From a virus: a DNA stretch of 35,326 nt. The stretch spans positions 1 to 35,326 of the IMG/VR virus record IMGVR_UViG_3300045912_000611. One strand, 5' to 3'. Of this stretch, positions 1 through 35,326 are shown piece after piece (the stretch's first letter is position 1; each line of letters opens with the position of its first letter). The notes below the pieces were generated by a model. That model saw only the letters and a program-made list of their open reading frames with translations, had not been told where the DNA came from and did not search any database. A program made the position numbers and the translations under genes.

Positions 1-1286
1 TCAACCGCACGGGTGGCGAGGCGTGGGTGGAGTACGTGCCGCAAACCGGCGACGCGACGGCCGGGACCGGCACCTCGACTGGGGCCTACCCGAGCCCTTA
101 TGTGGACGACTGGGCGATCGTGGTGGGTGTAGGGGATTTGCGGGGCGGCGTCGTCGATGCCGAAACGGCGATTGCCGCCTGTCTGGCCGCCAGCGGGCGG
201 GCGATCCTGGGCGAAGGGACTTACCTCTTGACGCCGAGCGGTGCCACGTCAATCGCTATGGCCGACGGCCAGACGATCGAAGGTTCCGGGATCGGCAAGA
301 CGATTCTCAAAATGGCCGACGGCCAGGCCGGTGTGGCGGTGACGCTGGCCGACGATTGCGTGCTTCGCAAGCTGTCGATTCGCTCTAACGATACCGCGAG
401 CACGCTGGGCGCACGGATGCAGTCCGGCAAGCACCGCGGCCTGTACGACCAGGTGGAGTTCGCGGACCTCGCCACGGGCTCGCAGGACGGCAATGCGGCC
501 GTCAACGGCCTGACCTACCGCGACTGTTTGTTCCGTTCCAACGGGATCGGTTTCACCACGGCCTTCGCCAGCAGCAACGTCGTGCTCGACGGCTGCCGGG
601 GGCTCGATAACACGAGCGTCGATTTCCGGCTGTCGAGCAGTCCAACGGACGTGGCGATCACGAATTGCTACACCGCCGGCGGACCATTGGGTCTCCAAAA
701 CAACTCGGGCATCCGCGCCTTCGTCGCCGGGAACAATTTCACGAACGGGATGACCGCGCCGGCTGCTAACAGCCGCTGCACCTACATCAACAACGGCGAC
801 GACGGCACGCCGCTGACCCCGGCCTCGTTCGCCGGGACGCAGACCCTGTTCGACGGGCGGATGTACGCCGCGGCCGAGCCGACCAGCGGCGTCTGGCGGC
901 AGGGCGAAGCGGTGTGGCATTCCAATCCAGGAACCAGCCTGCTGAATCCCTTGGCCTGGATCTGCTCGACCCCCGGCACGGCGGGCGTCGATGCCGTGTT
1001 TCAGCCGCTCTACCGCGGCAACCGCCAGATTCACGGCGACAAGACCTGGGACCCGCCGGAGCTGGTGAGTGGTGTTTCGGCCAGCACGACAGTTCCGATC
1101 GCGGCCGGCTCTTCGCTAGGCGACTTCTGCCTGGGCTCGTTCAGCCAAGAATTGCCGGACGGATTTCAGTTGCATGCCAGCGTCATTAGCGGCAACAACG
1201 TGCGGGTCACGCTCTCCAACATCGGCGGAGCGACGACGAACCTGGCGGAAGGCGAATTGCACGTGCTCGTGATTGGACACCCCTAA
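1..1286 (+). CDS. Right-handed beta-helix virion protein (5' partial)
   Basis: The reading frame is open to the left edge (first complete codon at base 3), so the N-terminus is missing. The visible part is about 427 residues. A pectate-lyase-like parallel beta-helix is suggested by an early segment of the type 'AIAACLAASGRAILGEG', followed by short repeated rungs with Asn/Gly turns such as 'NVVLDGCRGL' and 'DVAITNCYTAGG' (about residues 60-260). That pattern is typical of phage tailspikes and of proteins that bind or cut surface polysaccharide. The C-terminal 90 residues look like a small beta domain. The stop is 2 nt before the next gene. A receptor-binding or structural role is inferred. 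It is unusual to meet such a gene upstream of the neck genes. Confidence 0.7.
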   Translation, partial: NRTGGEAWVEYVPQTGDATAGTGTSTGAYPSPYVDDWAIVVGVGDLRGGVVDAETAIAACLAASGRAILGEGTYLLTPSGATSIAMADGQTIEGSGIGKTILKMADGQAGVAVTLADDCVLRKLSIRSNDTASTLGARMQSGKHRGLYDQVEFADLATGSQDGNAAVNGLTYRDCLFRSNGIGFTTAFASSNVVLDGCRGLDNTSVDFRLSSSPTDVAITNCYTAGGPLGLQNNSGIRAFVAGNNFTNGMTAPAANSRCTYINNGDDGTPLTPASFAGTQTLFDGRMYAAAEPTSGVWRQGEAVWHSNPGTSLLNPLAWICSTPGTAGVDAVFQPLYRGNRQIHGDKTWDPPELVSGVSASTTVPIAAGSSLGDFCLGSFSQELPDGFQLHASVISGNNVRVTLSNIGGATTNLAEGELHVLVIGHP

Positions 1287-1288
1287 CG

Positions 1289-2095
1289 ATGGGCTTCTTT
1301 CCGATCGTCTTTCACAGCATTTCGCAGGGCCTGGGCGACGAGTGGTTCGTGGCCCGGATCGAACGCCAGGCGGATGGCTACTGGTGGTGTCACACCGGCC
1401 CCGACGCCGGCACGTTCCAATCGTTGCCGCCAGAGGCCGAGCGCAACATCCCCTTGGCCGAAGTCGGCGGGCTGGAGTACCGCTACGACCTGACCAGCGA
1501 CATCACGGCCTTCGTGCTCGTGCGGGTGTACGACACCGTGGCGGTCGGCACGCCGATCCGCGGGGCGCGGTACGTCAACCTGATCGACGGCACCGAAGTG
1601 CCGACGATCGGCAGCGTGAGCCTGGGGGGGCCGCCCTACAGTTTCGAGGCCGGGCTGGTGTTTCCCACGGTCGGCCGGCGGGGGGTGTTCACCAGCCATG
1701 CGCCGGAAATCGAGGGGACGGTCTACCGGCTGGCGGCCCCCACGTTCCTGGGCCGGATCGTGGATGCGGGGGGGGCGCCCATCGGAGCCCCGATCCTGGA
1801 TTCGGTCCAGTATTCGATCTTCGAGCTCAGCGAGAACGATCCGCTCTACGAGAACCCGGTCACGATGCACCAGGACGTGAGCCTGGACCCGGCCGACGTG
1901 GTTCTGCCGGCCCTGAGCCCCGGCTATCTGTGGGGCGACACGGACGCCCGTGGGTACAATTTCCAGTTCACGCCGGACGTGGCGACTATGGGGCCGGCCT
2001 TCGCTCAGCCGCGGCGGCACTACCGATTGCGGGTACGCTTCACCCCGATCCAGGGACAAGTTTTCGAGCAACGCTACCGCGTGTGGGCGATTTGA
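1289..2095 (+). CDS. Putative virion structural protein, family not recognised
   Basis: This 268-residue protein follows the beta-helix gene after a 2-nt gap, so it belongs to the same transcript. It has no signal peptide or membrane segment. Composition is typical of beta-rich virion proteins: many Gly, Pro and aromatic residues, alternating hydrophobic strands, and a Carboxypeptidase-regulatory-like stretch around residues 145-170 ('GRIVDAGGAPIGAPI'). It may accompany the beta-helix protein as a base, adaptor or head decoration. No family could be named. Confidence 0.6.
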   Translation: MGFFPIVFHSISQGLGDEWFVARIERQADGYWWCHTGPDAGTFQSLPPEAERNIPLAEVGGLEYRYDLTSDITAFVLVRVYDTVAVGTPIRGARYVNLIDGTEVPTIGSVSLGGPPYSFEAGLVFPTVGRRGVFTSHAPEIEGTVYRLAAPTFLGRIVDAGGAPIGAPILDSVQYSIFELSENDPLYENPVTMHQDVSLDPADVVLPALSPGYLWGDTDARGYNFQFTPDVATMGPAFAQPRRHYRLRVRFTPIQGQVFEQRYRVWAI

Positions 2096-2098
2096 GCC

Positions 2099-2314
2099 AT
2101 GCCGAGCGACAGCGAACAACTGGCCACGATCAAGAGCAACATCCTGGCTCGACTGGCCGAGATCACGGCCCAGCCAAAACCGACTTATACGATCGACGGC
2201 GTGACCTGGAAGCACACGGAGTATTTCGAGGCCCTGATGAAGCAGCTCACGAGCGTCAATCAGCAGATTGCGGCCGAGATGCCGTTCACCGAACTGAGCC
2301 AGGGCGCCACGTGA
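2099..2314 (+). CDS. Small phage structural or connector protein
   Basis: The 71-residue protein is mostly alpha-helical, with regular Leu/Ile/Met spacing and a central 'YTIDGVTWKHTEYFEALMKQL' type segment (residues about 29-50, about 21 residues). Small helical proteins with this position just before the neck genes are common in siphovirus head-tail regions (gpW-like or DUF6148-like), but the match here is by context and length only. It starts 3 nt after the previous stop. Confidence 0.55.
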   Translation: MPSDSEQLATIKSNILARLAEITAQPKPTYTIDGVTWKHTEYFEALMKQLTSVNQQIAAEMPFTELSQGAT

Positions 2315-2347
2315 CGTACCGGCTCGGCCTGTTCCGGCAGTTGTTCC

Positions 2348-3007
2348 ATGACCTACGGCGTTACGCCCGATTTCTTCCTGCTGGACAACCTCCAGCCGGT
2401 CACGGTCCGGGCCGATTCTGACGACGGCGGCACGGCGGTCGAACACGCCTGGCGGAGTTTCGTCTCCACCCGCGAGGCGGAGGCCAGCGGCGGAAAGTAT
2501 CTCACGTCCGACGTGAACTGGCACTTGCATCTAGACGAATACCCGACGCCGCCGCGGCCAGGCTACCAGGTGGTGGATGCCGGGTCGGTCGTCTGGACGG
2601 CACTCCAGGTCAAGCGCAACGACTTCGATAGCCGTTGGAAGCTGATCTGCCGCGACCTGACGATTTCCGAGGGGCTCAACGACCGGATCACGATCCAGGT
2701 GGCGGGCCATCGCCGGGGGCTGTCGGGGGACGAGGCGCCGGCCTGGGCCGACTGGCGGGCCGGGATTCTCGCTAGAATCCAACGGGAGCGAATCGAACGG
2801 GCGACCGAGGCCGGCACGCGGAGCGACCTGGCCGACGTGACGATCCTGTTGGGTGAACCGGTGGAGTTCCCGTTGGACCTGTCGGCCTACCGGGTGGTCG
2901 GGACCGACGGCCAGCTTTACCAGATCAACAGCGTCGAGCGGTTCGACCGGATCGACTTCCTGCCGCAGATGTTTTGCCAGGAACTGAGCCCCTTCGCGGC
3001 ACCATGA
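2348..3007 (+). CDS. Putative neck / head-tail joining protein
   Basis: The 219-residue soluble protein lies between a small connector-like gene and an HK97 gp10-like gene, the usual place for head-closure or head-tail adaptor proteins. The ATG at 2348 has no clear Shine-Dalgarno sequence, and 33 nt separate it from the upstream stop. The stop overlaps the next start as ATGA. The body mixes beta strands in the first 110 residues and a helical Arg-rich middle ('WRAGILARIQRERIERATEAG'-like, residues about 137-157). A 10-nt motif shared with two intergenic promoter-like sites lies inside it at 2770-2779. Confidence 0.55.
   Translation: MTYGVTPDFFLLDNLQPVTVRADSDDGGTAVEHAWRSFVSTREAEASGGKYLTSDVNWHLHLDEYPTPPRPGYQVVDAGSVVWTALQVKRNDFDSRWKLICRDLTISEGLNDRITIQVAGHRRGLSGDEAPAWADWRAGILARIQRERIERATEAGTRSDLADVTILLGEPVEFPLDLSAYRVVGTDGQLYQINSVERFDRIDFLPQMFCQELSPFAAP
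2763..2780 (+). promoter_or_regulatory. Palindrome containing the shared CGCTAGAATC element
   Basis: GGATTCT and AGAATCC form a perfect 7-bp inverted repeat with a 4-nt centre. The site carries CGCTAGAATC, which also occurs at 6630-6640 and 30169-30179 in front of genes. It lies inside a coding gene, so it may be an internal promoter for the tail-completion genes or chance. Confidence 0.25.
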
Positions 3008-3543
3008 TTACGGCCGTCGCCCACGTCACGATCAACGATCGGCAATTAGTCAGCGCCTGCCGGCGGGCGGCCTTCCGCGGCATGGACCTGGCGAGTCGGA
3101 TTCTACTGCGCGAATACAAGACGCGGTTGGGGACCGGAAACCGCAGCGGGGCGGCCCCCAGCCTCCCCGGTGAACCGCCCAAACGAGGCACTGGTTCCGG
3201 CATTCGGGCTTTGCGGGTGGTTCCCGACCGGATCAACATGCGGCTCTCGTTGGTGGTCTATCCACAGGGCCGACACCTGCTGTTTCTGGGGGCTGGCACG
3301 CGGCCCTATCGAATCCGAGCGCGCGGCGACAAATTGCTAAAAATCTGGTTCCGACCGATCCCCTTCCGTGGACCGACCCGCGAGGAAATCCGACAACTTG
3401 GCCTGAAGCGGATCGGCAGCCGCTGGTACTACTTCCGCCGCGAGGTCCGGCATCCGGGCGTGCGGCAGCGGCCCTGGATCATGCCCGGCTTCTTCGCGGC
3501 CCGCGGCGCGATGGTGGCGGCCCTGCGGAGCGCCCGGCCATGA
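3004..3543 (+). CDS. HK97 gp10-like tail completion protein
   Basis: I chose the ATG at 3004, which overlaps the previous stop as ATGA; a more upstream GTG at 2974 would overlap the neighbour by 34 nt. The product is 179 residues. Features that fit the HK97-gp10 neck/tail-completion family are a basic N-terminal helix, a Pro/Gly-rich loop 'SLPGEPPKRGTGSGIRALRV' (about residues 46-65) resembling the family's 'PGxPP...TGxLRxS' motif, then beta strands and a C-terminal helix ending in a run of small residues. In that family the protein forms a ring at the head-tail interface. The assignment is moderate and helped by gene order. Confidence 0.6.
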   Translation: MITAVAHVTINDRQLVSACRRAAFRGMDLASRILLREYKTRLGTGNRSGAAPSLPGEPPKRGTGSGIRALRVVPDRINMRLSLVVYPQGRHLLFLGAGTRPYRIRARGDKLLKIWFRPIPFRGPTREEIRQLGLKRIGSRWYYFRREVRHPGVRQRPWIMPGFFAARGAMVAALRSARP

Positions 3544-3983
3544 GCGTGCAACAGGCGATGCTCGAGCGTTGGACCAGCTACCAGCCGCTGTTGGACCTCG
3601 TGCCGGCCGAACGGCTCTACTTCGGCCTGGTGCCGGCCACGGACGACCAACAGCGGCCAGTGCGGCTGCCGGCCGTGGGGCTGGTGCTCCAGGGCGACCT
3701 CGATTACACGGAGACCAGTAGCCGTTCGGTGCTGCGGCAGAGCGCGTTCAGTTTCCAGGTCATGGTCCAGCAGGCCAGTCCCGGCCGGCCCGGCAGCGGG
3801 CTGGCGGAGGCGGAGACGATTTCGCGGGCCATCTTGGAGCGGTTCGACCGGGCTGACTTCCGTTACAGCCGCGGCACGATCCAGGACATGCGGCCGCAGG
3901 GCATCCGGCACGAACAGCCGGAGACCGGCGGGTTCGTGCTGTTCAGCGATTGGACGGTCCGTAGCCAGGAGCGAAGCCGATGA
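3540..3983 (+). CDS. Tail terminator / DUF3168-like tail completion protein
   Basis: The 147-residue protein overlaps both neighbours as ATGA. It follows the pattern of the DUF3168/gpU-like tail completion family: a helical start ending in 'LLDLVPAERLYFG', then 'LPAVGLVLQG', a strand-turn 'SSRSVLRQSAFSFQVMVQQ' and a helix 'GLAEAETISRAILERF', then two final strands. In siphoviruses this protein caps the tail tube at the head-proximal end and precedes the major tail protein. Here an 876-codon gene has been placed between them, which is unusual. Confidence 0.6.
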   Translation: MSVQQAMLERWTSYQPLLDLVPAERLYFGLVPATDDQQRPVRLPAVGLVLQGDLDYTETSSRSVLRQSAFSFQVMVQQASPGRPGSGLAEAETISRAILERFDRADFRYSRGTIQDMRPQGIRHEQPETGGFVLFSDWTVRSQERSR

Positions 3984-6610
3984 CTGTGCGACTTCAGGCC
4001 GGCACGTGGGCCAAGGTGCTGGCCTTGCTGACGGACGCCGGCGGCAACCCCAAGTTGAACGTCGTCCACGAATACTGGCATGCGTTCGCGGACGGGGATG
4101 AGCCCGGCCGGGCCTCGCGCTGCTTCGCGGCCAGCAGCACTTTGGGCGTGGGGGCCTACGCCCAACTGCCGCTCCAAGCCCTGCCGTTCGACCGGTTGAG
4201 CCTGCCGACCACGCGGTCGATCAAGCGCCTGCGGGGGCTGATCGTGCTGAACCTCACGGACGATCCCGGTGCGATTTTGCAGGTCGGCGGCTCGGAAGTC
4301 AATCCGCTGGCCGGCATCTTCGGCGACGTGTCGGACTGGGCGCGGGTGCAGCCCGGCGGCACGTTCCTCTGGAACGCGCCCCAGTCGGGCGTGCTGGTCG
4401 TGCCGTCAGTGGCCGATACGCTGTGGATCAAGAACGTCGGCAGTGTGCCGGCCACCTATCTGGTGGCGATGGTGGGTACGAGCAACCTGGAGGAACTGCC
4501 GACCGCCGACGAATACCTGCGGAGTTTTAGCGTCACGACCAAGCCCTACAGCCAAACGTTCGGCGTCGCGCCCGAAAACTGGGCGGCCCAGATGGCCTAC
4601 GCGCTGGTGACCGTCTGGCGGGACGCGGCCGGCAACCCGACGCCGGAAGATTCATTGCTCCGCGCCCCGGCCAATTCGGCCGAACTGTTCAGCGGCAATT
4701 CCAGCGGCAGCGGCACCTACACGCTGGCCGAATACCATCGCTACACGCTCGACCGGCTGCACTCCGCCTGGCCCAACCAACCGGTCGGGTTCTACATGGC
4801 CGGCGGATTTCTGTTCGCGCCCGAGTATCTGTTCCGCGGCTACCAGTTCCTGAGCGTCTATCCCCGGTCGCACGTCTGGTGGCAACCCAAGCACGGCCTG
4901 ACGGGCGGGGCGGCCAATTTTGCGGCCAGCGGGGTGGCAATTGCCAGCGTCCAGGACTCGGGCGGGTTCCTGCGGATCAACTTCGCTGCCCCGCAGACGA
5001 TCCCCACCGGTTCGCTGATCGAAATCAGCGGTACGAGCGTTTCGGGCTACAACACGATCTGCAACGTGACCTCCGGGGCGACGATCACCAGCGGCGGCGG
5101 GACGACCACCAGCTTCGTCGTGACCGACCTGGCCTGGGTCGGCGGTGCGAGCGGCGGCACGGTGAGCGGCGGCGGACGGAAGCTGGTCGATTGGGTCGAT
5201 AACGCCAAGTGGGCCGATTTCCAGGCGGACGTGCTGGAGATCGTCGATGCTAACCTGATTCAGTTCCCCGAGTTCTCGATGATCTGGTTGGACGAAACGT
5301 CCCACCCGCAGATCGAGGCCCCGGGCGGAACGGTGCCGACCTGGGCGCAGCGCTGCGCGCGGCTGGCCGAACTGCAATCGCACCTACACGCCCGCGGATT
5401 GCGGCTGAACATCAACTGTAGTTGGCACCTGTACAGCGCCAGCGTGATTCTGTCGAGCGACAACTTGGGCGCGGGTGGCCGGTTGCGGGTGCTGGTCGGC
5501 AGCAATCCCACGATCAAGGCCGGCGACACGGTGACGGTGAGCGGCCATTCGGTCGGGACTGCCAACGGAACCTATACGGTGTTCGGCAAAGCTGGTCGAA
5601 CTCTGATCCTCGATACAACCAACGTCGGAGGCGGAACTGGGGGCGGGGTCACGAACGATTCGGTCATCGCTCAGGAGCTGGACCCGCTGCTGGCCAGCGT
5701 GGACGGGCTGGCCTTCGAGGGCGCGTTCCTGAACAACATCCGCTACCGGGCGGCCGGCACGAGTTTCTTGGACAACCTGAAATACCTGTTGGACAACGGC
5801 CTGGCATTCCAGCGGCTGCCCACGGCCGGTCCGCGGGCGCAAGTCTTCACGATCGTTTCCAGCCAGGAAAGCCCGCTGGTTGCTGGTCGGGTGCGGTACA
5901 ACCTCAGCAGCAATTTCAGTCCATTGGTCGGGGCGCGGATCGGCATCTACGGTCATTCGGTGGCCGGCTACAACACGCTCGCTAAGGTCGTGAATATCAA
6001 TACGATCGAACCGAATTGGATCGAAACCGACCAGACCTACACGGCCGACGGCACGGGCGGCCGAGTGCTGTACGCGGCCGAGGGCCGGATCGTGCGTGTC
6101 ACGTCACTGGACAACACGGGGGTCGGCGGCGTCGTGCGGCTGCACTGCGGTACGAACCACTGGATTTTCCCGCAGGACCCCTTCCCGTCGCTGTTGCTCT
6201 ACGGGCCGGCCTCCTGGACGATTGCCGAGGGGACAGCCAAGACGCCGCTGGCGGTGGACGGCCAGCCGGCCAAGGTGGACCTGTCGGGATTCACCGACAG
6301 CCACAGCTCCAGCGACCCAGGCTATCTGGTGGACGTGACGGGCTGGCGGCGATTCCAGGCCGCCCTGCTGATGGCCCTCTACAGCCCCGGCAGCCGGCCC
6401 AGCGTCCATGCGGACGTGAACCACCGGCCGGTGTGGTACGACTGGCCGCAGCGGTTCGGCGCCCCCACCGGCCCGGCCACGATCAGTTATGCGGGGTCCG
6501 ACGCGTTCGACGACATCACGCTAATCGAACGGACGTTCGCCAACGCCCAAATCGAGTTACACGTCCAGGAAAACTACGCCCTGGTAACGGTCGGCAGCAA
6601 CCCCGAGTGA
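3980..6610 (+). CDS. Large virion protein: TIM-barrel glycosidase-like with three FCCH-type inserts
   Basis: The 876-residue protein starts in an ATGA overlap. Three related beta domains are visible at about residues 335-400, 500-555 and 645-695. Each begins with a strand and a 'SGTSVSGYNTI', 'SGHSVGTANGTY' or 'YGHSVAGYNTL' turn and ends with a Gly-rich 'GGTVSGGG'-like tail. This resembles the E1-FCCH-type repeats known from phage tail proteins. Between them, barrel-like segments carry acidic residues: 'MIWLDE' (D438/E439), 'LNINCSW' (about 476) and 'DGLAFEGAF' (E580). That layout recalls glycoside hydrolase barrels, so binding or trimming of surface glycans is inferred. The N-terminal 150 residues look like a separate beta domain that could attach to the tail. 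Confidence 0.55.
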   Translation: MTVRLQAGTWAKVLALLTDAGGNPKLNVVHEYWHAFADGDEPGRASRCFAASSTLGVGAYAQLPLQALPFDRLSLPTTRSIKRLRGLIVLNLTDDPGAILQVGGSEVNPLAGIFGDVSDWARVQPGGTFLWNAPQSGVLVVPSVADTLWIKNVGSVPATYLVAMVGTSNLEELPTADEYLRSFSVTTKPYSQTFGVAPENWAAQMAYALVTVWRDAAGNPTPEDSLLRAPANSAELFSGNSSGSGTYTLAEYHRYTLDRLHSAWPNQPVGFYMAGGFLFAPEYLFRGYQFLSVYPRSHVWWQPKHGLTGGAANFAASGVAIASVQDSGGFLRINFAAPQTIPTGSLIEISGTSVSGYNTICNVTSGATITSGGGTTTSFVVTDLAWVGGASGGTVSGGGRKLVDWVDNAKWADFQADVLEIVDANLIQFPEFSMIWLDETSHPQIEAPGGTVPTWAQRCARLAELQSHLHARGLRLNINCSWHLYSASVILSSDNLGAGGRLRVLVGSNPTIKAGDTVTVSGHSVGTANGTYTVFGKAGRTLILDTTNVGGGTGGGVTNDSVIAQELDPLLASVDGLAFEGAFLNNIRYRAAGTSFLDNLKYLLDNGLAFQRLPTAGPRAQVFTIVSSQESPLVAGRVRYNLSSNFSPLVGARIGIYGHSVAGYNTLAKVVNINTIEPNWIETDQTYTADGTGGRVLYAAEGRIVRVTSLDNTGVGGVVRLHCGTNHWIFPQDPFPSLLLYGPASWTIAEGTAKTPLAVDGQPAKVDLSGFTDSHSSSDPGYLVDVTGWRRFQAALLMALYSPGSRPSVHADVNHRPVWYDWPQRFGAPTGPATISYAGSDAFDDITLIERTFANAQIELHVQENYALVTVGSNPE

Positions 6611-6622
6611 CCTAATCCGGGA

Positions 6623-6646
6623 CCGTTTCGCGCTAGAATCAGGTAG
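6623..6646 (+). promoter_or_regulatory. Promoter-like element A, CGTTTCGCGCTAGAATC
   Basis: This sits in the 63-nt gap before the 6674 gene. It contains a TAGAAT -10-like hexamer at 6634-6639. The 17-nt core plus the following NGGTAG is repeated almost perfectly at 30162-30185, also in front of a gene. No good TTGACA-type -35 is present, so an alternative sigma or a phage activator may read it. Confidence 0.45.
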
Positions 6647-6673
6647 AGCACGCCTTAGCCGACTAGCGCCCCG

Positions 6674-7195
6674 ATGGCAGAGACTCTCAGCGGCCAACTG
6701 GTAGCCCGTATCGAGTGGAATCACCAGGACTCCAACGGCATCAGCACTGTCGTCGATACCTCACGGCACGAACGCAGTGCCACGATCAGTAACGGCACCG
6801 GCGACCTCCAGGCCGACGCCATCTTCTACAAGACCGGCACGATTCCCGGCGGCGGCGGGTCGCCGGTGGACCTCGATTTGAACGCCCTGCCGCGGACCGT
6901 GTTCGGTGACCCGGCCGAAGTGGCGATGGTCGAGGTGATTGGCCTGCTGGTGGAGAACATGGAGGCCACCGTCAACGACAACGCGATTGCGGTGGGCGGG
7001 GCCACCAAGGCTTTCTCTGCCCCCTTCGGCGATCCCAGCGACAAAGCGATCGTGCAGGCCGGCGGGGCCTTCGCTTGGTTCGCGCCTCGGGCCGGCGGGC
7101 CGGCGGCGAATGGTTCGACCGACATCCTGCGGCTCAACACGGCCGGGGCCAATGCGGCCCAGTACAAAATCAGCATCATGGGCCGCAAGAGCTGA
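6674..7195 (+). CDS. Putative virion protein, first gene after promoter element A
   Basis: The 173-residue protein begins 28 nt after the promoter-like element and lies just before the tail tube gene. It has no membrane segment. It is rich in Ala, Gly, Asn and Thr with short beta strands: 'SGQLVARIEWN' near the N-terminus, 'VAMVEVIGLLVEN' in the middle and 'QYKISIMGRKS' at the end. The 3980 protein contains a related middle region ('GAILQVGGSEVNPLAG...' against 'DNAIAVGGATKAFSAPFG'), so the two may share a beta domain. It is likely a tail or decoration protein; the family is not known. Confidence 0.6.
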   Translation: MAETLSGQLVARIEWNHQDSNGISTVVDTSRHERSATISNGTGDLQADAIFYKTGTIPGGGGSPVDLDLNALPRTVFGDPAEVAMVEVIGLLVENMEATVNDNAIAVGGATKAFSAPFGDPSDKAIVQAGGAFAWFAPRAGGPAANGSTDILRLNTAGANAAQYKISIMGRKS

Positions 7196-7238
7196 CGGTA
7201 GTTCGCACAACTCAATCTGATTCGGGAGCGCTTCGCGG

Positions 7239-7625
7239 ATGGCTACCTTCAGCGGCAAAGACGGCAAGATTCTGATCGGCAGCACCACGTTGGCCGAGAT
7301 CACCGGCTGGACGCTGACCACCAGCTCGAATAATCCCGCCTACGCGTCCAGCGCCACGGCCGGCCACAAGACACGCCGGGGAGGCGTGAAGGATTTCACG
7401 GGGTCGATTCAGGCCAAGATCGACCCGGCCGACCCGCTGACCAACGATTTCGACGAAGGCAGCATGGTGACGTTGCTCTTGTATCTGAACGCCACGGATT
7501 TCTTCACCTGCCCGAGCATCATCGACTCCCTCGAATGGAACGTGGACATCAACGATGGCGACGTGGTGGGTGTCACGGCGCAGTTCAGCGCCACCGCTGC
7601 GCCCACCAAGCCCTCCGGCTTCTGA
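7239..7625 (+). CDS. Major tail tube protein
   Basis: The 128-residue protein starts 'MATFSGKDGKILIGSTTLAE' and continues with alternating strands, matching the compact tail-tube fold of siphoviruses (the lambda gpV class). In that class an early strand-turn with 'GKDGKI..g...l' is followed by 'W.l' and a later 'F.g.i.a..D..dp'. It is followed immediately by the tail assembly chaperone and the tape measure gene, the standard order tube-chaperone-tape. Length fits a minimal tube protein without an added Ig domain. The assignment rests on order plus fold-like features. Confidence 0.65.
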   Translation: MATFSGKDGKILIGSTTLAEITGWTLTTSSNNPAYASSATAGHKTRRGGVKDFTGSIQAKIDPADPLTNDFDEGSMVTLLLYLNATDFFTCPSIIDSLEWNVDINDGDVVGVTAQFSATAAPTKPSGF

Positions 7626-7638
7626 GAAAGGACGCGTC

Positions 7639-8178
7639 GTGTCGCTCGAGGATTTCGACGATTCCCCCCGCACGCTCAGGATCGGTCGCCACAGCTTCAC
7701 CGCCTCTCCCCTGCGGTTGCGGCACCTAGCCCAGATCAAGCGGCACATCCGCGAAGAGCGGCCCCAGCCGCTGAAGATTGCGACCGAAACGATCGCGGCC
7801 GCACCCCACCTGAGCGAGGCTCAGCAGGAAAAGCTGCTGTCGCGGGCCTACGAAGACCAGCTTGCGGCCGAGCGGGTGACGGAGGCCGACGTCGATGAGT
7901 TCATGAATGCGCCGGCCGGGATGCTGCATGCCGTGTTCTTGCTGATCCAGGAGCATCATCCCGAGCTGACGCTGGCCCGGCTCAACGCGGCCTTGGGAAC
8001 CATGGAGCAGGCGGACGTGCCGCAGTTCTACGACGACGTGCGGCGACTGATGGGGGCGCCCGAGCGCCCTACGCAGCAGGCGGCGGGCACGCGGACCCGC
8101 ACGCCTGGCCCGATTACGACCGCCTCTACCTCCAACTCGCACGCTCGCCGTATCGCCTCTCGTTCGCGGCGTTCTTGA
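7639..8178 (+). CDS. Tail assembly chaperone, short form (gpG-like)
   Basis: The start is GTG at 7639, preceded by GAAAGGA with 7-nt spacing; an ATG further upstream would run through the tail tube gene. The short product is 179 residues, mostly helical and charged ('LRLRHLAQIKRHI', 'LSEAQQEKLLSRAYEDQ', 'VTEADVDEFMNAPAGML'). Its position directly before the tape measure gene is that of gpG, which binds the tape measure protein during tail assembly. The last 30 residues (TP-rich, ending SRRS) look unnatural, while the -1 frame becomes protein-like. This suggests that part of translation shifts frame. Confidence 0.7.
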   Translation: MSLEDFDDSPRTLRIGRHSFTASPLRLRHLAQIKRHIREERPQPLKIATETIAAAPHLSEAQQEKLLSRAYEDQLAAERVTEADVDEFMNAPAGMLHAVFLLIQEHHPELTLARLNAALGTMEQADVPQFYDDVRRLMGAPERPTQQAAGTRTRTPGPITTASTSNSHARRIASRSRRS

Positions 8179-8345
8179 ATCTGACGCCGCGGCAGTTGCT
8201 GCTGCTCACCACTCCGCTGGACAAGGCAGGCCGCCTGATTCGCACCCAATCCAAGGAAGAGGCCCTGGCGTTTCGCAAGGACCGCCAAACCCAGAAGGCC
8301 CGCTTGATCCACGAACTGCGGGACCGCATCGCCGCTGAACGCTAG
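8052..8345 (+). CDS. -1 frameshift extension of the tail assembly chaperone (gpT-like)
   Basis: In the -1 frame relative to the 7639 gene, a good protein reads from about 8060 to the stop at 8343-8345. It includes 'WPDYDRLYLQLARSPYRL', then 'FAAFLNLTPRQLLLLTTP' and a charged helix ending 'LIHELRDRIAAER'. It has no start codon with a ribosome site of its own. Lambda-like phages make gpGT by -1 slippage at exactly this place. The best slip site I see is the run of five G at 8052-8056 (zero frame ATG GGG GCG). It is not a canonical X XXY YYZ heptamer, so the exact site is uncertain. The coordinates mark the extension only. Confidence 0.6.
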   Translation, partial: GGARAPYAAGGGHADPHAWPDYDRLYLQLARSPYRLSFAAFLNLTPRQLLLLTTPLDKAGRLIRTQSKEEALAFRKDRQTQKARLIHELRDRIAAER

Positions 8346-8348
8346 CTC

Positions 8349-9788
8349 ATGTTCACCTTCCCCTTCGCCAATGCAATCACGGTCCTGAGCGTCAACCAGG
8401 CCCCGCTCTTGGCGGGCCTGGCCAAGGGGCGGGCGGCAATCAGCGCCTTCGCCACCAGTTCGGCTGCGAAGTTGAATCTGGCAGGTGCGGCGGTCGGCCG
8501 CGGAATGGCAGGCATCGGTCGCGGCGTGGGGGGGCTGGCGAGCGGCGCCCTGGGAGCGGCATCCGGGTTGGCGGTTGCGAGACTCTATGGCGGTTCGGCC
8601 TTGACGGTGGCTGCCGGCGGACTGCTGAAACTGGCCAGCGACGCCGAGGAGATGGAGGCCCGCTTCCGCCAGGTATTCCGGGACCAGGCCGACGAAGCTG
8701 CCAAGTTCGCCGACGAACTGGGACGCGAACTGGGACGCTCCAAGCACGCCCTGATGGACATGCTGACCAATTTCCAGCTCGAGTTCACGGCTTCTGGTCT
8801 GGGCCGCGTAGAGGCCCGCCAGATGAGCGAGACGCTGCAACAGCTCACGATCGACCTGGCGGCCTTCCACAACATGGCCGAAGAGGACGTGGGCAGCCGG
8901 CTGTTCCGCGCCCTGACGGGCAACCATCGGGCGCTGTACGAGCTAGGCGTCGTGATGAACACCGCGACGCTCAAGGAAGAGGCGTTGCGGATGGGCTGGA
9001 AGAAACAGTGGAGCGAGCTTAGCAATCTGGAAAAGATGCACTTGCGACTGGCCTTCGTGATGCGGGCCAGCAGCGATGCGCACGGTCAAGCGGCCCGCGA
9101 GGCCCAGAACATCGCCGGCCGCTGGCGGGCGCTATGGGCGGAGCTGAAGGAACTGGGGATCGCCATCGGCACGGCCATCATGCCGCCGTTCCGTGAGTTC
9201 CTGAGCCTACTGGTGGACGGCATCCACCAGGCCCGCGAGTTCTGGCAATCATTCATCGGCGGCGCTCAGCAGGCCGAGGGCGTGCTGGGAGGATTGGCGG
9301 CAACGATGCGCCGGTTGAGCGGCGAGTTCCACGCTGGAAAACAGGTCCGCGACCTGGAGATGGGCCGGCTCTTGGCCATTTCCAAGGAATGGCTGGTGTT
9401 CGGCGCGCGGGCCACCCTGCCCGGCGGCACGCTCAGCGGCGCCTGGGAAACCACGATGAAGAACATCGCCAAGATCAATCGTGGGGCGGAGGAGCTGATG
9501 TTCGATCGGTTCATGGGCGGTCCGATCGGCGGCCAGCGTCCCTTGCGGCAACCGAATATCCCGGCGCTCGGGATGGGGGAGGAAAAACAGAAGAAGCCCG
9601 AGGGGCCACGGCAAATGGGGCTGGTCGAGTTCAGCAAATTCCTGACGGAGCAACTGGGCCGTAAGGAGCAAGAACAACTGCTCAACGTGAATCAGCAACA
9701 GCTTGGTCAACTTCAGCAGATCAACGCAGGCGTGGGCCAGATGATCCGCAAGATCGACCAGGGTGAGGCGATGGTGGCGCCGGACTAA
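8349..9788 (+). CDS. Tail tape measure protein
   Basis: The 479-residue protein has the layout of tape measures. An N-terminal Ala/Gly-rich region runs over about residues 35-95 ('AGIGRGVGGLASGALGAAS'). Then come long amphipathic helices, including 'MLTNFQLEFTASGLGRVEAR' and 'EALRMGWKKQWSELSNLEK', which match the common phage tape segment around 'lm..f...f...G.....a......l..la.dla'. A Gln-rich C-terminal coiled coil closes the protein. It follows the chaperone by 3 nt. Because tape length sets tail length at about 0.15 nm per residue, a tail near 70 nm would be expected; this is inference. Confidence 0.8.
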   Translation: MFTFPFANAITVLSVNQAPLLAGLAKGRAAISAFATSSAAKLNLAGAAVGRGMAGIGRGVGGLASGALGAASGLAVARLYGGSALTVAAGGLLKLASDAEEMEARFRQVFRDQADEAAKFADELGRELGRSKHALMDMLTNFQLEFTASGLGRVEARQMSETLQQLTIDLAAFHNMAEEDVGSRLFRALTGNHRALYELGVVMNTATLKEEALRMGWKKQWSELSNLEKMHLRLAFVMRASSDAHGQAAREAQNIAGRWRALWAELKELGIAIGTAIMPPFREFLSLLVDGIHQAREFWQSFIGGAQQAEGVLGGLAATMRRLSGEFHAGKQVRDLEMGRLLAISKEWLVFGARATLPGGTLSGAWETTMKNIAKINRGAEELMFDRFMGGPIGGQRPLRQPNIPALGMGEEKQKKPEGPRQMGLVEFSKFLTEQLGRKEQEQLLNVNQQQLGQLQQINAGVGQMIRKIDQGEAMVAPD

Positions 9789-9790
9789 AG

Positions 9791-10690
9791 ATGAGCTTTC
9801 CTTTCAACGCCGAAGAGCTCGAAGGTTCTCCGACCATCGAGATCGGGTTCGATAACACCAGTGCCACGCGCATCTTTCGCGTCCCCAACTGGTCAGACTG
9901 GCCGGCGTTCGCCGGCTTGCTGATCGGCCGCTACGACAGCACCGGTTCGTTGGTCACGATCACCCCCGGCATTCCGTTCCCGGGGATGCCATTTCTGTTC
10001 GTAGACCGGCTGCTGATCGAACCGTTCGATCCAGCCAACCCCGACGGCGGCAACGCCAGTCTCGGCTTCGGCACCAACGAGTACCCCATGGCCGGCGCCA
10101 AGTTGACGGCCAGTTATCGTTCGCGGTTCAACGACGAAGATTCCGGCAACCTGCGGCCCACCGTGCCGGACGGTACGTTCCTGGAGATCGACGGCGATAT
10201 CGGGGCCGAAAAGGTGACGTTCCCCGGCCGGCAGGTGTCCGACAGTTCGGACCCTAGCAAGCGATTTGAGGACGACACGCTCCTGCACCAGTTGGTGCCC
10301 CTAGAAGAACTCAACATGACCTGGCACTATGTACGGCGTCCGCCGTGGAACGCCATGCGGAGCCTGCGGGGCAAGGTCAACGGGGCGATGACGCCTTCGA
10401 GTTGGGCGCCGGGTGGCAAGTTCCTGGGATTCGAGCACGAGCAGGTACTGTACCTGGGATCGACCTACAACCGCGAGTTCCAATTCGGCGAGCGGACCGG
10501 GTTTTGGAAAATCAAACACCGCTTCGCCATCAAGCAGACGTTCAGGAACGACGGCTCGCCCTGCGGGTGGAACCACGTGCCGCGCCGCGACGGTACGACG
10601 ACCGATTTCCATCGCGTGACCTTGGCCGACGGCGTGGACAAGCCGCCCTACCGCACTGGCGATTTCGAGCCGTTGTTCGGATACGAATAG
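9791..10690 (+). CDS. Putative distal tail / baseplate protein
   Basis: The 299-residue beta-rich protein starts 2 nt after the tape measure stop, the position of distal tail (Dit-like) or hub proteins. Visible features are an N-terminal 'MSFPFNAEELEGSPTIEIGF', a Pro-rich 'GIPFPGMPFLFVDRL' and later 'WHYVRRPPWNAMRSLRGKVN', where a short lid or loop would cover a tunnel. No catalytic motif or membrane segment is present. Assignment is by order only. Confidence 0.5.
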   Translation: MSFPFNAEELEGSPTIEIGFDNTSATRIFRVPNWSDWPAFAGLLIGRYDSTGSLVTITPGIPFPGMPFLFVDRLLIEPFDPANPDGGNASLGFGTNEYPMAGAKLTASYRSRFNDEDSGNLRPTVPDGTFLEIDGDIGAEKVTFPGRQVSDSSDPSKRFEDDTLLHQLVPLEELNMTWHYVRRPPWNAMRSLRGKVNGAMTPSSWAPGGKFLGFEHEQVLYLGSTYNREFQFGERTGFWKIKHRFAIKQTFRNDGSPCGWNHVPRRDGTTTDFHRVTLADGVDKPPYRTGDFEPLFGYE

Positions 10691-10692
10691 TC

Positions 10693-11583
10693 ATGCCCGG
10701 CAAGATTCCCCACTGGCGTGCCCGGCAGCGGATCACAGAAGGCCGTCTGAATCGGATGGTCGATGGGATCAACGAGCAGGTCGTGGACGTGGCGGCCCCA
10801 TTGACGTTGCATCGCACGCCGGCCGGCATCATTCTAGGGATCAGCGGCGTTCCTCACCTGGACTTGATCGAGCTCGAGCAACACCTGCTCGCCGGAAAAT
10901 ACGACAAGACGGCGAACCTATTGCAGCGGGACTACGCAGCCTCCAGCGGCGACGCCGACCAGTTCGCGGTCGTGCGGGAACTGGCCCGCACGATGGACGC
11001 CTGGCGGAGCGTGTGGCTGGAGGGCCATCGCGGGCTGGCGCTGTGGCTGCCCAACGCCGGACAGAGAGTGCCGCTCCCCGGTTTCAACTTCCACATCGTG
11101 GAACTGCTGGGCGAACTGACCAGCGGCAGCAGTCAGTTCGCCAAGATTCTGACGCCGCTCTCGGGCTCGCTGGTGGACGCCGAAGAGGCGTCGGCCGATA
11201 TCGAGATCGTCGTGTGGGACATCACGACCGGCGTCAGCACCCCCAGCGGGACGCGGTGCATCGTCGTCCAGCACCCGGTCGGCGGCAAGTGGTGGGTCGT
11301 GCCGAGCGCGGCCGCGCCGGCCGTGCCGACCTGGGCCTACATCGAGTTCAGCGTGGGTTCCACGTTCACGGTCTCCAGCGCCACGTTCTCGGCCACAGTG
11401 GAGAAGATCATCGGCGACACATCGGTCGCCAGCGTGACCGACACTGTGACGGTCAACAACCCGGTCGGTAACGTGACGGCCCACTGGTTCTATGGCAACG
11501 CCGGTGACCGCGGCGGCGCGCTCTACGATCCATCCGCCGACGAGTGGAACGCCATCACGCTGGAGTGCAGTCCCGCGGCTTAG
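10693..11583 (+). CDS. Putative tail / baseplate structural protein
   Basis: I chose the ATG at 10693, 2 nt after the previous stop, giving 296 residues; the frame is open far upstream but only as a shadow. The first 110 residues are helical and basic ('HWRARQRITEGRLNRMVDGI'). The C-terminal half (about 170-296) is made of Thr/Val-rich strands such as 'FTVSSATFSATVEKI' and 'SVASVTDTVTVNN', typical of tail-tip or fibre domains. No known family was recognised. Confidence 0.5.
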   Translation: MPGKIPHWRARQRITEGRLNRMVDGINEQVVDVAAPLTLHRTPAGIILGISGVPHLDLIELEQHLLAGKYDKTANLLQRDYAASSGDADQFAVVRELARTMDAWRSVWLEGHRGLALWLPNAGQRVPLPGFNFHIVELLGELTSGSSQFAKILTPLSGSLVDAEEASADIEIVVWDITTGVSTPSGTRCIVVQHPVGGKWWVVPSAAAPAVPTWAYIEFSVGSTFTVSSATFSATVEKIIGDTSVASVTDTVTVNNPVGNVTAHWFYGNAGDRGGALYDPSADEWNAITLECSPAA

Positions 11584-11595
11584 CGGGGAACCGCC

Positions 11596-12168
11596 ATGCC
11601 GACCCAGGGCCAGCCGCAGTGCGAGTGCTGCCAACCGGAGCAACCGGACCTCGATTGCGCCCTGTGCGACGAAGGCACGGCCCCGATGGAATGGGAAGTC
11701 ACGATCCCCAGCGGCTGGACGCAAGACGGCTGCTGCGATGGCCTGGCCGGAACCTACGCGGTCCCGTGGCGGGAGACGATCACCTTTCCGGCCGACCCGT
11801 CGGTCTGCTTCTACTATTCGGAGTGCTTCGAGCACCCCTGCGACGGCACGATCACCGGCGCCCAGTCGTTTCGGATCGAAGCGTTCCTGTTCACCGATTC
11901 CGACCCGACGCCGAACGTGGCGATTCTGGTGCGGCTGGTCGAATACTACTTCAACGACGACTGCACGGGGGGCGACCACAAGTATCTGGAGTGGTTCGCC
12001 TGGTGGGACTCGGGCACTCCGCCCTTCGACTGTGGCGGGATCGAAGATTTCGAGCTGCCGCTGACCGGGTCTGGCGGCGACGGCACGCCGGGAACGCTGT
12101 GTGCCGACGGTCCGCCGGTGGTGGGTATCGACCCCGCTTCGGCATTCATCAGTGGCGTCTATGTCTGA
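11596..12168 (+). CDS. Cys-rich putative virion protein
   Basis: The 190-residue protein has about 16 cysteines, including 'CECC' near the N-terminus, 'CALC', 'CC', 'CFYYSEC' and 'CDG', plus many aromatic and acidic residues. The spacing is not a regular zinc finger, so disulfides in an extracellular virion part, or clustered metal sites, are both possible. No signal peptide is seen. It shares its end with the next gene: that ATG at 12161 overlaps the TGA by 8 nt. Confidence 0.5.
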   Translation: MPTQGQPQCECCQPEQPDLDCALCDEGTAPMEWEVTIPSGWTQDGCCDGLAGTYAVPWRETITFPADPSVCFYYSECFEHPCDGTITGAQSFRIEAFLFTDSDPTPNVAILVRLVEYYFNDDCTGGDHKYLEWFAWWDSGTPPFDCGGIEDFELPLTGSGGDGTPGTLCADGPPVVGIDPASAFISGVYV

Positions 12169-12562
12169 GCCGATTCCCCGTTGTCGAATGGCGGTCGGGC
12201 CGGATGGCCGTTATCGCTGCCAGGTTTGCGGCGCCGGGCCGTTTCGCCGGGCGGACGTGATTCGCGGCTGCGGTTCGCACAGTGGGCCTGTGGCGACCAA
12301 GCCGTCGCCGTGTCCGACCTGCGGCCAGCCGCTAAAACCCCGCCAGCAGTTGCCCGACAAGCGCTGGTGGCTCTGGTGCAAGACCTGCGACCGCTTCGTG
12401 CGGGAGTGCCGCACGTGCAATCGCCTAGCGGCGCAGCGCCGCGGCCAAGAGCACCCCGAGCCCGCCGCCGGCGATCAGGATCGCGGCCAGGCCGAGCGGC
12501 CCGAGCCCGCCCCCGCGCAACAGGGCCACGATCCCGAGCGCCAGGGCGCAGAGCAACAGTAG
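12161..12562 (+). CDS. Zinc-ribbon protein with four CxxC knuckles
   Basis: Start ATG 12161 overlaps the previous stop and gives 133 residues. Four CxxC pairs are visible: 'CQVC', 'CPTC', 'CKTC' and 'CRTC', with extra Cys and His in 'GCGSHSG'. They are enough for two zinc sites in the first 90 residues. The last 40 residues are Gln/Glu/Pro-rich low complexity and overlap a minus-strand gene (12425-12580) head to head, so this end may be weakly constrained. Such proteins can be small regulators or structural zinc binders; nothing shows which. Confidence 0.5.
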   Translation: MSEPIPRCRMAVGPDGRYRCQVCGAGPFRRADVIRGCGSHSGPVATKPSPCPTCGQPLKPRQQLPDKRWWLWCKTCDRFVRECRTCNRLAAQRRGQEHPEPAAGDQDRGQAERPEPAPAQQGHDPERQGAEQQ

Positions 12563-12580
12563 CGCGGCGAGCTTCGGCAT
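12425..12580 (-). CDS. 51-residue two-helix membrane protein
   Basis: Reading leftward from ATG at 12580 gives 51 residues with two hydrophobic stretches, 'LAALLLLCALALGIVALL' and 'LGLAAILIAGGGLGVLLAA', joined by a Gly turn. A GGGGAGG ribosome site lies 6 nt upstream. It overlaps the 3' third of the plus-strand zinc-ribbon gene in antisense. It is the last gene of a three-gene leftward membrane cassette. A 12-nt C tract (on this strand) lies just ahead of its ribosome site. Small phage membrane proteins like this include exclusion proteins and holin partners, but no function can be assigned. Confidence 0.55.
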   Translation of the reverse strand: MPKLAALLLLCALALGIVALLRGGGLGPLGLAAILIAGGGLGVLLAAALRR

Positions 12581-12594
12581 GGTCAGCCTCCCCA

Positions 12595-12606
12595 GGGGGG
12601 GGGGGG
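12595..12606. repeat. Homopolymer of 12 G (poly-C on the minus strand)
   Basis: The tract lies between the stop of the 83-residue minus gene and the ribosome site of the 51-residue gene. An in-frame upstream ATG at 12616 reads through the tract into the 51-residue protein, so changes in tract length would switch that longer form. Length in the read data should be treated with care. Confidence 0.8.
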
Positions 12607-12632
12607 TAATCGGCAAACCAAGTGCCGCCGCT

Positions 12633-12884
12633 TCAGCGATCCGTCTCTCGCCCGCAATGCGGACAGATCGTCGCCTTGCGATGGATCAGCTCGCGGCAGT
12701 GCTGGCAGGGTCTCCGATGGCCGCGGCTGAACAGCACGAGCAGGAGGCCCAGCGGCCCGAACAGCAGGCCGGCCAGGAAGCCCGCGCCGCCGATCCCCTT
12801 GGGGGCCCCCAAGATGCCGGCCGTCACGGCGCACAGAAACCAGATCAACAGGAACAGCGGATTGCTCGCCAGCAGCAGATCCAT
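12633..12884 (-). CDS. Membrane protein with C-terminal zinc ribbon
   Basis: The start ATG at 12884 shares its A with the stop of the upstream minus gene (TGATG), and GGAGG lies 8 nt before it. The 83 residues contain two or three membrane segments ('NPLFLLIWFLCAVTAGILG' and 'GFLAGLLFGPLGLLLVLF'), followed by 'CQHCREL....CPHC', a zinc-ribbon pair of CxxC motifs at about residues 56-77. This membrane-plus-ribbon layout is common in phage and bacterial small proteins of unknown role. Translational coupling supports a real operon. Confidence 0.65.
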   Translation of the reverse strand: MDLLLASNPLFLLIWFLCAVTAGILGAPKGIGGAGFLAGLLFGPLGLLLVLFSRGHRRPCQHCRELIHRKATICPHCGRETDR

Positions 12885-12997
12885 CACATGAGCCTCCGTC
12901 CCCAGTAGATGCCCGCGAACAGCCACCAGAGGATCGCCAGCACGCCGGTCTCCTGGAGCGCAAACGGCAGATTGCTCTGCCGCCTGGCAAAGTGCAT
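12884..12997 (-). CDS. 37-residue single-span membrane protein
   Basis: From ATG at 12997 the peptide has a polar start 'MHFARRQSNLPFALQ' and one membrane span 'TGVLAILWWLFAGIYWG', ending in RRLM. A purine-rich GAAAGA site precedes the ATG. Its TGA overlaps the next minus-strand ATG, so translation should be coupled. A much longer minus-strand frame extends over the tRNA, but that part is a shadow. Confidence 0.5.
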   Translation of the reverse strand: MHFARRQSNLPFALQETGVLAILWWLFAGIYWGRRLM

Positions 12998-13110
12998 GGT
13001 CTTTCTTTCGGTTGCGCTGAAGTCTCGTCTTTGCTGTTTCGGACGCGTTCGTTCAGGCAAGGTTTGGCGGTGCGAACCACGGTGCGCGTCGGTCTCCCCC
13101 AGTGACCTTC

Positions 13111-13185
13111 GCGCCCGTAGCTCAATCGGATAGAGCGCTGGCCTCCGAAGCCAGAGGTTTGCAGGTTCGATCCCTGCCGGGCGTA
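13111..13185 (+). tRNA. tRNA-Arg (anticodon CCG)
   Basis: The full cloverleaf can be drawn. The acceptor GCGCCCG pairs with CGGGCGT (one G-T at the end). The D stem is GCTC/GAGC. The anticodon stem CTGGC/GCCAG holds loop CTCCGAA, anticodon CCG. The T arm is GCAGG-TTCGATC-CCTGC. CCA is not encoded. It decodes CGG, a common codon in the surrounding GC-rich genes. No attachment-site duplication of its 3' end was seen in the window. Confidence 0.9.
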
Positions 13186-13187
13186 CT

Positions 13188-13256
13188 TGCCGGAGTGTCC
13201 GGTCTCCGCGAGGAACCGGGACGGTAGCTACTGGCCGTTTTGAAGCCACTCCGGCA
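13188..13256 (+). ncRNA. Three-way-junction RNA candidate next to the tRNA
   Basis: Two nucleotides after the tRNA a perfect 10-bp stem forms (13188-13197 with 13247-13256). Inside it are two hairpins: 13199-13203 with 13215-13219 (CCGGT/ACCGG) and 13221-13224 with 13235-13238 (ACGG/CCGT). It is not a tRNA because it has no TTCRA loop. It may be a processing element, a small RNA, or a leader of the XRE gene. Confidence 0.4.
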
Positions 13257-13262
13257 CAAACC

Positions 13263-13291
13263 TTGCGAACACCTACCATAGTCGGTATCCT
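13263..13291 (+). promoter_or_regulatory. Sigma70-type promoter for the 13307 regulator
   Basis: TTGCGA (13263-13268) is followed after 17 nt by TATCCT (13286-13291). The predicted transcript start lies within 10 nt of the ribosome site AGAGG used by the ATG at 13307. Confidence 0.4.
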
Positions 13292-13306
13292 GAGAGGATG
13301 CAAGCA

Positions 13307-13549
13307 ATGACCCCCGCTGATCGCCGAATCCGCAACACGCTGGGCACGAACCTGCGCCGTGCCATGGCCGAAAAGGGCATGTCGCAGGCAGCCCTGGCCA
13401 AGGCCACGGGCGTGCCCCTGATGACGATCAACCGCATGATCCGTGGTGAAAACCGGCCGCTGGTGGTCACCGTCCAGAAGGTGGCCAAAGCCCTCGAAAC
13501 CTCGGTCGATTCGCTACTTACGCCCAACGGAAAAAATAATTCTCGCTAG
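13307..13549 (+). CDS. XRE-family helix-turn-helix regulator
   Basis: I prefer ATG 13307 over ATG 13298, because the AGAGG ribosome site abuts the first and lies 9 nt before the second. The product is 80 residues and nearly all HTH_3 domain: 'NLRRAMAEKGMSQAALAKAT', then 'VPLMTINRMIRGENRP' (recognition helix) and 'VQKVAKALETSVDSLL'. Its single domain and position next to divergent regulators fit a Cro or repressor-like protein. A strong promoter begins 6 nt after its stop. Confidence 0.8.
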   Translation: MTPADRRIRNTLGTNLRRAMAEKGMSQAALAKATGVPLMTINRMIRGENRPLVVTVQKVAKALETSVDSLLTPNGKNNSR

Positions 13550-13555
13550 GCCCCC

Positions 13556-13583
13556 TTGACGAGCCTAACGAACTTGGTAAGAT
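13556..13583 (+). promoter_or_regulatory. Strong sigma70-type promoter with long leader
   Basis: TTGACG (13556-13561), 16-nt spacer, TAAGAT (13578-13583). Transcription would enter a 185-nt leader that ends in a terminator before the 13777 gene. Confidence 0.6.
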
Positions 13584-13672
13584 GCCCGACATGCTGAACG
13601 TGCGGCCTTCAATCCGCCCGATCAGTTGACAAGACAGTAGCACTCTCCGCGACCGCTCTGGGTTGGTGTGAG

Positions 13673-13750
13673 GCGCCCGGCCGGGATGCCGGGCACGGGA
13701 ACTAGAGAACGGGCCAGGGCCGGCGTGGCGGAGCCGCGGCTGGCCTTTTT
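13673..13750 (+). terminator. Structured leader with intrinsic terminator before the 13777 gene
   Basis: Two hairpins follow each other. The first is GCCCGG/CCGGGC at 13675-13680 and 13689-13694. The second is a longer stem closed by GGCCAG (13712-13717) and CTGGCC (13740-13745), followed directly by TTTTT (13746-13750). The terminator ends 26 nt before an ATG, so it probably acts as an attenuator, or it ends a short RNA made from the 13556 promoter. Confidence 0.6.
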
Positions 13751-13776
13751 CCGAACACTGGTCATCAGCAGAAGAT

Positions 13777-14142
13777 ATGGACGCCCCCGTAACCGCCGCC
13801 GACTTCCGCCGTATCGCCCGCTACATGATCGAGCGGGGGTGCGGCCTGGACGTGACCTTGGCGCAGCTTTCCGAGTCCCGCGACAGCGAGCTGCCGCAAT
13901 GGATGCGCGAGGCCCTGTTCGGCACCAGCCATCAGTCGCCGCCCCTGCCGCTGGTTTGGGTGCCGGCCGGCGGGAGGGTGGAGGCCCGAATCCTGGTCCG
14001 CGACAAGGATGGTCGGACCACGATCCATTACTGGACCTGCGAGGCGGACCAGCAAGGGGTGGTCTCAGCCTGGAAAAAGGAATATTCGTACCGCCGCCAA
14101 ACCTGCGCCACTGCGTTGGAGCATGATTGTAGGGGCGAATAA
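13777..14142 (+). CDS. Hypothetical phage protein carrying a 40-bp repeat at its 3' end
   Basis: The 121-residue soluble protein begins with a helical region ('DFRRIARYMIERGCGLDVTL') and continues with strands such as 'PLVWVPAGGRVEARILVRD' and 'TTIHYWTCEADQQGVVSAW'. No family was recognised. The last 25 codons contain a 40-bp stretch (14077-14116) that is identical, in reverse orientation, to part of the cytochrome gene at 29493-29532. The native C-terminus may therefore have been replaced. The ATG is preceded by CAGCAGAAGA at 1-nt spacing, a context shared with the next gene and unlike a normal ribosome site. Confidence 0.55.
   Translation: MDAPVTAADFRRIARYMIERGCGLDVTLAQLSESRDSELPQWMREALFGTSHQSPPLPLVWVPAGGRVEARILVRDKDGRTTIHYWTCEADQQGVVSAWKKEYSYRRQTCATALEHDCRGE
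14077..14116 (+). repeat. 40-bp inverted repeat, copy 1
   Basis: Exactly 40 bp are identical to the reverse complement of 29493-29532. Flanking bases differ on both sides. Each copy lies in a coding gene and is read in a different frame and sense. It begins AAGGAATATTCG and ends CCACTGCGT on the plus strand. Confidence 0.9.
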
Positions 14143-14159
14143 ATCGTCAGCAGAAGACC

Positions 14160-14471
14160 ATGCCTAGCACTACATTGGCGGGATCAATCGGCAAGAACGG
14201 TTGCCGTCGCAAGCGATTGCCGCGGCCACGCAAAGAACTCAGCCGTTCCGAGAAGCGAACACCGCGAGGAAGGTTTGCCTTGCACCTTCGTTCCCTGATG
14301 GACGAAGTAGGAATCACCAGCAAGGCCCTGGCAGCGAAGCTCGGCATCAAAGAGCCGACCGTGCGGTACTGGCTGCGAGCCGAAACCTTCCCGGATATCG
14401 AGACGCTAGCGGCACTCGGCAAGGCCCTGGGCCTGGACGATTACCGTAAGGTCTTGCCGCCCTTGAGGTAA
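14160..14471 (+). CDS. XRE-family regulator with basic N-terminal extension
   Basis: The 103-residue protein has about 40 basic residues' worth of extension ('GCRRKRLPRPRKELSRSEKR'), followed by an HTH_3 domain at about 40-100: 'FALHLRSLMDEVGITSKALA', 'IKEPTVRYWLRAETFPDIET' and 'LAALGKALGLDDYRKVL'. It is the second regulator in this intergenic-rich area and may control the rightward early promoter 30 nt past its stop. A shared CAGCAGAAGA motif precedes its ATG by 2 nt. Confidence 0.75.
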   Translation: MPSTTLAGSIGKNGCRRKRLPRPRKELSRSEKRTPRGRFALHLRSLMDEVGITSKALAAKLGIKEPTVRYWLRAETFPDIETLAALGKALGLDDYRKVLPPLR

Positions 14472-14502
14472 AAAATAGTGTGGATTTTTCCGACAGGTGG
14501 CC

Positions 14503-14531
14503 TTGCATTCTGCGTCGGGATCGTTTACGAT
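14503..14531 (+). promoter_or_regulatory. Early rightward promoter
   Basis: TTGCAT (14503-14508), 17-nt spacer, TACGAT (14526-14531). It stands at the head of the long co-directional run that includes csrA, the recombination genes and the helicase. Confidence 0.55.
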
Positions 14532-14565
14532 TCTGGACATGGGGTGGACGGAAGGGAACCAAACG

Positions 14566-14835
14566 ATGACGCTCGCCGGCTATGACGATTGGAAGTTGGC
14601 CTCCCCCGAAGACTGTCGGCCGGGCGATGACGACTGGGCCGAGGCCCAGCGAGAGCGGCTGCACGGGTTCGACCGGCTGGACCGGGAACTAGACAAGGAC
14701 GACGCCGAGGTGAGCGTCCCGAGCGACTTGCGGAGCAGTGCGACCTTCTACATGGAGAAGGACGTGCGGACGCTGGACGAGCTAGAGGAAGCCCTATTGC
14801 GGCTGTTGCGGGCGGTCCGCACGGCCCAGGGCTAG
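14566..14835 (+). CDS. Small acidic early protein
   Basis: The ATG at 14566 is 35 nt from the predicted -10 and preceded by GGGAA; the frame is open upstream but only through the promoter. The 89 residues are strongly acidic ('PEDCRPGDDDWAEAQRERL', 'LDRELDKDDAEVSV'), with a helical Leu-rich C-terminus 'LDELEEALLRLLRAVRT'. First early genes of phages are often small acidic host-modifying proteins or DNA mimics. That is only a possibility here. Confidence 0.6.
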   Translation: MTLAGYDDWKLASPEDCRPGDDDWAEAQRERLHGFDRLDRELDKDDAEVSVPSDLRSSATFYMEKDVRTLDELEEALLRLLRAVRTAQG

Positions 14836-14859
14836 GGAAAGAACCAAGGAGGAGTTGCC

Positions 14860-15099
14860 ATGCTGTGCCTGCACCGCAAGACGAACGAACTGATCGGGAT
14901 TCAGACCAGCGACGGGATGGTCACGATTCGGGTGGTGGACATTTGCTGCGACGGCGGGCGCCGCAACCGGCGGACCCGGCTGGGCATCAACGCCCCGTCG
15001 AACGTCGTGGTTCACCGCGAGGAGGTCTGGCGGAGGATTGCCGAGGCGACCGGGCTGGAGTTGCCGGAGGAACTGCGGACGGAGACTAAACATGATTGA
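14860..15099 (+). CDS. csrA: Carbon storage regulator CsrA homologue
   Basis: CsrA dimers bind GGA-containing mRNA leaders and alter translation or stability. The 79 residues match the family along its core: 'MLCLHRKTNELIGI' (family MLxLxRKxxExI), 'VTIRVVDI', then 'TRLGINAPSNVVVHREEVWR', which keeps the LGINAP..V.VHREE signature including the RNA-contacting Leu4, Arg6 and the HRE arginine. A short extra loop 'CCDGGRRNRR' (about residues 29-38) sits between two strands, and the C-terminal tail is slightly extended. AAGGAGG lies 7 nt before the ATG, one of the best ribosome sites in the window. Because it sits in the early operon, the phage may use it to reprogram host translation or its own leaders. 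The family call is firm; the role is inference. Confidence 0.9.
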   Translation: MLCLHRKTNELIGIQTSDGMVTIRVVDICCDGGRRNRRTRLGINAPSNVVVHREEVWRRIAEATGLELPEELRTETKHD

Positions 15100-15235
15100 T
15101 TGCAACCGCGATCCCGAGCCGCGTCCCGTGCCCTGCGACCGCGCGGCCTCCTGGCTCAACTGGGCCTCGATTCTGTTCTGGCTGCTCATCGGGGCCGGCT
15201 GTGGTCTGTGGGCGCTCTGGCGATTGAGAGGTTGA
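15092..15235 (+). CDS. 47-residue single-span membrane protein
   Basis: ATG 15092 overlaps the csrA stop by 8 nt, so translation is probably coupled. The polar N-terminal 22 residues are followed by one membrane span 'WLNWASILFWLLIGAGCGLW' and a short basic tail ALWRLRG. No family was recognised. Confidence 0.55.
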   Translation: MIDCNRDPEPRPVPCDRAASWLNWASILFWLLIGAGCGLWALWRLRG

Positions 15236-15237
15236 CC

Positions 15238-15477
15238 ATGCCCGTAATGATCTTGGAAGGCACCCGCATCAACGAGTGCGACCGCGAAGGCGCTGTGCTG
15301 TACTGCTCGACCAGCGGCCACGCGTTCGGCCACCTGTTCGCCAGCGCGGTCGAGGCCGAGGACTTCATGCTCTGGGCCAAGCGCTGCGGCTGCGACGATG
15401 TGCGGCGGTTGGACGTGGGCCAGGAGTTCGACGTGTGGTACCGCCGGTGGTTGGGCGAACGGAGTCTGAATCGATGA
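15238..15477 (+). CDS. Small early hypothetical protein
   Basis: The 79-residue protein starts at ATG 15238, 2 nt after the previous stop, and its TGA overlaps the next ATG as ATGA. It has five Cys ('NECDREG', 'LYCSTSG', 'KRCGCDD') and is otherwise soluble and mixed alpha/beta. No motif identifies it. Confidence 0.5.
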   Translation: MPVMILEGTRINECDREGAVLYCSTSGHAFGHLFASAVEAEDFMLWAKRCGCDDVRRLDVGQEFDVWYRRWLGERSLNR

Positions 15478-16580
15478 ATGCCCTGGACGCAGCCCTAATG
15501 GCCATCGACGTGGCGGTTGGCGAGCCAACCGAGCAGTCGGCCCTGATCCGCGCCAAATGCCGCGGTCTGATGCGCGGCTACCACGCTCGGTGGTCTGGCC
15601 AGCCGTGTCGGCCGATCGAGGTGGAGGTCACGCTGACGGCTCCCCTGATCAATCCTGCGACCGGCCGCAAGAGCCGCATCTTCTCGCTGGCCGGCAAGCT
15701 GGACGTGACGATCGAGATCGATGGCCGGACCTACGTCGTGGACCACAAGACGACGAGCCAGGACATTGCCGATCCCAATTCGCCCTACTGGCGACAGCTT
15801 GTGGTGGAAGGCCAGGCCACACACTATCTGCTGCTGGCCTGGCTCAACGGTCAGGAACACGACGGCGCAATCTGGGACGTGGTGCGGAAGCCCACTATCA
15901 GCCCCAAGAAGCTGAGTAAAACCGAGCGGGCCTTGGTGGTTTCCAATGGAACATACTGCGGCCCGCCGGTCACGCAGCTCGACCGCGAGCGGATGCAGAC
16001 CGAAGAACGCGAGTCGCCGGCGATGTACGAGGCGCGGTTGGCGGGCGACTGTTGCGAACGTCCCGACTGGTATTTCCAGCGGCGGAGCGTGCCGCGACTC
16101 GCCTACGAACTCGAAGAGTACGCAACGGAGCTGTGGGATATCGCCCAAGATATGGCACGCGTCCATCGGACCGGCAAGAACTACCGCAACAGCGGGGCCT
16201 GTTTGCTCTATGGCTCGCCCTGCGAGTTCTTGGGCATCTGTTCGCACCACGACAATCCGAGCAGCGACCGCTGGAAACTGCGGGCGAGCGTCCACGAGGA
16301 ACTGCCGTTGGCCCCGGGAGACGACGGACGCTGCATCCTCACCAACAGCCGGGTACGGTGCTACCAGACCTGCAAACGGAAAGAGCACTACCGCTACATG
16401 CTCGGCATCGAGCGCTTCGATGCCGAGGAACGAGAATCGATTTTTTTCGGCAACTGCTGGCATGCCGCCCAAGAGGCATGGTGGCGTTGCTTCCTTCAAC
16501 CTGAGGAGCCGACCAATGGCAAGCGTTCGCGGACCAACGCGGTCCGCAACCGCGGGGCCGCGCCGCAACTGGCTCGCTGA
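15474..16580 (+). CDS. Cas4/RecB-like PD-(D/E)XK nuclease, apparently circularly permuted
   Basis: The ATG at 15474 overlaps the previous stop as ATGA; the product is 368 residues. The nuclease core reads GKLD (D77), 'YVVDHKTT' (D90, K92) and 'GQATHYL' (Q114), followed by three cysteines C243, C250 and C256 of the kind that bind a 4Fe-4S cluster in Cas4/AddB proteins. Phage relatives normally begin with a segment holding 'SR...C.rkehyRY..G' and 'FG...HA..EAWW'. Here that segment lies at the C-terminus instead (about residues 286-340: C300, 'FFGNCWHAAQEAWW' with H330). All catalytic and cluster residues are therefore present but in rotated order. The last 21 codons overlap the ATPase gene in another frame. 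The protein likely processes DNA ends for recombination with the following ATPase and SSB. Confidence 0.8.
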   Translation: MNALDAALMAIDVAVGEPTEQSALIRAKCRGLMRGYHARWSGQPCRPIEVEVTLTAPLINPATGRKSRIFSLAGKLDVTIEIDGRTYVVDHKTTSQDIADPNSPYWRQLVVEGQATHYLLLAWLNGQEHDGAIWDVVRKPTISPKKLSKTERALVVSNGTYCGPPVTQLDRERMQTEERESPAMYEARLAGDCCERPDWYFQRRSVPRLAYELEEYATELWDIAQDMARVHRTGKNYRNSGACLLYGSPCEFLGICSHHDNPSSDRWKLRASVHEELPLAPGDDGRCILTNSRVRCYQTCKRKEHYRYMLGIERFDAEERESIFFGNCWHAAQEAWWRCFLQPEEPTNGKRSRTNAVRNRGAAPQLAR

Positions 16581-17373
16581 TGTCAAGCGCGACATCGGCG
16601 AACGGCCATCCGCCCTAGTGATTGCCGGACCGCCCGGCGTGGGCAAGAGTTCGCTGGTGGGTAACGCCCCCGATGCCGTGGTGATGCCGACCCGCCAGGA
16701 AGAGACCTGGGATCTGCTCAAGCGGACCGGGGCCGTGCCGGCCGACTTGCCGGTGTTGCCCACGCCCCAGAGCTGGGGTGACGTGCTGGGGATTCTGTCG
16801 AGTCTGCTGGAGGACGAGCACGGCTTCCGGCTGCTGGGGATCGACACGATCGGCGGCTGCGAACGGCTCTGCCATGAGCATGTCTGCGCCCAGCACTTCA
16901 AAGGCGACTGGGGTGAGCGGGGCTTCGCCGGCTACCAACGTGGCTACGAGGTGGCGCTGGCCGAGTGGCGGGAGTTCCTGGGCCTCTTGGACAGGCTCCG
17001 CGACCATCGCCAGATGCGAGTGGTGCTCCTGGGCCACACGCGGATCAAGCAGTGGCGCAATCCCGAGGGGCCTGACTTCGATCGCTACACGGTGGATGTC
17101 CACGACAAGACCTGGGCACTGACGCACAAGTGGGCCGACGCCGTGTTGCTGGCCAACTACTACGTGGAGACGGAGCAGGACAATGGCAAGCGGGCCAAAG
17201 GCCGTGGGGGCCAGCAGCGGTTCATCTACACCGAGCACTCGGCCGCCTACGACGCCAAGAATCGGCTCGGACTGCCTTCAGAAATCAGCATGGGCAATAG
17301 CGGCCTGGAAGCCTGGACCAATCTTCGGGACGCTATTGCGGCGGCCCTGCAACCCCAGAAGGAGACGGCATGA
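16516..17373 (+). CDS. Sak4-like RecA-fold ATPase for phage recombination
   Basis: ATG 16516 has GAGGAG 7 nt upstream and gives 285 residues; a longer open frame upstream is only a shadow of the nuclease. The Walker A motif is 'GPPGVGKSSL' (about residues 38-47), and a hydrophobic strand ending in Asp, 'LLGIDTIGG' (about 106-114), is the Walker B. Later 'MRVVLLGHTRIKQW' gives the sensor-like strand. This matches the phage nucleotide-binding / Sak4 group, which promotes single-strand annealing and usually sits beside an SSB, as here. It overlaps the nuclease end by 65 nt and the SSB by ATGA. Confidence 0.8.
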   Translation: MASVRGPTRSATAGPRRNWLADVKRDIGERPSALVIAGPPGVGKSSLVGNAPDAVVMPTRQEETWDLLKRTGAVPADLPVLPTPQSWGDVLGILSSLLEDEHGFRLLGIDTIGGCERLCHEHVCAQHFKGDWGERGFAGYQRGYEVALAEWREFLGLLDRLRDHRQMRVVLLGHTRIKQWRNPEGPDFDRYTVDVHDKTWALTHKWADAVLLANYYVETEQDNGKRAKGRGGQQRFIYTEHSAAYDAKNRLGLPSEISMGNSGLEAWTNLRDAIAAALQPQKETA

Positions 17374-17900
17374 GCGCCTATTACCAGCCCGGTGACTATC
17401 TGTGCAAGATTGTCAACCAGGGCTTCGCCGAATCGAAGGATAAGAAGACGCCCTATCTGTTCCTGGTGGTGCGTCCGGTCGCGCAATACGGCATGTCGGA
17501 TGAAGGCGAGCAGGAATATCCGGTCGAGATGCAGTACGATCGCACGGTTTCTCTCTGGCTCACAGACAAGACTGTCGAGCGGACGGCCGAGCGGCTGTGC
17601 GAGATCGGCTGGGCCGGTGCCGACTGGAATGATCTCGCGCCGGGCGGCGTCTGCGACCTGACCGGAACCGAGCTCCGCCTGACCTGCGTTCACGAGCTGT
17701 ACAACAATGAGCCCCGCGAGAAGTGGGACTTTCCGTTCAGCGGCGTTCCCGTGCAACACGATCCCAGCGTCTCCAAGAAGCTCAACGCGCTGTTCGGCAA
17801 GGCACTCAAAGGGCATCAGGCCGGTGCTGCCAAGCCGGCTCGTCAGGCAGCCCCGGCTGGCCTTGCCGCCACCGCCAGGGAGGAAGATCTGCCGTTCTAG
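17370..17900 (+). CDS. Phage single-stranded DNA-binding protein
   Basis: The 176-residue protein begins with strands typical of an OB fold ('GDYLCKIVNQGFAESKDKKTPYLF' is split around residues 8-31). A flexible Ala/Pro/Gly-rich linker follows at about 148-170, and the chain ends EEDLPF. Such an acidic tip ending in Pro-Phe is the protein-docking tail of bacterial and phage SSBs. Its place directly after the Sak4-like ATPase supports the call. It differs from host SSB in having no clear N-terminal 'NkviLiGrLg' start, so it belongs to a phage-type family. Confidence 0.75.
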   Translation: MSAYYQPGDYLCKIVNQGFAESKDKKTPYLFLVVRPVAQYGMSDEGEQEYPVEMQYDRTVSLWLTDKTVERTAERLCEIGWAGADWNDLAPGGVCDLTGTELRLTCVHELYNNEPREKWDFPFSGVPVQHDPSVSKKLNALFGKALKGHQAGAAKPARQAAPAGLAATAREEDLPF

Positions 17901-17910
17901 GGTCCATGGT

Positions 17911-18049
17911 GGCGACACCTGCCGAGTCCTTCCGCACAGCGTCGGTTGGCGAGTGGTGTGACAGCCGGAGAGACGGCAAATGACTTTTGGGGGCCGGCGA
18001 CACCTGCCGGCGGTAAACAAAAAGTGGAGTGACAGCCGGAGAGACGGCA
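17911..18049. repeat. Paired direct repeats upstream of the LexA-type gene
   Basis: A 21-bp sequence starting GTGACAGCCGGAGAGACG occurs at 17958-17978 and 18029-18049, and a 13-bp sequence GGCGACACCTGCC at 17911-17923 and 17996-18008. Between the long repeats a GCCGG/CCGGC hairpin and an A-rich stretch are seen. The 167-nt gap holds no gene. Operators or a replication or partition site are the likely roles. Confidence 0.7.
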
Positions 18050-18067
18050 TGCTTCACGAGGAATCAC

Positions 18068-18346
18068 ATGAGCAAGGCAACCAAACCCAAGGGAGACCTG
18101 ACGCCGCGGCAGCGGGACATCTACCGCTTCGTGCGGCGGCACGTGCTGGCCAAGCAGCGTCCTCCGACCTTGCGTGAGATCATAGAGGCATTCGATCTGG
18201 CCTCGACTAACGGCGTCCAGGGGCACCTGCGGGCTATGGTCCGTAAGGGATGGCTGGTTGCCGAGGAGAATAGGAAAGGGCTTTGGAATCGCTATCGGAT
18301 CGTTGGTTTGCAATGTCCGTACTGCGGCAAGGCGCTGGCATCATGA
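18068..18346 (+). CDS. LexA-type winged-helix protein without protease domain
   Basis: ATG 18068 follows AGGA and lies 18 nt after the second 21-bp repeat. The 92 residues contain the LexA N-terminal DNA-binding domain: 'LTPRQRDIYRFVRRHV', 'RPPTLREIIEAFDLASTNGV' and 'GHLRAMVRKGWL'. These closely match the LexA pattern 'LTxRQ..iy.fI', 'RPPT.rEIa..l.l.S.NgV..HL..L.rKG'. The Ser/Lys autoprotease domain is absent; the protein ends in a half zinc-ribbon 'CPYCGKAL'. It cannot self-cleave, so it may act as a constitutive repressor or compete at host SOS boxes. The two long direct repeats upstream are candidate operators. Confidence 0.8.
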   Translation: MSKATKPKGDLTPRQRDIYRFVRRHVLAKQRPPTLREIIEAFDLASTNGVQGHLRAMVRKGWLVAEENRKGLWNRYRIVGLQCPYCGKALAS

Positions 18347-18549
18347 GCAACCGCATCGACGGCTCGCTCCATTGCATCGGCATCAGAAAGCGCGGCGAGA
18401 CATACGCGTTCGTATTCGATCGCCTGCATCTGGGCGAAGTGCTGCGGACTATCGGTCGGTTTGCGTCGGACCCCGAGCTATCGCTCTCCTGGTACGATGC
18501 GGCGGCGTTGAGCCAACACCTGCGGGCGATGATCGGAGAGGAAGATTGA
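18343..18549 (+). CDS. Small early hypothetical protein
   Basis: The 68-residue protein starts in an ATGA overlap with the LexA-type gene. It looks like one alpha/beta domain: 'GSLHCIGIRKRGETYAFVF' strands, then a helix 'LGEVLRTIGRFASDPEL' and 'YDAAALSQHLRAMIGEE'. No family was recognised. Confidence 0.5.
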   Translation: MSNRIDGSLHCIGIRKRGETYAFVFDRLHLGEVLRTIGRFASDPELSLSWYDAAALSQHLRAMIGEED

Positions 18550-18623
18550 TCGTGGTAGGGGGCGCGGTATGGCCTGCGGATGGTCCGCGGGCGCCAAGAT
18601 GGCGTGAGCCAGGGAAACGGACT

Positions 18624-19427
18624 GTGGCAAGGGCGAGAAACTTGAAACCCGGTTTCTTCACCAACGAACGTCTGGCCGATTGCCAGCCGCTGGCCCGCAT
18701 TCTCTTCCAGGGTCTATGGCTCTTGGCCGATCGGGAGGGTCGGCTAGAGGACCGTCCGAGAAAGATCAAGGCTGAGGTATTGCCGTTCGACACCTGCGAT
18801 CCAGACCAACTCCTGGACGAGCTGCAACGGCATGGATTCATTGCTCGCTATGCCGCGCGTGGAATGCAAGTCATTCAGGTGCTTGCCTTTGCGAAGCACC
18901 AACGGCCGCATGCGAACGAGGCTCAGAGCCAGCTTCCTGCCTTGGAAGAAAGCACTTCGCACCAAGGTAGCAAGGACTTCGCTCTGTATCCCTCTTCATT
19001 GAATCCCTCTTCATTGAATGCCTCTTGTCTGAATGCCTCTGATAGCTCGGTCGTGCCGGAGGCACGGCCCGAGCCGGCAGTCCCGCCTGTGTCCTTCCCG
19101 CACGACGACGCGAGCACGAGCCAAGACTTGGCGTTCCCGGTCGTGGGCAAGGGCAAGCCGAGAGACGGCCTGTGGCGGCCTAGCGTCTCGCAGCTCGCGG
19201 AGTGGGCCGCGGCCTACCCGGACCTGGACACGCTGGCCGAGATTCGCAAGGCCCGGCAGTGGATTCTGGCTGTTGACCGGCGGAGAAAAACGATCCGTGG
19301 AATGCCCGCGTTCCTGGTCGGCTGGTTCAACCGAGCGCAGAATGCCACCCCCCAGCGGCCCGGCGTAGCGACGCCACCCCCGATGCGTCAACTCGTGGAC
19401 ATCGACTCGATGGAGTTTTGCCGATGA
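18624..19427 (+). CDS. Phage replication initiator / replisome organiser-like protein
   Basis: I chose GTG 18624 because the product then starts 'VARARNLKPGFFTNERLA', the usual beginning of phage replication proteins of this type ('ARARNIKPGFFxND.LA'). TTG 18546 or GTG 18552, closer to a GGAGAGGAAG site, are alternatives. The 267 residues hold a winged-helix domain at about 1-110 ('LARILFQGLWLLADREGRLE', 'RHGFIARYAARGMQVIQVLA'). A Ser/Asn/Pro linker encoded by tandem 15-bp repeats covers about residues 123-140. The C-terminal domain is about 185-267. It precedes a Cys-motif protein and the helicase, consistent with origin recognition and helicase loading. Confidence 0.7.
   Translation: MARARNLKPGFFTNERLADCQPLARILFQGLWLLADREGRLEDRPRKIKAEVLPFDTCDPDQLLDELQRHGFIARYAARGMQVIQVLAFAKHQRPHANEAQSQLPALEESTSHQGSKDFALYPSSLNPSSLNASCLNASDSSVVPEARPEPAVPPVSFPHDDASTSQDLAFPVVGKGKPRDGLWRPSVSQLAEWAAAYPDLDTLAEIRKARQWILAVDRRRKTIRGMPAFLVGWFNRAQNATPQRPGVATPPPMRQLVDIDSMEFCR
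18990..19044 (+). repeat. 15-bp tandem repeats inside the replication gene
   Basis: Units 18990-19004 and 19005-19019 are identical (CCCTCTTCATTGAAT); 19020-19034 is a variant (GCCTCTTGTCTGAAT), and a fourth partial copy begins at 19035. They encode SSLNP/ASCLNA. They may be origin iterons, as in the lambda O gene. Confidence 0.75.
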
Positions 19428-20074
19428 GCCCCGACGAGTTCAGGTTGTGGTACAAGACGCACCGGGCTTCGTTTCCCGAGATCGATTCCTGGTTGTCCCG
19501 GCAACCCAACCGCCAGGAGGTGCTCGAAAGCTGGAGGGCCACGCTGGCACAGATCGACTTCAGCGATGCCTGTTCGGTGTCGGAGCAGATGGGCTTCGGT
19601 GAGATTTCTGCGCCACGCGTGTTCGGCGACACAGCCCGCCAGGTGCGTCGTGCAGCACGCGAACTAGTGGCCCAGCGGATGCACGCTGCCCAGCGAACGC
19701 GGCGCATCGTCGATGGCCTGCGGACGGTGCGTTGCCGGGACTGCGAGGACGATGGTTACGTGCTGTGCTGGCATCCTCGCTCGGTCGCTTATGCCCGACA
19801 CCATCGGGCCAGTGGACCGAAGTTCAAGAGCTACACGGTGCTGGTCGTATGCGCTTGCGAGGCCGGCAATGAGCGACTGAAGCAGCGCTGGGCGCAGGAG
19901 GTGCGTGCCTCTGGCCAACAGCCTCCGCGCTACGAACCGCGGCGCTGGTGCCGGATTACGAAGCTGCGATACGCAGAACAGCTCCAGGAGTTGCTCGATT
20001 GGTGTACCGAGACAGCCTGCGTCGAGAGCACGGCGGACAATTTCCAGTGGGCAGGAGCCGGAAAGGATTTTTGA
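19424..20074 (+). CDS. Cys-motif replication accessory protein
   Basis: ATG 19424 overlaps the previous stop as ATGA; the product is 216 residues. The N-terminal 105 residues are helical. At about 105-145 a zinc-binding-like set appears: 'CRDCEDDGYVLCWHPRS' followed by 'VVCACEAG'. This resembles the CxxCxDxG...CxC zinc motifs of phage helicase loaders and DnaJ-like proteins. Position between the initiator and the helicase suggests a loader role; no Walker motif is present, so it is not a DnaC ATPase. The stop shares one base with the helicase start. Confidence 0.6.
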   Translation: MSPDEFRLWYKTHRASFPEIDSWLSRQPNRQEVLESWRATLAQIDFSDACSVSEQMGFGEISAPRVFGDTARQVRRAARELVAQRMHAAQRTRRIVDGLRTVRCRDCEDDGYVLCWHPRSVAYARHHRASGPKFKSYTVLVVCACEAGNERLKQRWAQEVRASGQQPPRYEPRRWCRITKLRYAEQLQELLDWCTETACVESTADNFQWAGAGKDF

Positions 20075-22587
20075 TGCGACTCACGTTGTCGCCGGACCGG
20101 ATCGAAGACTATCGCCTGTTCCTGCGGATCAAGGCGCTGCCTAAGTACGCGATTCGCGGACGCGTGGCCGAGTTCCCGGACGAGTACGCCGAGACGCTCG
20201 GCTTGGGAGTCGAGCAAGCAACGCACGCGAAGTACGAGCCGCTGCCGGGGCTGTTCGACTACCAGCGGGACATCGCGCGGATGGCGATCGAGAAACGTAA
20301 GTTCGGCGTGTTCGCCGATCCAGGTTTGGGGAAGACGCTGGTGATGCTCGAGTTCGCGCGCCACGTGGCCGAGAACCGACCTCGCAAGAAGAAGCTGCTC
20401 GTCTCACCGCTGATGGTCATCGACCAGACGCTCTCGGAATGTCGGCGATTCTACGGAACGGGTTTGCCGATCGAGCAAATTCCAGCGTCCGCATTGCCGG
20501 GCTGGCTGCGCGAGGAGGGCGGCCAGATCGGAATCACGAACTACGAGGCGATCGTGGACGGCCTGACCGGTGAGAATCTGGCGGCGGTGCTATGTGATGA
20601 GAGTTCGGTGATGAAGTCTGCGACTGGCAAATGGGCCAAGCGTCTGATCGACCTGGCGGCTGGCGTGGAGTACAAGTTGGCCCTCACGGGAACCCCGGCC
20701 CCCAACGATCGGATCGAATACGCCAACCACGCCGTGTTCCTGGATCAGTTCCCCACGGTCAATTCGTTCCTGGCTCGCTACTTCGTGAATCGCGGCCAGA
20801 CTCAAGAACGCTGGGAGATCAAGCAGCACGCGATCGGTGCCTTCTACCGCTCGCTCTCGCATTGGTGCATCTTCCTGAGCAATCCGGCGGTCTACGGTTG
20901 GCAAGACAACGTGGGCAGCATCCCTCCGATCCAGGTCCACATTCACGACGTGCCGCTGACGGCCGAGCAAGATCGGCTGGCTCGCAAGCAGACCGGCACG
21001 CTATTCGCCAACAACGTCGGTGGCATCACGCAGCGGCAGGTGCTCAGCAGGCTGAGCAAGGGTCATTACGACGGCCAGAAGATCGAGACGTTAAAGCCGG
21101 CGTTCATCCGCGAACTGATCGCTACTTGGCCGGACGAATCGACGATCATCTGGTGCCTGTACAACGACGAACAGGCGGCGTTGGAGAAGCTGTTTCCCGA
21201 GGCGGCCAGCATCGAAGGCAAGACGCCGCATGCCAAGCGAATGGAGTTGCTGGACGACTTCAAGGCGGGCCGGAGGAAAGTGCTCTTGTCCAAGCCAAAG
21301 GTCCTGGGGTTCGGATTGAATCTGCAAATCGCCACGCGGCAGGTGTTCAGCGGACTGCAAGATTGTTACGACGACGCAACCGAAATTCTGACGCACCGCG
21401 GTTGGATTGGATTCCAAGAGCTGGCTGCAGAGCCATGTCAGGTTGCGACGGTCAATCCACGAACGCTCGGCTTCGAGTGGCAAGAGCCATCGCGAGTCAT
21501 TTGCTCTGAGCATGTTGGTCCAATGGTTAGGTTTATTGGCCAACGAAACTTCGATCTGCTGGTCACGCCGAATCATCGGATGTTCGTTCAGAGGTGTCCG
21601 CTGCGGTACCCCAGCAGCAATGGGCAATGGCAGATTCGGCATGCGGGAGAACTGGCCGAGTCGTTTAAGCGACAGGAATACAGAATGCTGTCTTGTCCCG
21701 CATTCTTCGTCGGCGAGCGGCCGGACATGATCGAAAACGACTATGAAGTCGTTCGTCCGGCGGCAGCTAAAACGATTGCGTCCATCGGAACGGAGGATGC
21801 GGTGCGATTGGCAGCGTGGTACTTGACCAAAGGTTACTGCCGACCGCGAGGGACCCCAGAATTCGGTCGAATCGTGATTTGCCAGACAGACGTCAACCCA
21901 GAAAACCGCAAGGAGATCATTTGCCTTCTTGGGCGAATCGCTGGCCACGTGAACTCGCACGCGAAAGACATCCAGTGCTACTCTCGTCATTTGGCAACTT
22001 GGTTGCTCGAAGAATTCGGCCATGGATCGCATAACATGCGAATGCCATATTGGCTGAAAAATCTCGACGGTCCGTTGCTCGTGCTGCTGCGGGACACGAT
22101 GATGCGTGGCGACGGAATTAGCGGAGGTCGTGCGTACCGAACTGCCAGCCGGTCGTTGGCCGATGACTTCCAAGAAATCTGTCTCAAGACCGGCTGGCGG
22201 GCTTCCGTAAAGCAGCGAATTGGTGTTTGCCGTCGGTACCCGAATGACGTTGTGTTCGACGTGACGCTAGCCAAACAGAACACGCGGCCGAGCATTTTCG
22301 TGGAGCCGGAGATCGAAGACTACTCGGGCATGATCGGTTGTGTTACGGTGCCAAATGGACTCGTGCTCGTTCGCCGCAACGGCATTCCCGTGGTGAGTGG
22401 TAATAGCTACGAATCGTTCTATCAAGCCGTAAAACGCTCCAACCGCGTGGGCTCGACGCGGCCGCTCAACGTCCACATCCCTGTGACCGACCTCGAAAGG
22501 CCGATGGTGGAGAATGTCCTACGAAAAGCCCACAACGTCGAGCGCGACACCGCCGAGCAAGAGGCGTTGTTCAGGGCTGGACGCTGA
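20074..22587 (+). CDS. SF2/SNF2-type helicase interrupted by an intein
   Basis: ATG 20074 shares an A with the upstream TGA and follows AAAGGA. The precursor is 837 residues. Helicase motifs are I 'FADPGLGKT' (80-88), II DESS (175-178), III 'LTGTPAPN' (204-211) and V 'KVLGFGLNLQIATR' (about 409-422). Motif VI-like 'YQAVKRSNRVGSTRPLN' comes after residue 780. Residues 431-777 are an intein; splicing would join 'FSGLQD' to 'SYESFYQAVKR' and give a 490-residue enzyme, a normal size for this phage family. It likely remodels or unwinds DNA during replication or recombination. The methyltransferase that follows may work with it. Confidence 0.85.
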   Translation: MRLTLSPDRIEDYRLFLRIKALPKYAIRGRVAEFPDEYAETLGLGVEQATHAKYEPLPGLFDYQRDIARMAIEKRKFGVFADPGLGKTLVMLEFARHVAENRPRKKKLLVSPLMVIDQTLSECRRFYGTGLPIEQIPASALPGWLREEGGQIGITNYEAIVDGLTGENLAAVLCDESSVMKSATGKWAKRLIDLAAGVEYKLALTGTPAPNDRIEYANHAVFLDQFPTVNSFLARYFVNRGQTQERWEIKQHAIGAFYRSLSHWCIFLSNPAVYGWQDNVGSIPPIQVHIHDVPLTAEQDRLARKQTGTLFANNVGGITQRQVLSRLSKGHYDGQKIETLKPAFIRELIATWPDESTIIWCLYNDEQAALEKLFPEAASIEGKTPHAKRMELLDDFKAGRRKVLLSKPKVLGFGLNLQIATRQVFSGLQDCYDDATEILTHRGWIGFQELAAEPCQVATVNPRTLGFEWQEPSRVICSEHVGPMVRFIGQRNFDLLVTPNHRMFVQRCPLRYPSSNGQWQIRHAGELAESFKRQEYRMLSCPAFFVGERPDMIENDYEVVRPAAAKTIASIGTEDAVRLAAWYLTKGYCRPRGTPEFGRIVICQTDVNPENRKEIICLLGRIAGHVNSHAKDIQCYSRHLATWLLEEFGHGSHNMRMPYWLKNLDGPLLVLLRDTMMRGDGISGGRAYRTASRSLADDFQEICLKTGWRASVKQRIGVCRRYPNDVVFDVTLAKQNTRPSIFVEPEIEDYSGMIGCVTVPNGLVLVRRNGIPVVSGNSYESFYQAVKRSNRVGSTRPLNVHIPVTDLERPMVENVLRKAHNVERDTAEQEALFRAGR
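21364..22404 (+). mobile_element. 347-residue intein with LAGLIDADG endonuclease region
   Basis: The element runs from Cys431 to Asn777 of the helicase precursor. Block A is 'CYDDATEILTHRGWIGFQEL'. Block B is 'DLLVTPNHRMFV' with T498 and H501. Block F/G is 'GCVTVPNGLVLVRRNGIPVV' ending SGN, with Ser778 as the next nucleophile. The usual penultimate His is Gly776. Between them lie two degenerate LAGLIDADG helices: 'LAAWYLTKG' (579-587) and 'LLRDTMMRGDG' (about 671-681). The first has Lys586 where an acidic catalytic residue is expected; the second keeps Asp680. Base composition is visibly richer in A and T than the flanking helicase, which suggests transfer. Confidence 0.88.
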
Positions 22588-22723
22588 ACGCATCGCCGAG
22601 ATGCGGGCGTTCACGAAGCTCTACGGTTCTGCCAACCGCTGGACGGGGACGTTAGGAACCGCGGCCACTTACATTCACGAGCTGCTGGAAGAAAGGGAAG
22701 CCGATGGCAGACATCTTGGGTGA
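22514..22723 (+). CDS. Small helical protein between helicase and methyltransferase
   Basis: The frame runs to 69 residues if ATG 22514 is used, overlapping the helicase end by 74 nt. ATG 22601 would give 40 residues and no long overlap. The conserved-looking part is 'AEMRAFTKLYGSANRWTGTL' through 'YIHELLEEREADG'. No ribosome site clearly decides the start. It overlaps the methyltransferase start by 20 nt. Unknown function. Confidence 0.4.
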   Translation: MSYEKPTTSSATPPSKRRCSGLDAERIAEMRAFTKLYGSANRWTGTLGTAATYIHELLEEREADGRHLG

Positions 22724-23609
22724 GAAAAACTGGCAAATCGAGTTGGGCGACTGCATCGAGATCATGCACGATATGCCGCCGGCGTCGGTGGACTTCGCCG
22801 TGTTCTCTCCGCCGTTCCCGAGCCTGTTCGCCTACACCAGCGAGATGGCAGACATCGGGAACAACGAGGATCTGCGGGGAGAGGCCAAGCTGCACCTGTC
22901 CTGGTTCTACCGTGGACTGGCCCGCGTGCTGAAGCCCGGCCGCGTGGCTGTGGTCCACGTGACTCAGATTCCTGGGCTAGCGCGCAACGGCGAGAAGGGC
23001 ACCTTCGACTTCCGCGGCCTGAACATCCGGCTCGGCCAGCGGGCGGGGATGATCTACCAGTACGATTGGTTGATTGGGAAAAACCCGCAAGCACAGGCCA
23101 TCCGCACGCATTCCCACAAACTTCTGTTCGTCACTTTGGAGCGGGACCGCGCACAGACCTGCGGGGCGATGGGCGACTACCTGATCAAGTTCATCAACGA
23201 TGGGGAAAACGCGGTGCCGATCGACTCCAAGGGCGAGATCAGCCGGCAAGACTGGATCGACTGGGCAGAGGCATCGTGGCCCTGGACCCAAATTCGGGAG
23301 ACCGACACGCTCAACACCAAGGCCGCCAAGAGCGAGAGCGATGTGAAGCACATTGCTCCGTTGCAGCTCAAAGTCATTCATCGGCTCGTCAAGCTCTACA
23401 GCAATCCTGGCGAGATCGTGTTCAGTCCGTTCGCTGGCATCGGCTCGGAAGGATACGAGGCCGTGAAGCTCGGGCGGCGGTTCTTCGGCTGCGAGCTGAA
23501 GCCGGAATATCACACCGAGGCCCTGCGCAACTTGACCAAGGCCACGACGGCGGCCAAGGAGCGGGAGCGGACGCTGTGGGATCTGGTGGAGTCCACGGCC
23601 AGCGAGTGA
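22704..23609 (+). CDS. DNA methyltransferase, SPPF type (beta class order)
   Basis: The ATG at 22704 follows AAGGGA. The 301 residues have the catalytic motif 'FSPPF' (34-38) near the N-terminus and the AdoMet-binding motif 'FSPFAGIGSEGYEAVKLGRR' at about 240-260, with 'FFGCELKPEY' after it. That order (IV before I) is the beta class, and SPPF/Y is typical of N4-cytosine enzymes, though N6-adenine is not excluded. No partner restriction gene lies beside it, only a small endonuclease, so protection of phage DNA from host restriction is likely. Confidence 0.85.
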   Translation: MADILGEKNWQIELGDCIEIMHDMPPASVDFAVFSPPFPSLFAYTSEMADIGNNEDLRGEAKLHLSWFYRGLARVLKPGRVAVVHVTQIPGLARNGEKGTFDFRGLNIRLGQRAGMIYQYDWLIGKNPQAQAIRTHSHKLLFVTLERDRAQTCGAMGDYLIKFINDGENAVPIDSKGEISRQDWIDWAEASWPWTQIRETDTLNTKAAKSESDVKHIAPLQLKVIHRLVKLYSNPGEIVFSPFAGIGSEGYEAVKLGRRFFGCELKPEYHTEALRNLTKATTAAKERERTLWDLVESTASE

Positions 23610-23616
23610 CGTCAGG

Positions 23617-24027
23617 ATGAATCGCGTGAAACCCAAGGTGCTGGACCTGTCGCTATTGCGTCCCGCGCGCCGCCGCAAGTCGCTGCTGAAGAAGACCAGC
23701 GACTTGGAGGAATCGTTCGTCACGCTCTGGCGGCTGCACGGCAGGCCAGAGCAACCGTGCCGCGAGCATCGGTTCCATTCCGAGCGGCGGTGGCGGTTCG
23801 ACTTCGCCTGGCCGTGCTCCAAGGTGGCGGTCGAACTGGACGGCGGGGCCTGGCGGCGCGGCCGGCACCATCGGCCGCAGGGATTCCGCGAGGACTGCCG
23901 TAAGCACAACGCGGCCAGCCTGGCGGGCTGGACGGTGCTGCGGTACACGGCCGAGGACTTGCGAGAACGGCCGCTCCAGATGGTGGAGGAGGTCGTGTGT
24001 GTGTTGGCCGGAAAGGAGGCGCAGTGA
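23617..24027 (+). CDS. Small PD-(D/E)XK endonuclease, DUF559/Vsr-like
   Basis: The 136-residue protein has the DUF559/Vsr-like signature: Glu in 'DLEESFVTLW' (about 31), 'RWRFDFAWP' (Asp about 62), 'VAVELDGG' (E-x-D strand), then 'GRHHRPQGFREDCRKHNAA' and 'GWTVLRYTAEDL'. In related enzymes the acidic residues bind metal and the fold cuts at mismatches or junctions. A role in resolving recombination or in degrading host DNA is inferred. It starts 7 nt after the methyltransferase stop. Confidence 0.8.
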   Translation: MNRVKPKVLDLSLLRPARRRKSLLKKTSDLEESFVTLWRLHGRPEQPCREHRFHSERRWRFDFAWPCSKVAVELDGGAWRRGRHHRPQGFREDCRKHNAASLAGWTVLRYTAEDLRERPLQMVEEVVCVLAGKEAQ

Positions 24028-24309
24028 TGTCGAGCTGGCGACGAGCCCTACCGCGGCCGGCTCTACACGCATCCCAGCCGGGCATTTCTCACGGACGCGG
24101 AGTGGTCCCCCAGCACGAACGTCGCGGACGCCATCGCGGCATTGGAGGCGTGGTGCAAGCAAACCGACATGCGGCCAGAGATTGCCTTCATCAACAGCGC
24201 TGAGCCGCATTGGGCTTTGTGGTGGTGGGAACGCCGTGTAACTTTACGCGGCGAACTGTGCGACGTAATCTGCCGCGCCATCCTGGACGCCGCGGAAGAA
24301 CTCAAATGA
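24027..24309 (+). pseudogene. Frameshifted phage ABA-sandwich-like gene
   Basis: A perfect AAGGAGG lies 7 nt before ATG 24027, so translation should begin there. However, that frame gives poor sequence and stops near 24203. The frame one base later is open without a start codon and reads like a real protein: 'DEPYRGRLYTHPSRAFLTD', 'EWSPSTNVADAIAALEAW', 'WALWWWERRVTLRGEL' and a final helix 'CDVICRAILDAAEELK', ending at TGA 24307-24309. The 'SPST..A.ai', 'W.a' and 'A.cra.l' pattern resembles the phage ABA sandwich domain. A one-base indel near 24036-24045, a sequencing error, or programmed shifting would explain it. Confidence 0.5.
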
Positions 24310-24533
24310 CCCCCTACCGCTCCGAACCAAGCAAGTTCCTTGGACCGCTCCAGGTCCGCGGTCTGCCTGAATCGCAGGCGTATTTGTTGGCAGAAAAAAT
24401 CGCCGCCACGATCGACCGCTATCCGAACCGGCACGCCAATCCGCTTGCCGCTGCCGAACTGTACCACGACATCGCCAGCTCATCCGCATCGTCAGACCTA
24501 TGGATAACCAACACATGGCCATCACCAGCCTGA
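24306..24533 (+). CDS. Small hypothetical phage protein
   Basis: ATG 24306 overlaps the previous stop as ATGA, which supports that the frame ending there is translated. The 75 residues include 'VRGLPESQAYLLAEKIAATI' and 'HANPLAAAELYHDIASSSAS', mostly helical. No family recognised. It overlaps the next gene by 34 nt. Confidence 0.5.
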   Translation: MTPYRSEPSKFLGPLQVRGLPESQAYLLAEKIAATIDRYPNRHANPLAAAELYHDIASSSASSDLWITNTWPSPA

Positions 24534-24652
24534 TGCAGTCCCTCCTCGCAATCGACCGCCGCGAGTGGGCGCTATACGCCCAGGCGGCCATCAACCGGTT
24601 GGCGGAACTGGAGGCGGGTCCAAAGCAGCAATCACTGTGGAGCGGGAGCTAG
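24500..24652 (+). CDS. 50-residue hypothetical helical protein
   Basis: The frame reads 'MDNQHMAITSLMQSLLAIDR' then 'REWALYAQAAINRLAELEAG', a plausible amphipathic helical peptide of 50 residues. No good ribosome site precedes ATG 24500; ATG 24515 is an alternative. It overlaps the end of the previous gene. Confidence 0.4.
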   Translation: MDNQHMAITSLMQSLLAIDRREWALYAQAAINRLAELEAGPKQQSLWSGS

Positions 24653-24656
24653 CGCG

Positions 24657-24848
24657 ATGGAATCGGAACGGAAGCCGGAACAAGGACCGGTCGAGGCGCT
24701 CGAAAAGAAGCTGCGGCCGATCCGGGTTCGCCGTGGCCATCCGGTGGTGGCCGACGGCAAGCTGTACGCCGTCCCGCCCGACGGACCGCGGGAAATCACG
24801 ATCCTGGTGGGCGACTGGCCTATCGACAAAACGCACGCGGTCGGTTAA
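24657..24848 (+). CDS. Small hypothetical protein
   Basis: The 63-residue protein starts 4 nt after the previous stop. It has an acidic helical start ('ESERKPEQGPVEALEKKL'), then strands 'IRVRRGHPVVADGKLYAVPP' and 'REITILVGDWPI'. No motif identifies it. A promoter for the next transcript overlaps its last codons and stop. Confidence 0.5.
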   Translation: MESERKPEQGPVEALEKKLRPIRVRRGHPVVADGKLYAVPPDGPREITILVGDWPIDKTHAVG

Positions 24849-24851
24849 GAT
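24823..24851 (+). promoter_or_regulatory. Sigma70-type promoter before the accessory block
   Basis: TCGACA (24823-24828), 17-nt spacer, TAAGAT (24846-24851). The roughly 95-nt leader carries two perfect hairpins, GTGA/TCAC (24877-24891) and GGCCGC/GCGGCC (24899-24915), before the 24954 gene. Confidence 0.5.
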
Positions 24852-24953
24852 ACGCGCATCAAGTCGGCGATCTGCCGCCTGTGATCTCCGGTCACTGCCG
24901 GCCGCGAGCTGCGGCCACCCAAGCAGTAGCCATTCTTTCCTGGAGGTCGTGCC

Positions 24954-25328
24954 ATGTCCCGAGCCGTAACCGTTTCTGACGAACTGGCCGAGGCCCTTGA
25001 AGCCGCCGGTGCCGTAGAGGGCACTGCCCAGGCCCAGGGCGCCGTGGCCCAGGCGATTGCCGGCCGCGATGGCCCGCTGGTGCGGCTCATCCGGTTGTTG
25101 CCGCAGTTGGGCGGTCTGTTCGGCAACAGCGGGTTGCTGACCCTGATCCAACTCTTGCCGCAGCTCGGCAGCCTGTTGGGTGGCGGCGCGTTCCTCAAGG
25201 TGCTCCAGGCCCTGCCGCCGATCGTCAATGCGCTGAAGGCCGGCAACTACGGGGCCGCGTTCAACCTGGCGCTCGCGCTGATCCAAGAACTGTTTCCCAA
25301 TCCGGCACCCGCCCAGAGCAACGACTAG
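24954..25328 (+). CDS. Amphipathic repeat protein, possible pore or membrane-active protein
   Basis: The ATG follows TGGAGGT with 6-nt spacing. The 124 residues start with an Ala/Gln/Glu-rich helix. Then two similar units, 'LIRLLPQLGGLFG' and 'LIQLLPQLGSLLG', are followed by 'FLKVLQALPPIVNALKAG' and 'FNLALALIQELF'. The hydrophobic parts are broken by Pro and Gly and are too short for normal spans, so amphipathic or monotopic helices are likely. A strong hairpin follows the stop. Lysis or membrane roles are possible but unproven. Confidence 0.6.
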   Translation: MSRAVTVSDELAEALEAAGAVEGTAQAQGAVAQAIAGRDGPLVRLIRLLPQLGGLFGNSGLLTLIQLLPQLGSLLGGGAFLKVLQALPPIVNALKAGNYGAAFNLALALIQELFPNPAPAQSND

Positions 25329-25348
25329 CGACATACCCCTGTCGCCAG

Positions 25349-25380
25349 GCCGGCGCAGCGGTGCGCGCAACTGCGCCGGC
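25349..25380 (+). terminator. Perfect 10-bp hairpin before the tRNA-Met
   Basis: GCCGGCGCAG (25349-25358) pairs with CTGCGCCGGC (25371-25380) around a 12-nt loop. No U tract follows, so it may be an RNA processing or stability element rather than a terminator. Confidence 0.45.
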
Positions 25381-25387
25381 TACCTAT

Positions 25388-25459
25388 CGTGGGGACGGGC
25401 CTTGGAGGCCAGACAGGCTCATAACCTGCCGCATGTCGGTTCGATTCCGACCCCCACCA
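25388..25459 (+). tRNA. Divergent tRNA-Met (anticodon CAT)
   Basis: The acceptor CGTGGGG pairs with CCCCACC except for a C-C mismatch at the end. The D stem is GGCC/GGCC. The anticodon stem ACAGG/CCTGC holds loop CTCATAA. The T arm is GTCGG-TTCGATT-CCGAC. Missing end pairing is a mark of initiator tRNAs, but position 8 is not T, the D arm is short and the anticodon stem has an A-C mismatch. It could be a functional phage tRNA or a decayed one. Confidence 0.6.
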
Positions 25460-25475
25460 CTTGCGGAGAACTCTG

Positions 25476-25622
25476 ATGGCAAATATTTCGAGACCGCGGC
25501 CAGATTGCATCTGCACCGTTCGCTGGTGGGACGGAACGCTGTTGCGTTTCTACACCCCGAAATGTCCGCGGTGCAGAATTGCTTTTCTTCCACCGCCCCC
25601 GAAACCTGCGGTCCCGAGATGA
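25476..25622 (+). CDS. 48-residue Cys/Pro-rich protein
   Basis: ATG 25476 has GGAG 8 nt upstream and its TGA overlaps the next ATG as ATGA. The peptide reads 'CICTVRWWDGTLLRFYTPKC' and then 'PRCRIAFLPPPP', with two CxC/CxxC pairs that could form one zinc knuckle. No family recognised. Confidence 0.5.
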   Translation: MANISRPRPDCICTVRWWDGTLLRFYTPKCPRCRIAFLPPPPKPAVPR

Positions 25623-25837
25623 GCGACGCGCCATGCTGTCGAACCTGTACGTTCTTCGAGCCGCTTGACCTGCGGCCACCGCCGGACTTCGTCGCCGACG
25701 AATCGCCGGGCCGCTGTCATCACGAACAAGTGAACCTGATGGCCACCTGCGGGGCGAACCGCCGGCCTGTACTGCGGTTCAGTCCGCTGCCGAGCTTCGG
25801 TTGTGTGCTGCACGAACCAAGGCAAGGATGCGAGTAG
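25619..25837 (+). CDS. 72-residue Cys-rich small protein
   Basis: ATG 25619 overlaps the previous stop. Residues 6-10 'CCRTC' are followed by 'ESPGRCHHEQVNLMATCG' and 'FGCVLHEP', giving about seven Cys and three His. The spacing looks like the small phage protein family with 'C..C..f.p........G.C......' ending 'FGC..h', which may bind zinc or an iron-sulfur cluster. Function unknown. Confidence 0.55.
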   Translation: MSDAPCCRTCTFFEPLDLRPPPDFVADESPGRCHHEQVNLMATCGANRRPVLRFSPLPSFGCVLHEPRQGCE

Positions 25838-26073
25838 TGATCCGCTCCAGCAAGCAGCGTCGCGGTGGTCTTCCTCGGTCGCAGGAGGAGATTGCCGCCG
25901 CTTGTGCGGCTATTCGGGCGGGCTGGACTGAGGCCGATATCCGCGACCAGCGTTCACGCCGCGGTGTATGGGCCATTCCTCCAGGCTGGATGCCGCCGCG
26001 GGTGACCAGTGCCGTTTGTCTCAACGGGCAGAGCCGTCCTAGTGTGTTCGATCAGGAGGAAGACGAATCATGA
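25828..26073 (+). CDS. Small basic hypothetical protein
   Basis: I chose ATG 25828, which overlaps the upstream stop by 10 nt; the product is 81 residues. It contains 'LPRSQEEIAAACAAIRAGWT' and 'EADIRDQRSRRGVWAIPP', a pattern seen in short phage proteins of unknown function. It is followed by an ATGA overlap with the protease gene. Confidence 0.5.
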   Translation: MRVVIRSSKQRRGGLPRSQEEIAAACAAIRAGWTEADIRDQRSRRGVWAIPPGWMPPRVTSAVCLNGQSRPSVFDQEEDES

Positions 26074-27302
26074 GCGACCCGATCTACACGCTGCCGCCGT
26101 TCACTCTCCAGCTTGCCGCCACGCCGCTGGCCGAGACGTTCGACTGGTGGTACACCGAACTCGGCTTCCCGGAAATCCACAAGACCTATCGCGGCAACGG
26201 GGTCAAGGTCGCCATCCTCGATACCGGATGCGACACGAATCACGGCGATCTGTCGGGCGCGATTGCCGACGCGATCGACCTGACCGGTTCGCCGATCGGC
26301 GTGCGGGATGCTGTCTCCCACGGCACTTGGGTCGCCTGCGCTTTGCTAGCCCGGATCAACAACGTAGGTGGCGCAGGCGTGCTGCCCGAGGGCCAGGGCT
26401 ACATCGCCAAGGTGCTGGGTGACAACGGCTCGGGTTCGATCCGCTCCATCGTCAACGGCATCGAGTGGGCGATTGCCAAGCGGGTGGACGTGATCAACAT
26501 GAGCCTGGGGTCGCCTAGCGACGACCCGGCTTTACGGGCCGCCTGTCAGCGGGCCGAGTCCGCCGGCATCCGGGTGGTTTGTGCGGCGGGCAACGACGGC
26601 GTGCGCTCGCGGCCTAACTTTCCGGGGGCGCTGCCAACGACCGTGGCGGTGGGCGCGGTCAATCGCGCCGGCGAACTTGCGCCGTTCAGCTCGCGTGGGC
26701 CCTACGTCGATATCGTCACCTTCGGCGTGGACATGCTCGCCGGGATTAACGGCGGCGGCTACGGCCGCATGTCCGGCAGCTCGATGGCAAGTCCTATCGC
26801 CGCTGGCGTGGCGGGCTTGCTGATCGAAATGCACCGCCGGACGCCGAACCACAAGACGCCGATTACCAACGTCCAGCAGCTCATCGAGCACCTCAAGCGC
26901 GGGGCCCGCGACGCCGGCCCGCCGGGGCGCGACGTGGGGTACGGCTGGGGCGTGATCAACCCGCGGACGATTCTCGAGCCCGAGGCACCGCCGGTGCAAT
27001 CGCCGCCAGCGCCCGAGCCCGGCCAGCCGGTGCCGAGGGCCGCGATCGAAATCAACCTGGGGATGGGGCTCGTGTTTCACGTGCCGGCCCAGCCGGGCGA
27101 CATCGTGACCGGCGGCCTGGGGCTCAAGCTGGGCGAGCCGCTCGATTCGCGGCTGGACGGCGAGCTGCTGCTACGGCAGTTGCAGCAGGCGGCCGAATTG
27201 GAGCTATGCCTAGAGGAACACCCAGCCGAGGAGTGCGTGGACTGGCTCGAAACCTGGCCTGGCGACCATAGCAACGAAGAAGAAGGGGAGGCGACTCCGT
27301 GA
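26070..27302 (+). CDS. Subtilisin-like serine protease (S8), without secretion signal
   Basis: The 410-residue protein has the complete S8 catalytic set: Asp51 in 'VAILDTGCD', His84 in 'AVSHGTW', oxyanion Asn175 in 'CAAGNDG', and Ser238 in 'GSSMASPIAAGVAG'. No signal peptide or inhibitory prodomain is seen; the catalytic domain starts within 40 residues. A Pro-rich linker (about 308-325) leads to a 90-residue C-terminal tail ending in an acidic stretch 'EEEGEATP'. It could act inside the host cell on host or phage proteins. The genes around it are a Cys-rich protein operon and a sigma factor, all translationally coupled, so cleavage of a regulator is one idea; processing of virion proteins is another. 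Confidence 0.9.
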   Translation: MSDPIYTLPPFTLQLAATPLAETFDWWYTELGFPEIHKTYRGNGVKVAILDTGCDTNHGDLSGAIADAIDLTGSPIGVRDAVSHGTWVACALLARINNVGGAGVLPEGQGYIAKVLGDNGSGSIRSIVNGIEWAIAKRVDVINMSLGSPSDDPALRAACQRAESAGIRVVCAAGNDGVRSRPNFPGALPTTVAVGAVNRAGELAPFSSRGPYVDIVTFGVDMLAGINGGGYGRMSGSSMASPIAAGVAGLLIEMHRRTPNHKTPITNVQQLIEHLKRGARDAGPPGRDVGYGWGVINPRTILEPEAPPVQSPPAPEPGQPVPRAAIEINLGMGLVFHVPAQPGDIVTGGLGLKLGEPLDSRLDGELLLRQLQQAAELELCLEEHPAEECVDWLETWPGDHSNEEEGEATP

Positions 27303-27358
27303 AAAAGCTGCTGTGTGAGTGGGCCGCCAAGCTCCAAGCACTCGAAACGTCGCTATGA
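27299..27358 (+). CDS. 19-residue coupled peptide between protease and sigma factor
   Basis: GTG 27299 overlaps the protease TGA and is preceded by GGGGAGG at about 7-nt spacing. The peptide begins VKKLLCEWAAKLQ and its TGA overlaps the sigma factor ATG. It may be a leader peptide that couples sigma translation rather than a functional protein. Confidence 0.35.
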   Translation: MKKLLCEWAAKLQALETSL

Positions 27359-28176
27359 TTTGCGTGTCGGAACCACCGCCCCAGCCCCGGTCGCTAAAAT
27401 CGCCCGGCACCAGCCGGTCGCTATCGATCGAAGAGGCGCTGCGGCTGGCCAAGTCGGGCCGCCGTGCCGACCGGGCCAGGAAGCGGTTGTCACAGGTCGT
27501 CGGACTCGCGCGGGCGGAGCGGCGGCGGTTGGCGCAGGTGGTCGCCCGCGGAGATCAGGACCGGGCCAGGCTGATCGAATCGGTGTTGCCGATGGTCCGC
27601 CAGATTTCCGTCCGGTTCCTGGTGCCAGGCATCGAGATGGATGATCTGGTGCAGATCGGTTCCGAGGCGGTCGTGCGCTGCGCGGCGAAGTACGGCCTGT
27701 CGGACCGCATCGCCAAGTTCTCGAGCTACAGCCACTGGTCGATTCGCCGGGCGATGCAAAAGGCGGTGACCAACAATTCCGTGGTGACCGTTCCCGACTG
27801 GTGCAATCTGCCTAATGGGCTGGCCAAGTATCGGCCGGCCACGCGCGAGGCCGCCCGGCTGGCCAGGTTCGGCCAGTGTTCGTTGGGCGTGTCGTTGGAA
27901 CGCATGGCCGACCAGCCCCGCGAACACGACGAATGGTTCGCAGACGAGGAGGAGTTCCGTGATCGGCGGAAACTGCGGGCCGCTATCCGGCGGTTGCCGA
28001 ATCGACTGCGGTCCATCATGGCCAGGCGGCTGAAGAACCACACGCTGCGGAAAATCGGCCGTGACCTGGGGATCAGCTACGAATGGGTCAGGCGCTACGA
28101 GACCGAGGCCCTGCGGCGGTTGCGGCAGATGCTCGTGCCTGAGTTGCCCGACGCGGAAGATTGTCGAGAAACCTGA
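27355..28176 (+). CDS. Phage-encoded sigma70-family factor
   Basis: The ATG at 27355 overlaps the small upstream frame as ATGA and gives 273 residues. Region 2 reads 'VPGIEMDDLVQIGSEAVVRC' and then 'KFSSYSHWSIRRAMQKAV', the core-binding and -10-melting helices. The C-terminal region 4 has 'LRSIMARRLKNHTLRKIGRD' and 'LGISYEWVRRYETEALRRLR', a helix-turn-helix for the -35 element. Region 1.1 is absent. It may direct RNA polymerase to phage promoters such as those carrying the CGCTAGAATC element, one of which lies 2 kb downstream. Confidence 0.85.
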   Translation: MICVSEPPPQPRSLKSPGTSRSLSIEEALRLAKSGRRADRARKRLSQVVGLARAERRRLAQVVARGDQDRARLIESVLPMVRQISVRFLVPGIEMDDLVQIGSEAVVRCAAKYGLSDRIAKFSSYSHWSIRRAMQKAVTNNSVVTVPDWCNLPNGLAKYRPATREAARLARFGQCSLGVSLERMADQPREHDEWFADEEEFRDRRKLRAAIRRLPNRLRSIMARRLKNHTLRKIGRDLGISYEWVRRYETEALRRLRQMLVPELPDAEDCRET

Positions 28177-28195
28177 CAGGAGACCGATTGACGTG

Positions 28196-29734
28196 ATGCC
28201 GGCCCTCGTCTGTCTGCTGCTGGGTCAGGCCCCGGCCGAACCCGCCCCCCCGGCCCCGAGCTTCGGGGTCGCGTGGTCGGTCGCGGCCGCGCTGGCCGAC
28301 CTGCGGCAACAGCCCGAGGCCCTACGGCCCGCGCTCCGCTACCTCTACGTCGGCCTCGATTGGGGCGAACAGCCCGAGGCCACCAAGCCGGCCTGGGTGG
28401 CGGTCAGCAAGGCCGCCAACGTCGGGCTGTCGCGGTCGCCGTTCGATATCGTGCCAATGGACATGCATGGCGGCCGACTGATCCGCCTGAACCTGGCCGA
28501 ACTGGCTCTCAGCGAGGCCGACGCGACCAATCTCCGCACGACTTGGGATTCCATGGTTAGCGGCGAGCCGTTCTACCACGTCAACACCTGGCAGTTGGTC
28601 GATGCCAAGACGGTGTTCACCACGGCCGACGGCCGCAAGGTGTCGGGCCGCTGGGAGCGCCAGACGGTGGTGCATCCGCGATTGGCCGCCGGCTACGCGG
28701 AGTTGATCGCCGGGGCCAACAGCCCGGCCCCGCTGTTGCTGGCTGAGTGGGCGACGATCAAGATTCTCTCCACGGTGGACGGCGGCAAGTACTACCAGTT
28801 CCGCGGCCTGCGGGACCGCAACGGCAAGGCCCTGCACACGCTGGACAGCTACCTTCGCAGCCGCGGGGCCGACCGGGCGGCTAGTGGTCGTGTGGGGGCC
28901 GATGAACGGGCAGCAATTTTCCGCTCGGCCGTGACCGGCAAGCCGAGACAGATCGAAATCCTACGTGGCGGTGGTGTGCGGCCCTCGGTCGGCACCGGCC
29001 TGGTGGCCATCACGTATGACATCAGCGACGGCCAAACCAAGGTGCAGAACGATCCACTGGCCAACCTGCTGGATTTTGAAGCGTCGGCCTCTGAAACGAT
29101 CCTCGAAATCGCCAACGGCGAACACGAGTTTGCCATCTGGAATCAGCCGGCTGGCGAGTTGGTGGACGAGGTGCCGCCCGACGTGGCGGCCGACCATACG
29201 ATCCCCGATCCCTACACGCGGCGGTTGCAGCCGGCTGTGGGCTGCCTCCGTTGCCACGGGCCGCAAGAGGGCTGGCAGCCGTTCGGCAACGACGTGCAGC
29301 GGCTTCTGGGCGGTGACGTTACGCTGGTCGGCGACCTGTCGGCTGGCTTCCGGGCCTTCGATGCCACGACGCTCGTGCGGCTCCGCGGCCTCTACGGCGG
29401 CAACCTGGCCGAGCCGTTGCGACTGGGGCGCAACAGCCTGTCGGACGTGACGTTTCGCACCTGCGGCGGCCAGACGGTGCCGGAGGCGGCCGACGCAGTG
29501 GCGCAGGTTTGGCGGCGGTACGAATATTCCTTGGTGGGGCCGGCTGATGCGCTGGCGATGCTAGGGGTCGAATTGCCGGCTGGCAGGGATGCCGCCGGCG
29601 TGTTTGCGGAGGTCGTGCCGCGGGCCGTCGGTCCCGAGGAGCCGCTGATCGTGGCGCTCCAACGGGGCATCCCGATTCAGCGGAGGCAATTCGAGCGGGT
29701 CTGGCCAGACATCCTGGCGAGGTGCAGACGGTGA
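28196..29734 (+). CDS. Single-CxxCH cytochrome-c-like protein
   Basis: I chose ATG 28196; the AGGAG before it is 13 nt away, and the frame is open further upstream only as a shadow of the sigma gene. The 512 residues start with a short hydrophobic 'MPALVCLLLGQAPA' that could be a weak export signal. One heme c motif 'CLRCH' is at residues 350-354, and 'MPALV' and later Met residues offer distal ligands. The protein is otherwise unlike small cytochromes: long N-terminal domain, many Leu/Ala helices and beta segments. Planctomycetes carry large cytochrome-domain proteins of this sort. A 40-bp stretch is shared in reverse with 14077-14116. Role in a phage is unclear. Confidence 0.7.
   Translation: MPALVCLLLGQAPAEPAPPAPSFGVAWSVAAALADLRQQPEALRPALRYLYVGLDWGEQPEATKPAWVAVSKAANVGLSRSPFDIVPMDMHGGRLIRLNLAELALSEADATNLRTTWDSMVSGEPFYHVNTWQLVDAKTVFTTADGRKVSGRWERQTVVHPRLAAGYAELIAGANSPAPLLLAEWATIKILSTVDGGKYYQFRGLRDRNGKALHTLDSYLRSRGADRAASGRVGADERAAIFRSAVTGKPRQIEILRGGGVRPSVGTGLVAITYDISDGQTKVQNDPLANLLDFEASASETILEIANGEHEFAIWNQPAGELVDEVPPDVAADHTIPDPYTRRLQPAVGCLRCHGPQEGWQPFGNDVQRLLGGDVTLVGDLSAGFRAFDATTLVRLRGLYGGNLAEPLRLGRNSLSDVTFRTCGGQTVPEAADAVAQVWRRYEYSLVGPADALAMLGVELPAGRDAAGVFAEVVPRAVGPEEPLIVALQRGIPIQRRQFERVWPDILARCRR
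29493..29532 (+). repeat. 40-bp inverted repeat, copy 2
   Basis: It is identical to the reverse complement of 14077-14116 over all 40 bp. In this gene the sense frame encodes 'AVAQVWRRYEYSL', which fits smoothly into the protein, so this copy is probably the original. Confidence 0.9.
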
Positions 29735-29949
29735 GTTTCTTCGTCTTTGGTTTTGCCGCGATTGCCTCCCTGCTGGCAGTGGCAATCGGACTCGTCTTTG
29801 CGCTGAGCGCAAGGCATGCCAGTGGTTTTGACCGAGACGTGATTTTCTGCCTGTCGCCTTATTGGCTGGCGTGCTTGCTCTTTGGGTCGCTCGGCCTTGG
29901 ACTATGCGGATGGCACGTAGTTCGTTTTGTTTTGGAGGCTTGGTGGTGA
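29731..29949 (+). CDS. Two-span membrane protein
   Basis: GTG 29731 overlaps the cytochrome gene's TGA (GTGA). The 72 residues hold two membrane spans, 'FFVFGFAAIASLLAVAIGLV' and 'YWLACLLFGSLGLGLCGWHV', with a short polar link. The next gene starts in another GTGA overlap. Small two-span proteins at this position could be part of a lysis or export set; no family recognised. Confidence 0.6.
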   Translation: MSFFVFGFAAIASLLAVAIGLVFALSARHASGFDRDVIFCLSPYWLACLLFGSLGLGLCGWHVVRFVLEAWW

Positions 29950-30149
29950 GCGTCCCACGCGAAGAACTATCGCTTGCTCTGACATTGGCCGGCTGCACGC
30001 TGCTGGCGGTCTGGAGCCTGGTGGCGCTGACGGAGACAATCCAGGCCGGCAATCTGCTGGCGGCGTTTGGTTGGCTGCCGGCGTGGCTCGTGGGGCTGAT
30101 CTACGGCCAGGCGGCTTGCGAGGCGCTGTTCGGGGGGAGTGCGGAGTGA
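29946..30149 (+). CDS. Two-span membrane protein
   Basis: GTG 29946 overlaps the previous stop. The 67 residues contain 'LALTLAGCTLLAVWSLVALT' and 'LLAAFGWLPAWLVGLIYGQA', two likely membrane spans with the ends on the same side. It is the last gene before promoter element B. Confidence 0.6.
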   Translation: MSVPREELSLALTLAGCTLLAVWSLVALTETIQAGNLLAAFGWLPAWLVGLIYGQAACEALFGGSAE

Positions 30150-30161
30150 ACGATGCCGACC

Positions 30162-30185
30162 CCGTTTCGCGCTAGAATCTGGTAG
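30162..30185 (+). promoter_or_regulatory. Promoter-like element B, CGTTTCGCGCTAGAATC
   Basis: The core CCGTTTCGCGCTAGAATC with NGGTAG after it repeats element A at 6623-6646 with one mismatch at the N. TAGAAT lies at 30173-30178, 18 nt before the ATG of the next gene. It has no consensus -35. Confidence 0.5.
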
Positions 30186-30196
30186 GGAAACCGACC

Positions 30197-30409
30197 ATGT
30201 TGGCCGATCAGAACCTGTTGGCCCAAGTCCGCAAGTTGGGCCTGGGCGACAGCACCGAAGACCTGGTCGAACGCTACGAAACGGCCTGTTGGCTTTCGCG
30301 GGGCCGGTCTGCCGACCGGTCGGCCCACTGGCAGCGACTGGCCCGCGAGTTGGAGCGACAGTTGCGGCGGATCGTCCGGCCGAAGGTCGAGAACCGAATC
30401 GAGGCTTGA
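30197..30409 (+). CDS. Small basic helical protein downstream of element B
   Basis: The 70-residue protein reads 'DQNLLAQVRKLGLGDSTEDL' and then a basic helix 'HWQRLARELERQLRRIVRPK'. No family recognised. It begins 12 nt after element B and is followed by the cytochrome gene after 3 nt. Confidence 0.55.
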   Translation: MLADQNLLAQVRKLGLGDSTEDLVERYETACWLSRGRSADRSAHWQRLARELERQLRRIVRPKVENRIEA

Positions 30410-30412
30410 AAC

Positions 30413-31300
30413 ATGCGATACGTGCTACCGCTGGTCCTGCTGCTGGTCCTACCCGCCCCGGCCGAGGCCGGCCGCCGCTGTAATCGCACCTACCAGACGC
30501 TCCGCTCCAGTTATGGCTGGTCGGCGTCGCACGGGTGCTATGCGTGCCATCAGCCGCACGGCCAGAAGCAAGGCGTGTCGCAGATTCTTGGCGGCCTGGC
30601 GGCCAAGCAGAGCGAATACGCGGCCCTGTTGACCGGCCTGGAGCGGCTGGGGTTCCGCCAGACCAGCGCCAACTACGTGACCAGCGGCCAGTATGCCGAG
30701 AGTTACGGCCAAGCGGGCCAGAGCGTCTACGCGTCCGTGCCGCACATCGACGTGATGGCCCTGGGCCAGATGAGCAGCCGCCTGGCCAGTCAGGCCCAGG
30801 AGTTCGCCGGCCAGGCGACGCTCGGCGCGCAAGACCTAGTGGCCCAGGCCCAGCGGGTGGCGGAAATCCAGGCCACCGGCCAGGCGGCAGCGGCGGCCTT
30901 GCGAGCCGCGTCCGGCACGCCGCAGCCCAGCTTCCGCCAGTTCAGCTTCACGACCAAGATCGACCAGAGCGGCAACGTGACGGTCGAACCGCAGCAACCA
31001 GGCGTCGCGGCGCTCGGCTCGCCAGATGACGTGCTGGCCCAGGTCGATGCCGTCGTGCAGGCCAGGTGCGCCAAGTGCCACAACGCCAACGACCACAAGG
31101 GAGAACTGGACCTGACGGCGCTGCGCAGTTGGGCGCCGGCCCAGCAGGCCGAGACGCTGTGGGAATGCTACCGCCGCGTGACGGCCAGCGACCCCAAGGA
31201 GCGGATGCCGCAGCAGGCCGAGCCAATCCCGGCCGACGAATCGGCCGCGTTCGCCCTGGCGGCCGTGCGGCTACGGCAGGAGCGGCAGGGAGGCCAGTAA
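30413..31300 (+). CDS. Secreted two-heme cytochrome-c-like protein
   Basis: A clear signal peptide 'MRYVLPLVLLLVLPAPAEAG' leads the 295 residues. Two heme c motifs are visible: 'CYACH' (42-46) and 'CAKCH' (219-223). The second is followed by 'NANDHKGELDL' and later 'KERMPQQ' (Met265), which matches the planctomycete-type cytochrome pattern 'CxxCHn..dhkG.l.l...MP'. The middle (about 90-170) is Gln/Ala-rich and may be a coiled coil. With the signal it should reach the periplasm or cell surface and be matured by host cytochrome c maturation. Electron transfer or a structural role are both possible. Confidence 0.8.
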   Translation: MRYVLPLVLLLVLPAPAEAGRRCNRTYQTLRSSYGWSASHGCYACHQPHGQKQGVSQILGGLAAKQSEYAALLTGLERLGFRQTSANYVTSGQYAESYGQAGQSVYASVPHIDVMALGQMSSRLASQAQEFAGQATLGAQDLVAQAQRVAEIQATGQAAAAALRAASGTPQPSFRQFSFTTKIDQSGNVTVEPQQPGVAALGSPDDVLAQVDAVVQARCAKCHNANDHKGELDLTALRSWAPAQQAETLWECYRRVTASDPKERMPQQAEPIPADESAAFALAAVRLRQERQGGQ

Positions 31301-31301
31301 C

Positions 31302-31424
31302 GTGCCGGACCGCGACCATACAACTTTCGAGGCCGCCATCTGGTGTGCGGCGGCCGTCATGATCATCGCAGCCTGCGGTCTGGCGGGAACGATCCTGTTC
31401 CTGCAACTGCGGCTGCTCTTTTGA
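31302..31424 (+). CDS. 40-residue single-span membrane protein
   Basis: GTG 31302 has GGGAGG 8 nt upstream. The peptide has a polar start 'VPDRDHTTFEAAI' and one span 'AVMIIAACGLAGTILFLQL'. It ends 13 nt before the next gene, whose ribosome site begins in its stop codon. Confidence 0.5.
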   Translation: MPDRDHTTFEAAIWCAAAVMIIAACGLAGTILFLQLRLLF

Positions 31425-31437
31425 GGAGGACAGGAAC

Positions 31438-31764
31438 ATGAAACGCTTGGCTTTGGTGCTGGCCGCCGCGGCGCTCGTGTCGCTGGTGGCCGAAGAGGCG
31501 CTGGCACAGCGGGCTGTCGTGCGGAGTGGACCGCGACGGACAGCGGTTCGCGTCAATGCTCCGTTCGGAACGCAGGTCGCGGTGAACAGCGGCTTTCGCG
31601 GACGGCGGAATGCCGTCGTGGTGAATAGCTTCGGTTTTCCGGTCGCTGCTCATTCGTTCGTCGTGCCGCAGTTCGTGCCGGTGCCGGTCGGTGTGCAGTC
31701 GTTCGGCTACCAGAGCTTTGGCGCGTTCGGCGGCTTTGGCGGTTTCGGCGGCTGCGGCTACTGA
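31438..31764 (+). CDS. Secreted Gly/Phe-rich small protein
   Basis: The signal peptide 'MKRLALVLAAAALVSLVAEE' ends near 'ALAQ', which suggests cleavage at about residue 24. The mature 84 residues are beta-like and basic ('VVRSGPRRTAVRVNAP', 'AVNSGFRGRRNAVVVNSFG'), with a C-terminal tail of repeated 'FGGFGG' units ending CGY. Such tails are found in surface or adhesive proteins. A GAGGAGG-type ribosome site precedes the ATG. It is followed by a strong terminator. Confidence 0.6.
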   Translation: MKRLALVLAAAALVSLVAEEALAQRAVVRSGPRRTAVRVNAPFGTQVAVNSGFRGRRNAVVVNSFGFPVAAHSFVVPQFVPVPVGVQSFGYQSFGAFGGFGGFGGCGY

Positions 31765-31774
31765 TCCGTTGGGA

Positions 31775-31822
31775 CCGCGGCGGTCGGCGTGTCTCCGCCT
31801 AGCGCCGGCCGCCGCGTCTTTT
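31775..31822 (+). terminator. Intrinsic terminator after the secreted protein gene
   Basis: GCGGCGG (31777-31783) pairs with CCGCCGC (31809-31815), with an inner CGGC/GCCG extension, and GTCTTTT follows. It ends the transcript started by element B. Confidence 0.6.
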
Positions 31823-31841
31823 CCTTGGCCGGAGGTCCGTT

Positions 31842-32126
31842 GTGCCGCCTCCAGAGCGTTCGTCCCGCGCCGTGCGGGCGGCCCTGCTGTCCGACTTCAG
31901 CCGGGCCCGCCAAGTGCCGCGGCAGTGGCTCAGGCAACGCGGTCTGCTGGTGCGGCCGGACCGCACGGAGGGAACGGTCGAGTGCCTGTGCAACAAGCGG
32001 ACGCGGGCCGCGTTCGTCGTGCTGACAACTGGCCACCAGCGGTGGATCGTGACCGTGATGCGGATTCCAGGGCGGGCGGCCTACAAACGCCGACGACAGC
32101 GGAGGCGTGCCATCTATCGAGATTAG
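31842..32126 (+). CDS. Very basic small protein
   Basis: GTG 31842 follows GGAGG with 6-nt spacing. The 94 residues are highly basic: 'ALLSDFSRARQVPRQWLRQR', then strands with 'VECLCNKRTRAAFVVLTTGH' and an Arg-rich tail 'AAYKRRRQRRRAIYRD'. Nucleic-acid binding is likely by charge; no family recognised. Confidence 0.55.
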   Translation: MPPPERSSRAVRAALLSDFSRARQVPRQWLRQRGLLVRPDRTEGTVECLCNKRTRAAFVVLTTGHQRWIVTVMRIPGRAAYKRRRQRRRAIYRD

Positions 32127-32156
32127 CGGGCAGGTCTGGATCGTGCCGAGCGAGAC

Positions 32157-32627
32157 ATGGCCGCGCATGTCTGGGACACCATGAAACTGCTCTGGCTCAG
32201 CGCCCTGATTCTTGGATCGGGGCTCGGTATTTTTGGCGTGCTGCTCTCGGAGATCGACCCCGGTTGGGCGTCGGCGCTCCAGCAGCTCGGGATCGGGGGG
32301 GTGCTGCTCTTGTTTTTGCTGAGCGGCATCACGATCCTGGCGCGCTGGGCGTTGCCCAAGATCGACCTGTTGATCCAGGGGCACGTCGATCACCTCAAGA
32401 GCACGCAAGAGACGCAAAAGGAACTGGTGCAGATCGCCGGCGCCCAGGCCCGCACGTTGCGGCGATTCGAGCGGATCGCGGCCGACCAGTCGCAGCAACT
32501 GCGGACGCAGACCAAGTTGCTCGAGGATTTGGGCGACAAGATCGAAGAGAGCGGGCGGATCATCGTGGCGGCGGCCGACCGGGGCCGCGAGGCGAGCGTC
32601 AAGCAGGTGCTCGACAAGATCGAATAG
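32157..32627 (+). CDS. Two-span membrane protein with coiled coil, holin-like
   Basis: ATG 32157 gives 156 residues; ATG 32181 is an alternative start with the first span closer to the N-terminus. Two spans, 'LLWLSALILGSGLGIFGVLL' and 'IGGVLLLFLLSGITILARWA', are followed by about 95 charged residues with heptad-like Leu/Ile ('LKSTQETQKELVQIAGAQAR' and onward), probably a coiled coil. This layout is seen among phage holins and spanin-like or superinfection proteins. No endolysin is found nearby, so the role is uncertain. Confidence 0.55.
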   Translation: MAAHVWDTMKLLWLSALILGSGLGIFGVLLSEIDPGWASALQQLGIGGVLLLFLLSGITILARWALPKIDLLIQGHVDHLKSTQETQKELVQIAGAQARTLRRFERIAADQSQQLRTQTKLLEDLGDKIEESGRIIVAAADRGREASVKQVLDKIE

Positions 32628-32635
32628 GCATCTCT

Positions 32636-32658
32636 CATCCTCTGCGGCCTGGGGCCGC
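32636..32658. repeat. Hairpin repeat between convergent genes, copy 1
   Basis: TCATCCTCTGCGGCCTGG continues into GGCCGCG, so GCGGCC/GGCCGC can pair. A closely related copy starts at 33036 upstream of the minus gene. It may end transcription from both sides. Confidence 0.4.
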
Positions 32659-32665
32659 GAGCTAG

Positions 32666-33031
32666 TTAGGCGACGGCCGCCACTTCGTTTGCCTCACACC
32701 ACTTTTCGAGCGCGTCGAACAGCTTGCCGTCGATCACGTAGCGGAAATTGCCGCCCCGCGTCTTGAGGCTGGCATGGAACCACTCCGCACCGTCGCGCAT
32801 TACACGGTCGTAGTACACGTCACCGGCCTCGCCGCCGTAGACGGGCGAGGAGCCGAAGTCTCCGATGTAGTGCCGGCCACGGCAGCGCACGTAGCCGAAG
32901 GCGTAGGCGTACTCGCCTACCGTCCGGTCGTGTCCCCTGTCGATGGTATTCCGGTCCAGGATCACGTCCGCGCGGAAGGCCCCTCCGCAGCCTTGGATTT
33001 GCGCGTTGCGGATCAGCTCGAATCTGGCCAT
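32666..33031 (-). CDS. Hypothetical leftward early protein
   Basis: From ATG 33031 (AGGA 9 nt before) the product is 121 residues. It begins 'MARFELIRNAQIQGCGGAFR' and has a Tyr/Gly-rich middle, 'EYAYAFGYVRCRGRHYIGDF' and 'VYGGEAGDVYYDRVM', ending in a helical 'DGKLFDALEKWCEANEV'. No family recognised. It is the last gene of the leftward operon that starts at 34127. Confidence 0.6.
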   Translation of the reverse strand: MARFELIRNAQIQGCGGAFRADVILDRNTIDRGHDRTVGEYAYAFGYVRCRGRHYIGDFGSSPVYGGEAGDVYYDRVMRDGAEWFHASLKTRGGNFRYVIDGKLFDALEKWCEANEVAAVA

Positions 33032-33207
33032 CGTGTCATCCTCTGCGGCTTGGCCGCGGCTGCGACTTCCCCAGTCGCCGGGCGTGCGGGTCACTTGCCT
33101 CGCACCACCTCTCTGGTGCATCCGAGATCATCCGTCCAATGGTTCGAGCCCCCCGCGCCGCCCCAGCCCAGCCACGAGCCAGGCCAGGGACGGCGCGGGG
33201 TGAGAAG
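33032..33207 (-). other. Gap with hairpins between leftward genes
   Basis: The 176 nt contain the second copy of the TCATCCTCTGCGGC repeat (from 33036), a GCACCA/TGGTGC hairpin near 33102-33119, and a long CCCCGCGCCG/CGGCGCGGGG inverted repeat at about 33157-33202. A 31-codon minus frame (33036-33131) is too weak to call. The large hairpin may reduce read-through after the Csx16-like gene. Confidence 0.4.
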
Positions 33208-33720
33208 TCAGTGCATGTCGGCCGCGGAGAGCGAGCCCGAGCCCGGCGGGCCGTGGTCCAGGGTGTCGCGGATCACGCAGTACTGCCGGACGACGGCCCC
33301 GGCGGCGGTCATGTCCTCGGCGGTGTACTCCCGCCCGCGGGGCGCTTCGCCGGCGAACTCGACCGCCAGCACCGAGTGCGCCTCGGCGGCCAGGTGCAGC
33401 GGCAGATTGCCTGCTACCACGCGGCGCCGCACGTCATCGGCGCTCGCCTCGGCCCGGACGGGCGTACCGGGGTAGCGCGCCAGCAGCCAAGCGACGGTTG
33501 CCGGGTGGCGGGAGACGATCAGGTGGGGGACGGCCGGCCCCAGTCCCTTCGGGGTCGGTGTCGGGGTCGGGATCGGGTCATCTGTGGGCGGTCCGCCCGC
33601 CAACTCCATGACGCCGGCCTCGTAGTCGGCGACGAAGTCGTCGCGCTTCTCTTGGTCGCTGCGCGAGTCGGCCCCGAGGCCCGGCCGGTTGCGACCGGTG
33701 GTGAACATGTTTCGGCTCAT
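33208..33720 (-). CDS. Csx16-like protein, candidate phage ring nuclease
   Basis: ATG 33720 has GGAGA 6 nt upstream; 170 residues. A disordered N-terminus with a 'PTPTPTPKG' linker (about 51-59) precedes a domain at 66-150. Its landmarks are 'LIVSRHPATVAWL' (67-79), 'VVAGNLPLHLAAEA' (101-114), 'APRGREYTAEDM' (126-137) and 'GAVVRQYCV' (141-149). This follows the Csx16 (VVA1548) pattern VSRHPxxxxWL ... V.G.LP.HLAAE ... RGrE.s.e.M...GA...Y.V. Csx16 proteins belong to type III CRISPR loci and, as I recall, are ring nucleases acting on cyclic oligoadenylates. In a phage early operon such a domain could be an anti-CRISPR. Related phage forms may have other roles, so activity is inference. Confidence 0.75.
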   Translation of the reverse strand: MSRNMFTTGRNRPGLGADSRSDQEKRDDFVADYEAGVMELAGGPPTDDPIPTPTPTPKGLGPAVPHLIVSRHPATVAWLLARYPGTPVRAEASADDVRRRVVAGNLPLHLAAEAHSVLAVEFAGEAPRGREYTAEDMTAAGAVVRQYCVIRDTLDHGPPGSGSLSAADMH

Positions 33721-33872
33721 TACTTCTCTCCAGCGGAGGAGCGGCGTGGTGAGTCGCGCTCCAGGTTGGCGGCCCGCCAAGCGTCCGGCTGGCTGGCCGC
33801 GTAATCAGGTCAGTTCGCTCAACAGGCCCAGGCGACCAGCGGCTCCTCCGGGGCCGGACCGTTCGCCCGGGG

Positions 33873-34067
33873 TCAGGCACGCCAGCGATAATGCTGCCCG
33901 TTGCTTGCCAGGTAGTCGTCACACGACGACTTTCGCCCGTCGATGATCTCGCCCTCGATTTCTTCGATCACCGCCGCGGGGATGTCCCCGCGGGCGATTG
34001 GCCGCCAGTCATGGCCCTGCCCGCTGCGGTCCAGTTGAATTACATGGCCGAGGATGGTTTCGTCCAT
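33873..34067 (-). CDS. First gene of the leftward operon, small acidic protein
   Basis: ATG 34067 follows AAAGGAAG, a strong ribosome site, about 60 nt after the predicted leftward -10. The 64 residues read 'MDETILGHVIQLDRSGQGHD' and 'IPAAVIEEIEGEIIDGRKSS', ending in HYRWRA. No helix-turn-helix is evident, so it is not a normal Cro. Function unknown; its place suggests an early lytic or host-modifying role. Confidence 0.6.
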   Translation of the reverse strand: MDETILGHVIQLDRSGQGHDWRPIARGDIPAAVIEEIEGEIIDGRKSSCDDYLASNGQHYRWRA

Positions 34068-34126
34068 CGTTCTTCCTTTCTTTGTTTTTCTTTGGGGGCC
34101 GCGGCGTGCGTCCCATCTACCCCCTA

Positions 34127-34155
34127 ATATTATCCGCTTCGCCGGACAAAAGCAA
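34127..34155 (-). promoter_or_regulatory. Leftward early promoter
   Basis: On the minus strand TTGCTT (34155-34150), 17-nt spacer, TAATAT (34132-34127). The palindromic operator O1 fills the spacer. Confidence 0.65.
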
Positions 34156-34199
34156 TAGGTCTGTGGGGATTTTTTCCGAATATTTTCCGGCTTGCCGGA
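34133..34199. promoter_or_regulatory. Two palindromic operators of the immunity switch
   Basis: O2 at 34186-34199 is the perfect palindrome TCCGGCTTGCCGGA. O1 at 34133-34146 (TCCGCTTCGCCGGA) matches it at 11 of 14 positions. O1 lies in the leftward promoter spacer and O2 overlaps the rightward -35. Extra TCCG half-sites lie near 34176 and 34206. Confidence 0.6.
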
Positions 34200-34220
34200 T
34201 GCCCTTTCCGGGGCTATACT
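34192..34220 (+). promoter_or_regulatory. Repressor promoter giving a leaderless mRNA
   Basis: TTGCCG (34192-34197), 17-nt spacer, TATACT (34215-34220). The expected start, 7 nt past the -10, is the A of ATG 34227, so the mRNA should lack a leader. Confidence 0.65.
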
Positions 34221-34226
34221 TACGGC

Positions 34227-34496
34227 ATGAGTACCCAGCAAAAATCTCGCGGCCGGCCCTGCGGACCGGTGGCGCCGCGTAGTTTTGGGGCCCGCGTGCG
34301 GCGGGCGCGGCTGGCGGCGGGGCTGAGTCTGGCGGCCCTGGGGGAGGCCGCGGGGCTCTCCGACAGCACGCTCTCCTCGCTCGAGCGCGGCGAGGTCGAT
34401 CCGAAGCTCTCCACCTGCACCCGGCTGGCTGCGGCCCTGGGGCTACCGCTCGAGCGGCTGCTTGGCAGCTGGACTAAGGCTGGGAACGAGGCTTGA
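34227..34496 (+). CDS. XRE-family repressor of the immunity switch
   Basis: The 89-residue protein has an HTH_3 domain at about 19-80: 'FGARVRRARLAAGLSLAALG', 'AAGLSDSTLSSLERGEVDPK' (recognition helix) and 'LAAALGLPLERLLGSW'. No ribosome site precedes the ATG, in keeping with a leaderless message as for lambda cI. The divergent arrangement with operators between the genes marks it as the likely lysogeny repressor. There is no oligomerisation or protease domain, so induction would need another factor. Confidence 0.8.
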   Translation: MSTQQKSRGRPCGPVAPRSFGARVRRARLAAGLSLAALGEAAGLSDSTLSSLERGEVDPKLSTCTRLAAALGLPLERLLGSWTKAGNEA

Positions 34497-34650
34497 CTTC
34501 GCCTGCGATTCGCCCGTTTCGGTCCACGAGGTCGAGCGACCAGAGCAGCTCGTGGAGGTCTTCCAGCGTGCTCAGGCCCCCAGTGAGACGGGTGCCCCCA
34601 GGCCCAGGCACGGCGAATGTCGCCCAGTCTGCAACCAACTGACCGAGCAA
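34474..34650 (-). CDS. Possible small leftward gene, start and frame uncertain
   Basis: Reading leftward, a protein-like frame ends at 34474: 'LLGQLVADWATFAVPGPGGT', then 'RLTGGLSTLEDLHELLWSLD' and 'LVDRNGRIAGEVKPRSQP'. TTG 34650 gives 58 residues. Just upstream another frame carries 'GLSQIELAARRLSEDL' and stops at TGA, so a one-base shift may separate two halves of one gene. It overlaps the repressor gene tail by 23 nt. Treat as tentative. Confidence 0.35.
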   Translation of the reverse strand: MLGQLVADWATFAVPGPGGTRLTGGLSTLEDLHELLWSLDLVDRNGRIAGEVKPRSQP

Positions 34651-34737
34651 GGCGACTTTCTGCGGCCGGCGCTGGCGGTCAGAGATCCTCCGACAGCCGT
34701 CGCGCGGCTAGCTCGATCTGCGACAGGCCGCGGGCAG

Positions 34738-34756
34738 CGCCCCCCGCAGGGGGGCG
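34738..34756. terminator. Perfect 8-bp GC hairpin
   Basis: CGCCCCCC (34738-34745) and GGGGGGCG (34749-34756) pair around GCA. It lies just after the stop of the 34769 minus gene, but no U tract follows. Confidence 0.35.
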
Positions 34757-34768
34757 TTCGCCCGGGGT

Positions 34769-35152
34769 CTAGTCGATCTCCGGGAGCCCCTCGATCGTGA
34801 TCCCCAGGCGCTGCAGCACGACCGGGAAGCTGTAGACCCGCCAGCGACCCTCGATCTTGCGCCGAAATCCTGCGCCGGCCTTGACCGGCCGCCCCGTGAC
34901 CGCACAGGTGCCGTCGTAGAGGTTCTGCTCGTAGCCTGCCCCCAGGCCCTTTTCCCGGATTCTGCTCCAGGTATCGTAGTGGTACTGCGCCGCTTCGAGG
35001 CGCCGCACGGCCTCCGCGTAGTTGGGATTCGGCTCGGTCTCGCCGGTGCGCACCGGCAGCGTCTTAGCCGTCTGAGCGACGAGACGGCGATACGACTCGA
35101 GTCCCTTCTCCGTGATTCGTCTCAATTCGGCGTTTTGCTTGGTCGGGTTCAT
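34769..35152 (-). CDS. Hypothetical leftward protein
   Basis: The 127-residue protein starts at ATG 35152 with AAGGA upstream, about 30 nt after a near-consensus promoter. It has a helical start ('LRRITEKGLESYRRLVAQTA') and a beta-like C-terminus 'GTCAVTGRPVKAGAGFRRKI' and 'WRVYSFPVVLQRLGITIEGL'. The last part suggests a small domain that may bind ligand or nucleic acid, but no family was recognised. Confidence 0.6.
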   Translation of the reverse strand: MNPTKQNAELRRITEKGLESYRRLVAQTAKTLPVRTGETEPNPNYAEAVRRLEAAQYHYDTWSRIREKGLGAGYEQNLYDGTCAVTGRPVKAGAGFRRKIEGRWRVYSFPVVLQRLGITIEGLPEID

Positions 35153-35181
35153 TCGTCTCGTCCTTTCGTGCGCCCTCAGCT

Positions 35182-35209
35182 ATTATACACGGTACTTATC
35201 GACCGTCAA
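35182..35209 (-). promoter_or_regulatory. Near-consensus leftward promoter
   Basis: On the minus strand TTGACG (35209-35204), 16-nt spacer, TATAAT (35187-35182). It drives the 34769-35152 gene. Confidence 0.7.
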
Positions 35210-35217
35210 TAGCCGAG

Positions 35218-35230
35218 GGGAATAATTCCC
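35218..35230. promoter_or_regulatory. Palindrome upstream of the leftward promoter
   Basis: GGGAATAATTCCC is a perfect 13-bp palindrome 9 nt upstream of the -35. It may be an operator or activator site for this promoter. Confidence 0.35.
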
Positions 35231-35253
35231 GGGATATTTTTCCCCCAGCGGGA

Positions 35254-35326
35254 TCAGCCGACCACGGCCAGGGCCGGCTCGCTGGTCAGGCGGTACTCGC
35301 ACTTGACCGCGCCCCGGACAGCGGTT
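35254..35326 (-). CDS. 3' end of a leftward gene (partial)
   Basis: The frame is open from the right window edge to TGA at 35256-35254. The visible C-terminal residues are 'VRGAVKCEYRLTSEPALAVV' plus G. Too short to identify; GC-rich codon use matches its neighbours. Confidence 0.4.
   Translation of the reverse strand, partial: TAVRGAVKCEYRLTSEPALAVVG

Follow-up and report, generated by a model that had tools for sequence, protein, structure and literature searches.

A Csx16-family protein encoded by a virus fragment, and its place in a wider viral Csx16 set

The window analysed here, a stretch of 35,326 bases, is an incomplete IMG/VR virus fragment which carries a gene of the Csx16 family. 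Viral Csx16 is far commoner than the published count. Csx16 degrades cA4 in vitro and is thus a ring nuclease (PMC12409355). Judging by its family, the window protein probably helps the phage to blunt host immunity; that it cuts cyclic oligoadenylate (cOA) is less certain than that it binds it, owing to residue 91, where a histidine found in all cellular members compared is replaced by glutamate. This replacement was missed by the initial annotation of the gene.

The csx16 gene and its protein

The gene and the parts of its product are the following.

33208..33720, minus strand: Csx16-family gene of 170 aa (ATG at 33720, stop at 33208) with an arm (residues 1-65), a domain (66-150) and a short tail (151-170); PF09652 E 1.5e-8, PADLOC Csx16 1.6e-7, AlphaFold2 pLDDT 85-97 over residues 61-150
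33274..33519, minus strand: Csx16 domain, residues 68-149; R71, H72, W78, G104, L106, P107, H109, R128, G129 and E131 are kept, with E91 where His is otherwise common
33526..33720, minus strand: N-terminal arm with a predicted helix at residues 22-41 (pLDDT 68-82), followed by a low-confidence Pro/Thr linker

Membership in the Csx16 family, originally proposed from spaced landmarks in residues 66-150, is confirmed. Residues 69-150 align to positions 2-90 of the 91-position PF09652 profile (Cas_VVA1548/Csx16) with 35.1 bits, above the curated cut-off of 25; in the comparison with the other viral records the score, 36.6 bits, is among the lowest. Two PADLOC Csx16 models agree (1.6e-7 and 9.5e-6). 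PF09652 was the sole Pfam match at E values up to 1, DUF1874 (AcrIII-1) had no sequence match in the window protein, and NCBIfam and PHROGs returned none.

The landmarks are conserved columns of the family: R71, H72, W78, G104-x-L-P-x-H109-L and R128-G129-x-E131. Twelve columns are invariant in all 14 cellular Csx16 proteins compared (R71, H72, G74, W78, H91, G104, L106, P107, A112, R128, G129 and E131). The window protein keeps ten of them, with alanine instead of G74 and glutamate instead of H91, and the glycine at position 99 is also replaced. Positions 74 and 91 vary in other viral Csx16 proteins too. The whole domain aligns with cellular Csx16, the best cellular identity being ~37%. In contrast to its cellular counterparts, the window protein is phage-borne, lacks an accompanying Cas10, lacks His91 and possesses a 65-aa arm; a four-residue insert of the C-x-R-G type, which follows HLAAE in the cellular set, is absent.

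The N-terminal arm with its Pro/Thr linker, already described in the initial annotation, is probably translated, since a Shine-Dalgarno-like GGAGAG precedes the ATG at 33720 and the third-position GC of the arm (0.88) is close to that of the domain (0.91). Translation from an internal ATG (residue 37/38), whose ribosome site is weaker, would shorten the arm. The arm has no relative among the csx16 loci compared. Some phage and plasmid Crn4 proteins have N-terminal extensions of 60-80 aa (PMC12751052, PMC12830947).

The AlphaFold2 model of the domain (pLDDT 85-97) is consistent with a ring-nuclease fold, with all structural matches below Z 8. The best solved structure is that of AFV3-109 (2J6B), an AcrIII-1 relative (Z 5.5, rmsd 2.6, 73 residues) and the structural neighbour reported for Csx16 (PMC12409355). 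Mixed Rossmann-like proteins including Cam1, Csm6 and the viral SAVED ring nuclease are close behind. For a control model of a cellular Csx16, serine recombinases came first and AFV3-109 ranked 16th at Z 4.8. The structure comparison, which had been suggested as a check, therefore counts as weak support. Foldseek alone found no significant match in the PDB or in a viral library.

Csx16 in viruses

A published survey of 28,114 phage genomes found Csx16 in just two (PMC12409355). Within INPHARED, Csx16 was found only in Methanobacterium virus Drs3, under two accessions; that these are the two published genomes is a guess which we do not rely on. The Drs3 protein (AXN53384) resembles the window protein as a Csx16 domain in the leftmost gene group of a tailed virus, but is only ~31% identical and falls outside the clade of the window protein described below.

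Searching INPHARED phages by tblastn with the window protein gave no match, nor did an IMG/VR scan with this single protein; degenerate GxLPxHLAAE patterns had to be used instead. The diversity of alignments A1 and A2 made them unsuitable as scan queries. IMG/VR yielded 13 records through a degenerate GxLPxHLAAE DNA pattern, 8 through an alignment scan and 23 through a second pattern. These 44 further records and the window all score above the PF09652 cut-off, and Cas10 was found in none of the 45. A large-terminase match is present in 23 of the 44; as such profiles also match many bacterial genomes, viral status rests mainly on IMG/VR. Among the first 22 records, only a few pairs of related ones have genes next to csx16 in common, as would be expected if the gene is portable and confers a benefit by itself.

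Csx16 in cells and plasmids

The GxLPLHLAAE peptide pattern gave three confirmed relatives, all from Pseudomonadota, in 257 billion bases of cellular genomes; because a single motif and a single query were used, the viral-over-cellular enrichment is only rough. All 14 cellular Csx16 genomes checked have a Cas10-palm match (13 above the cut-off), and in eight it lies on the csx16 contig, within ~14 kb. Three plasmids carry csx16 with no annotated cas genes in the flanks read. One of them, pMESIL02, encodes a protein with two tandem Csx16 domains, resembling a built-in dimer (WP_013159883; L003 3992-4777); its second domain has Glu at the position of residue 91.

Residue 91 and a viral clade of six

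A tree of 62 domains was built from 98 columns. Two pairs of records encode identical proteins, and 42 distinct viral domains are present besides the window and Drs3. The deeper forks are poorly resolved because there are only 98 columns for 62 rows. A clean split between viral and cellular clades is not adopted here: three viral proteins lie among the cellular ones, and the cellular sample comprises Pseudomonadota only.

Five viral proteins (L064, L072, L073, L091 and L124) form a clade with the window protein; its support is 97/86, and it is recovered in 98% of 200 bootstrap trees. Its members are 35-58% identical to the window protein and carry the signature SRH...GNLPLHLAA...EF...PRG.E together with a short loop. 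All 14 cellular proteins have histidine at residue 91, as do 33 of 42 viral ones, compared with one of six in this clade, where the window has E and the others E, A, S, Q and, in the member from record IMGVR 3300010291_000001, H. The spacing between residue 91 and the GNLP motif is identical in all six. From the secondary structure, the residue would follow the second strand, on the same edge of the sheet as R71-H72 and G104-P107. Catalytic residues of Csx16 were not found in the literature surveyed.

With His91 replaced, catalysis by the window protein is less certain than cOA binding. E91 weakens the term 'ring nuclease' relative to 'cyclic-oligoadenylate-binding Csx16-family protein'.

Several viral Csx16 proteins have additional elements. 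Zinc-ribbon-like cysteine pairs (weak Pfam matches only) precede the domain in L020, L040 and L073 and follow it in L010. A C-terminal domain of ~130 residues (WNDG.G.RGRQ ... KNGKWSN) is common to L072 and L097 (E 3e-19), whose Csx16 domains belong to different clades.

The locus and its candidate operators

The csx16 gene belongs to a leftward group which diverges from a likely regulator gene.

32666..33031, minus strand: gene C, 121 aa, no significant family; downstream of csx16 in the same leftward group
33873..34067, minus strand: gene A, 64 aa, no family; upstream of csx16 in the same leftward group
34123..34146, plus strand: candidate operator 1, CCTAATATTATCCGCTTCGCCGGA
34176..34199, plus strand: candidate operator 2, CCGAATATTTTCCGGCTTGCCGGA, containing the inverted repeat TCCGGC-TT-GCCGGA
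34192..34220, plus strand: sigma-70-like promoter match for the helix-turn-helix gene (consensus match only), overlapping operator 2
34227..34496, plus strand: Xre/Cro-type helix-turn-helix gene, divergent, likely regulator; PF01381 E 3.9e-14

The candidate operators are two 24-nt repeats, 79% identical, between the Xre-type gene and the leftward genes. When the 156-bp gap was shuffled 6,570 times with its dinucleotides preserved, a repeat pair this good appeared 5 times. The Xre-type regulator probably controls the leftward group at these two sites. An operon expressed early from an immunity-type promoter had been proposed; a divergent repressor-operator arrangement is indeed supported, but 'early' and 'immunity-type' overreach. 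Early expression is not evident from the sequence, in which the recombination and replication genes are on the other strand, at ~15-24 kb.

Other genes of the virus fragment

The record encodes a tape measure protein, a methyltransferase, an SNF2-type helicase, a Sak4-like annealing protein, an exonuclease and replication-initiation proteins. Cas10 is absent from this incomplete fragment, where csx16 is not near a type III CRISPR locus, and one scan detected no CRISPR-like array of at least three repeats; the earlier statement that CRISPR genes are lacking is supported as regards Cas10. A terminase search of the record gave no match. The tape-measure scan returned no close relative of the phage, and a plasmid similarity search found no host. 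A planctomycete-type cytochrome c domain (PSCyt1, 30413-31300, plus strand, E 1.2e-7) may be a hint of a planctomycete host.

Further features of the record deserve mention. The SNF2-type helicase gene (19948-22587, plus strand) contains an interruption of ~330 residues with intein-like ends (CYDDATEILTHRGW ... VVSGNS), for which Pfam gave no intein match. A DNA methyltransferase (22704-23609, plus strand) is followed by a DUF559 protein (23617-24027, plus strand), and the two are perhaps a restriction-modification-like or counter-restriction pair. A subtilase-family protease (26070-27302, plus strand, E 4.9e-48) adjoins a sigma-70-like factor (27319-28176, plus strand), an unusual phage cargo. 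A 27-nt direct repeat (17952-17978 and 18023-18049; 96% identical, 71 bases apart), just upstream of the gene for a LexA-like repressor (18029-18346), probably represents operators.

Function of the window protein

Phage ring nucleases that act as anti-CRISPRs have precedents in AcrIII-1 and AcrIII-2 (PMC12409355, PMC12751052). AcrIII-1 (DUF1874; AFV3-109, 2J6B) has a viral Rossmann-like fold and provides the nearest solved structure (Z 5.5), but is a different sequence family without detectable similarity to the window protein. AcrIII-2 (the viral SAVED ring nuclease) and phage Crn4b are likewise phage proteins that degrade cOA, with different folds and families.

The reading we favour, with some reserve, is that the window protein is a counter-defence against type III CRISPR which removes cOA. 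The data directly support that the protein belongs to the family and keeps conserved residues, that it is encoded in a viral record lacking Cas10, and that the repeats exist; the sequence of events would be as follows. During infection, a presumed host Cas10 would produce cyclic oligoadenylate, chiefly cA4. The phage protein, which is probably dimeric, would bind cA4 in a pocket where the strands of the sheet have their carboxyl ends, formed by R71, H72, residue 91, G104-L-P107 and R128-G129. Cleavage, or at the least sequestration, would remove the cOA before the toxic effectors reach full activation. The divergent Xre-type regulator probably controls the leftward genes from the two 24-nt sites, and the phage would be the beneficiary. 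Of the role put forward at the outset, a type III anti-CRISPR ring nuclease, the anti-CRISPR part is the most likely one given the family and the 45 viral records without Cas10, while the ring-nuclease part is weakened by E91.

The replacement of His91 in five of the six clade members (the sixth has His), at a position predicted to share its edge of the sheet with R71-H72 and G104-P107, leaves some room for a variant, which we consider distinctly less probable, in which this clade has given up the histidine and either acts as a cA4 sponge or prefers another cOA, still opposing type III immunity. Csx15 offers a parallel as a good cA4 binder and very slow nuclease (PMC13148439). However, R71, H72, H109, R128 and G129 are retained in the window protein, and sponging has been argued to be poor against type III systems since much cOA is made (PMC13148439). 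A broader version of this idea is tentative: phages may have a large Csx16 pool of their own, mostly apart from the sampled cellular set, with one clade that lacks the invariant histidine and bears added domains; that clade may constitute a new type of anti-CRISPR with a changed mechanism (cOA binding or another ring size).

It is unlikely that csx16, instead of being a weapon of infection, is cargo that serves the host or a prophage, for instance by curbing the toxicity of a host type III system to its own cell. The divergent helix-turn-helix gene and the candidate operators do resemble a lysogeny-type control region, and cellular Csx16 is a self-limiting off-switch (PMC12409355), but a scan of window proteins identified no integrase, and the spread of csx16 over otherwise unrelated viral records without Cas10 fits counter-defence better. 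Very improbable is an unrelated or decayed protein, its match owed to a degenerate copy or to the ankyrin-like GNLPLHLAAE. Profile searches of solved structures do return designed ankyrin proteins through this single motif. An ankyrin is ruled out, however, by the Pfam match, which covers 89 of 91 positions, and by the model, which has no ankyrin helices and alternates strands and helices in a five-strand, Csx16-like order; furthermore, relatives at 52-58% identity share the whole Csx16 domain with the window protein.

Implications for viral Csx16

Two published viral anti-CRISPR ring nucleases are named, AcrIII-1 and AcrIII-2. If viral Csx16 acts in the same way as these, it would be a third and much broader viral set directed against type III signalling. 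The clade with replacements at residue 91 offers a natural experiment for telling the Csx16 residues that bind from those that cut.
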